Assembly (NCBI GenBank): GCA_016125475.1
Contig: WGLR01000033.1
Span: 1-64,000 of the forward strand
Direction: 5' to 3'
DNA: 64,000 nt
Source of the DNA: Betaproteobacteria bacterium
GTDB lineage: Bacteria; Pseudomonadota; Gammaproteobacteria; Burkholderiales; Ga0077523
Both the position numbers and the translations under genes were made by a program. Shown here piece by piece: positions 1 to 64,000 of the stretch. Numbering within the stretch: the first letter of the stretch is position 1; every line of letters begins with the position of its first letter. The notes under the pieces are model-generated. The model was not told the origin of the DNA, did not search any database, and saw only the letters and a program-made list of their open reading frames with translations.

Positions 1-655
1 CCACGATCCAGGCACGGCCTCCATGAAAGTTCCGCACGACCGTGTCTCCAGAGATTGAGTCGCTGCGAGTTTTCCACCCGCGCGTTGTTCGCGACTTGAC
101 GATTGTCAGAGCTTCACGCGGGACACCATTCGTGTGCCCGCCGGAGCCACGAGCCGACTGCATCGTAGACCTGCTGTCCGGCAGCGCACCCCCACGTGAG
201 GCGATTCGTTCAGCATGTTGCGCACGGATCATCCTTGGCCGCGTCTTCGAGACGGGTAAGTCACCCGATAGGTCGGGTGCACGAAGACCCATGAACCACG
301 GACGTTTCCCCCAGAACCAAAGGCGCCATTTCTCGCACAACGTCCCCGGCCGGATACCATCCGACTGCTCACTTCAGGCGCTTCTTTCAAGACTGTCCGC
401 AGTCTCTGTTACGTGCGGCACTGCCGGTGAGCACAAACGTGCATCCCCTGCCAGCACGTGGCGCCGGCTCTGGCTATCACCCCGGTACGTTGCGCGGAAG
501 CAGTGCCAGAAGAAAAATCGCCCACGAGAAAATCAGGATCGAATCGTCCCGGCGTATCCACTGTGGCCACGGCTCCGACGCGGGTCTGGAGTGCAGTCGC
601 CCCCTGTTCGGCGGATGGCTGACCGATCGGCTTCGTGGCCTCACTCAGCCGCTGG
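1..655. other. No recognisable gene
   Basis: All six frames are open in places, but the translations are rich in Arg, Pro and Ser, lack domain-like stretches and have no ribosome binding site near a start codon. I see no RNA gene, insertion sequence or clear promoter here. The right end runs into the decayed gene described next, so part of this stretch may be the more degraded 5' half of that gene. Confidence 0.5.
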
Positions 656-1055
656 ATGGTGTACGCCAACCGTCCGCACGCGACGTGCAAGACCAATATC
701 GAGAACAGCAGCGATTTCGCAACGATTGCCGACTTCGTGCCGGCCGTCACCTTCCGGAACCTGCCCGCCGGGAAGCCCGCATTTCTCAGGGGCCGTGCCA
801 CCCTGCGACCAGAGCCGATAGATCTGATGCCGTCCAGCCCGCCCGGACCCCGAGATATCCTCGGTCAACACGGGCACGACCTGGCGTTGTCGCGTGGTCT
901 GCACGACGCAAACCTTCGTCGGGCACTCGTCCCATCCGATCGGCTTCCGTTTCGTGAGTGCGGGAATCGTGGTCGGTCAACACCGGTTTCACGTAGCGCA
1001 ATCCCATTGGCGGACTGTACGGGGCGCTTCCACTGAAATCCCGTTCCAGGCCTGA
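656..1055 (+). pseudogene. Decayed gene for a probable secreted protein (remnant in two frames)
   Basis: Two coding-like pieces lie one after the other in different plus-strand frames. The first (about 686-790) reads TCKTNIENSSDFATIADFVP and then AVTFRNLPAGKPAFLRG. The second (about 830-1055, ending in TGA at 1053-1055) contains TGTTWRCRV and then GFRFVSAGIVVGQHRFHVAQ followed by SHWR. The order Cys-rich head, short beta-strands, then an F-x-F-V-x-x-G-x-x-x-G-x-H-x-x-x-V-Q-x-W-R pattern resembles the beta-sandwich tail of small secreted bacterial proteins of unknown function. A frameshift must lie between about 790 and 830, and no convincing start or signal peptide remains upstream. This is pattern recognition by eye; function is unknown and chance similarity is possible. 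Confidence 0.35.
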
Positions 1056-1087
1056 CGGGCTGCCGAACTGCCCGGATCTCGTCATTG

Positions 1088-3409
1088 TCACTCGATACCC
1101 AACCGCCTCCGGTCGGTCACATCGAGATCCTTCCTGTCATCGAACCGCGGCACCTCGAACGCCCGAACCGGAGGCACCGGACCCTCATGACGACGCACCC
1201 GCACGAGCGTGCTGTGGTGCGCCGGCGCCTGCGAAAGGCTGCTGGTCGGGCCGTTGGGGGTGAGCACGTTCGGGTTGCCGTGAACTTCCAGTGAGCCCGG
1301 CACACCGGGCTCCGCGGGGTCGTACCAGGCACCGGTGGGCAGCTGGATCACGCCCGGCATGACATCGACGCTCGGCACCGCCACCGCGAGGCAGCGACCA
1401 CGCTCGTTGAACAGCTCGACGATGTCGCCGTCCGCGATCCCGCGCGCCCTCGCGTCGTCAGGATGCATGAACGCGGGTTCCCGGTCGTTGCGCTTCGTGT
1501 CCCGGCTCACGCCGACGCCGTCCAGCTGGCTGTGCAGCCGCGAGGGAGGCTGGGACGAGACGAGGTGGAGCTGGTCCGCGTCGGCGGCATTGCCGAGCCA
1601 CTCGTGCGGCTCGATCCACGTCGGGTGCGACGGGGTGTCCGCGTAGCCGAACGAAGCAATGCGGTCCGAGTGGATCTCGATCTTTCCGGACGGGGTCTTC
1701 AGACGATGGGCGTCGGGGTCGGCGCGAAACTCGGAGAACAGGGTGTACTCGAAGGGCTCGTCCGGAAGCTCCACGTAGCCACGTTCCCAGAACTTCTCGA
1801 AGTCCGGCAACTCCACCTGCGCGTTGCGGGCCCGCGAGCGGAACTCCTCGTAGAGGCGGCGGATCCAGCCCATTTCATCGAGGCCTTCGGTGAAGGGCTC
1901 GAGTGTCCCCATGCGCGCGGCCAGTGCCCGGAAGATCTCGAATTCGGGTTTCGCCTCTCCCACGGGAGAAATCTGCTTCTTCATCGCGACCACGAAGCGG
2001 TCGGTGGGTGACCCGCTGATATCGTTGCGCTCGAGCGTGGTGCAGGCGGGGAGCACGATGTCGGCCTGCTTCGCCATGGCCGTCCACCAGATCTCGTTGA
2101 CGATGATCGTCTCGGGCATCTTGAACGCCCGGAGCAGCCGGTTGAGATCCTGATGATGGTGCATCGGATTGCCGCCCGCCCACCAGACGATCCGCGCATG
2201 CGGATAGCGGATCGTTTCGCCGTTGAACGGAATCTCGGCGCCGGGCGACCGGAGCATGTCCGCAGCGCGCGCGACCGGAATGCGGCGCCCGAGGGGATTC
2301 CGGCCGGCGGACATCGAGGGTGATGACACGTGGGGGCGTGGCTCGCCACGGTTGCCCATCGAGCCGTAGCCGAACCCGACGCCGCGACCGGGCAGCCCGA
2401 CCTGCCCGAGCATGGCGGCCAGTGCGATCATCGCCCAGAGCGGCTGCTCGCCGGCGTCCTGTCGCTGAAGGGACCAGCTGCCCGTGAGGAACGTCCGCGA
2501 CCGGGCCGTGTCGCGGGCGAGCGTCCTGATCCGGTCTGCATCCACGCCCGTGATCTGCGCCGCCCAGTCGGCGCTCTTCGGACAGGCGTCATCGCGGCCT
2601 GTCACGTAGGCTTCAAAATGCTCGTAGCCGTGGGTGTACCGTTCCAGGAACGCGCGGTCGACCGACCCCTCCTCGACGAGCGTGTGCGCGATGCCGAGCA
2701 TCAGTGCCGTATCGGTGCCCGGCCGCAACGGCAGCCAGTCGCATCCCTGCGAGACCTCCCTGACCGGCCCGACGCTCAGCATCCTGATGCCGCGCTGCCG
2801 CGCTTCCCCGATCCAGCCTGCCGTCGCGTGTCGGCCCAGTCCGCCCGCAGCGATCTTCGCGTTGTGCAGATTGATGCCGCCGAAGAAGACGATCAGCTCG
2901 GCGTTCGCGAGGATGGCCGGCCACGTCGTGGACACGCCACCGAACAGGATCCGATTGTCGCCCGTCACGTGCGGACAGATGATCTGTCCGGCTGCGTAGG
3001 AATAGGTCTGCACCTGGTCGACGAATCCGCCGATCGTGTTCAGAAACCGCTTGAGCTGCGTCGACGCGTGATGAAAGCGGCCGGCCGAGCCCCAGCCGTA
3101 CGAACCCGCGAAGATCGCCTCGTTGCCATGTTGCGTCGTGACCCTGCGCAACTCGGCCTCGATCAACGAAAGGGCGGTGTCCCACGAGACCTCCACGTAG
3201 GAGTCCCCACCACGCCGCTCGCGGTCGCCGTCCAGCCAGCCACGGCGCACGGCAGGCGCCCTGACGCGATGCGGTGCGTGCACGGCTTCCGGCATGCCCC
3301 GGATGAGATCGGAAGGAAAGGCATCCCGTTCGAAGGGCCCGACACCGACAAGGCGGTCGTCCTCGACCCGCGCGCGAAACATGCCCCAGTGGGCTCCGTT
3401 CAGATCCAT
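1088..3409 (-). CDS. Molybdopterin-dependent oxidoreductase, BisC/TorA (DMSO reductase) family
   Basis: The 773-residue protein has the layout of cytoplasmic biotin sulfoxide reductase-like enzymes. It begins with an HWG motif (residues 7-9), has no Tat signal and no N-terminal Cys cluster for an iron-sulfur centre, and carries the family stretch GSYGWGSAGRFHH at 102-114, where Ser108 should be the molybdenum ligand. The last 120 residues match the dinucleotide-binding domain that closes over bis-MGD cofactor. Family members reduce S-oxides or N-oxides (biotin or methionine sulfoxide, TMAO). Length fits BisC (about 740-780). The ATG has a strong GGGAGGGG site upstream. No chaperone or membrane-anchor gene is adjacent, which favours a soluble repair or scavenging enzyme. 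Exact substrate cannot be told from sequence. Confidence 0.93.
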   Translation of the reverse strand: MDLNGAHWGMFRARVEDDRLVGVGPFERDAFPSDLIRGMPEAVHAPHRVRAPAVRRGWLDGDRERRGGDSYVEVSWDTALSLIEAELRRVTTQHGNEAIFAGSYGWGSAGRFHHASTQLKRFLNTIGGFVDQVQTYSYAAGQIICPHVTGDNRILFGGVSTTWPAILANAELIVFFGGINLHNAKIAAGGLGRHATAGWIGEARQRGIRMLSVGPVREVSQGCDWLPLRPGTDTALMLGIAHTLVEEGSVDRAFLERYTHGYEHFEAYVTGRDDACPKSADWAAQITGVDADRIRTLARDTARSRTFLTGSWSLQRQDAGEQPLWAMIALAAMLGQVGLPGRGVGFGYGSMGNRGEPRPHVSSPSMSAGRNPLGRRIPVARAADMLRSPGAEIPFNGETIRYPHARIVWWAGGNPMHHHQDLNRLLRAFKMPETIIVNEIWWTAMAKQADIVLPACTTLERNDISGSPTDRFVVAMKKQISPVGEAKPEFEIFRALAARMGTLEPFTEGLDEMGWIRRLYEEFRSRARNAQVELPDFEKFWERGYVELPDEPFEYTLFSEFRADPDAHRLKTPSGKIEIHSDRIASFGYADTPSHPTWIEPHEWLGNAADADQLHLVSSQPPSRLHSQLDGVGVSRDTKRNDREPAFMHPDDARARGIADGDIVELFNERGRCLAVAVPSVDVMPGVIQLPTGAWYDPAEPGVPGSLEVHGNPNVLTPNGPTSSLSQAPAHHSTLVRVRRHEGPVPPVRAFEVPRFDDRKDLDVTDRRRLGIE

Positions 3410-3679
3410 GACAATCGCCCCTCCCTGCTGCTGGCGTTCAGGATAACGCGCGCGAGCGCCGCGGCACCAGGCATCCGGTCGACCGAGAAACCCGCGGACG
3501 GCCCGCGCAGGCGATCCGTGTCCCGAGGCGCCGCGGCCGTCCGACTGGTGGATGGCTCACGTCTACACTATGTCTTCACAGGCAACTCCGGCCGTGCGGA
3601 CGATGTCTGTCATCGGTGACGCGGCCTTCGTGCACCAGCGACCGCGACGCAACCTCCCACACAGCGATCGAACCCGACC

Positions 3680-5122
3680 ATGACCTTCACTTCAGCACTT
3701 TCCGGAAGAGACCTCCTGGACGGCGCGGCCACCTCCATCGCCACGTTGCTCGCGCACTGGATGGAGCGCGCTCTCGGCACCGACGTGAACACCACGATCG
3801 TCGGCTCGCTCACGTGGGCGGACCTCTGCGTCATGCTGTGTCTCGCGCTGATGGTCCTCTTCGTGAATCTGGTCGCCTACGCGTTCGTGCGCCACAAGCT
3901 CCGGGAAGCCGCGAGCAAGGCCCAGGGCCCGACGCTGCAGCACCACGTCTTCGGTGCGATCGACAAGCCGCTGTACGTGCTCATCTGGATCTTCGGCGTC
4001 TACCTGGTCGCGACCCCTCTCATGATGAAGGCGGCCCCGAGCGAAGGGCTGCAGATCCTTCGCAGCGTGTTCAGCCGGGCGTTCGACCTCGGTGCATTCG
4101 CGATTCTCTTCTGGCTGTTCTTCCGGTTCACGCACGTGCTCGAGGCGCAGCTCTCGATCTGGACGTCGCGCTCGAGCAGCAAGCTGGACGACCTGTTCGT
4201 CCCGCTCGTGGGAAAGAGCCTGCGCACGATCGTGCCGGTCGTCGGGATCATCTTCGCGCTGCCCATCCTGGGTCTGCCGCCGGAGTACGCGAGCGTCCTC
4301 GGCAAGGGCACGAGCATCCTGCTCATCGTGGCCGTCGCGATCATCCTCTTCCAGGGGGTGAAGCTCGTCGAAAAGGCCGTGCTCGCGGAATACGACATCA
4401 CGGCCGCCGATAACCTGCGCGCCCGCAAGGTCTACACGCAGATCCACGTGCTCAGCAAGCTGCTCTACGCGATCGTCAGCATCTTCACCGTCGCGTCGGT
4501 GCTCATGCTCTTTCCGGAGGTGCGGCAGTTCGGGACGAGCATCCTCGCGTCGGCGGGCGTGGTCGGCATCATCCTGGGCTTCGCCGCGCAGAAGACCATC
4601 GCGAACCTCTTCGCGGGATTCCAGCTCGCGATGACCCAGCCCATCCGCCTGGACGACGTGGTCATCGTCGAGAACGAGTGGGGTCGGGTCGAGGAGATCA
4701 CGCTCACGTACGTGGTCATCCGCATCTGGGACGATCGCCGGCTGGTCGTGCCACTCAGCTACTTCATCGAGAAGCCGTTCCAGAACTGGACGCGCGTGTC
4801 GGCGGAACTGCTGGGCTCGGTGTTCGTGTGGGTCGACTACACGCTGCCGGTCAGCGAACTGCGCAAGGCGCTCAAGGAGATCATCGAGCCGAATCCGCTC
4901 TGGGACAGGCGCTTCTGGAACCTGCAGGTCACGGATTCCACGGACAGGGCCATGCAGCTGCGCGTGCTCGCCACGTCCGCGGACTCGTCGAAGGGATGGG
5001 ATCTGCGCTGCGACATCCGCGAGAAGCTCATCGCCTACATCCAGACGCACCACCCGGGCAGCCTGCCGCAGTTCCGCGCACAGGTGGACAGCGAACGACC
5101 GGACCGGCCGGTCACCCCTTGA
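3680..5122 (+). CDS. MscS-family mechanosensitive ion channel
   Basis: This 480-residue inner-membrane protein has about five hydrophobic segments over its first 310 residues. The family signature follows: a Gly/Ala-rich pore helix (ILASAGVVGIILGFAAQKT), then the beta-domain LDDVVIVENEWGRVEEITL with the WGRVEEI motif typical of MscS relatives. The C-terminal 150 residues form the cytoplasmic vestibule. It is longer than E. coli MscS (286) because of additional N-terminal membrane helices, like many larger MscS-like proteins. Such channels release solutes on hypo-osmotic shock. It is a single gene divergent from the molybdoenzyme gene. The ATG at 3680 follows the last upstream stop; no strong Shine-Dalgarno is visible. 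Confidence 0.95.
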   Translation: MTFTSALSGRDLLDGAATSIATLLAHWMERALGTDVNTTIVGSLTWADLCVMLCLALMVLFVNLVAYAFVRHKLREAASKAQGPTLQHHVFGAIDKPLYVLIWIFGVYLVATPLMMKAAPSEGLQILRSVFSRAFDLGAFAILFWLFFRFTHVLEAQLSIWTSRSSSKLDDLFVPLVGKSLRTIVPVVGIIFALPILGLPPEYASVLGKGTSILLIVAVAIILFQGVKLVEKAVLAEYDITAADNLRARKVYTQIHVLSKLLYAIVSIFTVASVLMLFPEVRQFGTSILASAGVVGIILGFAAQKTIANLFAGFQLAMTQPIRLDDVVIVENEWGRVEEITLTYVVIRIWDDRRLVVPLSYFIEKPFQNWTRVSAELLGSVFVWVDYTLPVSELRKALKEIIEPNPLWDRRFWNLQVTDSTDRAMQLRVLATSADSSKGWDLRCDIREKLIAYIQTHHPGSLPQFRAQVDSERPDRPVTP

Positions 5123-5166
5123 AGGCTCCGCGCGGAACCCGCCCGGCCGCCGTTCGTCGCGCGTCA

Positions 5167-5183
5167 GCCCCGTAAGACGGGGC
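5167..5183. terminator. Short GC hairpin between convergent genes
   Basis: A 6-bp stem GCCCCG/CGGGGC with a 5-nt loop sits between the mscS-like stop and the convergent small gene. It could act as a transcription stop for both strands, but there is no U-tract on either side, so only the position and symmetry support it. Confidence 0.3.
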
Positions 5184-5210
5184 CGCGGCCGTCAGGGGCC
5201 GCAGGCGGCG

Positions 5211-5420
5211 TCAGGTACCTTCGACCTGGTCCGCTCCGATGCCCACGACGTCGTCCTCGTCGAAGACGTCGTTTCTCGATCCGTCCCCGATGCCGCTGAT
5301 CATCGCGGCGAGGCTTTCGCTGCGCTTGACGAAGTATTCGGCGCTGACCGGGTCGTAAAAGGTCTGGCCGACGGTGATGTCGCGAAACTTGACACGAAGA
5401 AGCCTGGGTTCAGTTGCCAT
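5211..5420 (-). CDS. Small conserved hypothetical protein (69 aa)
   Basis: An acidic 69-residue protein beginning MATEPRLLRVKFRDITVGQ and containing TFYDPVSAEYFVKRSESLA then an Asp-rich tail DEDDVVGIG. Similar small proteins of unknown function with the VKFRDxxVGxTFYDPxSxEYFVK pattern occur in Burkholderiales-type genomes, as far as I recall. The reading frame stays open upstream to 5522, but the extra residues look non-coding and the ATG at 5420 fits the conserved start. It has no signal peptide or membrane segment. It converges on the MscS-like gene; no functional context is evident. Confidence 0.6.
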   Translation of the reverse strand: MATEPRLLRVKFRDITVGQTFYDPVSAEYFVKRSESLAAMISGIGDGSRNDVFDEDDVVGIGADQVEGT

Positions 5421-5710
5421 GCAGATCAATGAAAAAACAAGAGTATGGGGAGTGACCACGAGAAGACACGGGGAGTTCGCGAACGGATCCCCCTCACCGC
5501 GACATCCCGCGGAATCTGCCATCTTCGGCGCCGGAACTCAACTGCCCGTGCAGTCCCGCGCCGGTCGATCGTCGAGGCGCGGGCGTTCGCGTCGCCCGCC
5601 GGAAGCTCCGTGACGCCCCTGCCGGTTCGCCCGCCGCCGGCACGAAGGACCACCGGCGAGGCGAACCGCGGTACCCTCGCCAGTCAGTTTCGTCCCGAGG
5701 TGCAGCCACC

Positions 5711-6694
5711 ATGAAAACCGCAGAACTCACCGCAATCGGTCCCGCCGAGCAGGTCGTGCGCTGTGTCGACGCCCCCGACCCCGGGGCGCCGGGTCCCGGC
5801 GAGGTACTCGTCGACATCGTCGCATGTTCGATCAACCCCGCCGACATCCTCATGATCGAAGGCAATTACGCGACCCGTCCGACCCCGCCGTGCGCGCTCG
5901 GCATCGAGGGCACGGGAACCGTCGCGGCCATCGGCGCCGGGGTCACGACCCTGAAGGTGGGGGACAAGGTCATGAGTCTCGGCCGGACCAACTGGACCCA
6001 GCGGATCCGCGGCAGCGCCGAGGCGTTCGCCCGCCTGCCCGAACAGGTCGATCTCGAGCAGGCCGCGATGCTGAAGGTCAATGTCGCGACCGCCTGGCTC
6101 ATGCTGAAGAACTATGTCGACCTGAAGGCGGGAGACTGGGTGATCCAGGATTCCGCCAATTCCGGTGTCGGCGTGGACCTGATCCGGCTGGCCCGTGCCG
6201 AGGGCTGGCGCACGGTCAACGTCGTTCGCCGGGCCGAACTCGTGGAGCCGCTCCAGGCGCTCGGCGCGGACGTCGTCGTGGTGGACGGCCCCGACCTGGC
6301 CAGCCGCGTCGCCGCCAGCACGGGAGGCGCCGCGATCCGTCTCGGCATCGACGCGGTCGCCGGCGCAGCCGTCGGGCGACTTGCGGCGTGCGTCGCGGAA
6401 GGTGGCACCGTGGTGAACTACGGGATGCTGTCCGGCGAGCCGTGTCAGGTGGACGCGTTCCAGTTCGTGTTCCGCGACATCCGGCTGGTCGGCTTCTGGC
6501 TCGCCAAGCTCATGCGTGGCATGTCATTCCCCGAGATCCAGGACCTGTACGCGGGGCTCGCGTCCCGGCTGCTCGACGGCACGATCCACGTGGGCGTCGA
6601 AGCCACCTACCCGCTCGTCCGCATTCCGGAAGCCATGGCACACGCCAAGCGGGAAGGCCGCAACGGCAAGGTTCTGCTGCGCCCGAACGACTGA
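5711..6694 (+). CDS. MDR-superfamily reductase, 2-enoyl thioester reductase (MECR/ETR)-like
   Basis: The 327-residue protein is a zinc-free medium-chain dehydrogenase/reductase. The GroES-like half (1-115) has SINPADILMIEGNYATRP and GIEGTGTV. The nucleotide-binding half has NSGVGVDLIRLARAEGWRTV (about 149-168), close to the NSGVG motif of trans-2-enoyl-CoA/ACP reductases of the MECR type, which use NADPH. The absence of the zinc-binding Cys/His set of alcohol dehydrogenases also fits. Quinone oxidoreductase of the same superfamily is the main alternative. The start ATG lies at 5711; the upstream 290 bp hold no other gene. It stands alone and converges with the exonuclease gene. Confidence 0.85.
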   Translation: MKTAELTAIGPAEQVVRCVDAPDPGAPGPGEVLVDIVACSINPADILMIEGNYATRPTPPCALGIEGTGTVAAIGAGVTTLKVGDKVMSLGRTNWTQRIRGSAEAFARLPEQVDLEQAAMLKVNVATAWLMLKNYVDLKAGDWVIQDSANSGVGVDLIRLARAEGWRTVNVVRRAELVEPLQALGADVVVVDGPDLASRVAASTGGAAIRLGIDAVAGAAVGRLAACVAEGGTVVNYGMLSGEPCQVDAFQFVFRDIRLVGFWLAKLMRGMSFPEIQDLYAGLASRLLDGTIHVGVEATYPLVRIPEAMAHAKREGRNGKVLLRPND

Positions 6695-6709
6695 ACGGGT
6701 CCGGACCCG

Positions 6710-6732
6710 GCCGGGCGCACGCGGCGCCCGGC
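6710..6732. terminator. Strong GC hairpin between convergent genes
   Basis: A perfect 9-bp inverted repeat GCCGGGCGC/GCGCCCGGC with a 5-nt loop sits midway between the enoyl reductase-like stop and the exonuclease stop. It is placed to end transcription from both sides. A U-tract is lacking, so it may rely on Rho or simply protect 3' ends. Confidence 0.5.
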
Positions 6733-6749
6733 GGACTTGCCCTCCCCTG

Positions 6750-7493
6750 CTACGCCCACAGTTCGCCGACCGGTGTCGTCGGCGAGAACCTGTGGGCGAT
6801 CTGGGCCTGGAGCAGTTCGCCCGTCGCGAGGGCATCCGTGACGGCGTGGTGCAGGCGATAGCGCGGCAAGCCGTACCGCTGCCGGCTCGGACTGAGCCGT
6901 ATGGAAACCGGGGTTTCCCTCCTGGGCCACAGGCGCCGCCAGAGCGATGCCGGACGATTCCGGTAGAGACGCCCTTCCAGCTGCATGGTGTCGATAACGG
7001 GGAACTCGATCCCCTCGTTTATCCGGTGCACGAGGGCCGCGCCGAGAAACAGACGTTCGATCTCACGGCAGTGCACCACCATGACGTGGCGGGCCATGAG
7101 ATCGAGAATGTCGCCTAACACCTCGACCAGATCAGGAGCCCTGTCGAGCTGGGAGTGGGTGATCCCGTGAATGGTGATCGAGTCCTCGCTCAGCGGCACG
7201 CGCGGCTTGACGAGCCAGTGACGCGCCGCACTCGCGCGCACCCGGTCGAGCGTCATCGGGACCAGTCCGACGCTCACGATTGCGTCCACGGCCGGATTCA
7301 GGCCGGTCGTCTCGACATCCAGCGCAAGGAGCGGCACGTCCCGGATGGGCGTGTCACCCGACACGATCCCCGCCGAGTAGAAGCTGCGCAGTCGCTCGTC
7401 CCGGGCGGCCCGGGCGAGTTCCGCGAACCTCCTCGGCCAGTCGGGCGAAGTGTCGGTTCCCCGTTTGTCGTACAACAGGCCGGCGTGCAGCAT
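6750..7493 (-). CDS. DnaQ-like 3'-5' exonuclease (DEDDh)
   Basis: A 247-residue exonuclease-fold protein. ExoI is LLALDVETTGL (Asp59 and Glu61 as metal ligands). The ExoIII motif of the DEDDh type is LHHAVTDALATGELL near the C-terminus (His and Asp separated by four residues). There is no polymerase or helicase domain. The N-terminal 50 residues are an Arg-rich helical extension. The ATG at 7493 lies 14 nt after the stop of the CNBD/CBS/DUF294 gene, so both are almost surely in one transcript with the BCCT transporter. Exonucleases of this type next to CBS/DUF294 proteins are a recurrent proteobacterial arrangement, usually beside a sodium/solute symporter. Target nucleic acid is unknown. Confidence 0.9.
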   Translation of the reverse strand: MLHAGLLYDKRGTDTSPDWPRRFAELARAARDERLRSFYSAGIVSGDTPIRDVPLLALDVETTGLNPAVDAIVSVGLVPMTLDRVRASAARHWLVKPRVPLSEDSITIHGITHSQLDRAPDLVEVLGDILDLMARHVMVVHCREIERLFLGAALVHRINEGIEFPVIDTMQLEGRLYRNRPASLWRRLWPRRETPVSIRLSPSRQRYGLPRYRLHHAVTDALATGELLQAQIAHRFSPTTPVGELWA

Positions 7494-7507
7494 GGACGTC
7501 GTCCCGG

Positions 7508-9388
7508 TCAGCCGATCGCTCTGGCGGACTGGTAGCGATACTTGAGAAAGTCCTGGGCGTGGCTCAGCACGGTGAACGCCTCGCGCAGGCTCTTCCGCTC
7601 GAACTCGGAGAGGCGCTCGGGCTCGATGCTGTTGTCCGGCTCGCGCCCCGCCTTGAGGTCCTCCACCTGATTGCGCAGCCGGACCCACGCGATGAACTCC
7701 AGCGCGTCCAGCAGGTCGGCCCCCCGCCCGGGCGGCAGGACCTTCGCGCGCATCACCTCGACGAGCCGCTCGTAGGAATTGAGCGCCTCGGACCCCACCG
7801 CGAGCGCGTGGACGCGAATGAGGTCCGTGAGCGGGGCCGTCCCGCGTCGCTTGAGATTGATCGCGGCGCTGTGACGGCCATCGGCTTCGAGCACGAAATC
7901 CTTGAAGAACCCCAGCGGTGGCGTGCGCAGCAGCGCGTTGCGCGCCATGCTGGCGAGGAACCGCGGATGCTGGCGCGCATTGCGTGCGAACCTGCGGCGC
8001 AACCCTTCCGCCCACTCGGTGCGGCCGTATACGCCGTCCAGGTCGAAGAAGATGTTGCTGTCCAGCAGACCTTCCGGCGTCGGGTGCTCGATCCAGGTAT
8101 CGAAATACCCTTCCCAGACCTTCAGCGGCTGGCGCCACTTCCGGTTGGTCGCCATCACGCCGCCAGTGCAGTAGGTGTAGCCGCAGCGCGCGAGGCCGTC
8201 CGACACGAACTTCGCGAGCTGCTCGAAGTACTCGTCGTGCCGCCCGGGATCGAAGCGGTTGTCGAGAACGAGCGCATTGTCCTGGTCGGTCACCACGCTC
8301 TGCTCCTGCCGGCCCATCGACCCGAGTGCCAGGAAACAGTAGGGCAGCGGCGGCGCCCCGAACTGCTGTTCGGCCAGTTCCAGCAGTCGCTGCTTGAAGG
8401 CTCGCCCTATCGCGGACATCGCGCTGCCGACGATGCGGGCACTGGTGTCCCCGCCGGCCATGCGCACGAAACTCGCGCGCGCCTCCGGCGCAAGCGCGGC
8501 GAGTTCGTCGACGGTCTGGGCGCGGTAGATCCGGCTGACGACGAAGAGACTGTTGTGGGATTCGTGGCGAATGATGTCGGACAGCGCGATCACGCCGATC
8601 GGCCGCTGCTGGTGCAGCACCGGGAGGTGGTGGACATTGTTGTGGAGCATCACGAGCATTGCCTCGAACACGAGCCGGCTGTGCTCGATGGTCACCACCT
8701 GCGTCGTCGCGATCGTCACCGCCGGCGTTTCGAGCGGCAGGCCCTTCGCCACGAGACGGGTACGCAGGTCACGGTCGGTGACGATCCCGGCGAGCGTCAC
8801 CGCGGCATCCGTGTCACCGGACCCGCTCACGAGCAGGAGTGAAGACACCCCGGCCTCGGTCATGCAGCGTGCGGCCTCCAGCGACGAAGCGCTGTCCGGC
8901 AGCGTGACCGGTTCACGCTGAACGAGGCTCTCGACCGTGGCCGAAAGCAGGTCGTTCCCCGCCTGCTGGCGCGAAACCACTTTCTGCAGCCGGGAGCGGT
9001 CTTCGATCTCCACCTGATCGGCAAAGGTCTCGTTTCGCTCGAACAGCTCCGTAAAGACCGGCTCCGGTACGAGGTAGAGCAGCGTGTCCTCGCTCGCCCG
9101 GGCGGGGAAGCGGACCTTCTTCCGGTGCAGCAGTCCGAACTCGCCGAAGTAGTCCCCTTCGGTCAGCCGGTTGTACAGCGTGCCGTCGCGCCGGAACACC
9201 TCCACGACCCCGCTGCGCACGATGTGCCAAAACAGGGCGTCCTGACCGAAGTCGACGATCGGGGACCCGGCCTTGTAGTAGCGCACGTCGATCGAGCCGC
9301 CGATGTGCTCGAGCGCCCCCTCGTCCAGGTCCCGGAACGGCGGGTACCTGCGCAGGAAGTCGACGATCTCCTGCTGTTCGTCCTGCAT
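7508..9388 (-). CDS. Cyclic-nucleotide-binding / tandem CBS / DUF294 nucleotidyltransferase protein
   Basis: The 626-residue cytoplasmic protein has four parts: a cNMP-binding domain (about 10-140, with GDYFGEFGLL); two CBS domains (about 150-280, containing GIVTDRDLRTR and PIGVIALSDII); a DUF294 nucleotidyltransferase-like domain with GSMGRQE at 356-362 and the metal-binding pair Asp368/Asp370; and a helical DUF294 C-terminal domain to 626. The GlnD-like GSxGRxE-DxD motif is intact, so nucleotidyl transfer to a protein is plausible. The start codon follows the stop of the transporter gene directly, with its ribosome site inside that gene, indicating translational coupling. Family members are thought to regulate a neighbouring transporter; here cAMP or adenosine nucleotides would be the signal. 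The regulatory target is inference. Confidence 0.92.
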   Translation of the reverse strand: MQDEQQEIVDFLRRYPPFRDLDEGALEHIGGSIDVRYYKAGSPIVDFGQDALFWHIVRSGVVEVFRRDGTLYNRLTEGDYFGEFGLLHRKKVRFPARASEDTLLYLVPEPVFTELFERNETFADQVEIEDRSRLQKVVSRQQAGNDLLSATVESLVQREPVTLPDSASSLEAARCMTEAGVSSLLLVSGSGDTDAAVTLAGIVTDRDLRTRLVAKGLPLETPAVTIATTQVVTIEHSRLVFEAMLVMLHNNVHHLPVLHQQRPIGVIALSDIIRHESHNSLFVVSRIYRAQTVDELAALAPEARASFVRMAGGDTSARIVGSAMSAIGRAFKQRLLELAEQQFGAPPLPYCFLALGSMGRQEQSVVTDQDNALVLDNRFDPGRHDEYFEQLAKFVSDGLARCGYTYCTGGVMATNRKWRQPLKVWEGYFDTWIEHPTPEGLLDSNIFFDLDGVYGRTEWAEGLRRRFARNARQHPRFLASMARNALLRTPPLGFFKDFVLEADGRHSAAINLKRRGTAPLTDLIRVHALAVGSEALNSYERLVEVMRAKVLPPGRGADLLDALEFIAWVRLRNQVEDLKAGREPDNSIEPERLSEFERKSLREAFTVLSHAQDFLKYRYQSARAIG

Positions 9389-11020
9389 CTACTTCGGTCT
9401 GGGTTCCGACGCGAGGCCCTTGATCACGGACACCGTCGCGACGAGCAGCACGATCGTGAACGGGAAACCCGTGGAGACCGCCATCGCCTGCAGGGCGACG
9501 AGCCCGCCACCCAGAATCAGCGCGATCGCGACGAGCCCCTCGAACGTGCACCAGAACACACGTTGCGGCGTGGGCGAATCGATCTTGCCGCCGGCGGAAA
9601 TCGCGTCGATCACGAGAGAGCCCGAATCGGAGGAAGTCACGAAAAATACCACCACGAGCACGATCCCGAGCAGGCTCGTGATTTTCGCGAGCGGAAGGTC
9701 CTCGAGCATGAGGAAGAGCTGCAGCGGCAGCTGCGCGTCGGCAACGGCCCTGTAGCCCTGGTCCACGAGCTGGTGGATCGCCGTACCGCCGAAGACGGTC
9801 ATCCAGAGCACGCACGCAAGAGAGGGCACGATGAGGACCGATACGATGAACTCGCGCACGGTGCGCCCGCGGGAGACACGCGCGATGAACATGCCCACGA
9901 ACGGCGACCAGGAGATCCACCAGGCCCAGTAGAACGACGTCCAGCCCTGGGAGAAGTTGGCATCGTCGCGTCCCACGGGGCTCGCCAGTGCGGGGAGGAA
10001 CTTCAGGTAGTTGCCCAGATTGGTGAAGAAACCCGTGATGATCGCGAGCGTCGGGCCGACGAGAATCACGAAGAGCACGAGCAGCACGGCCAGCACCATG
10101 TTGATCTCGGACAGCCGCTTCACGCCTGCGTCGAGCCCCGCGAGCACGGACGAGGTCGCGATGGCGGAGATGCCGATGACCAGCAGGATCTGCATCGTAC
10201 TGGTCATCGGGAAGCCGAACAGGTGATTGAGTCCGGCGGCCGCCTGCGCGGAACCGAGACCCAGCGACGTCGCGAGGCCGAACAGGGTGGCCAGTACCGC
10301 CAGGATGTCCACGACGTGGCCCCACCATCCCCAGACACGCTCCCCGAGCAGCGGGTAGAAGACCGACCGGATCGTGAGCGGCAACCCCTTGTTGAACGAG
10401 AAGAGCGCGAGCCCCAGCGCGAGGATCGCGTAGATCGCCCAGGGGTGCAGACCCCAGTGGTAGATCGTGGCGGCCATCGCGAGGTCCTTCGCGGCGGCCG
10501 GATTGCCCGCCGCCGCCTGAAGGGGCGCCCAGTCCGTGCGCACGCCGTTCTCGACGACGATTCCGCCGAGGCTGCTGCCGAAGTGCGACAGAGGCTCCGA
10601 CACCCCGTAGAACATCAGCCCGATTCCCATGCCCGCCGCGAACAGCATCGAGAACCACGCCGAGTAGCTGTAATCGGGTCTGGCCTGCGTGCCACCGAGA
10701 CGCACCCTGCCCAGCGGAGACACCGCTATGCCCAGGCACGCCAGCACGAAGAGGTCGCCCGCGGAGATGAAGAACCAGTCCAGATTCGACGTAAGCCATC
10801 CGCGCAGGCCGGAGAACATCGGTTCCACGGACTTCTGGAACAGCAGCGTCAGCGAGACGAATGCGATCACCGCGACCGCGGAGATGGCGAACACGCGATT
10901 GTGGATGTCGAGCCCGAAGGGCCCGACATTCATCACGATGTTGTCCTGGCCGACCTTGTAGTCGGTGTTGATCGGCGTGACCTCCCCGTCGGGAATCATG
11001 GGATCGGATCTGTCTGCCAT
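9389..11020 (-). CDS. BCCT-family (betaine/carnitine/choline) transporter
   Basis: A 543-residue polytopic membrane protein with about 12 helices. Family signatures are visible: the glycine-rich unwound stretch MGIGLMFYGVSEPL, and the Trp-rich helix WAWWISWSPFVGMFIARVSR followed by GRTVREF. These transporters take up glycine betaine or related trimethylammonium compounds, most with sodium or protons. The C-terminus is short, so the long osmosensing tail of BetP-type proteins is absent. The ATG at 11020 has an excellent AAGGAGG site 6 nt upstream. Longer upstream frame extension to 11281 was rejected because it looks non-coding. It is the first gene of an operon with the DUF294 protein and the exonuclease. 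Confidence 0.95.
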   Translation of the reverse strand: MADRSDPMIPDGEVTPINTDYKVGQDNIVMNVGPFGLDIHNRVFAISAVAVIAFVSLTLLFQKSVEPMFSGLRGWLTSNLDWFFISAGDLFVLACLGIAVSPLGRVRLGGTQARPDYSYSAWFSMLFAAGMGIGLMFYGVSEPLSHFGSSLGGIVVENGVRTDWAPLQAAAGNPAAAKDLAMAATIYHWGLHPWAIYAILALGLALFSFNKGLPLTIRSVFYPLLGERVWGWWGHVVDILAVLATLFGLATSLGLGSAQAAAGLNHLFGFPMTSTMQILLVIGISAIATSSVLAGLDAGVKRLSEINMVLAVLLVLFVILVGPTLAIITGFFTNLGNYLKFLPALASPVGRDDANFSQGWTSFYWAWWISWSPFVGMFIARVSRGRTVREFIVSVLIVPSLACVLWMTVFGGTAIHQLVDQGYRAVADAQLPLQLFLMLEDLPLAKITSLLGIVLVVVFFVTSSDSGSLVIDAISAGGKIDSPTPQRVFWCTFEGLVAIALILGGGLVALQAMAVSTGFPFTIVLLVATVSVIKGLASEPRPK

Positions 11021-11566
11021 GCATTTCCTCCTTCCGCGTCCGTACCGGACCGTTGACACCGGGAAGCCGGCAAGGCCTTCCCGACCTTCCTGAAAAACAC
11101 GAGAGACGACGTGTGCCCGGCATACCGCGTCCGTGCGCGACGCGACTGGCGCCTCACGAACTCCCCGGACGAAGGCGGGCTCGAAAGGCACCGACGTCGC
11201 TCTTCGGACTCGAACGCGCGTGCGCAGGCGGCACGCGGCGTCGGTCCGTTGCCGCAAGGGACACTCGTCTCTGACACACACCCGCGCAGAAGATCTGCGT
11301 TGCAGGTGGGCTCACCGACGGCAGGAATTGTTGCGGCACGCGGGCCGCCTTTCGAATTGAGCCAGCCGGCTTTCCGTCGGCGTCCGACTGGCTTGTCGTA
11401 TCAGGGCCCGCTGCGAGAACCCGATGCTCCGCGGCCTGACCGTCCGGCGTGGCGCCACGGCTCGAGGCGCGGCACGTCACGCGATGATTGCTCGCTGCAC
11501 GACCCGTGCAACGACGCTGCACTACACACCCGGCATTCGCCGGAACGTGTGCCCAAGGATACCGCG
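11021..11566. other. Intergenic region, no gene seen
   Basis: About 545 bp between the transporter start and the acetyltransferase stop. The open frames here are low-complexity shadows without start signals. The part next to 11020 should carry the promoter of the BCCT operon, but I could not identify a confident -35/-10 pair. Confidence 0.5.
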
Positions 11567-12061
11567 CTATGCGCCCTGCCGCTCGCCACGCACGAAGTAC
11601 TGCTCGTTCACGATCACGCCCCACTGGTCACCGGGACGTTCCTCGACGAGTCTGAAGCCGTGACGTTCGTAGAGGTGTCGCGCAGCATCGAGCCCGCTGA
11701 AGGTCCACAGATGGGCGCGCGCGCACCCGATCGCGGACAGGAAGTTCATTGCTTCGGACATGAGTCGACTGCCCGCTCCCCGCCCCTGGCAGTCGTCGCG
11801 AACGATGAACCAGCGAAGATGCGCCCCGTGTGTCGCGATCCGTCCACCGTCGATGGCGATCGAGCCCACCACCTCATCGTTCACGAGTGCGAGCCAGAGC
11901 CCGTCGTGCGTCTCGTCCATCGACTCGCAGAAGGTCGCGAGTTCCCGCGCCACCTTCGATTCGAAGGTCAGGCCGAACCCCGCGGCCGCGCTGTAGTACC
12001 GCCCGTGCAGTTCGACGATTCGCCCGATGCACCCCGGGAGATATCCTCGATGGATGCGCAC
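11567..12061 (-). CDS. GNAT-family N-acetyltransferase
   Basis: A 164-residue acetyltransferase if the GTG at 12061 is used. It carries the acetyl-CoA-binding motif A as RDDCQGRGAGSRLMSEA and then the usual beta-bulge region LWTFSGLDAARHLYERHGFRLVEE. The open frame runs up to 12178, but that would overlap the preceding gene by 65 bp and the extra residues are low complexity. The conserved part begins VRIHRGYLPGCIGRI. Family members acetylate small amines, antibiotics or protein N-termini; the substrate is unknown. It lies downstream of the HD-GYP gene on the same strand and may be cotranscribed. Confidence 0.85.
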   Translation of the reverse strand: MRIHRGYLPGCIGRIVELHGRYYSAAAGFGLTFESKVARELATFCESMDETHDGLWLALVNDEVVGSIAIDGGRIATHGAHLRWFIVRDDCQGRGAGSRLMSEAMNFLSAIGCARAHLWTFSGLDAARHLYERHGFRLVEERPGDQWGVIVNEQYFVRGERQGA

Positions 12062-12113
12062 TGACGGGTGATCGTCCGGTCCCGTACCGGAGAGTGAAAC
12101 AGGAGGCCCCACG

Positions 12114-13217
12114 CTAGGGAGTGTCCTCGAACCGACGGCGGATCGCCATGGCTTCGTCCCGGCTTCCGATGAGTGCATCCGCGCAGTCCGGGTCGAAGAT
12201 CGTGCCGCGATGGTCGCTCAGATACCGGCACGCTTCCTCCACCGGCCAGGCCGCCTTGTAGGGTCGCACGCTCGTCAGGGCGTCGAACACGTCGGCGACC
12301 TTCACGATCCGGGCCTCGATCGGGATGCCGTCGGCCGAGAGCCCTGCGTTGTAGCCGCTGCCGTCGAAATTCTCGTGATGATAGCGAACGATGTTGCGCA
12401 ACATGTCGATGTGCTCGAGATCGTTCAGTTCGAACTCGTCGATGAGGGTGTTCACGAGAGCGAAACCCTGATCGACGTGACTGCGCATGATGTCCATCTC
12501 GACCGCGGACAGGGGCCCTTGCTTGCGCAGGATGTCATCGGGGATGGCGATCTTGCCGATGTCGTGCAGGGGTGCGAACAGCAGCAGGAATTCCGCGAGT
12601 TCGTCGTCGAGCGCCTTCCCGGGCGGAAGCCTGCGCGCGATGAGCTGGGCGAGGTGCGACATTCGCATGAGGTGCGCCCCCGTCTCCTCGTCGCGAAAAC
12701 GACCGAACTTGACCGCCGTCCGGATGGCCGCCGACAGCGTGTGAATGGACGCCTGCTCGCGAGCGACGAGCAGGGAAATCAGCTGGGCGAACACATCGAG
12801 TCGTGCGCGCACCTGTGGCGTGAAGACATCGGTCTCGTCCGCATCGAAGAACAGGAGGCCGAGCAGGTCGTCGTGCGCGAACATCGGCACGGTGTAGCTC
12901 GAACGATAGCCGGAACCGAGAATGCGGACACTGTGTTCCGAGACGGGTTCCAGGGCCTTGCTCAGGTCGTTGATGACCCGCGGCGCACGTGCCTGCGCGA
13001 TGCTTCGCAGGGACGGCACGTCGTCGAGTGCGCATTCGTACGCCGCAAGGGGATTGGCCCCCTGAGTGCTTTGAAGGAACGTGCGCAGCGTGCCGGTTAT
13101 CGGGTCGTGGATCGCGACGGCGATGCGCGTGATCTGGGGACAGAACGACGCGAGTTGCTGATGGACGGCAAAGATCCTCGCGCTGATGGTACTTTGGCTC
13201 ATCTCGAACGGGCCCAT
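12114..13217 (-). CDS. GAF plus HD-GYP domain protein (probable c-di-GMP phosphodiesterase)
   Basis: The 367-residue soluble protein has an N-terminal GAF domain (about 20-165) followed by an HD-GYP domain (about 170-350). The metal-binding signature FAPLHDIGKIAIPDDILRK is intact, and HHENFDGSGYN is present. The third GYP residue is Asn rather than Pro, which is seen in some family members and may affect partner binding more than catalysis. The domain usually hydrolyses c-di-GMP to GMP; the GAF part would sense a small ligand or redox signal. The start is either the ATG at 13217 or the ATG five codons later. A GNAT gene follows closely on the same strand. Confidence 0.92.
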   Translation of the reverse strand: MGPFEMSQSTISARIFAVHQQLASFCPQITRIAVAIHDPITGTLRTFLQSTQGANPLAAYECALDDVPSLRSIAQARAPRVINDLSKALEPVSEHSVRILGSGYRSSYTVPMFAHDDLLGLLFFDADETDVFTPQVRARLDVFAQLISLLVAREQASIHTLSAAIRTAVKFGRFRDEETGAHLMRMSHLAQLIARRLPPGKALDDELAEFLLLFAPLHDIGKIAIPDDILRKQGPLSAVEMDIMRSHVDQGFALVNTLIDEFELNDLEHIDMLRNIVRYHHENFDGSGYNAGLSADGIPIEARIVKVADVFDALTSVRPYKAAWPVEEACRYLSDHRGTIFDPDCADALIGSRDEAMAIRRRFEDTP

Positions 13218-13734
13218 TTATGAGAGTTTTTCGGGCTGTGCCTCTATGACGCGCCCCCAACTCTGGCACGACCGCACCAGACTGCTCGATGAGCCGTTCC
13301 GGCCTCTTCGACGTGGGCGAACATAGCACCATTGACAATCGACAGGCTGAAGAACGCCCATGGGAAGTAGACGAGGCTCCGAAAATGCGGACACGCGGTC
13401 TCTGCAACAACGGGCCGTGGAGCCCGAAGGCGCAGATCCTCCAGCTGAACCGGTCTTCGGTTTACGACCGACCCGCACCAACAGTGGATTCAGACCTCGG
13501 GTTAATGCCGCGCATGGATGAGCGGCATCTCGAACACCTGTCCGCAACCTCGAGGATGCTGCGACGCGACGGTCACGGCATCGGCCGCGCGGGTCGCGCG
13601 GCCGATGCGGAAGATGGGCTTCGAGGCCCTGTAAGGGCACCGCAACACGAGTGCAGAAAGTCAGAGACGTTCCGTAAACGCACCGTCGGCAGGAGGCCTT
13701 GCTTGTCCGAGAGTGGATCGAAGATGAAGACTCG
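13218..13734. other. Intergenic region, no gene seen
   Basis: About 515 bp between the start of the HD-GYP gene and the 3' end of the chimeric TPR gene. Open frames on both strands lack domain-like sequence. It probably holds the promoter of the HD-GYP gene; no terminator hairpin with a U-tract was found next to 13735. Confidence 0.45.
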
Positions 13735-15666
13735 TCATTTTTCGCTTTGACCGAAGCCCGCCTTGATCAGGCCAGCAGCGTAGTGTTCGAAGTCCAACTC
13801 CCGGACGAATGGGAGATAGTTCTTGACGAACGTGAGCGTGCAATCCGGTTTGATCTCAAGTAGCTCAGACAACGCGACCTTGGCGTGCTCTTTGTCGCCG
13901 GCGTGGCCGAGCGCGCAGACGAGTGCGATATACGCCCAGACACCGGCAGTGGGATGCCGGACCGAACGCCTGGCCCAATTCACTGCCTCGTCGTACTGAC
14001 GAAGCAGGATGAGTGCATGCGACTTCGTGCATTCAAAGGCCCAGAGTATCGGGTCGCGCGGGCTCAGGCGGATCGCGGCGTCGAACTCGGCAAGCCCTTC
14101 CTCCGCTTGCCCGATCAGCATCAGTGCGTGGCCGAGACCAAAATGTGCCACCGCCAAGCTTGGGTTGAGCTCGACTGCACGCTGGGATTGTGCATATGCC
14201 TGCTCCGGATCCCCCAGCAACATGTAGAGTCGTCCGAGTGTGTGATGAGCATGTCCATTGCGATCGTCGAGGGCGATGGCCTGACGGATGGAGCGATAGG
14301 AGTCCTGAATGCTCCGGTCAGAAACGCCGAACCCCATGATCGTGTCCAGAAAATAGGCGTAACCCAGCCCAGCATGAGCCGGTCCGAAGCCCGGATCGAG
14401 CCTGATCGCGTGCTGCAGCAGCCGTTTGGCCTCGGCATTATCCGAAGCGGTGAATTTGTAGAGATGCCAGAGCCCGCGCTGGTAATGCTCCCAGCAGTCG
14501 AGGCTGTCCGGGGGCTTCCGGCGAGCACGCTCGCGCTCGACCTGGCCGATTTCTGGCTCGATGGCGGCGACGAAGGCCTCGGATATCTCATCCTGAATGG
14601 CGAATATGTCCGCGATCTCGCGGTCGTAGCGGGTCGCCCACACATGATTTCCGGTCTCGGCGTCGATCAACTGCGCGGTAACGCGAATCCGGTTGCCGGC
14701 TTTGCGCACGCTGCCTTCGACGACGTAGCGGACGCCGAGCACCCGGGCCACCTCGCCGACACTTACCGGAGCACCCTTGAAGGAAAAGCTCGAATTCCGC
14801 GCGCTTACGAACAACCAGTGAATCCGGGACAGTGCTGTAATGAGATCTTCAGCGAGCCCGTCATCAACGAAGTCCTGCTCAGGGTCGCCGCTCAGGTTAT
14901 TGAACGGCAGTACCGCGATAGAAGGCTTGAACGGAAGCCCTAACGCCTGCTGCGCGCTGGGAACAACGGCGCCGCGGCTGGTGATGAGCGTGTCCTGAAG
15001 TCGTGCCGGCTGTGCAATGCTCTCCACCGCGTCCTGTCCCGCAAATGCGAGGTCCATATCGCCTTCGTCAGCCGCCAATCGACGCGCATCCTCGGACCGT
15101 GAGACGCCACCCGATGAGGCGAGTGCCTCCTCATGCGCCACCAAGTCGACCCGGTCGTATGCCTGCGCCTCCACACGAAGATCTTCCGGATCCATGCGCA
15201 TCGACTGCTCCTCCAGCCCCGCGATCTCGCCAGACATCACCCTCTGTTGCCGTCGTTCACCATCGCCCGGGCCGAGGGACAGAGATGCCTGGACGTCGTA
15301 CGCGGGTTGATCCGGCCAGTCGAGAGCTGGTCCGAACGAGTTGAAGATCAGCAGCACGTGATCCTGCTCGACGAGCTTGCGTACCTGTTCGACGGTTTTC
15401 GGCGGGAGGCCACTGTCATCGAGACTGATCAGCCGGATCTTCCGGCCGTTGATACCGCCCTTGGCGTTGAGCATGGCGAAATACGCCCGCTGTGCGCTGC
15501 CGATCTGGCCATAGGCCGAGAGCACACCGCTGTACGGCATCGTCTGTCCGATCGCGATTTCCGTGTCGGTGACCCCCGGACCGTAGCGCTTCGCCGCCCA
15601 CGCGCCCGCGTCCATCCAGAAGACAAGGGCCAGCAACACCAGGAAACGTCCGATGTTCCTGTTCAT
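13735..15666 (-). CDS. Chimeric protein: periplasmic binding-protein head, gutted cyclase segment, TolB-like and TPR domains
   Basis: The 643 residues fall into unlike parts. Residues 1-24 are a signal peptide (MNRNIGRFLVLLALVFWMDA then GAWA). Residues 28-112 match the first third of Leu/Ile/Val-type ABC substrate-binding proteins (DTEIAIGQTMPYSG, GGINGRKIRLISLDD, KTVEQVRKLVEQD). Residues 137-225 resemble the two ends of a class III cyclase domain (ERRQQRVMSGEIAGL and DLAFAGQDAVESIAQPAR) with the catalytic core missing. Residues 245-380 are the TolB-like domain seen in cyclase/TPR proteins (SIAVLPFNNLSGDPEQDF). Residues 390-640 are TPR repeats. The ATG has a GAGGAGGAGG site. The gene lies 77 bp after the SARP/cyclase gene. 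A deletion that joined two genes is the simplest explanation; whether the product is made and exported is unknown. Confidence 0.75.
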   Translation of the reverse strand: MNRNIGRFLVLLALVFWMDAGAWAAKRYGPGVTDTEIAIGQTMPYSGVLSAYGQIGSAQRAYFAMLNAKGGINGRKIRLISLDDSGLPPKTVEQVRKLVEQDHVLLIFNSFGPALDWPDQPAYDVQASLSLGPGDGERRQQRVMSGEIAGLEEQSMRMDPEDLRVEAQAYDRVDLVAHEEALASSGGVSRSEDARRLAADEGDMDLAFAGQDAVESIAQPARLQDTLITSRGAVVPSAQQALGLPFKPSIAVLPFNNLSGDPEQDFVDDGLAEDLITALSRIHWLFVSARNSSFSFKGAPVSVGEVARVLGVRYVVEGSVRKAGNRIRVTAQLIDAETGNHVWATRYDREIADIFAIQDEISEAFVAAIEPEIGQVERERARRKPPDSLDCWEHYQRGLWHLYKFTASDNAEAKRLLQHAIRLDPGFGPAHAGLGYAYFLDTIMGFGVSDRSIQDSYRSIRQAIALDDRNGHAHHTLGRLYMLLGDPEQAYAQSQRAVELNPSLAVAHFGLGHALMLIGQAEEGLAEFDAAIRLSPRDPILWAFECTKSHALILLRQYDEAVNWARRSVRHPTAGVWAYIALVCALGHAGDKEHAKVALSELLEIKPDCTLTFVKNYLPFVRELDFEHYAAGLIKAGFGQSEK

Positions 15667-15743
15667 TCGGCCTCCTCCTCTTGACGTCACGACACGCTGC
15701 CTGCCGTAACCGGCCGTCCCCCGCATTCGGCGTGTCGATCCCT

Positions 15744-18700
15744 TCATGATCGCGGGGCGTCCTCTCCCCGATCGCCCGGCCATCCGAGGTCGCACAACGT
15801 CGCGCGTGCCTCCACGAGATCACTCGCGTCGAAACCCTCCGTGAACCAGCGATACACCGGTTCGAGAAGCTCCAGCGCCTCCCGAGTCTTCCCCTGCGAC
15901 TGCCAGTGCCGGGCGAGGCTCGTCGCGGTTCGCAGTTCGATGAGCTTTGCGCACTGCCTGCGCGCGATTTCGAGCGATGTCGCGAAGCTCGCTTCCGCCT
16001 CGGCCCGCAACTCGGGCCCGCTCAGGAGCAGCAGTTCGCCTCGAAGACGGTGCAGTTCCGGTTCCTCGAAACGCTCGTTCATGTCCTCCGCGAGCCTCAG
16101 TCCCTCCTCGACGAACCTCAGGCCCTCGTGCACCTCTCCCAGCGCCATGCAGGCGTCAGCGAACTTGGCGCAATAGAATGGAAAGTGCACGAGGGCGCCG
16201 ACAGCCCGAATGAACGTGAACTGTTCCCGTACGGAATCACCGCGTTCGATGCGCCCGCGGCCAGCCATGTGCGAAATGTCCAGGGTGCTGCGGGTGCATG
16301 CGAGGAAATAGCCGAACCCGTGCTCGTTGCAGATGGCCACGGCCTGCGCGGCCACCTCGGCGGCGGTATCCCATTCACGAAGTTCGCAATGGGCCAGTGC
16401 ACGGAAGTGATGGACCCACGCAGTGGTGAATGGATGCTGGAGCCGTTCTGCGAGTTCATGGGCCTGACGCACTGCAGACATCGCCCGCTCGGGGTAGCCG
16501 AGCAAGGCGTACAGAGAGGCGAGGTAGGCCAGATTGGTCATGCCGGAATCCTGTCCGTACAACCGGATGTTGCCCCGGTGCGCTTCGAGGTCGTGAATCC
16601 GGATGCCTTCTTCGAGATGGCGTCGCGCTCGCGGCAGATCCCCGAGCCGGAACGCCATCTCGCCCACGATGCGCTCCCCCTCGCAGATCGCCGCCGTGTC
16701 GCCGACGCGCTTCGCACGCTCCAGAAACTCCCGCGCCACCACGTCGGCCGCGTCGACCCGGCCTGCCACGTCCAGATAGGCCCACACACCCCAGAGCGCG
16801 GAGAACACCTCCGGCGCATCACCCAGCACTTCGCACAATTCCCGCGCCCGCATGAACGCCTGTCCGGGCTCCGGCGCGCACCAGCCCTTCAGGTGAGCCA
16901 CGGCATGGCCCGTCAACAGCTGGAACGAGAGCTCCTGCTTCGCACGCGCCTGCGCATCCTCGATCGCATCGAGCAGTGCCAGTCCTCGCCCGCTGTGCGC
17001 GACCGTGTCCTGCAGCGCCACGCGCTCGAACGCGTTCGACGCCGCCTTCTGCCAGTACGGGATCGCCTCCGCGTGCCGGCCCGCCGCCGTCAGGTGATGC
17101 GCCAGCAGTTCCGGCTGCGTCTCCCGAATGCCCGCCACTGTCTCCTCCAGCGCCTCCGCGATCCGACCGTGCAGCCCCTGCCGCCGGCTCTTCAGCATCG
17201 ACTCGTACGCCGTGTCCTGGATCAGCGCGTGCTTGAACGTGTACGTCGCGCCAGGCGGGGATCCTCGACGGAACACCAGCCCCGCTTCCGTGAGCTGGAC
17301 CAGCGAGTCCTCGAGCACCTCCGGACTCGTGGTCGCCACCGCCGCGATCAGCTCGTGACTGAACTCCCTCCCGATCGCCGCACCGATCTGCGCCACTTCC
17401 TTCGCCGACGCGTGCCGGTCCAGCCGCGACATCAACGAGTCCCTCAGCGTCTCCGGCAGACTCAGCCCTTCGATCGAGCCCTCGTATTCGTAGCGGTCGC
17501 CCACCAGCACCAACCTGCCAGACTCCACGATCGACTTCGTCAGCTCCTCCACGAACAACGGCACCCCGTCCGTCTTCGCCACGATCTGATCGATCAACTC
17601 CTCCGGCAGCGTCCTGCCTTCCAGCACCCCCACGATCAGCGCACGGCTCTGCACCCGCGTGAGCTTCGTCAGGTTCAGACTCGTCACGTGCCCGTACTTC
17701 CCCCACCTCGACTCGAACTCCGGTCGATGCGTCAGCACCACCAGCAGCGGCATCCCGCTCACCCGGTCCATCAGCAGATCCAGCGTCTCCAGCGTCGTCG
17801 GGTCCGCCCAGTGCACGTCCTCGAACAGCAGCACGCTCGGCTGCCTCCGCGCCGCCGCCTCCGTCAGATCCACCAGCGTGCGCAGCGTCTCCTCCTTCTG
17901 CCTCTGCGGCGTCAGTCCGCTCTCCCCGTAGCGCCCCTCGCACTCGATCGACAGCAGCTCCGCCAGAAAGCGCACATCCTTCACGGGCCGACCGTAGTGA
18001 CCCACCACCAGCGACTCCAGCTTGTCCAGCTTCGCGCTCTCCGTCTCCCCGCGCTCGAACGCCAGCACCCGCTCCAGGTTCTCGATGCTCGGCCACAGCG
18101 CACGGTTCACGAAGTACGGCGAGCACTGCAGCCGCAACGCCTGCACCTCCTGCGCCTCCAGCCGCTCGCGCAGCGTGCTCAACACCCGGCTCTTGCCGAT
18201 GCCTGCCTCTCCACCCAGCAGCACGACCTCCCCCTCACCGTCCTGCGCCAACGCCCAGCGCTCGAGCAGCAGCCCCAGCTCCTGCTCCCGCCCCACCAGC
18301 GGTGTCAGCCTCCCCTTCGTCGCCGCCTCGAACCGACTCTCGGCGTCGCTGAGACCCGAGACCTCGCAAGCCCGCTCCGGCGTCTCCGCTCCGCTCTGCT
18401 CGCCCAGGTCCCGGAATTCGAACGCCCCTCCGGCCAGGCCACGCACACGCTCCGACACCACGATCGAGTCCGGCCTCGCGAGGCCACGCAGCCGCTCCGC
18501 CACGCTCACCGCGCCGCCGCTCACCCCTTCGTCCGGCGTCGACATGACCACCAGACCCGTCGCGATGCCGATGCGCGCCCGCAGCGGGTCCGTCGCCTCG
18601 GGACTCGTCATGCCGCCGACGGCTTCCACGATGTCCAGCCCCGCCCGGATCGCGCGCTGAGCCTCGTCCTCGTGTGCCCTCGGGTATCCGAAGAACGCCA

Positions 18701-19742
18701 CCACACTGTCACCCTGACGCTGGCGCACCACCCCTTCGTAGCGCGCCACGCACGCGGTGATGACATCCTCTAAGCTACGCGCCACCGGTTGCAGATCCTC
18801 CGGGTCCAGACGCGTCGACAGTTCTCCCAGCCCCACGATCTCGCACGACATCACCGTCAGCTGGCGCCTTTCGGCGCCCGGGGGTGCGATGCCGTTCGGG
18901 ATCGGCCCCACAGCCTCCGTCCGGACATCAGGCCCCTCACCCTGCCCGGGCCGGTCCGGACGGGGTGACAACACGGAACGAAGGACCTCCTCGTTCACGC
19001 TTGCGTCGTCGCCAACCCTGCCCTGCCGACTGCCGGCGATCTCCTGATGCAGGTTCTCCGTTTCCGGTTCCGGGCTCACGCCGAGTTCTCGCGCCAGCAG
19101 CTCCCGCAACGAGCGGTATTGCCTCATGGCCTGGGCCGAGCGACCCTGTCGCGCATACAGCCGCATCAGCGCCCGGTGCGCGTCTTCACGCAGCGGGTCG
19201 AGCGCCACCATCCGGTTCGCGAGCAGCACGGCCCCTTCGATCTGCCCCGCCGCCTCGCGGCCCGCGAGCGCACGCGTTCCCGACACCATCACCGACTGAT
19301 GCAGCCGCTCGCGCTCCGTCGACAACCATTGGTCAAATGCAGGGGTGTCGGACTGGAAGCCGTCGAGAAGATGCCCCCGGTACAGCGCGAGGGCACGTTC
19401 CAAGTCTTCCGTGCTCGAACTGCGGGCGAGCGCCTCGAACTCGCCGATGTCCGTGTGCACCGCACCATCGCGCAACCCCACGCTCTCCTTGTCGGCGTCG
19501 AGGATGTCTCCCACCTCGCGGCGGATCGTGCTCAACGCCTGGCGAAGGTTCGTTCGTGACAGCGTGTCGCTCACGTCGGGCCACAGCAGCGTGGCCAGTC
19601 GGTGACGCGGCTGAGCGTCGGGATGGGTGAGTGCGAGATAGGTGAGGAGGCCGCGAGACTTGCGCGGCAACGCAACAGGTAACGCCCCGTCGAGCGACTC
19701 GACAGTGAATCCTCCCAGCAGTTGCAGCCTGATGCTCACCAT
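15744..19742 (-). CDS. SARP-type regulator with degenerate cyclase domain, AAA ATPase and TPR region
   Basis: The 1332-residue protein begins with an OmpR-like winged helix (about 1-95) and a BTAD helical domain (96-245), the layout of SARP transcription regulators. A class III cyclase-homology domain follows (290-460), then a signalling ATPase with Walker A GGEAGIGKS (510-518) and a Walker B SVLLFEDVHWAD, then TPR-like helical repeats to the end. Catalytic residues of the cyclase look lost: Glu301 replaces the first metal Asp, Gln341 the adenine-selecting Lys, and Ser413 the transition-state Asn, while Asp345 and Arg417 remain. So it probably senses rather than makes a nucleotide. The ATG at 19742 has a GGAG-type site and is divergent from another BTAD regulator. 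Confidence 0.9.
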   Translation of the reverse strand: MVSIRLQLLGGFTVESLDGALPVALPRKSRGLLTYLALTHPDAQPRHRLATLLWPDVSDTLSRTNLRQALSTIRREVGDILDADKESVGLRDGAVHTDIGEFEALARSSSTEDLERALALYRGHLLDGFQSDTPAFDQWLSTERERLHQSVMVSGTRALAGREAAGQIEGAVLLANRMVALDPLREDAHRALMRLYARQGRSAQAMRQYRSLRELLARELGVSPEPETENLHQEIAGSRQGRVGDDASVNEEVLRSVLSPRPDRPGQGEGPDVRTEAVGPIPNGIAPPGAERRQLTVMSCEIVGLGELSTRLDPEDLQPVARSLEDVITACVARYEGVVRQRQGDSVVAFFGYPRAHEDEAQRAIRAGLDIVEAVGGMTSPEATDPLRARIGIATGLVVMSTPDEGVSGGAVSVAERLRGLARPDSIVVSERVRGLAGGAFEFRDLGEQSGAETPERACEVSGLSDAESRFEAATKGRLTPLVGREQELGLLLERWALAQDGEGEVVLLGGEAGIGKSRVLSTLRERLEAQEVQALRLQCSPYFVNRALWPSIENLERVLAFERGETESAKLDKLESLVVGHYGRPVKDVRFLAELLSIECEGRYGESGLTPQRQKEETLRTLVDLTEAAARRQPSVLLFEDVHWADPTTLETLDLLMDRVSGMPLLVVLTHRPEFESRWGKYGHVTSLNLTKLTRVQSRALIVGVLEGRTLPEELIDQIVAKTDGVPLFVEELTKSIVESGRLVLVGDRYEYEGSIEGLSLPETLRDSLMSRLDRHASAKEVAQIGAAIGREFSHELIAAVATTSPEVLEDSLVQLTEAGLVFRRGSPPGATYTFKHALIQDTAYESMLKSRRQGLHGRIAEALEETVAGIRETQPELLAHHLTAAGRHAEAIPYWQKAASNAFERVALQDTVAHSGRGLALLDAIEDAQARAKQELSFQLLTGHAVAHLKGWCAPEPGQAFMRARELCEVLGDAPEVFSALWGVWAYLDVAGRVDAADVVAREFLERAKRVGDTAAICEGERIVGEMAFRLGDLPRARRHLEEGIRIHDLEAHRGNIRLYGQDSGMTNLAYLASLYALLGYPERAMSAVRQAHELAERLQHPFTTAWVHHFRALAHCELREWDTAAEVAAQAVAICNEHGFGYFLACTRSTLDISHMAGRGRIERGDSVREQFTFIRAVGALVHFPFYCAKFADACMALGEVHEGLRFVEEGLRLAEDMNERFEEPELHRLRGELLLLSGPELRAEAEASFATSLEIARRQCAKLIELRTATSLARHWQSQGKTREALELLEPVYRWFTEGFDASDLVEARATLCDLGWPGDRGEDAPRS

Positions 19743-19843
19743 CCCTGCTCTCCGTGCGTGGATGTGAAGGGCCGTCTCCCGGCGTTTTCCCGGACCTTTC
19801 AGGAGGCCCGGCGCATCGCAACTTTTTTTGTGGAATTTTTGAT

Positions 19844-19861
19844 TTTCACGATTCTTTCACG
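19844..19861. promoter_or_regulatory. Direct heptamer repeat TTTCACG-N4-TTTCACG between divergent SARP genes
   Basis: Two identical TTTCACG heptamers start 11 bp apart within an AT-rich tract (about 19819-19863) in the 220-bp region shared by two divergent BTAD regulator genes. SARP regulators are known to bind direct heptamer repeats with 11-bp spacing, one helical turn, next to a promoter. The geometry therefore suggests an operator for one or both neighbours; binding is inferred, not shown. Confidence 0.45.
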
Positions 19862-19962
19862 TTCCTGCCCCCGGTGACATCACGCATATGGATGAGACTG
19901 GCACTCAAGACAGCTTGCGTGACTGACCTGACCCGCGCACGACGGCGGGAGGAGAGGAACGG

Positions 19963-21498
19963 ATGATTCCTGATACGAGCGATTCTCCGGTGCTTGCCGA
20001 GCCCGACAGGGTGAAAACCCTGCATGCCAGGCCAACGTCGACACGACGCACGTCGTTGTCGCTCGCGTACCGACCGCCGCTTCACCTCATGGCGATCCCT
20101 CGCGGTGCCCTGGACCTCCCGGAATTCAGGGGTGAATTCGCGACTGTCCTCATCGCGGGCCACCCGCTTCTCCTCCTCGCCAGCATGCACGGTGACCGGA
20201 ATGCCATCGAGCATCTGTGCAGCGAAGCGGTGCCTCTTTCACAGGAAGGCGACACACTGAACGGCGCGAACCTCTCGAGCGCCCCGGTCTGGTTCGGAAC
20301 ACCACGGATGTACCGGACACACCTTTCGTCACCCCGTCGTGCGGGTCCGGACCGCCCGGGTCCAGCGCTCGAGAGACGACCAGCGCCACGCACTGCCGAG
20401 GCTTCACCCGTTCCACCCTGCCCGGTTCGCGTCGACTGCGACGGCCGGATCGCCGAGGTTCATGCGCAGTTTCGGCAGGGCAACGTGCAGCGAGGCCTGG
20501 AACAGCTTCGCGAAGTCTTGTCCCGGGCAAGAGAGGACGACTGGCAATTCACGGACACGACGTGTCACTCCGGAGATCTTGCGTTCGTACTCGATGCGGC
20601 ACTGCGTCATTCGATCGAGATCGACTATGCCGTCGCCCTGATCCGGCAACACAAGCTTCATCCTCCTGGCGAGAGTTCCGAGGCGTGGCCCTGGGCGGTG
20701 CGCATCTACACGCTAGGTCGGTTCGAGATTCAGGTGAACGGGCAACCGCTGCGGTTCTCGGGCAAGGCGCCCCGAAAGCCCCTCGCCCTGCTGAAGGCGA
20801 TCATCGCGTACGGTTGCCGGGACGTGCCGGTGTCGAGACTCATGGATGCGCTCTGGCCCGACGAACAGGGCGATGCTGCCAAACAGGCCTTCTGGGTCAC
20901 CATGGTCCGGCTGCGCAAGCTGCTCCAGACCGCGGACGCCATCAGCGTGACCGATGCGCGCGTGAGCCTGAACGCGGCGATCTGCTGGACCGACGCCCAG
21001 GCATTCGAGTCGATGATCACCGGTCTCCCAAGACCTTCAGGCACGAGTGAACGGGCAGAGACCGAAGACGGGACGCGACGCGCACTCACTCTCTATGGCG
21101 GCCCGTTTCTCCCGGCCGACGTGGAGGAAAGCTGGTCCACACGCAGACGTCTTCGCCTGAGCAGCCTCTTCACGGCGGCGATGGAGAACGCCGGGGCAGG
21201 CCACGAAGCGTCCGAAGACTGGTCGGCGGCCATCGATTGCTATCGTCGTGGCCTGGAAGCCGACGATCTGGTCGAAGCGTTCTACATTGGTCAGATGAGG
21301 TGCTTCCTCGCGCTGGGACGCCATGCCGAGGGTCTCGCCGTGTTCCGCCGTCTTCGGCCGATCCTGTCCGTGGTGCTCGGCGTCACTCCATCTCCCGCGT
21401 CGGAGAAGGTGGCGCGCGCCCTCAGCGAATCGGGAGCCGTTGACCACCGCACGGCGGTGGCCGCGCCGATCGGTTGCCTTCCGGTAGGTCATCGGTAA
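19963..21498 (+). CDS. BTAD/SARP-like regulator lacking the usual ATPase half
   Basis: The last 290 of 511 residues match the C-terminal module of large betaproteobacterial ATPase-type regulators. This module is a short helical linker, then AWPWAVRIYTLGRFEIQVNG with QPLRFSGKAPRKPLALLKA, a winged helix preceded by the signature beta-hairpin, and a BTAD domain. In those proteins a 600-800 residue AAA ATPase/TPR part comes first. Here the first 160 residues are Pro/Arg-rich and unlike any domain I know, so the protein is either a stand-alone form or a truncated descendant. The ATG at 19963 follows a GGAG-containing stretch. It is divergent from the 1332-residue SARP/cyclase gene. No sensor or receiver domain is visible. 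Confidence 0.75.
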   Translation: MIPDTSDSPVLAEPDRVKTLHARPTSTRRTSLSLAYRPPLHLMAIPRGALDLPEFRGEFATVLIAGHPLLLLASMHGDRNAIEHLCSEAVPLSQEGDTLNGANLSSAPVWFGTPRMYRTHLSSPRRAGPDRPGPALERRPAPRTAEASPVPPCPVRVDCDGRIAEVHAQFRQGNVQRGLEQLREVLSRAREDDWQFTDTTCHSGDLAFVLDAALRHSIEIDYAVALIRQHKLHPPGESSEAWPWAVRIYTLGRFEIQVNGQPLRFSGKAPRKPLALLKAIIAYGCRDVPVSRLMDALWPDEQGDAAKQAFWVTMVRLRKLLQTADAISVTDARVSLNAAICWTDAQAFESMITGLPRPSGTSERAETEDGTRRALTLYGGPFLPADVEESWSTRRRLRLSSLFTAAMENAGAGHEASEDWSAAIDCYRRGLEADDLVEAFYIGQMRCFLALGRHAEGLAVFRRLRPILSVVLGVTPSPASEKVARALSESGAVDHRTAVAAPIGCLPVGHR

Positions 21499-21579
21499 GT
21501 TCACGACGCCTACGGTGATCGTCCGCGGACCGACATTCCCGACGCCGCGACTCGTCCCAACTCCAGAAGGGAGGCTGTC

Positions 21580-22065
21580 ATGAAAGAGCTTCAGATCGCT
21601 GATTGCGCCCTGCTGCCCTGCGTCGTCCTGACCCCCGCGGTCGCTGCCGACATGCCGAAGGACGGTCCAAACGACATCCAGGCATTCTGTTCCGGCCCGG
21701 TTCACATGCTGACGCCCATGGAGGGCCAGATGGGGGGCTCCTACGAACTGACATGTCTGTCCGACGGCGGGGTCGGCACGATCTTCCATGGCGTCACCGG
21801 GTGGTGCAATGGCGCGTTCCACAAGGTCGGCGACAGTTACTACGAAGCGGGTTCGTGTGAATTCCGCGACGGTTCGGGCGACGAGTTCTTCCGCGTCTAT
21901 GAAAGGAAGAACCAGGAAAACGGGAAGTGGCGGGCCACCGGCGGGACCGGCAAGTACGCAGGGATCACTCAGGTCGGCGACCGGAAGCCCTCCGTACCGT
22001 TTCCGGCCAAGGCGGGCATGGCCGGAGGGCAGCTCCGCTGGTGGGGAACATCGAAACTGCGCTGA
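21580..22065 (+). CDS. Secreted protein of unknown function (161 aa)
   Basis: A 161-residue protein with a probable N-terminal export signal ending near AVAA (residues 20-23), although the head carries Glu and Asp, which is unusual. The mature part has four Cys residues, probably two disulfides, and many Gly and aromatic residues. The stretch GKWRATGGTGKYAGITQVGD resembles the G-x-G-x-Y-x-G motif of small beta-barrel proteins such as the allene oxide cyclase-like fold; this is a weak hint only. The ribosome site AAGGGAGG lies 8 nt upstream of the ATG. It follows the BTAD regulator gene by 80 bp and ends before a terminator, so it may be its target or a cotranscribed gene. Confidence 0.7.
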   Translation: MKELQIADCALLPCVVLTPAVAADMPKDGPNDIQAFCSGPVHMLTPMEGQMGGSYELTCLSDGGVGTIFHGVTGWCNGAFHKVGDSYYEAGSCEFRDGSGDEFFRVYERKNQENGKWRATGGTGKYAGITQVGDRKPSVPFPAKAGMAGGQLRWWGTSKLR

Positions 22066-22088
22066 CTATCGATATACCTCAAGTCTGC

Positions 22089-22136
22089 ACCGGCGTTTCG
22101 TCCTCATCGCGATGAAACGCCGGTCGCTTCTTTTCG
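22089..22136 (+). terminator. Rho-independent terminator after the secreted-protein gene
   Basis: A perfect 11-bp inverted repeat ACCGGCGTTTC/GAAACGCCGGT (22089-22099 and 22114-22124) with a 14-nt loop is followed by a T-rich run (CGCTTCTTTTCGTTT). It starts 23 bp after the stop codon of the 161-residue protein. The loop contains the smaller palindrome TCATCGCGATGA, so an alternative inner pairing exists. Confidence 0.8.
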
Positions 22137-22593
22137 TTTCGTTTCATCACACATCGAATCGACTCTCTTCGTGCGCGACTCCGGAAGCGCCGGGCGTTCG
22201 CGCACGGTTCGTCTCGTGCCCGCGATCGCCGGCGGCACCGCGTCGTCGCGCTTCGGTCGGGCAACCTGACCCGCGTCCCGGCCAGCATGCGTAACGCATT
22301 CGTATGCAATCGGTAACCCCGCGCCCATTAGCCTGACCTCGCGCGGATCGATGGTCACTCCGTGCGAGAAGGAGCGGGATGCCGACGTGGTACCGGTGTG
22401 ACTGTCTCGAGACGTCGTCACGGACTCCGGAGTCTCCCTGCGGCGAAGGTGACAAGCCCTGGCACAGCTCTTCGGGTGGCAGGCCTACCTCCCGCCGCGG
22501 GGATCTCGCGACAACCCGTCGCATCTCACCGGGCGACGGGAATGCGCAACGCGTTCGGGCTTCTTCGCCATCCAACGAACAGGAGGACAGTCC
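22137..22593. other. Intergenic region upstream of the PQQ dehydrogenase-like gene
   Basis: No gene is recognised in these 457 bp. They should contain the promoter of the 22594 gene. The only structured element noted is a 13-bp palindrome at 22287-22299, listed separately. Confidence 0.5.
22287..22299. promoter_or_regulatory. Candidate operator palindrome ATGCGT-A-ACGCAT
   Basis: A perfect 6-bp inverted repeat around a central A lies in the non-coding region 295 bp upstream of the first PQQ dehydrogenase-like gene. Such short symmetric sites often bind dimeric regulators. There is no second copy that I found in the window, and the regulator is unknown. Confidence 0.25.
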
Positions 22594-24297
22594 ATGAGCA
22601 ATCCAAGACCTCGGTCCCGCAGTTGCGCACGCTCGATCGTCGACATTCTGGCGGCCGGCGCGTTAGCGCTTTGCGCATTCTCCACGCATGCCTCGGACGT
22701 TTCGCCCCAGCGCCTGCTGCACACCGACTCGGAGCCGCAGAACTGGCTCACCTACTATGGCAACTACAAGGGCTGGCGGTACAGCGAGCTGTCTCAGGTC
22801 AACACCGACAACGTGAAGGACCTGACAGTCAAGTGGACCTTCCTGCCCGGTGCCGAGGAAGACTTCCAGACGACCCCGATCGTCGTGGACGGCGTCATGT
22901 ACATCGCAACGCCGAAGAACACCGTCTATGCGCTCGACGCGACCAACGGCAAGATTCTCTGGCGCCACGATCACAAGCTTCCCGACAACATGCCGGTGCA
23001 GCTCTGGGGTCCGAGCAAGAGCCGCGGCGTCTCCGTGTCCGGGAACCAGGTATTTCTGGCCACGGGAGACGGCCAGATCATTGCATTGGACGCGAAGACC
23101 GGCAGCGAGAACTGGCACACGGTGGCGGCAGACTACAAGGCCGGAAACGGCTTCATCCAGCCGCCCCTGATCGTCGGAGATCTCGCGATCGTGGGGACGT
23201 TCACCGCAGAAATCGCGACTCGCGGCTTCGTGGCCGCCTACAACGTGCACACAGGCAAACAGGCGTGGCGCTTCGACACGATTCCGGGGCCGGGGCAGCC
23301 CGGCCATGAGACCTGGGCCGGGGATTCCTGGAAACACGGCTGCGGTCCCGTGATCCTGCCACCCACCTACGACGCCGACATGGACCTGATCTACTTCGGC
23401 GTGGGTAATCCCTGCCCGATGTGGAACGGCGACGTGCGCAAGGGCGACAACCTCTACACGAACTCGATCGTGGCCCTGCATCCCGAGACTGGCCGTCTCG
23501 AGTGGTACCACCAGCTCATTCCCCACGGAGTCTGGGATCTCGATACGTTCGGAGAAGTCGTGCTCGTCAATACCAGGATCAACGGGCGACCGGTTCGCGC
23601 CGCCCTGCAGGCCGGAAAGTCGGGATACTTTTATGCGATCGATCGCACGGAAGGGCAGTTCCTGTACGCGAAGCCCTTCGTGTCGCGGATCACGTGGGCC
23701 AAGGGACTGGACGACGAGGGCAGACCGATTCCGGGTGTCGTTCCGGGAGACACGACACAGACGCTATGCCCCGGTGCGGTGAGCGGTGGCAAGTCCTGGA
23801 ACCAGACGGCGTATTCACCGAAGCTCGACTATTACTTCATCCCGGCCGGAGAAGTCTGCGACAACGTCAAGCAGGCGGAAGTGAGCCCGACCGCGAAACC
23901 GGGCGATCTCATACTCGGCGGCAAGTTCGAGTCCGCCAAGGGCTCCGGCGGTTCGCTCACGGCGTTCGACGTGAAAACGGGGCAGCCGGTCTGGAAGTAC
24001 AACTCCCCGTTCCCGATGCGCAGCTCGGTCCTCGCAACGGCCGGCGGCCTGCTCTTCACGGGCGATCTCGAGAGTGACGTGCTCGCTTTCGATGCGGCGA
24101 ACGGCAAGGTCCTCTGGAAGTTTCCGGCGGGCTCCATGCCGCAGTCCTCCATCACGTACTCGGTGAACGGCAAGCAGTACGTCGCGGTGGGCGTGGGCTG
24201 GGGACAGGTACTCGCGAATTTCCTGCCCGCCTACATGCCGGAACTCGCGAAGGTGCCACGTGGCAGCGTGCTCCTCGTGTTTGCATTACCCGATTGA
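22594..24297 (+). CDS. PQQ-dependent alcohol dehydrogenase-like eight-bladed propeller protein (atypical)
   Basis: The 567-residue periplasmic protein has a signal peptide (about 1-34) and propeller repeats of the methanol/ethanol dehydrogenase family, with clear blades such as NWLTYYGNYKGWRYSELSQV and GDNLYTNSIVALHPETGRLE. The catalytic-Asp loop reads HGVWDLD; an Asp two residues after the catalytic Asp is the mark of lanthanide-using enzymes such as XoxF. The metal-ligand Glu (in TAEIATRG) and Asn (in GVGNP) positions are kept. However, the vicinal Cys-Cys that covers PQQ is missing (LWGPSKSRG), and the PQQ-stacking Trp position appears to be Ile (GCGPVIL). The gene has an AGGAGG site. No cytochrome or pqq gene is near. 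Confidence 0.85.
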   Translation: MSNPRPRSRSCARSIVDILAAGALALCAFSTHASDVSPQRLLHTDSEPQNWLTYYGNYKGWRYSELSQVNTDNVKDLTVKWTFLPGAEEDFQTTPIVVDGVMYIATPKNTVYALDATNGKILWRHDHKLPDNMPVQLWGPSKSRGVSVSGNQVFLATGDGQIIALDAKTGSENWHTVAADYKAGNGFIQPPLIVGDLAIVGTFTAEIATRGFVAAYNVHTGKQAWRFDTIPGPGQPGHETWAGDSWKHGCGPVILPPTYDADMDLIYFGVGNPCPMWNGDVRKGDNLYTNSIVALHPETGRLEWYHQLIPHGVWDLDTFGEVVLVNTRINGRPVRAALQAGKSGYFYAIDRTEGQFLYAKPFVSRITWAKGLDDEGRPIPGVVPGDTTQTLCPGAVSGGKSWNQTAYSPKLDYYFIPAGEVCDNVKQAEVSPTAKPGDLILGGKFESAKGSGGSLTAFDVKTGQPVWKYNSPFPMRSSVLATAGGLLFTGDLESDVLAFDAANGKVLWKFPAGSMPQSSITYSVNGKQYVAVGVGWGQVLANFLPAYMPELAKVPRGSVLLVFALPD

Positions 24298-24801
24298 TTC
24301 GGTGACGACGTGCTGCCCCGGAACGCCTGTCCCGGGGCGGCACGAGCCGGTTCGTCCATCGCCGTACCTCGGTGCCCGCCGAAGGCGGGATGCGATGGAC
24401 GAGAGGATTCGGACGATTGGGACCCGCGGGAGTGGGGCGACGCACTGCCCCCACCCTGGCCCTCCCCCGCGAGCGTAGGAGGGAATCGTCGAACGGCATG
24501 TCCGCTCGCTTCGCGCGTCATCCATATGGGCGATGCTCTGGCGAGCACGACCAGATACATTTCCGACGTGCGGTCGCGGGAGTCGGCGAAGACACCACGT
24601 GGCGGAACGAACTTCCCGGGGTCGCGCCATGCCGCTTCGAACGCGGCACCGGTCACCCGATCGACGACAGGGACCGCGAGAGCCTGCCGGCCCTCGGTGG
24701 AACACTGGCGTGCATCCACGAACATGCACTCAGGCGCGACGGGAGCAGGCTCGATGCCTCGCCCCATGGCTGGCGGACGATCCCGTGAAAAGGAGATTCC
24801 C
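24298..24801. other. Intergenic region with a REP-like palindrome, no gene seen
   Basis: Around 500 bp between the PQQ dehydrogenase-like stop and the DUF3237 start. Frames are open but look non-coding. The only element recognised is the GC-rich palindrome at 24447-24484. Confidence 0.45.
24447..24484. repeat. REP-like intergenic palindrome
   Basis: The sequence has CCCTCC and GGAGGG arms (24460-24465 and 24478-24483) around a CCCGCGAGCGTA core, and is preceded by GCCCCCACCCTGG. In translation it gives the Pro-His-Pro-Gly-Pro pattern that commonly reveals extragenic repeats in high-GC proteobacteria. Only this copy was seen in the window, so its status as a dispersed repeat is inferred from its form. 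Confidence 0.35.
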
Positions 24802-25258
24802 ATGAAGCTCGAACCGCTCATGACGGTCCATGCAGATCTCAGGCCCCCGGTGGAAATCGGGACCGGGCCATATGGCAACCGAGTGGTCTTCGATGTCACG
24901 GGCGGACATTTCGAGGGGGCACGCCTCCGGGGAACCGTACTTCCCAATGGCGCTGACTGGCTGCTGATCGACGCGGACGGGACGGGACACCTGGATGTCC
25001 GCATCATTCTGGAAACGACGGACGGTGCACGCATCTACGTCCAGTATCCGGGGGCCATCGTGATCAACGAGCAAGTGAACAATGCTCTGACGCAGGGTGG
25101 AGCGACTGAATACGGAGACACGTACTTTCATGACGCAGCCACGCTATGAAACGGGCGACGCCCGCTACAAGTGGCTCAACAGCATGGTGACCGCGGCCGA
25201 GGGGCGCATCGTGTCGGGCACAGTCGAATATCAGGTCTTCGCACTCGCGCACGGATGA
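24802..25258 (+). pseudogene. DUF3237-family gene broken by a one-base frameshift
   Basis: The ATG at 24802 follows AAAAGGAG and opens a frame with the DUF3237 pattern (MKLEPLMTVHADLRPPVEIG, then GPYGNRVVFDVTGGHFEGARL). At residue 109 (GDTYF, ending at 25128) the frame should continue with MTQPRYETGDARYKWLNSMV, but that text lies one base further on, starting at 25130. Removing C25129 restores a 151-residue protein ending in GTVEYQVFALAHG, the normal family length. As written, the product ends after five wrong residues at 25149. DUF3237 proteins are small beta-barrel proteins of unknown function, often near dehydrogenases. The damage may be a real mutation or a sequencing error. Confidence 0.8.
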
Positions 25259-25438
25259 CCGGCGGTGGACCCACCGTTCGGCGTCATCCATACGGACGAT
25301 GCCGCGACGACCCGGGACCCCAATTACAGCATGCCGAACGGACCGTCGAGTCCGCTCATCCGGAACCCGATGACGCAGGGGACGTTCCGCAAGGACATCG
25401 TCCACCAGAACCTCGGCAATTTCTGCACCGGCGGCTGA
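25259..25438 (+). pseudogene. Short coding remnant after the DUF3237 gene
   Basis: Directly after the DUF3237 stop and in the same frame there is a 59-codon open stretch ending with TGA at 25436-25438. It encodes FGVIHTDDAATTRDPNYSMP and then NPMTQGTFRKDIVHQNLGNF. Almost every third base is G or C, as in real genes here, and the peptide is not low complexity. It has no good start codon (a GTG at 25265 is possible) and no family that I recognise. It is most likely the 3' end of a lost gene. Confidence 0.4.
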
Positions 25439-25548
25439 CGACTCCGCACGAGCCTGTCCAGGTGATCAAGACCGGCCCTGTTGGTCGTGATCGCCGATCC
25501 CGACGCATCACGCGACACATCCGGACCGCGCGCGGCGTTCGGCCCCCG

Positions 25549-26346
25549 CTACATCATCATCAGGCCACCGTCCACGTGGAACGACTGCCCCGTGATGAAG
25601 TCGGAGTCGGCACTGGCGAGAAACACGGCGATGCCCGTGAGGTCCTCTGGGGTCTCCGCGCGCTTCATCGGGATGGCATCCACGCGCTCCTGCCAGACGG
25701 ACCCCAGGGGACGTCCCTTCTGCTCGGCCCACTCCCGGTCGATCTGTTTCCACATCTCGGTGTCGACCGGTCCGGGACAGATGGCGTTCACGGTGACCTT
25801 CGGCGCGAGTTCCGCGGCCGCAGCCTGTGTCACGCTGATCGCGGTGGCCTTGCTCGCGCAGTACGCCGAGAGCATCGGCCGCCCCACCCTTCCCGCGATG
25901 GACGCGAGGTTGATGATCTTGCCGCACGGCCGGCCCTCGCCGGTGGGTGCCTGGCCGAGCATCTGCCGCGCACCCGCCTGCTGGGCGAAGAACAGACCCC
26001 GCGCGTTCACCGATTGAATGAAATCCCAGTCGTCCGGTGTCGTATCCAGCACGGTGCGTACACGGATGACTCCCGCGTTGTTCACCATCACGTCGAGCCG
26101 GCCGAAGCGCGACACGACCCGTTCGACCAGCGCCGCGCTCTGTTCCGGCTCGCGGACGTCGACGGCGAAGCCGTCGGCCTCGACCGCGTGGGACCGGATT
26201 CGATCCGCCACGGCAAGGGCGCCGGCGACGTCGAGGTCCGCCACGGCGACGGACGCTCCCTCCTTCGCGACCCGCATCGCGATGGCCGCACCGATGCCGC
26301 GCGCGGCCCCCGTGACCAGTACAACCGTTCCGCCGAGTCTTCCCAT
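25549..26346 (-). CDS. Short-chain dehydrogenase/reductase (classical SDR)
   Basis: A 265-residue SDR. The cofactor motif TGAARGIGAA is at residues 12-21, the NNAG motif lies at 89-92, and the catalytic set appears as LASIAG (Ser) and YCASK (Tyr and Lys). An Asp at the end of the second strand (ADLD) suggests NAD rather than NADP. The C-terminus GQSFHVDGGLMMM is the usual family ending. Substrates are typically sugars, polyols, acyl or cyclic alcohols. It is divergent from the CmcJ/NvfI-like gene, with 146 bp between the starts. Confidence 0.93.
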   Translation of the reverse strand: MGRLGGTVVLVTGAARGIGAAIAMRVAKEGASVAVADLDVAGALAVADRIRSHAVEADGFAVDVREPEQSAALVERVVSRFGRLDVMVNNAGVIRVRTVLDTTPDDWDFIQSVNARGLFFAQQAGARQMLGQAPTGEGRPCGKIINLASIAGRVGRPMLSAYCASKATAISVTQAAAAELAPKVTVNAICPGPVDTEMWKQIDREWAEQKGRPLGSVWQERVDAIPMKRAETPEDLTGIAVFLASADSDFITGQSFHVDGGLMMM

Positions 26347-26492
26347 GCCGTCCCCCTGTCTCCTTCCGTTGCAGCGTTGTCCTGGCGCCGCGGCGCGAGC
26401 CTGGCGTGCCGGTCACCGGTGGTCGCGAACCCTGCCCGCGAGCAGCGGTCGCACGGTTATCATCTCACCGTTGACACCACGGCAACCGGATC

Positions 26493-27500
26493 ATGGCCCA
26501 TCATCCTCTGACTTCTCTCGACAGTGCCGGCACGGCCGGGGCGTTCCGCTACCTGGCCGGATCGGTCGAAACCTCCCTGTTCCGCAATGGCAAGGTGCTG
26601 ACCCGGCGCGACCGCGACGGCAGCGACGCCGGCACGGAAGGGGTCCTCGTGGACGAAAGGCAGGTGACGGTGCATGACGCCCGCACCCTTCACGGCGCGG
26701 ACGCACGCACGCTGACGGCGCACGGCTTCGAGCTTCTTCGGCACCCCATGGCGCACCCTTCGCTGGACTTCTTCGACCACGGGCAGGTCGTTTCGCAGTA
26801 CTACCCGGAGTGTGCCGAGATCATCCGGGCACACACCGGCGCCGCCCGGGTCTTCGCGTTCGACCACAACGTCCGGTCGGCAACGGGCAAGAAGAGCCAG
26901 AAGCGCATCACGGGAGGGCAGCAGGTCCAGGGGCCCGCGCACATCGTGCACGGCGACTACACCCTCACGAGTGCCCCGCAGCGCCTGCTGGACCTGACCG
27001 AACCTCCCCGGGTGAACGACACCCTTGCGTCCGTGCTCCCGCCCGGAAAGTCGCTGCTCGAACGGGGCGCCGTCGAGAAGGCCGTCGCCGAAGGCGGGCG
27101 TTTCGCGATCATCAACCTCTGGCGCAACATCGTCGCGGATCCTGTCGCCGTCTATCCCCTGGCGCTCTGCGACGGACGCACGGTCCAGCCGGACCAGCTC
27201 GTCGTGTTCGAGATCCACTATCACGACCGGATCGGAGAGAACTATTTCGCGAAGTACGCGACGACGCACGAGTGGTACTACTACCCGAACATGGTCCGGG
27301 AGGAAGCCCTGCTCATCAAGCAGTGGGATTCGGCCGGGGAACTCGCGCGTTCACGTGGCGCCCGTGCCGACGCCGCCGCGGCGGATCCCCACGCGCCGTG
27401 CACGTTCAGCTTCCACAGCGCGTTCGACGACCCGCTCACGCCGCCGGACGCACCTGACCGGTGGAGCATCGAGGTACGCTGTGCGGTGCTTTATGAGTGA
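26493..27500 (+). CDS. CmcJ/NvfI-family oxidoreductase
   Basis: The 335-residue soluble protein matches the family of cephamycin protein CmcJ and fungal NvfI: an N-terminal beta part (AFRYLAGSV near residue 20), FAFDHNVR at about 127, then the conserved AHIVHGDYT with the His-x-Asp pair that can bind Fe(II) in 2-oxoglutarate-type enzymes, and a late region INLWRNI ending with a Trp/Tyr-rich stretch (HEWYYYPNM). Family members modify secondary metabolites or aromatic compounds by oxidation or isomerisation. The partner may be the divergent SDR. Its stop is 39 bp from the stop of the convergent cyclase gene. The substrate cannot be inferred. Confidence 0.85.
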   Translation: MAHHPLTSLDSAGTAGAFRYLAGSVETSLFRNGKVLTRRDRDGSDAGTEGVLVDERQVTVHDARTLHGADARTLTAHGFELLRHPMAHPSLDFFDHGQVVSQYYPECAEIIRAHTGAARVFAFDHNVRSATGKKSQKRITGGQQVQGPAHIVHGDYTLTSAPQRLLDLTEPPRVNDTLASVLPPGKSLLERGAVEKAVAEGGRFAIINLWRNIVADPVAVYPLALCDGRTVQPDQLVVFEIHYHDRIGENYFAKYATTHEWYYYPNMVREEALLIKQWDSAGELARSRGARADAAAADPHAPCTFSFHSAFDDPLTPPDAPDRWSIEVRCAVLYE

Positions 27501-27539
27501 CGCGCGCCCGGCCCGAGAGGCAGGCTCCCCCGCAGGGGG

Positions 27540-28466
27540 CTAGCGGCAGTCGAACTCGAGACGCTCGCCCGCCGCGGTCCCGGGTACGCCGAGCGTGATG
27601 TATCCCTGCCCGTCGAGCAGGGCCTGGTCGCGGCGCAGCAGCTGCTCCCGCGCGCCTTCGACGTACAGGTACGTGCCGTTCGTCGATTCGTCGACGAGGA
27701 AATACTGATCGACCCGGCGCTCGATGCGCGCGTGCACCCGCGACGCCGTCCGTTCCGCGACGACGACGTCACAGGTGGCCGAACGGCCGACGGTCAGACT
27801 GTTGCGCCCGAGCGGAAACGCGATCTCCCGATCGGCGATGCGCAGGCTCAGGGAGCGCCGCCGAAACGCACGGGGCGATGTCCCCACGAGCTGGGTAGTC
27901 GACTCGTCCTCGTCCCAGATGAACTGGAACACCTGCATCGGGTCCGCCTTGCCCCGGACCGGCAGCGACGACAGATCGCGCCACGCCCCGCGGCCCTGTT
28001 CGGGCAGCGCCTCGACCGTCGCACCGGTCGCGTAGATCTGCCCGGACTTCGCGAGGCCTGCCAGCCGCGCCGCGACGTTCACGCAGTCTCCCCAGTAGTC
28101 GCCGTTGTCCTCCAGGACTGGCCCGTCGTGGAAACCGACGCGGATCCCCATGCGGATTCCCGACACCGGCGCCATCCCCGAGACGCGAACCTGCATGGTC
28201 TGCGCCGCGACGCTCGCCTGTGAAGGCGTGTCGAATGCGGCCATGACCTCGTCACCGATGCGCTTGACGACTTGCCCGCCGTTCTCCTTCACGACCGCCT
28301 GCAGGCCGTCCAGACACGCCTCGATGGCGCGGGCCGCCGGCCCGTCGCCGAGCGTCTCGTAGAGCGTGGTGCTGTCGGAGACGTCCGCGAAGAGGATCGT
28401 CCGGTGCCGGGGAACGAGCGTCATGAGGGGTGTCGCCCCCCGCGTCGATCGTCGGCTCGCGGACAT
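27540..28466 (-). CDS. Class III adenylate cyclase with C-terminal FHA domain
   Basis: Residues 20-190 form a complete cyclase catalytic domain: metal ligands Asp28 (FADVSDST) and Asp72 (KRIGDEV), adenine-selecting pair Lys68 and Asp123, and transition-state residues Asn130 and Arg134 (GDCVNVAARL). The Lys/Asp pair predicts ATP as substrate. Residues 205-305 are an FHA domain with the phosphothreonine-binding motifs GRSATCD, SRVHA and DESTNGTY. There is no membrane segment. The gene follows the Ser/Thr kinase gene by 85 bp on the same strand, so the FHA domain probably docks to a phosphorylated kinase or its substrate and couples it to cAMP synthesis. This coupling is inference. Confidence 0.93.
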   Translation of the reverse strand: MSASRRSTRGATPLMTLVPRHRTILFADVSDSTTLYETLGDGPAARAIEACLDGLQAVVKENGGQVVKRIGDEVMAAFDTPSQASVAAQTMQVRVSGMAPVSGIRMGIRVGFHDGPVLEDNGDYWGDCVNVAARLAGLAKSGQIYATGATVEALPEQGRGAWRDLSSLPVRGKADPMQVFQFIWDEDESTTQLVGTSPRAFRRRSLSLRIADREIAFPLGRNSLTVGRSATCDVVVAERTASRVHARIERRVDQYFLVDESTNGTYLYVEGAREQLLRRDQALLDGQGYITLGVPGTAAGERLEFDCR

Positions 28467-28551
28467 CCCGAGACTCCCCGCCCGGCAATCGTGCCCGCTC
28501 CGTGTGCGTGCCGGACGATCACGAGAACGAGGCTCGCTGCGAGGCGCCAGC

Positions 28552-29958
28552 TCATGACCGGCTCTCGACGGCCTTGCGAATGAACAGGCGTCTCTCGTTC
28601 CTGTCGTCGATCTCGTCCGCGATGAGCAGGTAGAGCTCGGTCTCGTCGCGTGCCTTCTGGGCCGCTCGCTTCACGACGACCTTCGCGAGCGGTCCGAGAT
28701 GCCGCGCAAGCATCAGCTCCGCGCGTGCAAGCACCGCCTCGTCGAAACGCGTTGCAGCAGGCGCGCTCGGCATCGAGGGGGAGCGCCCCGATGACGGCCT
28801 GGAGTTCACCGGAGCAGAGGTCTCGCCGCCGGTGTGCCGGCGCACGAACTTCGCGCGCGCATCGGCGTCGCCGATCTCGCTGCCGACCGCTTCAACGAGC
28901 TGTGCGACGGTGCGCGCGCTCCGGGCCGCGCTCCTCACGATGACGGTCGCGATCGGGCCGATGTGCTTCGCGAGGTCGGCTTCGATCACCCCGATCGTCG
29001 CGGACTCGATCCCCGCACCGATCCCGGTGTCGTCGGGCGCGGCGCCACCACCGCGTCCGTCGAGTGCGACCGTCGCCCCGGGTGGCGCGACGTTCGGGTC
29101 GCCGTAAAGGGCTGCCTTGACGTCCGCGACACTCTGGGGTCGCTCGGCCTCGTCGCTGGCCAGCATCCAGTCGATCGTGCGCAGCAGCACGTCGCTGTAG
29201 CGACCCCGATCGCCTGCGCGGGTCGCGGGCGGCATCGTGTCTTCACGGATCCGGGCGGTGGCCTCGAGGGGCCGGGTGCCCGTGACCGTCCAGTAGAGCA
29301 CGCCGCCCAGGGCATAGAGATCGGTCCACGGCCCCTGACGACCCTGGGTGTGGTACTGCTCGAGCGGGGCATAACCGGGTGTCACGATCGCGGTCAGATC
29401 CCGACTTCCCTGCGCGCGCGCGGATCCGAAGTCGAGCAGTACCGGCGCCCCGTCCTGCTGGATGAAGATGTTGGCGGGCTTGATGTCGCGGTGGAGGATG
29501 CCGGCGGCGTGCACGACGCCCAGACCGTCCAGCACGGGAACGATCAGCGCGCGCACGTCGGGCTCGGAGAGGGGTCGACGGCCGTCGACCCAGTCGCTGA
29601 GCGGCTGCCCGGCCACGAATTCCATGACCATGTAGGCCGTGGCGTTCGCCTGGAAGAACCGCATGACCCGGACGATGTTCGGATGGCGGAACGACGCGAG
29701 CGTGCGGGACTCCTCGACGAAGCGCTCCAGCCCCCACCGGAAGGTTTCGGCGTGGCCGTCGGAACGCGGTCGCACGGACTGGTCCCGCGCGCGCGTCGCC
29801 ATGTCCGCGGGCAGGAACTCCTTGATCGCCACGCGCAGGTTGAGATTCGCGTCCGTCGCGAGATAGGTGAGGCCGAAGCCCCCGACGCCCAGCGTGCTCT
29901 CGATGCGGTACTCGTGGAGACCGTATCCGCTCGGAAGGGCGATGTCGGCGGCGTCCAT
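28552..29958 (-). CDS. Eukaryotic-like Ser/Thr protein kinase with duplicated C-terminal domain
   Basis: Residues 14-285 are a full kinase: glycine loop LGVGGFG, Lys46 in VAIK, HRDIKPAN at 157-164 and DFG at 176-178, followed by the activation segment TPGYAPLEQY. There is no transmembrane helix, so it is cytosolic. After a linker, two homologous repeats of about 50 residues follow (323-373 with AKHIGPIATVIVRSAARSA; 410-461 with ARHLGPLAKVVVKRAAQKA), joined by a Pro/Ser-rich stretch. The repeats are helical and carry a His-x-Gly-Pro core. The reading frame also allows a GTG one codon earlier (29961). It sits between the heme sensor gene (25 bp upstream) and the FHA-cyclase gene. Confidence 0.93.
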   Translation of the reverse strand: MDAADIALPSGYGLHEYRIESTLGVGGFGLTYLATDANLNLRVAIKEFLPADMATRARDQSVRPRSDGHAETFRWGLERFVEESRTLASFRHPNIVRVMRFFQANATAYMVMEFVAGQPLSDWVDGRRPLSEPDVRALIVPVLDGLGVVHAAGILHRDIKPANIFIQQDGAPVLLDFGSARAQGSRDLTAIVTPGYAPLEQYHTQGRQGPWTDLYALGGVLYWTVTGTRPLEATARIREDTMPPATRAGDRGRYSDVLLRTIDWMLASDEAERPQSVADVKAALYGDPNVAPPGATVALDGRGGGAAPDDTGIGAGIESATIGVIEADLAKHIGPIATVIVRSAARSARTVAQLVEAVGSEIGDADARAKFVRRHTGGETSAPVNSRPSSGRSPSMPSAPAATRFDEAVLARAELMLARHLGPLAKVVVKRAAQKARDETELYLLIADEIDDRNERRLFIRKAVESRS

Positions 29959-29983
29959 CACTGCGCGTCGGCCGCGGGCGCGG

Positions 29984-30853
29984 CTACTCGCCGATCATGC
30001 GCATCGCCTTCTCGAGGCTGCGGCGCATTCGGTTGAAGGACTGGCCGAGCAGCGACATCTCGTCGCGCCCGGTCTCGTCGAATTCCGGAATGTCCGTCTC
30101 GCCCATCGAGACCCGATCGGCCGCAGCGGACATCCGCGTGACAGGTCTCACGATGAGCAGCGAGAGCATGACGTTGAGGATCACGAACAGCACGACGAAG
30201 ATGGCCGCGAGAGAACCCATGAACGTGAGGAACACGCGATTGGCGTTGCGCACCGGCAGCGTCATCGGCACCGAGACGATCTGCGCGCCGATGACCTCGC
30301 CCTTGGACCACCCGAATCCGTTGCCGGGTCCGTAGAGCCTGACCATGGCGGGCGGTGCACTGTCCGGAACGGAATGGCACGACAGGCAGGCGGCGTCGTT
30401 CACGCGGAGCGGTCGGGCCAGGTAGAGGGAGGGTCCGAGTTCCGTGTCGCGGACGCCGGAGATCTCCCTGCGCGAGCCGTCGTTGCGGAACGCGTTCACA
30501 ATGTCCGCTTCCCAGTCCACCGCGCGGTCGGCCGGGTTGGTGGGGTTGAGTGTCGCTTCCTTGTAGCTGTAGTCCGCGTAGGTGGCACGCAGCCGGCGCA
30601 TGATCTCGTGCGCCGCGAAGGCGGGCACGCTCTCCTTCAGGAACTCCCCGTCCACCTTGCGCAGTTTGGCGCGGACGTCCTCGACGGTGTAGGCGCGCAT
30701 CGCGAGCGCCGCCACCATCATCACGCCCGCGTTGCGCAGCACTTCCTCCTCCGCCGTCCGGTGCAGCAGCCGGTAGGAAACGGTACCCGAGATCCCGAGA
30801 CCGAGCGCGAACACGACGAGCAGAACGACGTTGAACTTGAGGCGCAGTCCCAA
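29984..30853 (-). CDS. DUF3365 periplasmic c-type heme sensor with HAMP domain
   Basis: The 289-residue protein has a membrane helix (about 7-30), a periplasmic DUF3365 domain (31-205) with one c-type heme site CLSCH (156-160), a second helix (208-235) and a short HAMP linker (236-285) at the C-terminus. DUF3365/Tll0287-like domains bind heme and are thought to sense redox state or gases. There is no own output domain, so the HAMP part must pass the signal to another protein. The kinase gene that follows 25 bp downstream is the obvious partner. The start is TTG at 30853, supported by a GGAGGG site 7 nt upstream. Confidence 0.92.
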   Translation of the reverse strand: MGLRLKFNVVLLVVFALGLGISGTVSYRLLHRTAEEEVLRNAGVMMVAALAMRAYTVEDVRAKLRKVDGEFLKESVPAFAAHEIMRRLRATYADYSYKEATLNPTNPADRAVDWEADIVNAFRNDGSRREISGVRDTELGPSLYLARPLRVNDAACLSCHSVPDSAPPAMVRLYGPGNGFGWSKGEVIGAQIVSVPMTLPVRNANRVFLTFMGSLAAIFVVLFVILNVMLSLLIVRPVTRMSAAADRVSMGETDIPEFDETGRDEMSLLGQSFNRMRRSLEKAMRMIGE

Positions 30854-30887
30854 GGTGTTTCCCTCCGATCACGACGGGCGCGGCGGC

Positions 30888-30893
30888 ATTATA
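30888..30893 (-). promoter_or_regulatory. Candidate -10 box upstream of the heme sensor operon
   Basis: On the minus strand a perfect TATAAT lies 35 bp before the TTG start of the DUF3365 gene, in an otherwise very GC-rich intergenic stretch. No good -35 hexamer is found 16-18 bp upstream, so an activator or alternative sigma factor may be needed. Confidence 0.45.
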
Positions 30894-30961
30894 GGCGCCG
30901 CCTCGCCCGGCGACCACGACGGCTGCCGGCGCTCGGTCCGCGCGACGTTCAGGCTACTGGA

Positions 30962-31381
30962 TCAGCCCGCAAGCGTCGCGAGCCGCGAGGCGACGAAGTC
31001 TGTGACGGCCTGATCTTCCTCGGACTTGAGCCCGCTCACGCCGACCGCGCCGACGAGGGTGCCGTCCGCGGTCTTGAGCGGAGACCCGCCCGGCAGTGCC
31101 GTGAGCAGCGGGTCACAGAAATAGGCGGCCTCGATCTTCTCCTTGTGGAGTCGTTCGAGGAACGCCTGGGTGGTCACCCCCATGCGCGCACTGCTGTAGG
31201 CCTTGCCCTGGGCGATCTGGACACTGCGCACGGGGGAGCCCGGCATGCGTGCGAAGGCGAGCAGGAAACCCTTGTCGTCGCACACCGCCACGCAGATGGG
31301 ACGGCCGAAGTCTTCGGTTGCCTTCTGCATCGCGTGCGCAACGAGTTGCTGTGCCCTTTCCAGATCCAGTGTCTGCATCAT
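30962..31381 (-). CDS. GlcG/HbpS-like heme-degrading or heme-binding protein
   Basis: A 139-residue single-domain protein of the GlcG/HbpS/PduO-C family, with the pattern ICVAVCDDKGFLLAFARMPG, SVQIAQGKAYSSARMG and the Gly-rich LPGGSPL, then GAVGVSG. No signal peptide is present, so this member stays in the cytoplasm. HbpS of Streptomyces binds heme and takes part in redox sensing; other members are of unknown function. It lies 108 bp upstream of the heme sensor/kinase/cyclase operon on the same strand and could join it functionally. It is divergent from the second PQQ dehydrogenase-like gene. Confidence 0.88.
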   Translation of the reverse strand: MMQTLDLERAQQLVAHAMQKATEDFGRPICVAVCDDKGFLLAFARMPGSPVRSVQIAQGKAYSSARMGVTTQAFLERLHKEKIEAAYFCDPLLTALPGGSPLKTADGTLVGAVGVSGLKSEEDQAVTDFVASRLATLAG

Positions 31382-31544
31382 GAGTACTCCCGTCGAAGAA
31401 TTGATCGATCGCGCGATTCTACAAAAGGTGACGACGCCAGCCCCCTCCGGGTCGTCCGGGTGCCCGCCACGCCACTGTTAACATGACCCAGGGTTCCACG
31501 GTGATCCCGTGGTCCGACGACACCGCCACAGGAGGAGCCACACC

Positions 31545-33341
31545 ATGCGTCACGCCCTTCTTGCCGCCCTCGTGCTCGCGTGCGCGCTACCTGCCCACGC
31601 CGACACGAGCCCTGTCGACGACGCGCGTCTGCTGCGCGCGGACGCCGACCACGCCGACTGGCTCACCTACGGGCGCGACTACGCGAACCGTCGCTTCTCG
31701 CCCCTCGCGCAGATCAATAGGGGCAACGTGGGCCGCCTCGCACCGGCCTGGACCTTCCATTCGGGCGTCAAGGCGACGTTCGAGGCCAGCCCGATCGTCG
31801 TCGACGGCGTCATGTACGTGTCGCTCCCGTTCGATCACGTCGTCGCACTCGATGCCGCCACGGGACGGGAGATCTGGCGGTACAGGCACGACCGCCACAC
31901 GAAACGGATGTGCTGCGGACCCGCGAATCGCGGCGTGGCCGTTGCCTACGGCAAGGTCTTCATCGGCACGGTGGACGCCCGGCTGATCGCGCTGGATCAG
32001 CGTACCGGCAGGCCGGTCTGGGACATCCCGCTCGTCGACGACCTCCACGGCACGACCGAACACAAGGACCAGCTCGGCGCGAACGACCCGCTGCGGCAGA
32101 GCACGGTGGCGGGCTCGACCGGCGTCGGCGCGAACATGGCCCCGCTCGTGTATCGCGGCAAGGTCGTCATCGGCATCACGGGTGTCGGCTACGGACTGCA
32201 CCTGGACTCCGACCGCCCCGGCGCGCCGCTGGGCGCGGTGGTCGGCATCGCCGGGCAGAGTCAGCGGGCCGGCTTCTACGCGGCGTTCGACGCGGAGACC
32301 GGAAAGAGGCTGTGGCAGTTCGACTCGACGCCGAAGTCGGGCTGGGCGGGGGACTTTCGCGCGACGACGCCCGGCGGCGAAGCACTCCATCGCGACCTCG
32401 CGAACGAGCGCGCGAACCTGAACAAGTACCCGGATGCCGCCCGGGAGGGCGGCGGCTCGGCGTGGACGACGCCCGCGTTCGATCCCGACACGAACACGCT
32501 GTTCGTCGGCATCGGAAATCCGTCTCCGCAGATGGACGACGAAACCCGGCCGGGCGACAACCTCTACACGGTGTCTCTCGTGGCACTGGACGCCGACACC
32601 GGGGCCCTGAAGTGGTACTGCCAGTTCGTGCCGCACGATCTCTGGGGCTACGACGTCGCGAGCCCGCCCGTGCTGCTGGACGTCCCGACCCGGGAAGGCA
32701 TGGTGCCGGCCGTCGGTCATGCGGGCAAGACCGGCTGGTGGTACGTGGTCGACCGCCGGACGGGACGCCTGCTCTACAAGTCGCCGGACCTCGTTCCGCA
32801 CTCGAACATGTTCGCGCGCCCCACCGAGCAGGGCGTCGACATCGCACCGGGCGGAGCCGGCGGCGTGAGCTGGTCCCCCCTCGCCCTCGACCCCCGAACG
32901 GGGCTCGCCTACATCGCCGCACTGCACTGGCCGATGCGCTACACGGTGACCGAGATTCCCGCGACCGACGACAAGCCTGCGGTGCGTTACACGAAGCTCG
33001 AACCCGCGGGAGGTCCGCGATGGGGCGTCCTGAGCGCGGTCGACACGCGTGCGGAAGGCAGGATCGTCTGGCAGGTCCGGACGCCGGAACCCCTCATGGG
33101 CGGCGTGCTCGCGACGGCCGGCAACCTGATTTTCACGGGAGAAGGCGATGGCAGCTTCCGGGCCTACGACGCCGCCTCGGGCAAGGTGCTCTGGACACAC
33201 CGCACCGAGGCCGGCGCGAACGCGCCGCCCGTGACCTACGAGGTCGACGGACGGCAGTACGTCGCGGTGGCGGCCGGCGGCAACCAGCTCTTCGGCTTCA
33301 CCCGGGGAGACGCGATCGAGGTCTTCGCGCTGCCGGAATAG
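31545..33341 (+). CDS. PQQ-dependent dehydrogenase-like eight-bladed propeller protein (second copy, atypical)
   Basis: A 598-residue periplasmic protein with signal peptide MRHALLAALVLACALPAHA. The ATG at 31545 follows AGGAGG; the open frame begins 12 codons earlier but without a ribosome site. Propeller motifs are clear (DWLTYGRDYANRRFSPLAQI, GDNLYTVSLVALDADTGALK). It has the vicinal Cys pair (MCCGPANRG) and a Trp at the PQQ-stacking position (GGGSAWTTP). The catalytic loop reads HDLWGYD, with Gly where the catalytic Asp is expected, and the metal-ligand Glu position looks like Gln (AGQSQRAG). It may therefore be a divergent subgroup with different chemistry. No electron-acceptor cytochrome is adjacent. 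Confidence 0.87.
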   Translation: MRHALLAALVLACALPAHADTSPVDDARLLRADADHADWLTYGRDYANRRFSPLAQINRGNVGRLAPAWTFHSGVKATFEASPIVVDGVMYVSLPFDHVVALDAATGREIWRYRHDRHTKRMCCGPANRGVAVAYGKVFIGTVDARLIALDQRTGRPVWDIPLVDDLHGTTEHKDQLGANDPLRQSTVAGSTGVGANMAPLVYRGKVVIGITGVGYGLHLDSDRPGAPLGAVVGIAGQSQRAGFYAAFDAETGKRLWQFDSTPKSGWAGDFRATTPGGEALHRDLANERANLNKYPDAAREGGGSAWTTPAFDPDTNTLFVGIGNPSPQMDDETRPGDNLYTVSLVALDADTGALKWYCQFVPHDLWGYDVASPPVLLDVPTREGMVPAVGHAGKTGWWYVVDRRTGRLLYKSPDLVPHSNMFARPTEQGVDIAPGGAGGVSWSPLALDPRTGLAYIAALHWPMRYTVTEIPATDDKPAVRYTKLEPAGGPRWGVLSAVDTRAEGRIVWQVRTPEPLMGGVLATAGNLIFTGEGDGSFRAYDAASGKVLWTHRTEAGANAPPVTYEVDGRQYVAVAAGGNQLFGFTRGDAIEVFALPE

Positions 33342-33364
33342 GTCGCGCGTCACCGGACGCAGTC

Positions 33365-33390
33365 GTTCCCCCGGCCCCTGCCGGGGGAAC
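33365..33390. terminator. Strong hairpin between convergent genes
   Basis: A perfect 10-bp inverted repeat GTTCCCCCGG/CCGGGGGAAC with a 6-nt loop lies 23 bp after the PQQ dehydrogenase-like stop and 6 bp before the convergent sulfurtransferase stop. It can serve both strands. There is no U-tract. Confidence 0.55.
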
Positions 33391-33396
33391 GCCGCG

Positions 33397-34251
33397 CTAC
33401 GGATTCGCGGACGCCACGGGCAGGTCCGTGCGCCGCCCCCATTCGTCCCACGAGCCGTCGTAGACGCGCCAGCGGTCGTTGCCGGTCAGGTGCAGACCGA
33501 GAGCCAGGATGCACGCGGTGAGGCCGGAGCCGCAGGTGAGCGTGACAGGGCGGTCCCCGGTGATGCCCGCGGCAGCGATGCGCCGGCGGATCTCGTCGGG
33601 CGGAAGGAACCTGCGGGTCTGCGGATCGAGCAGTTCCGCCCAGTAGAGGTTCACGCTGTTCGGGATGTGGCCCGCGCGCGTGCCGGGATAGCGGTCCTGC
33701 TCGGTCCCCGCGAACCGGCCGGGCGTGCGCGCGTCGAGAATCTGCTCCCGCTGCGTCGTCGATGCCTCGAGCACGTCCGGCCAGAAGGCAGCGAGGTGTC
33801 GCCCCTCGCCGGGCTCGAACGTCGCGGGCGTGACGGTCACTTCCCCGGCATCGGTGGGCAGCCCCTCGAGCTTCCACGCCTTGAGACCTCCGTCGAGGAT
33901 CGACACGTTGTCGTAGCCGTAGTGGCGGAACAGCCACCACACGCGCGCGGCGCTGTAGAGCCCGGGCGTGTCGTAGGCGACGACGTGCGTGCGGTTGTCG
34001 ATCCCGAGCGCCCCCATCTCCCGCGCGAACTTCTCGCGCGATGGCAGCTTGCGGCGCAGGGGGTTGTCGGGATCCGCCACGCGCTCGAAGTCCAGAAAGA
34101 CCGCGCCGGGAATGTGTTCGGCGCGATACTCCGCCGCCGCGTCGCGTCCCGTGTCGGGAAGGTGGACCGTCGCATCGACGATGCGCAGACCGGAATCGTT
34201 CAGGTGCTCGTTCAGCCAGGTCGTGCCGACCACGGGACCCGGATATGTCAT
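33397..34251 (-). CDS. sseA: 3-mercaptopyruvate/thiosulfate sulfurtransferase (two rhodanese domains)
   Basis: The 284-residue protein has an inactive N-terminal rhodanese domain (1-145) and an active C-terminal one with the loop CGSGLTA holding the catalytic Cys. The CGSGxTA loop is typical of 3-mercaptopyruvate sulfurtransferases, whereas thiosulfate enzymes usually have CRKGVT. The N-terminal signature AEYRAEHIPGAVFLDFE is also standard. Length fits SseA (about 280). The ATG at 34251 has GAGGAGG upstream. It is 61 bp downstream of the SDR gene on the same strand. It moves sulfur to cyanide or thiols in the cytoplasm. Confidence 0.92.
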   Translation of the reverse strand: MTYPGPVVGTTWLNEHLNDSGLRIVDATVHLPDTGRDAAAEYRAEHIPGAVFLDFERVADPDNPLRRKLPSREKFAREMGALGIDNRTHVVAYDTPGLYSAARVWWLFRHYGYDNVSILDGGLKAWKLEGLPTDAGEVTVTPATFEPGEGRHLAAFWPDVLEASTTQREQILDARTPGRFAGTEQDRYPGTRAGHIPNSVNLYWAELLDPQTRRFLPPDEIRRRIAAAGITGDRPVTLTCGSGLTACILALGLHLTGNDRWRVYDGSWDEWGRRTDLPVASANP

Positions 34252-34312
34252 GGACTGCCTCCTCTTCTGTCGTATTGCGTCTGGCGCCCGGCGACGAGCG
34301 CCGGGACGGCGC

Positions 34313-35089
34313 TCAGACCAGCGCCTGCAGGTTGCCGTCGATGCTGATGGCCTGCCCCGAGAAGGTCCGCGCACGCGGGGACGCGAGGAACAGGATCATG
34401 TCCGCGAGCTGGTCCGGCTGTATGAGTTCCTTGATCGACGCATGCGCGAGCCATGCCGACTGGATCTCGGCCGGCGACTTGCCCGCGACCTCGGCCTTGG
34501 CCTCGATCACCTTGCGGATACGCTCGCCCTCCACGACGCCGGGCAGGATCGCATTGCAGCGGATGCCGTACTGGCCGAGTTCCATCGCGATCGTCTTCGT
34601 GAATCCCACGACCCCCCACTTGGCCGCCGAGTAGGGCGACCGGTTCGGAAACCCGAACTTCCCGGCGGCGGAGGAGAGGTTCACGATGGACGGGTTGCCG
34701 GACTGCTTCAGGTGTTCGACCGCGATCCGCGTGCAGTTGAACTGGCTCGTGAGAGACACCTCTATGCAGCGGTCCCAGTCCTCCGGCGCGATCTCGTGCA
34801 CGGGGCCGGTGGGTCCGGCGATGCCCGCATTGTTCACGAGGCAGTCCAGCCCGCCGAGCACCGCGACGGCCTCCTGGAAAAGCTTCGCGACCGCGGCACG
34901 GTCGGCCACGTCGCACTCGCTCGCCGAGATGGCGGGATGAGATTCCTTCAGCCTCGCAAGCGCGGCGCGATCGATGTCGCACACATGCACGCGCGCACCT
35001 TCCTGCGCGAACGCTTCGGCCACCTTCAGTCCTATGCCGCCCGCACCTGCCGTGATCAGGACGCGCAATCCACGGATACCCAAGTCCAC
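34313..35089 (-). CDS. Short-chain dehydrogenase/reductase
   Basis: A 258-residue SDR. The cofactor loop is ITAGAGGIGLKVAEAF, NNAG is present, the catalytic residues appear as LSSAAG (Ser) and YSAAKWG (Tyr, Lys), and Asp in VCDIDRA suggests NAD. The start is assigned to GTG at 35089 because GGGAGG lies 5 nt upstream; a second in-frame GTG overlaps that site. Its C-terminal region (EGERIRKVIEAKAEVAGKSP) resembles SDRs annotated as sugar or hydroxy-acid dehydrogenases. It precedes the sulfurtransferase gene with a 61-bp gap and may be cotranscribed. Substrate unknown. Confidence 0.92.
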   Translation of the reverse strand: MDLGIRGLRVLITAGAGGIGLKVAEAFAQEGARVHVCDIDRAALARLKESHPAISASECDVADRAAVAKLFQEAVAVLGGLDCLVNNAGIAGPTGPVHEIAPEDWDRCIEVSLTSQFNCTRIAVEHLKQSGNPSIVNLSSAAGKFGFPNRSPYSAAKWGVVGFTKTIAMELGQYGIRCNAILPGVVEGERIRKVIEAKAEVAGKSPAEIQSAWLAHASIKELIQPDQLADMILFLASPRARTFSGQAISIDGNLQALV

Positions 35090-35296
35090 TGTCACCTCCC
35101 GTTGTCCGTTGTGGACGCATGCTAGCAAACCCGAAAGCCGAAAGCCCGCGTCACGCGGCGACCCACGGGCGCGCGCACCGGACGGGCCGAGCGACGCCCT
35201 GGTGACCGCCTTGCTACACTTTCTTGTCGCCGACCTGTTTCGACCATCCGGCCCGCACCGGTGCGCGCACGGATTCCCGGTACGGAGCCACCTGAA

Positions 35297-35794
35297 ATGA
35301 TGAAACCTCCCATCCCCCCGCACGACGCGGAACGCGTGGCCGCCCTGCACGAACTCCTCGTCCTCGACACGGAGCCGGAAGAGCGGTTCGACGCGATCAC
35401 CCGCTTCTGCCAGTCGCGGTTCGACACGAGCATCGCCCTGGTGAGCCTCGTCGACGAGGACAGGCAGTGGTTCAAGTCACGCTGCGGGCTCGACACGACG
35501 CAGACACCGCGCGACGTGAGCTTCTGCGCCCACGCGATCCTGGAGGACGAACCGTTCATGATCCCGGATGCACGGCAGGACGAGCGCTTCGCGGACAATC
35601 CGCTCGTGACGGGGCCACCCTACATCCGGTTCTATGCGGGCATCCCGTTGCGGCTCGGGAGCGGGCACGCCGTCGGAACGCTGTGCCTGATCGACTCCAG
35701 GCCGAGGACGCTGCAGCCGGAGGATCTCGCGGATCTCGCGAATCTCGCGCGCCTCGTGGTGCTGGAACTCGAGCGGGTGCGCGAAGCCCTCTGA
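35297..35794 (+). CDS. GAF-domain protein
   Basis: A 165-residue protein that is one GAF domain and little else. It has the family run RVAALHELLVLDTEPEERFD, then the pattern ALVSLVDEDRQWFKSRCGLD and SFCAHAILEDEPFMIPDA, followed by FYAGIPLRLGSGHAVGTLCL. Such domains bind small ligands or chromophores and here lack an output domain; the residues usually seen with a GGDEF or kinase fusion are not present. The ATG at 35297 is chosen; an upstream GTG at 35261 is possible. It converges with the DUF1111 gene 13 bp away. Confidence 0.88.
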   Translation: MMKPPIPPHDAERVAALHELLVLDTEPEERFDAITRFCQSRFDTSIALVSLVDEDRQWFKSRCGLDTTQTPRDVSFCAHAILEDEPFMIPDARQDERFADNPLVTGPPYIRFYAGIPLRLGSGHAVGTLCLIDSRPRTLQPEDLADLANLARLVVLELERVREAL

Positions 35795-35807
35795 CCGTAT
35801 CGCCGAT

Positions 35808-37268
35808 TCACAGAGACTCGACGAACCGCACGAGCGCATCGCGGTCGGCCGCGGGCATGCGCGCGAATGCGTCCCGCGAGCGCGCGGCCTCGCCACCGTG
35901 CCAGAGTATCGCCTCCCCGACCGTGCGTGCGCGTCCGTCGTGCAGCATCGCGCGGCTGCCGTTCACGGTGCCGGACAGGCCGAGACCCCAGAGGGCAGGC
36001 GTGCGCCAGTCCCTCGGCCCGGCCGCGAACTCCGGGCGACCGTCCGCGAGACCGTCACCCATGTCGTGGAGCAGCAGGTCCGTGTAAGGATGGATCGTCT
36101 GGGCCGCGAGCTGGGGGAGTGCCGGGAATCGCTCCGCCGTGTGCAGTACCGGCGCGTGGCAGATCGCGCACCCTGCGTCCGTGAACAGGGACTCGCCCCG
36201 TATCACGTCGGGGTCCGACGCGTTGCGCCGCGCCGGGACCGCGAGCGCACGCGTCCACAGCTCGAGTTCGTCCCAGTCGGTCACCACGAGTTCGGGATCG
36301 TTGCCGGGCGTCTGCATCGCACAGATCTTCTGGACCGGCGGGCAGTTCTGCTGCCGGTACGTACGCGACGTGAGTCCCATGTCCTCGAACGAAGCCAGGG
36401 CGATCTGCTGCCGGATGCCGGGCTGCCCTGCCTTCCAGCCGAACCGGCCGAGGGTCATGCCGCCGTTGACGTCGTCGTGCACACGGTTGGGGTGCCCGCC
36501 GAAGCCGAGCCGACGCTGACGGGCGGCGAGCTCGACCAGCGTCGATTCGGGAACCGCCTCGAGCAGACCGGTTCCGTGCAGCGGCTGCGCGATCCGCAGG
36601 GAAGTCATCGTACCCGGCGCGAGCGGACCGAACGCGAGGTGCTCGACGCGAAGACGAGGCCGGCGCAATTCCACCGCCGTTCCGTCCGGCAACGTGACCA
36701 CGTGCGTGTCCCAGTCGACGTAGAGCGCCGCCTCGGGCGGGACGGGCGCGGTGTGGTAGGCAAAGTCCGGGAAAGGCCCTCGCAGGGCGTCGTTCTGAAG
36801 CTGCGCACCGTAGGCAGGGTCCGGCACGGGGCCGCCGTCCGGCGATGTCCCGGGGACGGACACGCGTACGACGACGGAGTGCAGCTGCTCCGTCGCGGAC
36901 TCCGGAACGCGCCCTCGCCCGCCGCGCACATGACACTCGGCGCAGCTCTTCGCGTTGAAGGTGGGACCTAGCCCCCACTCGAACTGCAGCGACGAGACGG
37001 ATGCCCACGTCTTGTCGAAGTGCTTTCGCCCGCGCTGGAGCGCACGAAGCACCGTGATCGGGAGATGCGGGGCAGGCTGCAGGTAGGCGTCCTGGTCGAA
37101 TCGCGCGACGGTGAGCGCCCCGGCGGTGATGCTCGCGTCACCGTCGACGTCGGCAGCCCCCGCGAGCGTCAGAAGCGCCGCGAGAGCCGTGCCCGTGACG
37201 GCCAGCGAACGGGCGTGCCGGCGCGCCGGACGCCGGGTGAACGTACCGCACAGTCTGGTCGCGCGCAT
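35808..37268 (-). CDS. Di-heme c-type cytochrome, DUF1111 (thiol oxidoreductase-like)
   Basis: A 486-residue exported protein with a long basic signal peptide (1-38, ending LLTLAGAADVD). Two c-type heme sites are visible, CAECH near 110 and CAICH near 400. The family motifs FNAKSCAECHVRGGRGR, and later ALWGLGLSGTVNGSRAMLHD with an Arg-rich GRARTVGEAILWHGGEA, are those of DUF1111 proteins, which are related to di-heme peroxidases. They are periplasmic and often linked to metal or iron metabolism, but no reaction is firmly known. The ATG at 37268 follows GGGAGGG. It is divergent from the ABC transporter genes. Confidence 0.9.
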   Translation of the reverse strand: MRATRLCGTFTRRPARRHARSLAVTGTALAALLTLAGAADVDGDASITAGALTVARFDQDAYLQPAPHLPITVLRALQRGRKHFDKTWASVSSLQFEWGLGPTFNAKSCAECHVRGGRGRVPESATEQLHSVVVRVSVPGTSPDGGPVPDPAYGAQLQNDALRGPFPDFAYHTAPVPPEAALYVDWDTHVVTLPDGTAVELRRPRLRVEHLAFGPLAPGTMTSLRIAQPLHGTGLLEAVPESTLVELAARQRRLGFGGHPNRVHDDVNGGMTLGRFGWKAGQPGIRQQIALASFEDMGLTSRTYRQQNCPPVQKICAMQTPGNDPELVVTDWDELELWTRALAVPARRNASDPDVIRGESLFTDAGCAICHAPVLHTAERFPALPQLAAQTIHPYTDLLLHDMGDGLADGRPEFAAGPRDWRTPALWGLGLSGTVNGSRAMLHDGRARTVGEAILWHGGEAARSRDAFARMPAADRDALVRFVESL

Positions 37269-37392
37269 GCGTTCCCTCCCCCTGGACCGCCGGATTCGTG
37301 GCGGGCAATGCAGCCTCGCAGCGACGATTCTGGCACACGATCGCACCGGGCGGCGCACCGTCCACGCGCCGCCGCCCGTTAGAATCCGGGCC

Positions 37393-38163
37393 GTGAACGC
37401 ATCCGCCCCTTCCGGTCCCGATGACGAGCTCGCGATCGCGCTGCGCGACGTGGAGCACACCTACGCGAGCGGAACACGGGCCCTCCAGCCCACGACCGTC
37501 GACGTCCGGTCCGGCGAGTTCGTGTCGATCATCGGTCCGTCCGGATGCGGCAAGAGCACGCTGATGCGCCTGGTGGCCGGCCTCGAACAGCCCGCCCGGG
37601 GCCGGGTCAGCCGCCACGCGGGGCTGCGGATCGCCTACGTCTTCCAGCACCCGACGCTCATGCCCTGGGCGCGGGTGCGCGACAACGTGCGGCTGCCCCT
37701 CGAACTCGCGGGTCGCCGCCGCCAGGATATCGACCGCGTCGTGGACGACGCACTCGTCCAGGTCGGGCTCACCGAGTTCTCGGACGCATTTCCGCGCGAA
37801 CTGTCCGGCGGCATGCAGATGCGCGTGTCGATCGCGCGCGCGCTCGCGACCGAGCCCGGGCTCCTGCTCATGGACGAGCCGTTCGGCGCGCTCGACGAGA
37901 TCACGCGTGAACGGCTGGACCGCGAACTCCTCGAACTGGCGAGCAGACGCAATCTCACGGTGCTCTTCGTGACGCACAGCCTCCACGAGGCGGTCTACCT
38001 GTCCACGAGGATACTGGTGATGTCGCCGCGCCCCGGACGCGTGACCGGCGAGCTCGCCGTGCCCGATGCCCTGCCGCGCCCGGACGACTTCCGCGTGTCG
38101 GAAAGGTATGCACGACTGTGCGGACGACTGGGCGCCATGCTGAAGGCGGCCGCCGGCACATGA
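37393..38163 (+). CDS. ABC transporter ATP-binding protein (nitrate/sulfonate/taurine type)
   Basis: A 256-residue ATPase. Walker A is GPSGCGKST, the Q-loop lies in VFQHPTLMPW, the signature is LSGGMQMRVSIARAL, Walker B is LLLMDEP, and the switch His is in VTHSLHEAV. The FQHPTLMPW text and the short C-terminus place it with SsuB/TauB/ThiZ-like importers. The start is GTG at 37393. Its stop overlaps the ATG of the permease gene (ATGA). With the permease and the NMT1-type binding protein it forms one importer, although the binding-protein gene now lies 2.4 kb away beyond the RloA/RloB pair. Confidence 0.95.
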   Translation: MNASAPSGPDDELAIALRDVEHTYASGTRALQPTTVDVRSGEFVSIIGPSGCGKSTLMRLVAGLEQPARGRVSRHAGLRIAYVFQHPTLMPWARVRDNVRLPLELAGRRRQDIDRVVDDALVQVGLTEFSDAFPRELSGGMQMRVSIARALATEPGLLLMDEPFGALDEITRERLDRELLELASRRNLTVLFVTHSLHEAVYLSTRILVMSPRPGRVTGELAVPDALPRPDDFRVSERYARLCGRLGAMLKAAAGT

Positions 38164-38948
38164 CCTCCGGCCGACGCGCGGTTCGCTGGCTCACGTGGCT
38201 CGCCCCCGCGCTGGTGGGCGTGCTGTTCCTGATGGTCTGGGAGATCTGGGTCAGGGAGGCGGGCATACCGCCCTACATCGTGCCCGCGCCCTCCCGGATC
38301 GCCACCACCCTCGCGAGGGACTGGCCCCTGCTCTCCGCCTCCCTGCTCGTGACCGTCCGGATCACGCTCGTGGCGCTCGCGGCCGCCGTCGTGATCGGCG
38401 TTTCCACGGCATTCCTCTTCGTGCAGAGCCGCGCGATCGAAGTGAGCCTGCTGCCCTACGCGATCCTGCTCCAGGTCACGCCGATCGTCGCGATCGCACC
38501 CCTCATCATCATCTGGGTCGACGACCCGGGCACCGCACTGGTGATCTGCGCCACCATCGTCGCACTGTTCCCGATGATCTCGAACACGACGCTGGGGCTC
38601 CGGAGCGTGGATCCGGGCCTTCTCGACCTCTTCCGCCTGTACGGTGCGGGGCGGTGGCAGATGCTCGTCAGGCTGCGCGTGCCGTCGGCGCTGCCCTACT
38701 TCTTCGCGGGCCTGCGCGTGTCGGCAGGGCTCGCGCTCATCGGGGCGGTCGTCGCGGAGTTCGTGGCGGGAACGGGCGGGACTTCCTCGGGCTTGGCGTA
38801 CCAGATCCTGCAGGCCGGTCTGCAGCTCAACATCCCCCGCATGTTCGCCGCCCTGTTCCTGATCGCCGCGACGGGGGTCTGTCTGTTCGCGGTGGCGAGC
38901 CTCCTCTCCTGGCTCGCCCTGCACCGCTGGCACGAGAGCGCGCGCTGA
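38160..38948 (+). CDS. ABC transporter permease (SsuC/TauC/ThiX type)
   Basis: A 262-residue inner-membrane protein with six predicted helices. The EAA-loop region that docks to the ATPase is seen as LRSVDPGLLDLFRLYGAGRW and LRVPSALPYFFAGLRVSAG. The start ATG overlaps the stop of the ATPase gene by four bases, so both are coupled. After its stop the transporter operon is interrupted: the next plus-strand genes are the RloA/RloB defence pair, and only then the binding-protein gene. Confidence 0.94.
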   Translation: MTSGRRAVRWLTWLAPALVGVLFLMVWEIWVREAGIPPYIVPAPSRIATTLARDWPLLSASLLVTVRITLVALAAAVVIGVSTAFLFVQSRAIEVSLLPYAILLQVTPIVAIAPLIIIWVDDPGTALVICATIVALFPMISNTTLGLRSVDPGLLDLFRLYGAGRWQMLVRLRVPSALPYFFAGLRVSAGLALIGAVVAEFVAGTGGTSSGLAYQILQAGLQLNIPRMFAALFLIAATGVCLFAVASLLSWLALHRWHESAR

Positions 38949-38962
38949 GCGCGTCAGCACCC

Positions 38963-38973
38963 GCGCGGCGCGT
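38963..38973. repeat. 11-bp direct repeat, left copy (GCGCGGCGCGT)
   Basis: The same 11 bases recur at 41292-41302, so the two copies bracket the AT-rich promoter and both defence genes. Similarity extends with gaps (GTC follows eight to nine bases later in both). The motif is pure GC apart from its last base, so in this genome chance is a real alternative to an insertion footprint. Confidence 0.25.
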
Positions 38974-38989
38974 TTCTGGGTCGTACGCA

Positions 38990-39131
38990 AACGGTGACGC
39001 CGCACATCATCGGCAAATTAATCGGTTGTGGACGTATATCGAAGGCGAGCGGCGAGAGGAATGAGCTAAAATTTGTACATTTTTTGACGTTAATATGCAA
39101 AACTCCAGTTAATTTTTGCAATGGAGCACTT
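38990..39131 (+). promoter_or_regulatory. AT-rich leader/promoter region of the defence pair
   Basis: About 140 bp just before the RloA-like gene are strikingly AT-rich against the surrounding sequence, with runs such as TTGTACATTTTTTGACG and TTAATATGC. Candidate elements are TTGACG (39083-39088) or TTGTAC (39073-39078) as -35 boxes, with TAATAT-like -10 text downstream, but spacing is not ideal. The composition marks this stretch as foreign. Confidence 0.45.
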
Positions 39132-40448
39132 ATGTTGCTGGAGTTTCGTGTCCGCAACTTCCGCTCGATCCGCGACGATCAAGCGCTCAGTTTGGTGGCT
39201 GCGGTGGCCGACAAAGAACTCGTCACGACGAATCTAGCGCCCACCGGGCTGAAGTCACTTCCGCACGCGGTGCGCTCGGCCGTTGTGTTCGGTCCAAACG
39301 CGAGCGGCAAGACGACCCTTCTCTTCGCCCTGAACTACATGCGCGCGGTCGTCGCGGAGTCGGCCACAGTGGTCCAGCCAGGTCAGACGTTCAACTTGCA
39401 ACCCTTCCGACTCGATTCGCGCACCGCTACCCAGCCGACAGAATTTGAATTGAGCTTCTTGGTCGACGGCGTCCGCCACCAGTACAACTTCGCGATGACG
39501 GCCGAACGGGTTGTAAGCGAGCAACTTTTGGTGTGGCGCACGGCCAAACCGACCCAGTGGTTCAACCGCCAATTGAACGAAAGCGGAGAAGGATACGATT
39601 ACGAGTTCAGCTCGTATCTGACGGGCCCCCGCAAGCTATGGCAAGACAGCACGCGCCCGAATGCTCTTTTCCTGTCGACGGCCTCCCAGCTCAATAGCGA
39701 ACTCCTAGGGCCGATAGCGCGATGGCTGGCACAGAGCGTGATCTACTTGCCGGCTGGCGCGATGGTCGACCATAACTTCTCGACTTCGCTCCTGCAGACT
39801 GCCGGCGGCCGCGCTGCGGTCCGAGACTTTCTGACCACTGCGGACATCTCGATCGCTGACGTTTCTGCCGTCTCTCGCAAAGGGATACGCGGAGAATTCC
39901 TCCTACAGGCCGGTGGTATAGCTCAGGCCCGTCAGGAAGAAGGCGAGTTCCTGTTTCCGATGTTTGAACATCGCACCGAACACGGCGCCGCGAAATTCGA
40001 ACTCCACGAAGAGTCGGAGGGTACCCAACGCCTTTTCAGCCTCGCGGCACCTGTGCTCGATGTGCTGAAGCACGGGCGGATCCTGGTTGTCGACGAACTG
40101 GACCGGAGTCTACACACGCTGCTGGTACGGCGCCTCGTCGGCATGTTCCATGATCCAGCAGTCAATCCGCGCGGCGCCCAGTTGATCTTCACGACGCACG
40201 ATGCTTCCCTGCTGGATCACACTTTGTTCCGCCGAGACCAGGTCTGGTTCTCTGAAAAGGACGAGAGCCAAGCGACGCGCGTTTTCCCCCTCACAGATTT
40301 CAGTCCCCGAAAACGCGAAGCCTGGGAACGAGGCTATCTCATGGGACGCTACGGCGCGGTGCCGATATTTCGATCCCTGCCGGAGTCGGCGACGTCGGTG
40401 CCCACACCGCTAGTCCCATCGACCAGTGGTCCGACGGTGACGGCTTAG
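39132..40448 (+). CDS. RloA/AbiLi-like AAA ATPase (defence)
   Basis: A 438-residue SMC/OLD-type ATPase. The N-terminus MLLEFRVRNFRSIRDDQALS is typical of AAA_15/AAA_21 proteins of defence systems. Walker A is GPNASGKTT (54-62), and the D-loop/Walker B text ILVVDELDRSLHTLL lies near 316, followed by FTTHDASLLD with the conserved His. A lid-like helical insert lies between them. Family members pair with a TOPRIM nuclease such as RloB and abort phage infection. The start ATG at 39132 is preferred over an upstream ATG at 38994, which would read through the AT-rich leader. Codon use is less biased than that of neighbouring genes. The RloB-like gene starts 15 bp after its stop. Confidence 0.88.
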   Translation: MLLEFRVRNFRSIRDDQALSLVAAVADKELVTTNLAPTGLKSLPHAVRSAVVFGPNASGKTTLLFALNYMRAVVAESATVVQPGQTFNLQPFRLDSRTATQPTEFELSFLVDGVRHQYNFAMTAERVVSEQLLVWRTAKPTQWFNRQLNESGEGYDYEFSSYLTGPRKLWQDSTRPNALFLSTASQLNSELLGPIARWLAQSVIYLPAGAMVDHNFSTSLLQTAGGRAAVRDFLTTADISIADVSAVSRKGIRGEFLLQAGGIAQARQEEGEFLFPMFEHRTEHGAAKFELHEESEGTQRLFSLAAPVLDVLKHGRILVVDELDRSLHTLLVRRLVGMFHDPAVNPRGAQLIFTTHDASLLDHTLFRRDQVWFSEKDESQATRVFPLTDFSPRKREAWERGYLMGRYGAVPIFRSLPESATSVPTPLVPSTSGPTVTA

Positions 40449-40463
40449 CGCCACTCGGCACTC

Positions 40464-41153
40464 GTGGGCAAGGACCGCCAACCGAAACACCGGCAAGCCG
40501 CCCGGGACCTGCGCCGGCGCGTCGCCCAACGCGTGCCCGCGGACCGCTTGCTCATCGTCTGCGAAGGAGAGAAGACCGAACCCTCATACCTGACGGAGAT
40601 CCGCCATGAACGCAGACTCCCGTCCGCAAACATACAGGTGCGGCCTACGGCGTACGGCACCGAGCCTCTAAAGGTTGTCGAATATGCGGAAGTCCTCTTC
40701 AGGAAAGGCAACCCTGAACTACGAATTCCTCCGCGCAGCTTCGACCGTGTCGTAGCCGTTTTCGACCGTGACTCGCACCGTACGTACCACGCTGCGCTGA
40801 CCAAGGCAGAAGCGCTAAACGAACGTATGGTGAATGACGAAAACGTCAAGGTTCCGTTCGAAGCGATTGTATCGGTACCGTGCTTTGAACTGTGGCTTCT
40901 GTTGCACTTCGAAGACGTCCTGGCGCCCATCGGACGCGACGAGGTGCACCAGCGTCTGCGTCAGCACCTTCCCGGGTATGCCAAGGGACAAGGATCACTC
41001 TGGATGGGGACGAAATCTCGGCTCGACGACGCGATAATCCGCGCCGAGGGCCTGATTACGAATGGCCATAGTGCACACGACGGCGAGTTGCCCTTCACCA
41101 ATGTGCATGCCCTCGTTCAGCGCCTGCAACATCTGAAAGATCAGGCCGCGTAG
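40464..41153 (+). CDS. RloB/AbiLii-like TOPRIM protein (defence)
   Basis: A 229-residue protein with the RloB head LLIVCEGEKTEPSYLTEIRH; Glu34 in CEGEKTE is the TOPRIM acidic residue. A second acidic motif VVAVFDRDSHRTY supplies Asp-x-Asp, and IVSVPCFELWLLLHF is a further family signature. RloB proteins are the nuclease-like partner of RloA ATPases and are found in restriction-linked loci and as AbiLii in abortive infection. The start is GTG at 40464. It is cotranscribed with the ATPase gene and lies in the interrupted ABC transporter locus. No methylase or restriction subunit is nearby, so it acts as a two-gene system. Confidence 0.88.
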   Translation: MGKDRQPKHRQAARDLRRRVAQRVPADRLLIVCEGEKTEPSYLTEIRHERRLPSANIQVRPTAYGTEPLKVVEYAEVLFRKGNPELRIPPRSFDRVVAVFDRDSHRTYHAALTKAEALNERMVNDENVKVPFEAIVSVPCFELWLLLHFEDVLAPIGRDEVHQRLRQHLPGYAKGQGSLWMGTKSRLDDAIIRAEGLITNGHSAHDGELPFTNVHALVQRLQHLKDQAA

Positions 41154-41291
41154 CCGCCTATCTCACCGGAGCCCCAGGCGCCTGGGCGTTCGAGACGAAC
41201 CAGCCGGGCCACGGATGACTTGTCGATGTGGAACCTGTCGGTGAGACAGACATGTCAGGCCGGCCGAGCGGACCTGAACGCTCAAGCGCGT

Positions 41292-41302
41292 GCGCGGCGC
41301 GT
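41292..41302. repeat. 11-bp direct repeat, right copy (GCGCGGCGCGT)
   Basis: Second copy of the 11-base motif at 38963-38973. It lies in the 224-bp non-coding stretch between the RloB-like stop and the binding-protein gene, 76 bp before its ATG. Confidence 0.25.
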
Positions 41303-41377
41303 GGCTCGGTCACGCGACGGGCCCACGAACATTGGGGGCTAGAATCACGCATCGTTCCGCGCACGGAGATCGACACC

Positions 41378-42373
41378 ATGTCCAGCGTCCCCAACTCCTC
41401 CCGCCGCGCCGCGCTCGCCGCACTCGCATCTGCCGCGGCGCTGCCCGCCCGCGTGCTCGCGGAGCCACCCGAGAAGTTCGTGTTTCTCACGAACTGGTAC
41501 GCCGAAGCCGAACACGGCGGGTACTACCAGGCGATTGCCGAAGGCACCTATCGCCGGCACGGGCTCGACGTGGACGTGCGCATGGGAGGCCCTCAGGTGA
41601 ACGTGATGCAGCTCCTGCTGGCCGGCAAGGCGGACGCCGTGATGGGGTACGACTTCCAGACCATCAGCGCCGTCGCACAGGATCTGCCCGTCGTGACCGT
41701 CGGGGCAACCTTCCAGAAGGACCCTGCCGCGATCATCGCGCACCCGGACGTTCACCGCTTCGAGGATCTCAGGTCCCGCACGCTGCTGATCGGGCAGGCG
41801 AGCGAGACGACCTTCTGGCCCTGGATCAAGAAGCGGTACGGCTTCACGGACGCGCAGAAGCGCCCCTACGCCTACAGCGTGCAGCAGTTCCTCACGGACC
41901 CGAACATCGCACAGCAGGGTTACGCGACGTCCGAACCGTACTCGATCGAGAAGGCCGGCGTGAAGCCCGTGATCTTCCTGCTCGCGGATCTCGGCTATCC
42001 GCCCTACGCCGAGACGATCGTCACGACCCGGGCCGTCCTCGGCCGGCGCCGGGACGCGATGCTGCGCTTTCTCCGGGCGACGGCCGAAGGCTGGAAGAGC
42101 TATCTCGCGAATCCCGCGCCCGGCAATGCGCTCATTCGCAAGGCGAACCCGGAGATCGAGGAGGCGCTGCTCGCCTTCAGCGTCGCGAAGATGAAATCCT
42201 TCGGCCTCGTCACTGGCGGCGACGCCGCGCGGCGCGGCATACTCACCATGACGGACGCGCGCTGGAAGCAGACCTTCGATTTCATGGCGGGGGCCGGGCT
42301 TGCCGCACCGTCCACGGACTACCGCAGGGCGTACACCCTCGATCTCGTGGAGCAGGTTCGGGTCATGCCCTGA
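41378..42373 (+). CDS. ABC transporter substrate-binding protein, NMT1/THI5-like
   Basis: A 331-residue exported protein. The signal peptide includes SRRAALAALASAAALPARVLA, whose Arg-Arg pair would allow Tat export. The mature part has the NMT1 pattern: FVFLTNWYAEAEHGGYYQAI, then AEGTYRRHGLDVDVRMGG and LLAGKADAVMGYDFQTI. Related proteins bind pyrimidine precursors, riboflavin-like or sulfonate compounds; the W-Y-A-E-A-E-H-G run is common in thiamine-precursor binding members. It surely serves the ATPase and permease genes at 37393-38948, from which the defence pair separates it. The ATG at 41378 has GGAG upstream; TAGAAT at 41340-41345 could be a -10 box, so it may now have its own promoter. 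Confidence 0.92.
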   Translation: MSSVPNSSRRAALAALASAAALPARVLAEPPEKFVFLTNWYAEAEHGGYYQAIAEGTYRRHGLDVDVRMGGPQVNVMQLLLAGKADAVMGYDFQTISAVAQDLPVVTVGATFQKDPAAIIAHPDVHRFEDLRSRTLLIGQASETTFWPWIKKRYGFTDAQKRPYAYSVQQFLTDPNIAQQGYATSEPYSIEKAGVKPVIFLLADLGYPPYAETIVTTRAVLGRRRDAMLRFLRATAEGWKSYLANPAPGNALIRKANPEIEEALLAFSVAKMKSFGLVTGGDAARRGILTMTDARWKQTFDFMAGAGLAAPSTDYRRAYTLDLVEQVRVMP

Positions 42374-42430
42374 TCCACTCCCACGCAGGGCGGCCACGCC
42401 CGGTCCGGCGCACGGCAGTCCGCCCGCGCG

Positions 42431-42880
42431 TCAGAGCAGCGAGCGGCCTGCCGTCGCGACGAGAATCGTGACGATCCCGAGCAGGAGGTTGATGCCGACA
42501 AGCTGGCGGACCTGCCCGAGTGCCCGCCCGGCGGCAGGCCAGTCCTGCCCTGCGACGGCACGGCGCAGGCGCCGGTACGGGGCGAAGTAGACGTGCAGAA
42601 AGATGAAGACCATCGCAACGCCGATGACGGTCATCGCGATCGCGTAGAGCGGCGCATGCGCGCCCCCCAGCACCATGAGCATGTGCAGGCCGGTCAGCAG
42701 GATGGCCACTACCGAGATCCACACCCACAGGAAGAACCGTCGCAGCGTGTCGCGCCAGAGTTCCAGGCGCACCGGCGGATCGAGGCTTCCCGCCGCGGGC
42801 CGCAGCGCCATGTAGGCGAAGAACATCCCGCCCACCCAGAGCACGACACCCAGCACGTGCAGTCCGCGCGCGAAGTCCAT
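42431..42880 (-). CDS. CopD-like integral membrane protein
   Basis: A 149-residue protein with four hydrophobic segments. The first helix carries the His-containing LHVLGVVLWVGGMFFAYMAL, as in CopD and related heme- or copper-linked membrane proteins, and a second His lies in GLHMLMVLGG. The function is unknown. Its ATG overlaps the rnhB stop (TGATG), which makes it the last gene of the long housekeeping operon, an addition not found in the standard arrangement. It converges with the binding-protein gene. Confidence 0.85.
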   Translation of the reverse strand: MDFARGLHVLGVVLWVGGMFFAYMALRPAAGSLDPPVRLELWRDTLRRFFLWVWISVVAILLTGLHMLMVLGGAHAPLYAIAMTVIGVAMVFIFLHVYFAPYRRLRRAVAGQDWPAAGRALGQVRQLVGINLLLGIVTILVATAGRSLL

Positions 42881-43482
42881 CAGACGACCTCCTTCTGCAG
42901 GGGGGGCGGGAAACGGTCGCCGGCCGCCGCCCGCACGGGAGCAAAGCTGAGCCGGTGATGTGGCGTCGGACCATGCCGACGAAGCGCCGCGAGGTGCTCC
43001 ACGGTCGGATATCCCTTGTGGCGTACGAAGCCGTATTCCGGATGCAGCCGGTCGAGGTCGTCCATCACGGCGTCACGTGCGGTCTTCGCGAGGATGGAGG
43101 CCGCGCTGATCGCCGGGACGGTCGAATCGCCGCGCACGACGGCGCGGGACGGATAAGGGAGTTCCGGACAGCGGTTTCCGTCCACGAGGACCTCGGCAGG
43201 ACGCACACCCAGACCCAGCACTGCCTTCCGCATGGCGGCAAGCGTCGCATGCAGGATGTTGATGCGGTCGATCTCGGCGACATCGGCGAACGCGACTTCC
43301 CACGCGATCGCGTGGGCGCGAATCTCGGCAGCCAGTTCCGCGCGCCGTCGGGCCGTCAGCACCTTCGAGTCGGCGAGCCCCGCGATCGGTCGCCGCGCGT
43401 CGAGTATCACGCAGGCTGCGCAGACCGGTCCCGCAAGCGGGCCGCGCCCCGCCTCGTCGACGCCCGCGACGAGGCCGATCAA
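42880..43482 (-). CDS. rnhB: Ribonuclease HII
   Basis: A 200-residue enzyme that cuts RNA in RNA/DNA hybrids at single ribonucleotides. The N-terminal motif [16 protein letters not shown] holds the first two acidic catalytic residues, and LADSK, VDGN and AKTARDAVM follow in order. The frame stays open upstream, but the protein should begin near [11 protein letters not shown]. The TTG at 43482 fits: it overlaps the lpxB stop as TTGA, and GGGAGG lies 9 nt upstream. An alternative start is not obvious. It lies between lpxB and the CopD-like gene and is translationally coupled to both. Confidence 0.95.
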
Positions 43483-44681
43483 GAGCCCGTGCCTCCCGCC
43501 GTGGCGACACCGAGCCGGGAACGACGCACGGCGGGCGCACGCATGAGCGGAATCACGGCCTCCGCGGCGCGCTCGGCCGCATTGCAGCGCAAGGCGCGGT
43601 ACATGTCCGCGAAACACGCGGCCTGGCGATCGCGCACGACCCTGTCACGGTAGAGGTTCACGACGGCCTGGGAGAGGTTCTCCGCGGTCGCATCGTCCTG
43701 AAGGATCTCGGGGACCACGAACCGCCCCGCGAGCACGTTCGGCAGCGCGATGTAAGGCAGGTAACGGCGCGGCCACATGATGCGGTAGGTGAGCTTCGGA
43801 ACGCGGTAGGTCACGACCATCGGGCGTCGGAGCAGCGCAGCCTCCAGTGCTGCCGTGCCGGATGCGACGAGCACCACCTCGGCCGCGGTCATCGCGAGTT
43901 GCGAATGACCGAACAGCACCTTGACCGGGAGGTCCTGCCCCTTGAAGTCGTAGAGCGCCTGCTCGAACTGTGAACGCGTCGGCCGTGTGGCGAGCGGCAC
44001 GAGGAAGCGCACGTCCGGGATCTGCTCGACGATCCTGCGGGCGGTCTCGATGAACAGGCCGGCGTGAGCCTCGAGTTCCCCGCGGCGGCTGCCAGGCAGC
44101 ATCGCGATCAGCGGTGCGCCCGTGCCCACGCGTATCTGCTCGCGCGCCGAGTCGGCATCGGGTACATCGGGAATGCCGTCGGCCATCGGGTGCCCGACGA
44201 ACGTCACGGGAATCCGTGCCCGTTCGTAAAGGGGCACCTCGAACGGGAACAGGACCAGGACGTGGTCCACTGCACGCTTTATCTTGTGGATGCGATCGCC
44301 GCGCCAGGCCCAGATGGACGGGGCGACGTACTGCACGGTAGGCACCCCCGCGCGGCGCAGCATGATCTCGAGACCGAGGTTGAAATCCGGTGCGTCGACG
44401 CCGATGAAGATGTCCGGCGGATCCGCCCGGAGGCGGGCGGCGAGCTGCCGGCGGATGGACAGGATGGCGGGAATGCTGCGCGCGGCCTCGGCGTATCCGC
44501 GCACGGAGAGCGTTTCCATCGGATACCAGCTCTCGAGTCCGGCCGCCTGCATCTTCGGGCCGCCAATGCCCACGAACCGGGCATGGGGAAGCCGGCTCTT
44601 GAGTGCACGAACCAGGGGCGCCGCGATCTCATCGCCCGACGCCTCGCCCGCCACCATCGCGACTCTCACTTCCCGAGCCAT
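43479..44681 (-). CDS. lpxB: Lipid-A-disaccharide synthase
   Basis: The 400-residue peripheral membrane glycosyltransferase joins UDP-diacylglucosamine and lipid X. The N-terminus [20 protein letters not shown] has the GEASGD motif; [25 protein letters not shown] and the donor-site LPGSRRGE are all present. Length fits the family. The ATG at 44681 is the conserved start; the open frame goes further up without family similarity. It follows lpxA by 32 bp and its stop overlaps the rnhB start. Confidence 0.98.
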
Positions 44682-44713
44682 CTGCCGCCCCGCATGCTCC
44701 TGCCGGACTCCGA

Positions 44714-45484
44714 CTAGCGGACGATTCCGCGCGTTGATCGTGAGAGGAATTCTACGATCACCGCGACTTCCGTGCATTCGGCAGCGAGGTCTGCAAGACG
44801 CCGCTTCGCCTCCTCGAGCGTGTGCCCCTCGCGATAGAGCGTCTTGTAGGCGCGACGAATCCCGCCGATCGCCTCGGGCGTGAAGCCGCGACGCTTGAGC
44901 CCTTCGGAGTTGATGCCGTGAGCCTTCGCCGTGTCTCCCTGCGCCATCACGTAGGGCGGAAGATCGTGAACGACGACCGAAGAGATCGCAGTCATCGCGT
45001 GCGCGCCGATGCGGCAGAACTGGTGTATGCCCGTGAACCCGCCCAGTATCACCCAGTCGTCGACGTGCACGTGCCCTGCCAGTTGCGTGCAGTTGGCGAA
45101 GATCGTGTGGTTTCCGATCGTGCAGTCGTGCGCGATGTGCACATAGGCCATGATCCAGTTGTCGTTTCCGACACGCGTCACGCCGGCGTCCTGCACCGTG
45201 CCGGAGTTGATCGTGCAGTACTCGCGAATGGTGTTGCGGTCACCGATCTCGAGGCGCGTCGCCTCTCCCGCGTACTTCTTGTCCTGCGGCGCCTCCCCGA
45301 TGCTCGCGAAATGGAAGATGCGGTTTTCCGCGCCGATCGTCGTGTGCCCGGTCAGGACGCAGTGAGCACCGATCGTCGTGCCGTCGCCGATCTCGACGTG
45401 TTCCCCGACCACCGTGAACGGCCCGACTTCCACGGACGACCCCAGCCGCGCGTTCGGGTGAACGACGGCGGTCGCGTGGATCAC
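44714..45484 (-). CDS. lpxA: UDP-N-acetylglucosamine acyltransferase
   Basis: The first enzyme of lipid A synthesis, 256 residues. It is a left-handed parallel beta-helix of hexapeptide repeats ([20 protein letters not shown]), with the catalytic His in YVHIAHDC, followed by the helical C-terminal domain. The start is GTG at 45484 and overlaps the fabZ stop (GTGA), so translation is coupled. Size matches E. coli LpxA (262). Confidence 0.98.
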
Positions 45485-45945
45485 GGCACCTCCACGGCGG
45501 GCACGTCCTTCAGCGTGCAGAGGAGTTCGGCCTCCGCGACGACGCTGCCGTCGACCTCGGCCTGCGCGTCGAACTTCCAGATCCCGCGAATCTGCCGGCT
45601 GAGACTGGCCTTCAGGATCAGCTGGTCGCCGGGGCCGACCGGCTTCTTGAACCGCGCGGCGTCGATGCCGACGAAGTAGTAGACGGAGTTCGCGTTGGGC
45701 CGCTGATCGAGCGTCTTGAAGGAAAGGATGGCCGCTGCCTGTGCAAGCGCCTCGATGATGAGTACGCCCGGCATGACCTTGTAGTGCGGAAAATGACCCG
45801 CGAAGAAAGGCTCGTTGATCGAGACGTTCTTGAGCGCGCGGATGGCGACGCCCGGCTCGCATTCGAGCACCCTGTCCACCAGCAGCAGCGGGTAGCGATG
45901 CGGCAGGCACTGCAGTATCTGGTGAATTTCCATGGCACTAGTCAC
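45481..45945 (-). CDS. fabZ: 3-hydroxyacyl-ACP dehydratase
   Basis: A 154-residue hot-dog enzyme that dehydrates 3-hydroxyacyl-ACP in fatty acid synthesis and competes with LpxA/LpxD for the same substrate. The start region reads [20 protein letters not shown]. The catalytic His lies in [21 protein letters not shown] with the Glu nearby. Two starts are possible: GTG at 45945, overlapping the lpxD stop as GTGA with AAGGA upstream, or the ATG four codons later. I give the coupled one. Confidence 0.97.
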
Positions 45946-47000
45946 GTCTTGTTGTCCTTTTCCAGCGCTTCCAGTCGCGTGGCGAGATCGCGCACAGTGT
46001 CTGCGAGTTCGTGCAGCCGATTGAAGTTGGCGAGGTTCTTCATCCAGTCCTTGTGGGGAAGAGCCGGGAAGAAGCCATCGTACAGGCCGGGTTCGGCGAT
46101 GCTCTTGCGCACCATCGTGCCGGCGGCGACGACGGCACCGTCACAGAGCTCGATGTGTCCGTGAATCATGGCCGCTCCGCCGATCTTACAACGCCTCCCG
46201 ATTCGCGTGCTTCCCGCGAAGCCTGCGCAGGCGGCGACTGCAGTGTGTGCACCGATCACCACGTTGTGACCGACCTGGATCTGGTTGTCCAGCTTGACGC
46301 CATCCTCGATGACCGTGTCCCCGAGTGCGCCGCGATCCACGGTCGTGTTCGCGCCGATCTCGACGTCGTCACCGACCACGACGCCGCCGATCTGAGGCAC
46401 CTTGAGCCAGCGACCGTCGTCCTCGGCCATGCCGAACCCGTCGCCGCCGATCACGACCCCGGAGTGCAGGATGCAGCGACTGCCGACCCGGCAGTCGTGA
46501 TACACGACGACGTTCGCGTTGAGCACCGTGGCGTCACCGATCTGCGATCGCGCGCCGACCACGCTGCCCGGTCCGATCACCGCACCTTCGCCGATCACGG
46601 CGTCCGCTTCCACCACCGCACACGGGCCGACGCTGGCCGACGCCGCGACCCGCGCGCCGTCCGCGACCACCGCCGACGCGTGCACACCGGGCCGCGGCAG
46701 TCGGGGGGGGTTCAGCAGTCCGGAAACCCGGGCGAGGTAGACATACGGATTCGTGCTGACTATTCGAGGCCTGTCCGTCGATTCGCGATCGTCGGGCCCG
46801 AGAATGACCGCCCCGGCCTGCGTGATCGACAGCAGCTTCCGGTACTTCGACGCCGTGAGGAACGAGATCTCGTCCGCGCGCGCACTGTCGAGCGGCGCGA
46901 CCTGGCGAATCACCAGATCGCGCGGCCCCAGCAATTCTCCGCCGAACCGGTCGACGATGTCGCCGAGCCGGCAGGCGGCGTCACTGCCCTTCTGAACCAT
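45942..47000 (-). CDS. lpxD: UDP-3-O-(3-hydroxyacyl)glucosamine N-acyltransferase
   Basis: The 352-residue enzyme adds the N-linked acyl chain in lipid A synthesis. It has an N-terminal uridine-binding domain (1-100) followed by hexapeptide beta-helix repeats with the catalytic His in [13 protein letters not shown]. The C-terminal stretch [17 protein letters not shown] is typical. The ATG at 47000 is the family start. It follows the skp/ompH gene by 65 bp and ends overlapping fabZ. Confidence 0.98.
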
Positions 47001-47065
47001 GTCCGCCCTCTCCGTTCGTCACCCATGGCGGAAATCCCGGGATGCAGGACGGCTCGCACGCATCG

Positions 47066-47584
47066 TCACTTGTCACCCAGGGCCTTCAGCACCTTGTCGG
47101 TGATGTCTATCCGCGCACTGCGATAGACCGCCTCCTGGAGGATCAGGTCGAATTTCTCGCTCTCGGCGATGTCCTGCACGACCTTGTTCGCCCGATTGAT
47201 CACCTGCGAGAGCTCCTCGTTCTTGCGAATGTTCAGGTCTTCACGGAACTCGCGCTGCATGCGCTGGAGGTCGCGGTTCATACGGGCGAGGTCGGCTTCC
47301 TTGGCGCGACGGTCGGATTCCGACATCGTCATGCCTTCCTTCTCGAGCGTGCCCTGAAGGTCCTTCGCCTGCTTGGCGAGCTTCTGCAGATCGGCGTCGC
47401 GCGGCGCGAATTCCTTTTCGAGCTTCTGGAGCGCCTTTTTCGCGGGCGCGGCTTCGCGGAGGATGCGGTCGATGCTCACGAAACCGACCTTGACCGCATC
47501 GGCGGCAACGGCCAGCCCGGTCGTCGTCACGAAGAGGGCGCAGCCTGCAACGGTGGCACAGATGGATGAGAGGAGTCTGTTCAT
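47066..47584 (-). CDS. skp: Periplasmic chaperone Skp/OmpH
   Basis: A 172-residue exported protein. The signal peptide runs to about residue 28 (GLAVAADA). The mature protein is Lys/Glu-rich with long coiled-coil helices (about 45-140), as in the tentacles of the trimeric Skp chaperone that carries outer-membrane proteins to BamA. It opens with VKVGFVSIDRIL, the usual family head. It lies 40 bp after bamA in the canonical order. Confidence 0.95.
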   Translation of the reverse strand: MNRLLSSICATVAGCALFVTTTGLAVAADAVKVGFVSIDRILREAAPAKKALQKLEKEFAPRDADLQKLAKQAKDLQGTLEKEGMTMSESDRRAKEADLARMNRDLQRMQREFREDLNIRKNEELSQVINRANKVVQDIAESEKFDLILQEAVYRSARIDITDKVLKALGDK

Positions 47585-47624
47585 AGGTTCGTTCTTCCCG
47601 CTGATATTTGAGTACCGGCCCAGA

Positions 47625-49892
47625 TCAGAAGATCGTCCCGAGCGTGAACTGGATTCGCTGCAGTCGGTCCGTCGGCTCCTTCTTGAGCGGCACGCCGAAA
47701 CTCAGTTTCAGCGGGCCTACGGGCGAGAACCAGTTCAGCGCGAAACCAGTGGAGTACCGGAGCACTCCGAAGTTGTACGTATTATCCACCATCCCTGCGT
47801 CCACGAAGGCCGACAGACGCAGACTGCGGTCCTTGTCCGCCCCAGGGAACGGGAAGTAGTACTCGACGTTTCCGAGCAGCTGGCGCGGGGCGCCGATCGC
47901 GAGCCCGTATTCGTCACGCGGCCCGATGCCGAACGTGTAGAAGCCGCGGACGCTGTTCACGCCCCCCGCGTAGAAGTTCTTGAAGAACGGCAGGGGATTG
48001 CCCTCGTATCCGGCCGCGTAGCCGACGGTACCACTGATCTGGAGCGTTCCGTTCCTGCCGATCGGCCAGAACCGCTGGCCCAGGTACGTGAGGCGGTAGT
48101 ACCGCAGGTCTCCTCCGGGCAGCGCGATTTCCGTCTGGACACGCTGGTACGGACCCGACGTCGGCGTGATGGTGCTGTCACGACCATCCCGCGAGAAGCC
48201 GAGCGTGCCGATGACACCGACGTTCACGGAACCGTATTGCGTCACGAAGTCGCGGAAGCGCTGCGGCGTGGCGCTGAACACCTCGATGTCGGTGGACTCC
48301 ACCGAGAGCCCGGTGCTGATCGTGTCGAGTTCGGAGACCGGGATGCCGAAACGAATGCCCAGACCGTCGGTGTTCGTCGCGTACGTCGACAGGTTGAGCG
48401 AGGACGGATTGAACCGCCGCGAGTAGAGATCGAAACCGCGACTCACGCCGTCGTCCGTCCAGTACGGATTCGTGTACGACAGGTTGATCATCCGGTTGAT
48501 GCGGCCGGTCTGGAGACCCAGCGACAGTGCGTTGCCCGTTCCGAACACGTTGTTCTGCGAGATCGACGCGGAAAGGATGAGCTTCTCGACGCTCGAAACG
48601 CCCGCACCGAAGCTGATACTGCCCGTCGGACGCTCCTTCACCGTCATGTCGATGTCGACCTGGTCCGGCGAGCCCGGTACCGGCGGTGTCTCGACGTTCA
48701 CGTCCGAGAAATACCCGAGGCGATCCACGCGGACCTTGGAGCGGTTGATCTTCGACTGGGAATACCACGCCCCTTCCATCTGGCGGAACTCCCTCCGGAT
48801 CACTTCGTCCTTCGTCGTGGTGTTGCCGGCGATGTTGATGCGTCGCACGTAGACGCGACGCCCCGGATCGACGTAGATCGTGAAGGCCACCTCGCGCTTC
48901 TTCTTGTCGATGTCGGGAACGGGATTCACCTGGGCGAACGCGTAACCGTCGTCGCCGAGCCGGTCCGAGATCAGCTTCGTGGACTCCGTGAGCTTCTGTC
49001 GGTCGAACACGTCGCCGGGCTTCAGCTTGATCAGCGCGCGCAGCTGATCCTCGGGAACGGGAAAGTCGCCGGCCAGGCTGATCTTCGAGACGGTGTACTT
49101 CTCCCCTTCGGTCACGTTGATCGTGATGAACACGTTCGCGCGATCGGGGCTCAACGACACCTGCGTGGAGTCGATCGTGAAGTTGAGATAGCCCTGGTTC
49201 AGATAGAAGGACCGGATCGTCTCGAGGTCCGCCGCGAGCTTCTGGCGCGAGTACTGATCGTTCTTCGTATACCAGGTCATCATGCCCGGCGTGCGCAGCA
49301 CCATGAGATCCAGCAGGTCGTCGTCGCTGAACACGTGATTGCCGACGATGTTGATCGCGCGGATCTTCGCGACGGCACCTTCGAGGATGTTGAAGTTCAG
49401 TGCGACGCGATTGCGCTCGAGCGGGTTCACGGTCGTCTCGACCTCGACACCGTACTTGCCGCGGGAGATGTACTGGTTCTTCAGATCCTGCTTCGCGCGT
49501 TCGAGCAGGGACTGGTCGAAGATCCTTCCTTCCTGCAGCCCGACGCTGCGGAAGATCTCGAGCAGTTTCTTCTTGTCGAATTCCTTCGACCCGCGGATGT
49601 CGATCGACGCGATCGCGGGACGTTCCTGGACGACGACGACGAGCACGCCGTTGTCGTCCTCGAGCTGGACGTCCTTGAAGAAACCGGTTCCGAACAGGAG
49701 CTTGATCGACGCCGTCGCCTTCTCGGGCGTCATCACGTCGCCTACCTTGACCGGGAGATAACCGAAGATCGTTCCGGCATCGGTGCGCTGGATCCCCTCG
49801 ACTCGGATGTCCTGGATCTTGAAGGGTTCGAAACTATAGGCGGCAGGCACGTAGGCCAATAGAAACAGGACCGCGAGAAGGAGACGCTTCAT
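47625..49892 (-). CDS. bamA: Outer membrane protein assembly factor BamA
   Basis: A 755-residue outer-membrane protein. It has a signal peptide (1-20), five POTRA domains (about 22-420) and a C-terminal 16-strand barrel ending with the outer-membrane signal Phe (FTLGTIF). The lid-loop motif VRGFYTFGIGPRD corresponds to the conserved VRGF of BamA. It inserts beta-barrel proteins. Only 3 bp separate it from rseP. The length is slightly under the E. coli protein (810), because of shorter barrel loops. Confidence 0.98.
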   Translation of the reverse strand: MKRLLLAVLFLLAYVPAAYSFEPFKIQDIRVEGIQRTDAGTIFGYLPVKVGDVMTPEKATASIKLLFGTGFFKDVQLEDDNGVLVVVVQERPAIASIDIRGSKEFDKKKLLEIFRSVGLQEGRIFDQSLLERAKQDLKNQYISRGKYGVEVETTVNPLERNRVALNFNILEGAVAKIRAINIVGNHVFSDDDLLDLMVLRTPGMMTWYTKNDQYSRQKLAADLETIRSFYLNQGYLNFTIDSTQVSLSPDRANVFITINVTEGEKYTVSKISLAGDFPVPEDQLRALIKLKPGDVFDRQKLTESTKLISDRLGDDGYAFAQVNPVPDIDKKKREVAFTIYVDPGRRVYVRRINIAGNTTTKDEVIRREFRQMEGAWYSQSKINRSKVRVDRLGYFSDVNVETPPVPGSPDQVDIDMTVKERPTGSISFGAGVSSVEKLILSASISQNNVFGTGNALSLGLQTGRINRMINLSYTNPYWTDDGVSRGFDLYSRRFNPSSLNLSTYATNTDGLGIRFGIPVSELDTISTGLSVESTDIEVFSATPQRFRDFVTQYGSVNVGVIGTLGFSRDGRDSTITPTSGPYQRVQTEIALPGGDLRYYRLTYLGQRFWPIGRNGTLQISGTVGYAAGYEGNPLPFFKNFYAGGVNSVRGFYTFGIGPRDEYGLAIGAPRQLLGNVEYYFPFPGADKDRSLRLSAFVDAGMVDNTYNFGVLRYSTGFALNWFSPVGPLKLSFGVPLKKEPTDRLQRIQFTLGTIF

Positions 49893-49895
49893 CCG

Positions 49896-51263
49896 CTAGG
49901 AGCCACCGACCAGGCGTTGTATATCGTTGTAGATGGCGAAAGCCATCAGGCTGAAAAGTAGGACGACCCCGACGCGCTGGCCAATCTCGAGAGCTCGCTC
50001 CGAGACAGGTCTCCCCTTGATGATTTCGACCGAATAATACATCAGGTGCCCTCCATCCAGTAGCGGTACGGGAAGGAGATTGAGCACGCCGAGGCTGATC
50101 GACACGAGTGCGACGAAGCTCACGTAGGGCAGCCATCCGAGCTGCGCGGACTGCCCCGCATAGTCCGCGATCGTGAGCGGCCCGCTGAGGTTCTTGATCG
50201 ACACCCGTCCGATCACCATCTTCCAAATCATCTCGAGCGTGAACGTCGAAGCTTCCCAGGTCTTGCGCACGGCTTCGGTCGCCGCCCTGAAGAACGGATA
50301 CCGGACTTCGGTGATGTAGCGCTTCATCGCCTCCGGATCGGTACGCGGGCCGATTCCGATCCTGCCGATGGTCTCGCCGCCCTCCTCTTCCGCCGCCGGC
50401 GTCATCGTGAGGTTCAGCGTGCGGCCGTCACGCAGCACCGTGACGGTCATGAGCTGGTCGGGGCGTTTGCGCACCTCGGTGACGAGGTCGTCCCAGCGCT
50501 GGATGGGGTGCGCGTCGATCGCGACGATCCTGTCTCCTTCCTCGAGCCCAGCCTTCGCGGCCGCCCCGGAGGAAAGGATCTTCCCGACCACGGCGGGCAG
50601 CGGTGGCTGATAGGGCCTGATCCCGAGCTCCGCGAGGAAGTCGGCGTCGAGGGACTCGCTGTCGATCCGGCCCAGGTCGAGCCGACGGGCGTACAGGTTC
50701 CCGTCCAGCCCCTCGACCTCGACGACGACGGTGCGGCCCTCGACGGCCTTGTCGAGGAGCGACCAGCGCAGTTCCTGCCACGTCTGCACGGGTACGCCGT
50801 CGACACTCCGGATGAGGTCGCCTGCCCTGAACGCCGCAGCGGCCGCGGGCGTGCCGATCTGCGGAGTCTCGACGGCCGGCCGGACACCGGGAATGCCGTG
50901 CGCGTAGAGCACCCAGTAGAGGAGGATCGCGAGCAGGAAGTTCGCGAGCGGCCCCGCCGAGACGATCGCGATGCGCCGCCAGACGTTCTGGCGATTGAAC
51001 GCGCGGTGGAGTTCGGCGTGAGCGACCGGGCCCTCGCGTTCGTCGAGCATCTTCACGTAGCCGCCGATCGGGAAAGCGCCGATCGCCCACTCCGTGCCGT
51101 CGCGCCCGAGTCGCCGCCGCCACAGGGGCGCGCCGAATCCCACGGAGAATCGCAGCACCTTGACACCGCACCACCGTGCGACGATGTAGTGGCCGAACTC
51201 GTGGAAGACGATCAGTACGCCGAGCGCCAGCAGGAACGCGACCACAGTGGTAAGGAAACTCAT
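49896..51263 (-). CDS. rseP: Site-2 intramembrane metalloprotease RseP
   Basis: The 455-residue inner-membrane protease cleaves anti-sigma-E factor after outer-membrane stress. The zinc motif HEFGH lies at 21-25 in the first helix, and the third ligand Asp is in NLLPVPLLDGGHL near 395. Two PDZ domains occupy the periplasmic part (about 115-320; AGLEEGDRIVAIDAHPIQ is in the second). It is located upstream of bamA with a 3-bp gap, as usual. Confidence 0.98.
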   Translation of the reverse strand: MSFLTTVVAFLLALGVLIVFHEFGHYIVARWCGVKVLRFSVGFGAPLWRRRLGRDGTEWAIGAFPIGGYVKMLDEREGPVAHAELHRAFNRQNVWRRIAIVSAGPLANFLLAILLYWVLYAHGIPGVRPAVETPQIGTPAAAAAFRAGDLIRSVDGVPVQTWQELRWSLLDKAVEGRTVVVEVEGLDGNLYARRLDLGRIDSESLDADFLAELGIRPYQPPLPAVVGKILSSGAAAKAGLEEGDRIVAIDAHPIQRWDDLVTEVRKRPDQLMTVTVLRDGRTLNLTMTPAAEEEGGETIGRIGIGPRTDPEAMKRYITEVRYPFFRAATEAVRKTWEASTFTLEMIWKMVIGRVSIKNLSGPLTIADYAGQSAQLGWLPYVSFVALVSISLGVLNLLPVPLLDGGHLMYYSVEIIKGRPVSERALEIGQRVGVVLLFSLMAFAIYNDIQRLVGGS

Positions 51264-51356
51264 CTCTTGCTCTCCGTTCGTGCGGCGTCGCGTCGCCAGG
51301 TCTTGCCTCGCCCGCCCGCGCCACGGCCATGCGACCCGGGCGGGGCACTTCGCCGT

Positions 51357-52556
51357 TCAGGCTGCCAGCCGATCGAGAATCCCGTAAGCCAGCCTGCGCG
51401 CATGCTCGTCCGTCGCGAACACCTCTTCGAGGCTGTCCGCTCGCCCCTCCGGCAGCCGGTCGAGCACTTCCTCGACCACGACCGGAATCCTGTCGAATCT
51501 GACCTGCCGCGCCAGAAAGCGTTCGACGGCGCACTCGTTCGCGGCATTCAGTGCGATCGCGGCGCCGCCGCCCCGCCGAAGTGCCTGGTAGGCCAGCCCG
51601 AGGCAGGGGAAGCGCACGAGGTCCGGAGGTTCGAAGGACAGGGTCCCGATGCGGGTCAGGTCCAGTCGCTCGACGCCCGCAGGGATGCGCTCCGGGTAGG
51701 CGAGCGCGTGCGCGATGGGCGTGCGCATGTCGGGATTGCCGAGTTGCGCGAGCACCGACCCGTCGTCGTACTCGACCATCGAATGGATCACGCTCTGCGG
51801 ATGTATCACGACCTCGATGCGGTCGGGCGCTGCGCCGAACAGCCAGTGAGCCTCGATCACCTCGAGACCCTTGTTCATCATCGTGGCGGAATCGACGGAA
51901 ATCTTCCGCCCCATCACCCAGTTCGGGTGGGCGCATGCCTCGTCGGGTGTCACGCTCGCCATGCGCTCCAGCGGCGTCGTCCGGAACGGACCGCCCGAAG
52001 CGGTGAGCAGGATCCTGCGTACCCCGCCGTGCTCCAGCCCGCGACGGAAGCCGGCAGGCAGGCACTGGAACACCGCGTTGTGCTCGCTGTCGATCGGGAG
52101 CAGTTCCGCGCCGCAGCGCTCGACGGCATCCATGAAGACCGCACCGGCCATCACGAGGGCTTCCTTGTTGGCGAGCAGCACACGCTTTCCGGCACGAACC
52201 GCCGCGAGGGTCGGCGCAAGCCCGGCCGCCCCGACGATGGCGGCCATGACGGTGTCCGCGTCGCCCACTGCGGCGACCTCGGCAACCCCTTCGGGACCGG
52301 ACAGGACTTCGCAGTCGACTCCCGCCCCGTCGAGCCGGCTGCGCAGTTCGCGTGCGGCCGCGGGCTCGAGGAGCGCGGCGACTCTCGGGCGAAACGCGAC
52401 GCACTGCTCGAACAGTCGGTCCACGTTACCCCGGGCCGTGAGACCGACCGCCCGGAACTGTCGGGGGTGTCGCGCAATCACGTCGAGCGTGGAGCAGCCG
52501 ATGCTTCCCGTGGACCCCAGCACCGCGATTCCGCGGGTGTGCGTGGGTGTCGTCAT
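51357..52556 (-). CDS. dxr: 1-deoxy-D-xylulose 5-phosphate reductoisomerase
   Basis: A 399-residue enzyme of the non-mevalonate isoprenoid pathway. The NADPH motif [14 protein letters not shown] is at 14-27. [23 protein letters not shown] and ASGGPF with [20 protein letters not shown] carry metal- and substrate-binding residues. The ATG at 52556 overlaps the cdsA stop (ATGA). It makes MEP, the precursor used by UppS products later in the operon. Confidence 0.98.
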
Positions 52557-53377
52557 GGCGTCGGCGCGTTCAGGAAGACGTACAGCGCCGCGGCCGGAAG
52601 CGCGGACGTGAGGCTGTCGATCCGGTCCAGGACACCGCCGTGCCCCGGGAGGATCCACCCGCTGTCCTTCACGCCCGCCTCGCGTTTCATCCACGACTCG
52701 AACAGGTCGCCGATGATGCTCAGCACGACCATGGCCTCCAGGAACACGAGCGCACCCCCGAAACGGTCACGCACGACGAGCCCGGGGGCAACCGCCTCGA
52801 CGATCCAGAGGTAGACGGCCACGCAGAGGAGCGCACCGAAGACGCCTTCCCACGACTTGCCGGGACTCACGCGCGGGGCGAGCTTCCTTCGCCCGAACCG
52901 CCTGCCGACGAAATAGGCGCCCGAATCCGCCACCCAGATCGTGGCCAGCAGCGCGAGCAGGAGACCCGGCGCGGGCTGCAGCGCCACGACCGCGAGCCAC
53001 GCGGGAACGAGCACCCACCACCCCGCGACGACCAGCAGGACAGCCGATCGCGCGTGCCATCCGAATGCGAGCCAGGGCAGTGCACCGAGCATCCAGAGGG
53101 CAACGGCTGCCCCCCAGATCCCGACGAGGGCGCCCCCCCGCAGACCTCCGGACTGGGTGGCACCGAGCCAGAGGAACAGCAGACAGGACAGGGCGACGAG
53201 CCCGACGAACGCGGCGCGACCGCTGCGGCCCCAGCGCGAGATGGTGCCCCACTCCCAGGCGCCGATCGCGATGAAGACGGCCGAGGCGATGCCCCACGCC
53301 CGCTGCGAGAGGAGAAACAGGCCCGCGAGCGCAAGCGGGATCAGGATGGCCGCGGTGATGATGCGCCGGCTCAGCAT
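52553..53377 (-). CDS. cdsA: Phosphatidate cytidylyltransferase
   Basis: A 274-residue polytopic membrane enzyme that makes CDP-diacylglycerol. The family signature near the C-terminus, [20 protein letters not shown] then DRIDSL, is intact; [11 protein letters not shown] is also present. About seven to eight helices are seen. The ATG at 53377 lies 14 bp after the uppS stop. The open frame extends upstream across uppS in another frame, which I rejected. Confidence 0.97.
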
Positions 53378-53391
53378 GGGAAGATCGCTGC

Positions 53392-54192
53392 TCAGCCCCT
53401 CAGGACTGGCGCCGCGACCCTTTCCGGATTCTCGTCCGGACCGCTCTCGGTCAGCTGTTCGCTCGTGCGGCCGAATCGCCGCTCGCGCTTGCGATAGGAA
53501 TGGATGGCCGACAGATACGTGCGGGCATCGAAATCGGGCCAGAGCGCATCCGTGAAGTACAACTCGGTGTAGGCGAGTTGCCAGAGCAGGAAGTTGCTGA
53601 TGCGCTGCTCGCCACCGGTGCGGATGAAGAGATCCGGCTCGGGCGTGTCGGCCATGGCGAGCCACGGCATGAGATCGCGCTCGGAGTACTGGCCGGCCTT
53701 CTCGGGGTGCGCGGTACACATGCGGTTCACGGCCTGCATGATGTCCCAGCGGCCGCCGTAATTCGCGCAGATGGTGAGCGTGAGGCCGGTGTTGTCGGCG
53801 GTGAGCGCCTCGCTCTCCGCGATGAGCTTCACGAGACTCGCGTCGAGGGGGGAGAGATCACCCACCACCCGAAGGCGGATGCCGTTGTCGTTGAGTTGCC
53901 GGACTTCCTGCTGCAGCGCCTTCACGAAGAGCTGCATCAGGAAGGAGACCTCGTCCTTGGGCCGACGCCAGTTCTCGCTCGAGAACGCGAACAGCGTCAG
54001 GTGCGAGACGCCGAACTGGATCGACATCTTGACCGCTTCCCGGACCGCTTCCAGGCCACGGCGGTGTCCGGCGACGCGCGGAAGAAAGCGCTTCTTGGCC
54101 CATCGCCCGTTGCCGTCCATGATGATCGCGACATGGCGCGGTACCCGGGTCGCCTCGGGGATCTGGAGCGTTGAACTCGTGAAGCGGGCCAA
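53392..54192 (-). CDS. uppS: Undecaprenyl diphosphate synthase (cis-prenyltransferase)
   Basis: A 266-residue enzyme that makes the C55 carrier lipid of cell wall synthesis. The motif [16 protein letters not shown] contains the catalytic Asp, [11 protein letters not shown] follows, and the C-terminal [20 protein letters not shown] and [12 protein letters not shown] are standard. It begins two bases after the frr stop. The last 25 residues are a less conserved extension. Confidence 0.98.
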
Positions 54193-54193
54193 C

Positions 54194-54751
54194 TCAGACC
54201 GCCATCAGTTCGGCTTCTTTGGCGGCGAGGATCTTCTCCACTTCCGCCACGAATCGATCGGTGAGCTTCTGGACGTCGTCCTGTGCCCGCCGCTCGTCGT
54301 CTTCCGAGATCGTCTTGTCCTTGAGCAGGTCCTTCAGGTGTGAATTCGCGTCGCGCCGGACGTTGCGGATCGCGACGCGAGCGTTCTCGGCCTCGGCCTT
54401 GACGACCTTGGTGAGGTCACGTCGGCGTTCCTCCGTGAGCGCGGGCATCGGCACGCGCACGATGTCTCCCATCGTGGAAGGATTGAGACCGAGATCGGAA
54501 TCCCGGATCGCCTTTTCGACCTGGGCGAGCATCTTCTTCTCCCACGGGGTGACGCCGATCGTGCGGGCGTCGATGAGCGTCACGTTTGCGACCTGGTTCA
54601 CCGGAGTGGGAGTGCCGTAATAGTCGACCTTGACGTGGTCGAGCAGACCGGTGTGCGCCCGGCCCGTCCGGACCTTTCCGAGGTCCGTCTTGAGCGTCTC
54701 GATGCACTTCTGCATGCGGTGCTCCGCGTCCTTCTTGACGTCCGCGATCAT
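54194..54751 (-). CDS. frr: Ribosome recycling factor
   Basis: A 185-residue factor that splits post-termination ribosomes with EF-G. The pattern [20 protein letters not shown] at the start, [20 protein letters not shown] and [11 protein letters not shown] are the family core. Length matches E. coli RRF (185). It lies 63 bp after pyrH and directly before uppS. Confidence 0.99.
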
Positions 54752-54814
54752 TTGCCATGTCCTCTCAACGTTTGCGCCGTCCCGCGATCTCCGACGGCCT
54801 GTCCCGGCAACGGA

Positions 54815-55534
54815 TTATGCGACATGCACGCGTGTGCCTTCGTCCTCGCCGAGGATCACCCGCTTCAGGGCCCCCGACTTGAATATGCTGAATACGCAGA
54901 TCGGCAGGGCCTGGTCCCGGCAGAGGGTCAGCGCCGTGGCGTCCATCACCTTGAGATTCCGGCTGATGGCCTCGTCGAAGGTGAGACGCTGATAGCGCAT
55001 CGCGTTGGGATTCACCTTCGGATCATCGGAATAAATGCCGTCCACTTTAGTGGCCTTGAGTACGATGTCCGCCCCGATCTCCATGCCGCGCAGGGCGGCA
55101 GCCGTGTCGGTCGTGAAGAACGGGTTGCCCGTGCCGGCCGCGAAGATGACGACCTTGCCCTCTTCGAGATAGCGGATCGCCTTGCCGCGGATGTACGGTT
55201 CGGCGACCTGTTCGATGTTGAGCGCGGACTGCACGCGCCCCGCCACCCCGATGCGTCGCAGGGCGTCCTGCAGCGCGAGCGCGTTCATCACGGTCGCGAG
55301 CATGCCCATGTAATCCGCCGTCGCGCGGTCCATGCCGGCGGCGCCGGGTGCCACGCCCCGGAAGATGTTGCCCCCGCCAATGACGACACCGGTCTCGACG
55401 CCGAGGCTGACGACCTCGGCGACCTCCGAGACGATGCCCTCGATCGTGGGGCGGTTGATGCCGTAGCTGTCCGGCCCCATGAGGGCTTCGCCGGACAGCT
55501 TCAGCAGGATGCGCCTGAATGCAGGTTTGGGCAT
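54815..55534 (-). CDS. pyrH: UMP kinase
   Basis: A 239-residue hexameric nucleotide kinase of the amino acid kinase fold. [11 protein letters not shown] at the start, [10 protein letters not shown] and [20 protein letters not shown] are the family motifs. It phosphorylates UMP to UDP. It follows tsf by 12 bp. Confidence 0.99.
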
Positions 55535-55546
55535 CGCGTAACGGCT

Positions 55547-56449
55547 CTAGACCGTCGCGCCCTGGTTCTTGGCCGCAGCCGCCTGCGCCGCCACTTCGGC
55601 CGCGAAATCGCTGGTCTTCTTCTCCAGCCCTTCGCCGACGACGTAGAGGACGAATGCCGCCACCGAAGCCCCCTTCGCCTTCAGGAGCTGCTCGACGGTC
55701 TGCTTGTCGTCCTTCACGAAAGGCTGACCGAGAAGCGTGATCTCCTTCAGGAACTTCTGGACCGTGCCTTCCACCATCTTCTGCACGATGTCGGCGGGCT
55801 TGCCTGATTCGGCAGCCTTCGCCGCGGCGATGTCACGCTCCTTCTGGATGAGTTCGGGCGACACCTCTTCCTTCGCGAGCGCGACCGGCTTGGTCGCAGC
55901 GATGTGCATCGCGAGGTCCTTCGCGAGGGCTTCGTCCCCGCCCGTGACGTCGACGAGCACGCCGATCTTGGACCCGCCGTGCACGTACTGGGCGATCCTG
56001 CCCTTCGCCTCGATGCGCGCGAAGCGACGGATGGTCATGTTCTCGCCGATCCTGCCGACGAGGTCCTTGCGAACCTCGTCGACGGTCCTGCCGTCGAGGG
56101 CCAGCGCGGACAGTGCGTCGACATCCGCCGGCGAATGCTTCGCGACGAGGTCCGCGAGACTGCCCGCGAACGCAAGGAAGTCGTCGTTCTTCGCGACGAA
56201 GTCGGTTTCACAGTTGACCTCGACGATCGTCGCGAGCTTCTGGTCCGGGGACACGAACGTGCCGACGACCCCCTCGGCCGCGACGCGCGACGAGGCCTTG
56301 GCAGCCTTGTTCCCGAGCTTCACGCGCAGGATTTCCTCCGCCTTGGCCATGTCGCCGGCGGCTTCCGACAGCGCCTTCTTGCACTCCATCATCGGCGCGT
56401 CGGTCTTCTCGCGCAGTTCCTTCACCATGCCTGCGGTAATTTCCGCCAT
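55547..56449 (-). CDS. tsf: Translation elongation factor Ts
   Basis: A 300-residue nucleotide exchange factor for EF-Tu. The N-terminus [20 protein letters not shown] then MECKKAL and the core [10 protein letters not shown] are diagnostic. The ATG at 56449 has a purine-rich AAGGAG site. A GC hairpin lies between rpsB and tsf. Confidence 0.99.
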
Positions 56450-56485
56450 GTGTACTCCTTGTTCGATAGTCGTGTTTCGTCGGTG

Positions 56486-56511
56486 GGCGGGGGCCGCTGA
56501 CCACCCCCGCC
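56486..56511 (-). terminator. rpsB-tsf intergenic hairpin (attenuator-like)
   Basis: An 8-bp GC stem GGCGGGGG/CCCCCGCC with a 10-nt loop occupies the short gap between rpsB and tsf. In E. coli a partial terminator at the same place reduces tsf and downstream transcription; a similar role is inferred. It lacks a clear U-run. Confidence 0.5.
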
Positions 56512-56521
56512 GGCGTGTCCG

Positions 56522-57268
56522 TTACTGGACCGCCTGGTCTTCGGTCGTCTCCACCTCGACGAACTCGTCGTTGCTGACCTCGCGCGTGATCTGGCTGCGC
56601 CCCTCGAGAACCGCGTCGGCAGCGCCGCGTGCATAGAGGCGGATCGCGCGGCTGGAGTCGTCGTTGCCCGGAATGACGTAGGCGACACCGTCCGGCGTGT
56701 GGTTGGTATCGACCACGGCGATGACCGGGATGCCGAGCTTGGCGGCCTCGGTGATCGCGATCTTGTGATACCCCACGTCGATGACGAACAGCGCATCGGG
56801 CAGGCTGGACATGTCCTTGATGCCGCCCAGGCTGCGATCGAGCTTGACCACTTCGCGCTGGAACATCAGCGCTTCCTTCTTCGAGAGCTTCTCAGAGGAT
56901 CCGTCCTGGATCATCGACTCCATGTCGCGGAGCCGCTTGATGGACTGCTTGACGGTCTTGAAATTCGAGAGCATCCCGCCGAGCCAGCGATGGTCCACGA
57001 ACGGACACCCTGCCCGGATGGCCTCCTCGCGGAGGATTTCGCGCGCCTGGCGCTTGGTGCCGACGAAGAGGATCGTGCCCTTGTTGGCCGAGAGCTGGCG
57101 GATGTACTTCATCGCCTCCTGGTACATGACCAGGGTCTTCTCGAGGTTGATGATGTGGATCTTGTTGCGATGTCCGAAGATGAACGGCGCCATCTTCGGG
57201 TTCCAGTAACGTGTCTGATGGCCGAAGTGAACCCCGGCCTCGAGCATCTGCCGCATTGTGACGGACAT
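56522..57268 (-). CDS. rpsB: 30S ribosomal protein S2
   Basis: A 248-residue ribosomal protein. [20 protein letters not shown] then [12 protein letters not shown] and [16 protein letters not shown] are diagnostic. The ATG at 57268 has AGGAGCAGGA upstream; the frame continues to 57391 through the leader but that part is non-coding. It is the first gene of the long leftward operon. Confidence 0.99.
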
Positions 57269-57424
57269 GTTCGTCCTGCTCCTGAAGTGAAGTTGAACCT
57301 CCACCCGCGCTGCCACCGGCCGCAGCCGGGGACCCCACTTTTCAATGAATTGCGGGTGTGTGAATTTCCCGGACGCCGGACGCGACAGCACCGGCTGCGC
57401 ACCCCGAGTCCAGGATAGCTGGCG

Positions 57425-57454
57425 ATTTTAGTATCGTACGGACTGAAAACTCAA
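57425..57454 (-). promoter_or_regulatory. Probable sigma-70 promoter of the rpsB operon
   Basis: On the minus strand TTGAGT (57449-57454) and TAAAAT (57425-57430) are separated by 18 bp. This is the best housekeeping-type promoter in the window and lies about 155 bp before the rpsB ATG. The long leader between them contains GGGAAATTCACACACCCGC, which could take part in S2 feedback control; that is a guess. Confidence 0.55.
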
Positions 57455-57511
57455 GCACTTGGCGACGAACGGCGCACCATGGCGCACCGCGGAACACCCG
57501 GGAAGCCGGCG

Positions 57512-58216
57512 TCAGACGATGCAGGCGAGCCCCTGCCTCAACAGCAGCATCAGGGACGACGCCCTGAGCAGCCCGAACACGCCGAAGCTCGCGACGAGCC
57601 CCCCGGCGACGATCCGCACGACGGGGCGAGCCCCCGGCCCCCGCAGATGGCGCAGCAGGAGCCCCGCTCCCATCACGTTGGGGATCGTTCCGAGACCGAA
57701 CGCGAGCATCACCGTGGCCCCGCCGGCCGCATCGCCGGCGAGCATGGCCGTGCTCAGCATGGAGTAGACGAGTCCGCACGGAATCCAGCCCCAGAGCCCC
57801 CCGACGGCGAGGGCCTTGCCCCAGGAATCCACGGGCATGAAGCGCTGCATCCAGGGATTCAGGTGACGCCAGAGTCGACGCCCCGGGCGTTCGAGCCACG
57901 TCAGGAAGGAGTGCCATCCCGCCAGGTAAAGGCCCAGCGCGATCAGCATCAGGTTCGCGAGGACGTAGAAACCGAACTGGACGGGCAGCACGTGCTCCAT
58001 GAGGACCGCCGCCCCTGCGAGCGTGCCTGCCAGCGCACCCGCGAACGCGTAGGACCCGACACGGCCGAACGAGTAGGCCGCCTGCAGCCGCCAGCCCGAG
58101 AAGGGCGCCCTGCCCGCGCCCGCGAGCGCGGTCGCGAGTCCGCCACACATCCCGGCGCAGTGCACCCCGCCGAGCAGCCCGACGACGAATGCCGCCCCGC
58201 TCAGCTGGGCGAGCAT
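57512..58216 (-). CDS. TauE/SafE-like (UreH domain) membrane protein
   Basis: A 234-residue membrane protein with six or so helices. The head GLLGGVHCAGMCGGLATAL and the central PCGLVYSMLSTAML carry conserved Cys residues, as in the family found near cytochrome cbb3 oxidase maturation genes and copper handling. It lies near hemN and fnr, which supports a role in microaerobic respiration. A direct role in metal or thiol transport is possible but not shown. Confidence 0.85.
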   Translation of the reverse strand: MLAQLSGAAFVVGLLGGVHCAGMCGGLATALAGAGRAPFSGWRLQAAYSFGRVGSYAFAGALAGTLAGAAVLMEHVLPVQFGFYVLANLMLIALGLYLAGWHSFLTWLERPGRRLWRHLNPWMQRFMPVDSWGKALAVGGLWGWIPCGLVYSMLSTAMLAGDAAGGATVMLAFGLGTIPNVMGAGLLLRHLRGPGARPVVRIVAGGLVASFGVFGLLRASSLMLLLRQGLACIV

Positions 58217-58355
58217 CCGCCCCTCCGACCGGATCCGCCCTGCGCGACGGCATCCGTCAGGGTCCGCGCTGGTACGGCAGCGCGCCCCGGACGCTCCGGG
58301 ATCGCCCCCCCCACGCTGCGGTCGACGGCACGGCGGCCCCGCACGTCGCCGCTCC

Positions 58356-59747
58356 TCAGATGACCTTGGAGTAGGTCGCGGAGCGCTGGCGCGACTGCAG
58401 ATACCTGTCGAAGACCATGCATATGGCGCGGACGAGCAGGCGCCCGCGCGGGGTCACCGCCACCCACTCGCCGTCGATCTCGACGAGACCGTCGTCGACG
58501 AAGGGCTGGAGACTCTCGATCTCCCGCGAGAAATACGCCTTGAAGTCGATGAGGTAGGCGAGTTCGATGGCTTCGATCGACACCGACCCGTGGCACATCA
58601 GGGACTGGATGATCGCGCGCCGAAGGAGATCGTCCGCGGAGAGTTCGACCCCCCGGAACACCGGCATGACGCCACGGTCGAGCCGGTCGTAGTACTCCTC
58701 GAGCGTGCGGACGTTCTGGGAATAGGTGGGCCCGACGTTTCCGATGGCGGTCACGCCCAGGGCCACGAGGTCGCATTCGGCGTGCGTCGAATAGCCCTGG
58801 AAATTCCGGTGCAGCCGCCCCTGCCGCTGTGCGACCGCGAGTTCGTCGTCGGGGCGGGCGAAGTGGTCCATGCCGATGTACACGTACCCCGCTTCGCTGA
58901 GGCGCCGGATCGCGTTGATGAGCATCTGGAGCTTGAGTTCCGGGGCGGGCAGGTCCTTCTCCTGGATGCGTCTCTGCGGCTTGAACACGTGGGGAAGGTG
59001 TGCGTAGCTGTACAGGGCGATCCGGTTCGGGGCGATCCCGATCGTCGTGTCCAGCGTCCTCATGAAACCGTCGACGTTCTGCCGGGGCAGACCGTAGATG
59101 AGGTCCAGGTTCACCGACCGGTAGCCCGCGGCCCGTGCCTCGTCGATCGCGGCACGGGTGACTGCCTCGCTCTGGATCCGGTTCACCGCACGCTGGACCT
59201 CCGGATCGAAGTCCTGGACGCCGATGCTCACGCGGTTCATCCCGAGTTCCGCGAGCATCGTGAGCGTTCCCGGCGCGGTGCTTCTGGGATCGATCTCGAT
59301 GGAGTACTCGCCCTCCGGCACCAGCCGGAAGTGCGTCGAGAGGATCCCGAACAGCTCGCGCAGCTGCTCGGGCGGCAGGAACGTGGGCGTCCCGCCACCG
59401 AAGTGGAGCTGGCAGAGGCGGCGATCGCCCTCGAGGTGCGCGGACACCAGCTCGGCTTCACGCGCGAGGTACCGGAGGTATTTCGCGGCCCGCGACCGGT
59501 CCTTCGTGACGATCTTGTTGCAGGCGCAGTAGAAACAGACCGTGTCGCAGAACGGCAGGTGCACATAGAGCGAGAGAGGCCGGGACATGCCTCCGACCCC
59601 GCGCTTCTCGAGCCAGGTGCGGTAGGACTCCTCGCCGAAAGCCTCGACGAAACGGTCCGCGGTGGGATACGACGTGTACCTGGGCCCTGCATATCCAAAG
59701 CGTTGCAGGACGTCGGGGTCGATGACGAGGGGGGCTTGCGCTATCAT
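58356..59747 (-). CDS. hemN: Oxygen-independent coproporphyrinogen III oxidase
   Basis: A 463-residue radical SAM enzyme that makes protoporphyrinogen in heme synthesis without oxygen. The cluster motif CDTVCFYCACN (C-x3-C-x2-C) and the typical start YAGPRYTSYPTADRF are seen, along with HFGGGTPTFL. The ATG at 59747 gives the family length; upstream in-frame codons have no similarity. An FNR box is centred 68 bp upstream, in the region shared with the divergent fnr gene. Confidence 0.98.
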   Translation of the reverse strand: MIAQAPLVIDPDVLQRFGYAGPRYTSYPTADRFVEAFGEESYRTWLEKRGVGGMSRPLSLYVHLPFCDTVCFYCACNKIVTKDRSRAAKYLRYLAREAELVSAHLEGDRRLCQLHFGGGTPTFLPPEQLRELFGILSTHFRLVPEGEYSIEIDPRSTAPGTLTMLAELGMNRVSIGVQDFDPEVQRAVNRIQSEAVTRAAIDEARAAGYRSVNLDLIYGLPRQNVDGFMRTLDTTIGIAPNRIALYSYAHLPHVFKPQRRIQEKDLPAPELKLQMLINAIRRLSEAGYVYIGMDHFARPDDELAVAQRQGRLHRNFQGYSTHAECDLVALGVTAIGNVGPTYSQNVRTLEEYYDRLDRGVMPVFRGVELSADDLLRRAIIQSLMCHGSVSIEAIELAYLIDFKAYFSREIESLQPFVDDGLVEIDGEWVAVTPRGRLLVRAICMVFDRYLQSRQRSATYSKVI

Positions 59748-59781
59748 TCGGAAATTGGTCGCCCAGAGCGATTGAGTCGCA

Positions 59782-59787
59782 AGCATA
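59782..59787 (-). promoter_or_regulatory. Candidate hemN -10 box
   Basis: TATGCT on the minus strand (part of GATTATGCTTG) lies about 31 bp after the centre of the FNR box. That places the box near -41 relative to the expected start of transcription, the position of class II FNR-activated promoters. Confidence 0.45.
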
Positions 59788-59808
59788 ATCATCCCGGATC
59801 CGGTTCTG

Positions 59809-59822
59809 TTGACATGGATCAA
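59809..59822. promoter_or_regulatory. FNR box between hemN and fnr
   Basis: TTGACATGGATCAA matches the FNR/Anr consensus TTGAT-N4-ATCAA at nine of ten fixed positions. It lies between the divergent hemN and fnr starts, 62 bp and 34 bp away. Activation of hemN and autoregulation of fnr are the expected effects, by analogy with other proteobacteria. Confidence 0.8.
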
Positions 59823-59855
59823 AGTCACGCCCACGGATCGGAAGATGGGGCTCCC

Positions 59856-60605
59856 ATGACGACAAGTGTTGGCATTCAACCACTTAGTATCGAACGCCTG
59901 CGTACCGCGTGTTCCACGTGCGGGCTCCGGGAGCTCTGCCTGCCTGTCGGCCTCGCGGAAGCCGAGCTCGAGCGGCTGGACGACCTCATACAGGTGCGCC
60001 GCACGGCCAAGAAAGGGCAGAGCATCTACCGCTCGGGCGATGCGTTCGCGGCCCTCTATGCCGTGCGTTCGGGCTTCTTCAAGACGACCATCCTCTCCGA
60101 GGACGGTCGCGATCAGGTGACCGGCTTCTACATGGGCGGCGAGATCGTCGGCATGGACGGCATCGGCACCGAACTCCACACCTGCGACGCCGTGGCCCTC
60201 GAGGACAGCGAGGTGTGCGTGATCCCGTTCTCGCGTCTGGAGGACCTCTCGCGTCAGGTGCCGGCGCTGCAGAGCCACTTCCACAAGGTGATGAGCCGGG
60301 AGATCGTGCGCGACCACGGCGTGATGATGCTTCTCGGCAGCATGCGCGCGGAAGAGCGCCTCGCCGCCTTCCTCGTGAACCTCTCGCAGCGCTTCGTGGC
60401 CCGGGGCTATTCGCCTTCGGAGTTCTACCTGCGGATGACCCGCGAGGAGATCGGCAGCTACCTGGGCCTGAAGCTCGAGACGGTGAGCCGCGTGTTCTCG
60501 CGGTTCCAGGACGAGGGCTACATCAGCGTGCAGCAGAAGCACGTGCGCATCATCGACATCCCGAAACTGAGACAGCTGATCGGCCAGCGCGGCGGTGCCT
60601 GCTAG
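59856..60605 (+). CDS. fnr: FNR-type oxygen-sensing transcription regulator
   Basis: A 249-residue CRP/FNR protein. The N-terminal cysteines C19, C22 and C28 (ACSTCGLRELC) with C121 (SEVCVIPF) can hold the oxygen-labile 4Fe-4S cluster. The cNMP-like sensor core follows, and the C-terminal helix-turn-helix has MTREEIGSYLGLKLETVSRV, with the Glu and Ser-Arg that read TTGAT half-sites. It controls anaerobic and microaerobic genes. The ATG at 59856 is chosen; an ATG at 59814 lies inside the FNR box. The frame continues upstream through antisense hemN, which is not coding. Confidence 0.97.
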   Translation: MTTSVGIQPLSIERLRTACSTCGLRELCLPVGLAEAELERLDDLIQVRRTAKKGQSIYRSGDAFAALYAVRSGFFKTTILSEDGRDQVTGFYMGGEIVGMDGIGTELHTCDAVALEDSEVCVIPFSRLEDLSRQVPALQSHFHKVMSREIVRDHGVMMLLGSMRAEERLAAFLVNLSQRFVARGYSPSEFYLRMTREEIGSYLGLKLETVSRVFSRFQDEGYISVQQKHVRIIDIPKLRQLIGQRGGAC

Positions 60606-60631
60606 GCACTGCGCGGCTTCCGGCCACGACA

Positions 60632-60653
60632 AAAAGCCGCCCGCGGGCGGCTT
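60632..60653. terminator. Bidirectional Rho-independent terminator
   Basis: The 22-bp perfect palindrome AAAGCCGCCCG/CGGGCGGCTTT is flanked by A-rich text on the left and TTT on the right. It lies 27 bp after the fnr stop and 21 bp before the stop of the convergent DUF2892 gene, so it fits termination from both sides. Confidence 0.85.
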
Positions 60654-60673
60654 TCTGCATCAGCGGCCGCCGC

Positions 60674-60898
60674 TCAGGCGCGCGCGCAGCTCTCGACCTC
60701 GCTCACGCCGAGCTTCTTCAGGATCATGTCGAGCGGACAGAACTTCGTGAAACCGCTCTGGAACAGGTTCGCGCCGACGAACGCCGTGAACCACAGCCAG
60801 TTCGCGTTCACGAACAGGGGGCTCGCCTCCACACCCAGCGCGAGCGACAGAAGCACGAAGAACCCGGCCACGATCCGGACGATTCGATTGACAGTCAT
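60674..60898 (-). CDS. DUF2892 (YgaP-like) small membrane protein
   Basis: A 74-residue protein with two hydrophobic helices. The head [20 protein letters not shown] and the region [18 protein letters not shown] are typical of DUF2892 proteins, which occur alone or fused to rhodanese domains. The Cys in FCPLD is conserved. AGGAGGG lies upstream of the ATG. It may be cotranscribed with the RND gene only by readthrough, since that gene's stop lies 87 bp further left-to-right beyond its start. Confidence 0.9.
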
Positions 60899-60984
60899 GT
60901 TCCCTCCTTTGGACCACCGTTCGCGGCACGCAACCGCATGGCACGAATATTAGGGCCGTCGACGACCTGCAGATGTAACCCAGG

Positions 60985-63900
60985 TCACGGAACGCGCCGG
61001 TAGAGGGCCGCGTAGTAGAGCACGGGGATGACCACGAGGGTGAGCAGCGTCGAGACCGCGATCCCGAACAGCAGCGAGATCGCGAGGCCGTTGAAGATCG
61101 GATCGTCCAGGATGAAAAGGGCTCCGAGCATGGCGGCCAGGCCCGTCAGGACGATCGGCTTCGCCCGCGCCGCCGCCGCGTGGATCACGGCCTCCTGCAG
61201 CGGCACGCCGTCCCTGATCTGCAGGTTCACGAAGTCCACGAGCAGGATGGAGTTCCGCACGATGATGCCCGCGAGCGCGATCATCCCGATCATGGACGTG
61301 GCCGTGAACTGCGCCCCGAGCAGAGCATGCCCGGGCATGACACCGATGATCGTGAGCGGGATCGGCGCCATGATGATGAGGGGCACGAGATACGACCCGA
61401 ACTGCGCCACCACGAGGAGGTAGATGAGTATCAGCCCCACGGCGTAGGCGAGCCCCATGTCGCGGAAGGTCTCGTAGGTCACCTGCCACTCGCCGTCCCA
61501 CTTCACGCTGTAGCGCCCGTACCGGTCGGACGGCTGTGCGATGAAGTGCTCGCCGAGCGTCCCGCCCTGCGGGAGCGGCGTGCCGGCCAGCTGCGTGCGT
61601 GCCGCGAACATCCCGTAGAGCGGGCTGTCCAGTTCCCCGCCCATGTCGGCGAACACGTAGACCACGGGCAGGAGGTCCTTGTGATAGATGGTCTTGTCGC
61701 GGTCCGTCGGAATCACGTCGACGAGTTCCGACAGCGGGATGAGATCCCCGCCGCGCGAACGCACCGTGAGCATGAGGAACTCGTCCAGGGAGTTCTGGTG
61801 TTCGGGCGGCAGCTTGATGCGCACGGGAATCTCGTACTTCGCGGCACCGCTGTGGATGGGTGTCGCGTCCTCCCCGGCGAGCCCGAGCCTCATCGTCTCC
61901 ACGATGTCGCGCGGCGCGACACCGGCGAGCGCAGCCTTGTTCTGCTGGATGCGCAGGACCATCTTCGGCGCCGTGTCGTCGACGCTGTCGTCGATGTCGA
62001 CCAGATCCGGGGTCTTCTCGAACACGCCGCGCACGCGCTTCGCCACCGCCATCTGTCCGTCGTAGTCGGGGCCGTAGACCTCGGCCACGATCGGCGACAT
62101 GACGGGCGGGCCGGGAGGCACTTCCACGACCTTGATCTCGGCACCGTGCCGTGCGGCGATCTCGTCGAGCACGGGGCGGACGGCCTGCGCGATCTCGTGC
62201 GACTTCCGGTCGCGGTGATGCTTGTCTATGAGGTTCACCTGGATGTCACCGAGTTCGGGCGATTCGCGCAGGTAGTACTGCCTCACGAGACCGTTGAAGT
62301 TGATCGGGCTCGCCGTTCCCGCATAAGCCTGGTAGTCCGTCACCTCGGGCACGCGCGCGATCGCTCCGGAGAGGTCGCGCAGGACGGCCGCGGTGCGCTC
62401 GAGCGGCGTGCCGACCGGCATGTCGACGACCACCTGGAACTCCGACTTGTTGTCGAACGGGAGCATCTTGAGCACGACGAGCTTCACGGCCGCCAGCGAC
62501 ACCGACAGCACGATCCCGAGCATGACGGCAGCGAGCAGCTTGATGCGGTTGCGGCGTCCGGCCTCCGCGCGCAGCAGCGGCTCCATCTTCCGGAACAGGC
62601 GGTCCAGCCGGCCGCCCCCGTGTTCGACGTGTGCGGCGTGGCTCCGGCGCAGGAGCTTGAGCGCGAGCCACGGCGTCACGACGAACGCGATCGCGAGCGA
62701 TATCGCCATGCCCATGCTCGCATTGATCGGGATCGGACTCATGTAGGGCCCCATGAGCCCCGACACGAATGCCATCGGCAGCAGCCCCGCGATGACGGTC
62801 AGCGTCGCGAGGATCGTCGGCCCGCCGACCTCGTCGACCGCGGCCGGAATGATCTCGTGGAACGGCGCGGAACTCAGCCCGCCGCGACGGTGGATGTTCT
62901 CGACGACGACGATCGCGTCGTCCACGAGGATGCCGATCGAGAAGATCAGCGCGAACAGGGACACCCTGTTGAGCGTGAAGCCCCAGGCCCAGGAAGCGAA
63001 CAGCGTCGCGGCAAGCGTGAGCAGCACGGCGATGCCGACGATCGCGGCCTCGCGACGCCCGAGCGAGAGCCACACGAGCACCACGACGGAGAGCGTCGCG
63101 AAGACGAGCTTCTGGATGAGCTTCATCGCCTTGTCGTTGGCCGTTTCGCCGTAGTTGCGCGTGACGCTCACGTGCACGCCCTCGGGAATGATCTGTCCCT
63201 CGAGCGCCCTGGCACGCTCGATGACCTGCTCCGCGATCTCCACGGCGTTCTCGCCCGGCTTCTTCGTGATCGCGAGCGTGACGGCCGGATGCTCGCCGGG
63301 ATGCACGGTCGAGTGCGCCTCGGCCGACGGCCCCGTCCCGTACCAGACATAGCTCGACGGCTGCTCCGGACCGTCCTCGACGCGCGCGACGTCGGTCATG
63401 AAGACGGGGCGGCCCTGGTACACGCCCACGACGAGCTGCTTGACGTCCTCGGCGTTCGCGAGATACGTCCCCGTCTGGACCAGCACCTCCCGGTTCTCGG
63501 ACACGAGCGAGCCGGTGGGCTGCGACGCGTTCGCGAGCACGAGCGCATTGCGGACGTCCTCGGGCGTCACTTCGTAGGCGTTCAGCCGCTCCGCGTCGAT
63601 CAGGACCCGCACGACGTGCCGAGGACCGCCGACCGTGTACACGTCGCGCGTGCCCGCGACGCGCTTCAGGTCGGCCTCCATCGCGTGCGCGACACGCTCG
63701 AGTTCGAACGCGCCGCGTGACGGATCCTTCGTCCAGAGCGTGAGCGTGACGATCGGCACGTCGTCGATGCCTTTCGGCTTCACGACGGGCTGGCCCACGC
63801 CGAGGTTCGGCGAGATCCAGTCGCGATGCGAATCCAGCGTGTCGTACAGACGCACGAGCGCCTGGGTCGAGTCCTCGCCCACCTTGTACTGGACGGTCAG

Positions 63901-64000
63901 CACCGCCATCCCGGGTCGGGACACGGAGTAGACGTGGTCGATCCCCTTGATCCGGGCGAGCACCTGTTCCGCCGGCGTCGCGACGAGGCTTTCGACGTCC
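60985..64000 (-). CDS. RND-family efflux pump permease (5' end outside the window)
   Basis: About 1005 residues are visible; the frame is open to the window edge and its first text, [20 protein letters not shown], corresponds to residue 70-80 of such pumps, so the true start lies outside. Twelve helices in two halves and the proton-relay region [20 protein letters not shown] are seen, as is [12 protein letters not shown] in the second half. The sequence [20 protein letters not shown] is typical of a subgroup of RND permeases with unknown substrates, not AcrB. The periplasmic adaptor gene is expected beyond the right edge. Confidence 0.95.
   Translation of the reverse strand, partial: [1004 protein letters not shown]

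Follow-up and report, generated by a model that had tools for sequence, protein, structure and literature searches.

In the window, the whole 64,000-nucleotide stretch of betaproteobacterial DNA analysed here, the gene for a heme-Cache sensor with HAMP as its last domain lies beside that for a Ser/Thr kinase carrying two C-terminal PF26309 repeats, and this pairing is conserved in other genomes. HAMP-ended sensors adjoin PF26309 in three groups of bacteria, with varying enzymes attached to it, and the repeat is therefore likely to be a plug by which the sensor would drive the kinase. Through this plug the sensor would then probably also drive the neighbouring cyclase, which is predicted to make cAMP. 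The module is likely a bacterial split receptor of the Af1503/Af1502 type, with enzymes attached to the partner.

A sequence-only reading of this DNA had placed three genes in a row with gaps of 25 bp (sensor to kinase) and 85 bp (kinase to cyclase), and our open reading frames agree with it in strand and spacing. All features given below are on the minus strand. The sensor (29984..30853; 289 residues; Pfam PF11845 and PF00672) starts at a TTG codon preceded by GGAGG. It has two membrane helices, a periplasmic Tll0287-like (sCache_heme) domain (30266..30760, residues 32-196; Tll0287-like/DUF3365, E 3.9e-36) and a HAMP domain (30011..30166; E 1.2e-12) that is its sole cytosolic part. The CXXCH heme c motif, here CLSCH beginning at residue 156 (30374..30388), is retained in 80 of 80 sensor orthologs (the best 80 of at least 558 confirmed loci). 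With a PF11845 match and this motif, the sensor belongs to the sCache_heme proteins. It ends eight residues past the Pfam HAMP match, in line with the earlier description of a DUF3365 c-heme sensor ending at HAMP. This ending is more than chance, since only one of the 23 HAMP matches in the window's own genome, the sensor, ends at HAMP, and the remaining 22 frames extend at least 221 residues beyond it. The same count, from one genome, rules out a genome rich in HAMP-ended proteins as the cause of the adjacency.

Conservation and the pattern of the tail mark the HAMP AS2 helix and C-terminal tail (SFNRMRRSLEKAMRMIGE; 29987..30052) as a putative docking site. AS2 has the highest conservation of the sensor regions (0.82, against 0.63-0.72 elsewhere). 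The tail pattern, which was defined post hoc from tails already inspected, is common to sensors with different input domains and to AF1503, whose HAMP domain is the top match in a search with the HAMP domain of the sensor. From these sequence features we propose that the AS2 tail would be the docking site for the PF26309 repeats.

The kinase gene (28552..29958) starts at the ATG at 29958 or, alternatively, at a GTG at 29961. Its catalytic domain (29134..29910, residues 18-276; Pkinase, E 1.8e-37) has all of the Hanks-type Ser/Thr kinase features (glycine loop, Lys, HRD..N and DFG), and among kinases of solved structure PpkA (5hnv, E 3e-65) is the closest. The sequence-only reading was right about this domain but took the kinase to be bare, overlooking two tandem C-terminal repeats of about 59 residues each. 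These STAC-like repeats lie at 28834..29004 (repeat 1) and 28570..28743 (repeat 2), as placed by repeat detection and AlphaFold2 models. The label PF26309, which we take to be DUF8082 by name, comes from the precomputed Pfam annotation of the window's own protein; in our local Pfam library, which is without PF26309, no family matched the repeats. An NCBIfam scan of the module's four proteins gave sub-threshold matches only, and a protein search with the repeat protein of locus L145 as query gave three relatives. We found no paper on PF26309 in the open-licence PMC listings. The earlier reading had no route from an output-less sensor to a soluble kinase, and the repeats offer one.

On sequence grounds the coupling of sensor to kinase is well supported, because the gene pairs are conserved and the same pairing is recovered when the search begins from the repeats. 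Among the sensor loci sampled (the best 80 of at least 558 confirmed), 77 have a repeat gene and the three without one are at contig ends; 76 of their 79 repeat ORFs share the strand of the sensor and lie no more than 300 bp from it. The enzyme carried by these 79 ORFs varies, with 35 kinases, 33 kinase-cyclases, 10 cyclases and one fragment. In the repeat-first search, a HAMP-ended ORF lay no more than 300 bp from 31 of 37 repeat ORFs in the window's phylum and from 19 of 25 in Myxococcota, the phylum to which a genome labelled Myxococcaceae belongs; the phylum of a genome labelled Nitrospirae gave one further pair. Non-heme HAMP-ended sensors retain the same pairing, with dCache_1-HAMP inputs in L145, L168 and L169 and a dCache_3-HAMP input in L228.

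Several features of the sample bear on these counts. In the pairing tally 136 of 137 HAMP ORFs end at HAMP, which is partly selection because this analysis derived its HAMP and repeat profiles from its own sequences; Pfam itself confirms HAMP in the window sensor and in L145, L168, L169, L196, L197 and L228. The ORFs are stop-to-stop frames, so that overlapping frames are not equal to overlapping genes. L178 (sensor adjacent) and L179 (none), from genomes picked for their sensor, stand outside the pairing tallies, as does L228, and a weak repeat match (G718:C113) was left out of the fetched loci. Many of the records are MAGs, and group labels were taken from record titles. The HbpS/GlcG-like gene (30962..31381; PF03928, E 5.4e-32) does lie just upstream of the sensor, as had been pointed out, but it is not linked to the module: no such gene occurs near the sensor in any of the 80 loci (best 80 of at least 558), which rules it out as a partner.

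The motif G-P-x-A is nearly invariant in the repeats, in alignments of 57 and 84 sequences. The GP motif of the STAC domain is LGPx(x)A (PMC4834066), and the repeats have theirs, as STAC does, in the first half of a domain of about 60 residues. When a repeat profile was compared with 177,635 solved sequences, Af1502 ranked first, at an E-value (0.05) that is not significant. AlphaFold2 predicts four helices for repeat 1, with the GP motif between h1 and h2, and three for repeat 2, with h1 and h2 continuous. Fold searches with the repeat models gave nothing significant; the matches of the models to 5a1q are weak and would agree with STAC. The top rank of Af1502, the HAMP-ended form of Af1503 and this weak agreement in fold together make a bacterial split receptor like Af1503/Af1502 likely.

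The third gene (27540..28466, with an inner ATG at 28424 as a possible alternative start) was assigned by Pfam and by alignment to solved cyclases as a class III adenylate cyclase with a C-terminal FHA domain, and would be the likely downstream effector. Its catalytic domain (27936..28400, residues 23-177; Guanylate_cyc, E 3.6e-14) has Asp28 and Asp72, which we take to be the metal-binding aspartates, Asn130 and Arg134, presumably the Asn/Arg pair, and Lys68 and Asp123, presumably the ATP-type Lys/Asp pair. The second metal Asp is taken from the alignment to PDB cyclases and is one column off in the relatives' alignment. With these residues the protein fits the class III adenylate cyclases, and its predicted product is cAMP. 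The FHA core (27657..27794, residues 225-270; E 5.7e-12) has G227-R228, S242..H245 and N263-G264, corresponding to the GR, SxxH and NG motif described in the available part of a published account (PMC1262709), and is predicted to read phosphothreonine. The claim of a catalytically complete cyclase with FHA is therefore borne out at the level of residues.

We propose that sensor and repeat kinase form a split transmembrane receptor in which the repeats dock on the HAMP tail and the heme state switches the kinase and then, through FHA, the cyclase; we put the chances of this complete scheme at about even. The signal would be a change of heme state in the periplasmic sensor, probably NO binding, or redox, with NO as the presumed ligand. 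The PF26309 repeats of the kinase probably dock on the HAMP tail, and this docking would alter kinase activity. The kinase would write the phosphothreonine that the FHA domain reads, and docking through FHA would switch the adenylate cyclase. We lean somewhat more towards the broader idea that PF26309/STAC-like domains act generally as receivers for sensors ending at HAMP, linking unrelated periplasmic inputs to exchangeable, separately encoded enzymes. The inputs here are heme Cache and other Cache types; the effectors are Ser/Thr kinases, nucleotide cyclases, both fused, and roadblock-like or DUF4388-like proteins.

In the chain from heme to kinase to FHA to cAMP that the sequence-only reading drew, the sensor-kinase link stands as a conserved pairing, and the kinase-to-cyclase step through FHA is weaker and only suggestive from sequence. 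The sensor and kinase could be one unit and the FHA-cyclase an independent neighbour outside kinase control, which we regard as a real possibility, though one with less than even chances. The expected adjacency of the three genes in relatives proved rare: the same order recurs in only one of 80 sensor loci, L043 (best 80 of at least 558), so the exact triplet is ruled out as a conserved operon. Within the order, 37 of 150 genomes have AC-FHA genes, and a repeat kinase lies within 300 bp of one only at L149 among 18 fetched places. L149 is apparently the same contig as L043. Against independence, the window and L043 have the same order, AC-FHA is a divergent gene about 1 kb from the sensor in L118 and a divergent neighbour in G021/L035 and G151/L164, and in seven of the 18 places some Ser/Thr kinase gene is no more than 300 bp from the FHA-cyclase. 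In L082 AC-FHA is several kb away. Kinase and cyclase-family domains are joined in 33 of the 79 repeat ORFs (best 80 of at least 558 loci), and in L109, L121, L126 and L128 the sensor is flanked by kinase-repeat and cyclase-repeat genes, both of which also speak against an independent cyclase. A core residue is changed in 23 of the 33 fused cyclase domains (same 80 loci; the window row is not counted). The Lys/Asp pair is the rule for adenylate cyclases (ATP), and the aligned rows inspected for the repeat-fused cyclases are without it, so we refrain from calling these adenylate cyclases.

The repeats could instead be a dimerisation or scaffolding module of kinase and cyclase, the sensor using another partner. 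Tandem repeats would suit such a module, the repeat-HAMP contact is here our deduction, and Af1502, although judged monomeric, was a dimer in the crystal (PMC4834066). A module that only dimerises would hardly be expected to keep a near-constant HAMP-ended neighbour despite varied inputs and effectors, and we find this explanation unlikely. Regulation of solute transport, the role first proposed for STAC, in place of HAMP reading, seems to us quite improbable: the available text on STAC describes it as a link between SLC5 transporters and histidine kinases that packs beneath the transporter in CbrA (PMC4834066; PMC13022988), but the constant neighbour of the repeats is a HAMP-ended sensor. STAC would receive a signal from a membrane part in both settings, so the two ideas are compatible. 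Least probable of all, and hardly to be expected, is that the heme domain works as a redox protein and is paired with the kinase without any signalling meaning. A stand-alone sCache_heme protein of P. putida did behave as a redox type, but the two membrane helices and HAMP of our sensor resemble the NO-binding P. azotoformans protein (PMC12889525), and heme-free HAMP-ended sensors keep the same pairing.

Af1503 has long been used as a model of HAMP signalling (PMC4834066), and papers of 2017 and 2026, in their available parts, call the role of STAC unknown or unclear. An Af1503-like pair with an enzyme attached would turn both the target of HAMP-ended receptors and the role of STAC into questions that can be assayed by enzyme activity. 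The module would also put Ser/Thr phosphorylation downstream of a periplasmic heme that likely binds NO, offer a function for the unstudied Pfam family PF26309 and predict partners for other seemingly truncated sensors that end at HAMP. If PF26309/STAC-like domains are general receivers, the role of Af1503-like receptors would be explained, bacterial transmembrane signalling would have a plug-and-socket mode, and the window would encode a line from periplasmic NO or redox state to kinase to cAMP.

The closest known system is that of Archaeoglobus fulgidus, in which the receptor Af1503 has HAMP as its sole cytosolic part and its operon neighbour Af1502 is a small helical partner with the GP motif (PMC4834066). 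The window sensor likewise is a receptor with only HAMP in the cytosol beside a STAC-type gene, and it has the same tail pattern as Af1503. Af1502 is a single stand-alone domain without enzyme or known output, whereas the window has two repeats fused to a Ser/Thr kinase, its relatives have repeats fused to cyclases, and the window input is a heme domain. In the SLC5-STAC histidine kinases CbrA and CrbS, as far as the available text describes them, STAC similarly has a membrane input on one side and a signalling output on the other, and it also occurs fused in front of further output types such as GGDEF (PMC5715377; PMC13022988). These histidine kinases hold transporter, STAC and output in a single chain, whereas the window encodes sensor and effector as two proteins and takes its input from a sensor ending at HAMP. 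The sCache_heme (DUF3365/Tll0287) NO sensors share with ours PF11845 with CXXCH, membrane helices and HAMP, and a HAMP-bearing member from P. azotoformans binds NO; the described examples either stand alone or carry a histidine kinase, MCP, GGDEF/EAL or cyclase output (PMC12889525). In the open-licence PMC literature we found no description of a form that ends at HAMP and has its kinase partner as a separate protein.

In type VI secretion, the kinase PpkA is paired with the FHA protein Fha1. The window kinase, whose nearest solved relative is PpkA, is similarly paired with an FHA protein; it differs in carrying PF26309 repeats and in that the FHA domain sits on a cyclase.

On the minus strand of the window, an HbpS-like gene (31381-30962) is followed by the genes for the sensor (30853-29984), the kinase (29958-28552) and the FHA-containing cyclase (28466-27540). 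Our domain scan agrees with the assignments that the sequence-only reading made for these genes, and the three-gene row as such was confirmed. The closest solved structure to the kinase is PpkA (5hnv, E 3e-65), and those closest to the cyclase are 3mr7 and Ma1120. By sequence check, both enzymes have their active-site residues, and the FHA domain has those that bind phosphothreonine. PQQ-dependent dehydrogenase genes lie on both sides of the region (22594-24297 and 31509-33341, both plus strand), and a CmcJ/NvfI family oxidoreductase gene (26493-27500, plus strand) lies directly 3' of the cyclase gene on the opposite strand.

The C-terminal 150 or so residues of the kinase, overlooked in the sequence-only reading, consist of two repeats of about 59 residues each, with a core resembling 'LA.hIGPxA.vlV..A'. 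The repeats had no match in local Pfam, and the window's own kinase carries the PF26309 label in the protein database. Neither 'PF26309' nor 'DUF8082', which we take to be the name of this family, occurs in the open-licence PMC literature searched. AlphaFold2 models both repeats as helical, four helices in the first and three in the second, with a pLDDT of 82 for the pair and above 90 across most of both; repeat 2 alone reached 93.

A profile from an alignment of six orthologous sensors was used to scan a named genome collection, and of the 558 stretches confirmed we analysed the best 80. Their labels are mostly Betaproteobacteria, with some Gammaproteobacteria, Myxococcaceae and Nitrospirae, and many are MAGs. 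A repeat ORF was found at 77 of these 80 loci, and the other three are all at contig ends: two contigs stop just past the sensor (L084 and L104, the latter retaining a cut kinase), and one (L055) starts just ahead of it, with nothing similar downstream. Among the 79 repeat ORFs, 76 share the sensor's strand and lie no more than 300 bp from it, 73 of them on its downstream side and 3 on its upstream side. For 63 the two frames overlap or are at most 4 nt apart, the overlap being one of stop-to-stop frames and not of genes. A comparable sensor occurs in none of 11 other genomes of the window's genus and in 5 of 48 from the remainder of the order; a kinase adjoins it in four, and the contig ends there in the fifth. 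Sensor and kinase very probably form one functional unit. In L138 (1-560), a TGA breaks the sensor frame at the position where relatives carry the conserved GFGW Trp, which may reflect a pseudogene, a sequencing error or recoding.

As a guard against circularity, we also screened whole genomes using only the repeat. It occurs in 22/274 genomes of the class (threshold 1e-6), 4/299 of the phylum (1e-5) and, with a wider profile, 30/369 of the class (1e-3), in overlapping samples that each include the window's genome. The 35 loci fetched from this class and phylum hold 37 repeat ORFs, of which 31 have a HAMP-ended ORF within 300 bp on the same strand; two more have one at 437 and 467 bp, three are cut by contig ends and one (L172) has none. 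The phylum of the Myxococcaceae-labelled genome has the repeat in 23/195 genomes; in 25 fetched loci, 19 of 25 repeat ORFs have a HAMP-ended ORF at most 300 bp away, three have a divergent sensor 0.6-1.3 kb away, one (L199) has a sensor at 1.6 kb, and L184 (at a contig edge) and L189 have no HAMP-ended sensor nearby. The phylum of the Nitrospirae-labelled genome has it in 2/245 genomes, and the new one (L228) again shows a sensor-repeat pair. Repeat proteins without a HAMP-ended neighbour, which depart from the pairing, are encoded at L172 (7112-8722, minus strand) and L179 (7740-8372, minus strand); L179 and L178, which has a sensor, stand outside these tallies.

The pairing does not depend on heme. 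CXXCH is present in 80/80 HAMP-ended ORFs of the sensor-first set, 27/32 of the repeat-first set from the window's phylum and 10/24 of the Myxococcaceae-labelled phylum's set. The L228 sensor is dCache_3-HAMP, and at L145, L168 and L169 dCache_1-HAMP sensors adjoin small one-repeat proteins. The N-termini of these proteins look DUF4388-like or roadblock-like, from sub-threshold matches of relatives or reading by eye. At L169 the pair is adjoined by a gene (2340-3668, plus strand) that is small-GTPase-like and matches roadblock weakly. Seven Myxococcota loci (L192, L193, L196, L198, L200, L202, L204) have the order kinase, one-repeat protein, HAMP-ended sensor.

The window's genome has 23 HAMP matches, and the sensor is the only one of these proteins that stops at HAMP. 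In the ortholog set its second HAMP helix, AS2, is the most conserved sensor region (0.82, versus 0.72 for the heme domain), and conservation is lowest (0.63) in the nine residues that follow this helix. Near the C-terminus, the pattern R[MLI]xxS[LM]xxx[MI], composed after the tails were inspected, occurs in 75/80, 22/32 and 17/24 sensors (sensor-first, phylum and Myxococcaceae-labelled sets), and in the window's sensor alone among the 23 HAMPs of its genome. The repeat is probably the receiver.

The 79 repeat ORFs comprise 35 kinase-repeat, 33 kinase-cyclase-repeat and 10 cyclase-repeat proteins, two of the last with a badly decayed cyclase, and one fragment. A quickly built tree of 81 sensors requires 5 changes of effector class, versus a mean of 31.8 with shuffled labels: the pairs are inherited jointly, with a few exchanges. 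All four cyclase core residues are kept in 8/10 cyclase-repeat proteins and in 10/33 kinase-cyclase-repeat fusions; a core residue is altered in 23/33 fusions (L060, L068, L071, L077, L083 and others) as against 2/10. The cyclase domain of the fusions may have turned into a structural part. At L109, L121, L126 and L128 a single sensor lies between kinase-repeat and cyclase-repeat genes. Proteins that carry three repeats and whose N-terminus is decayed or cyclase-like occur at L105 (9857-11644), L113 (4219-6006) and L180 (6605-8086).

The sequence-only reading had proposed a chain from heme sensor through kinase and FHA docking to cAMP. The conserved sensor-effector pairing (76/79) supports its first part, but a repeat kinase lies within 300 bp of an FHA-cyclase in only one of 18 high-scoring places fetched, L149, apparently the L043 contig. 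FHA-cyclases are encoded in 37/150 genomes of the order, and they often adjoin Ser/Thr kinases, since 7 of the 18 places have one within 300 bp. In L150-L152, L154 and L157-L159 the neighbour is a large opposite-strand Ser/Thr kinase (about 800-930 aa), and these genes may form a second kinase-FHA-cyclase system; an L033 kinase of comparable size has kinase, HDOD and GAF domains. The kinase closest to the window's FHA-cyclase is that of the sensor, and a cAMP signal could be read, given 16 cNMP-binding matches in the genome. Two of these are inside the window (9032-9283, minus strand; 60000-60254, plus strand). The cyclase step is tentative, with the chances slightly against it.

According to PMC12889525, the HAMP-bearing sCache_heme protein of P. 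azotoformans binds NO tightly and forms no stable O2 complex, and the stand-alone protein of P. putida is seemingly of a redox type. The window's sensor shares the HAMP-bearing build of the former as described there, so NO would be our first guess for its ligand. The evolutionarily kept unit is the HAMP-ended sensor with its PF26309-bearing effector. This pair is likely a bacterial, enzyme-loaded form of the archaeal Af1503/Af1502 arrangement of a HAMP-ended receptor and a STAC-domain partner, from which it differs in that the bacterial partner carries enzymes.
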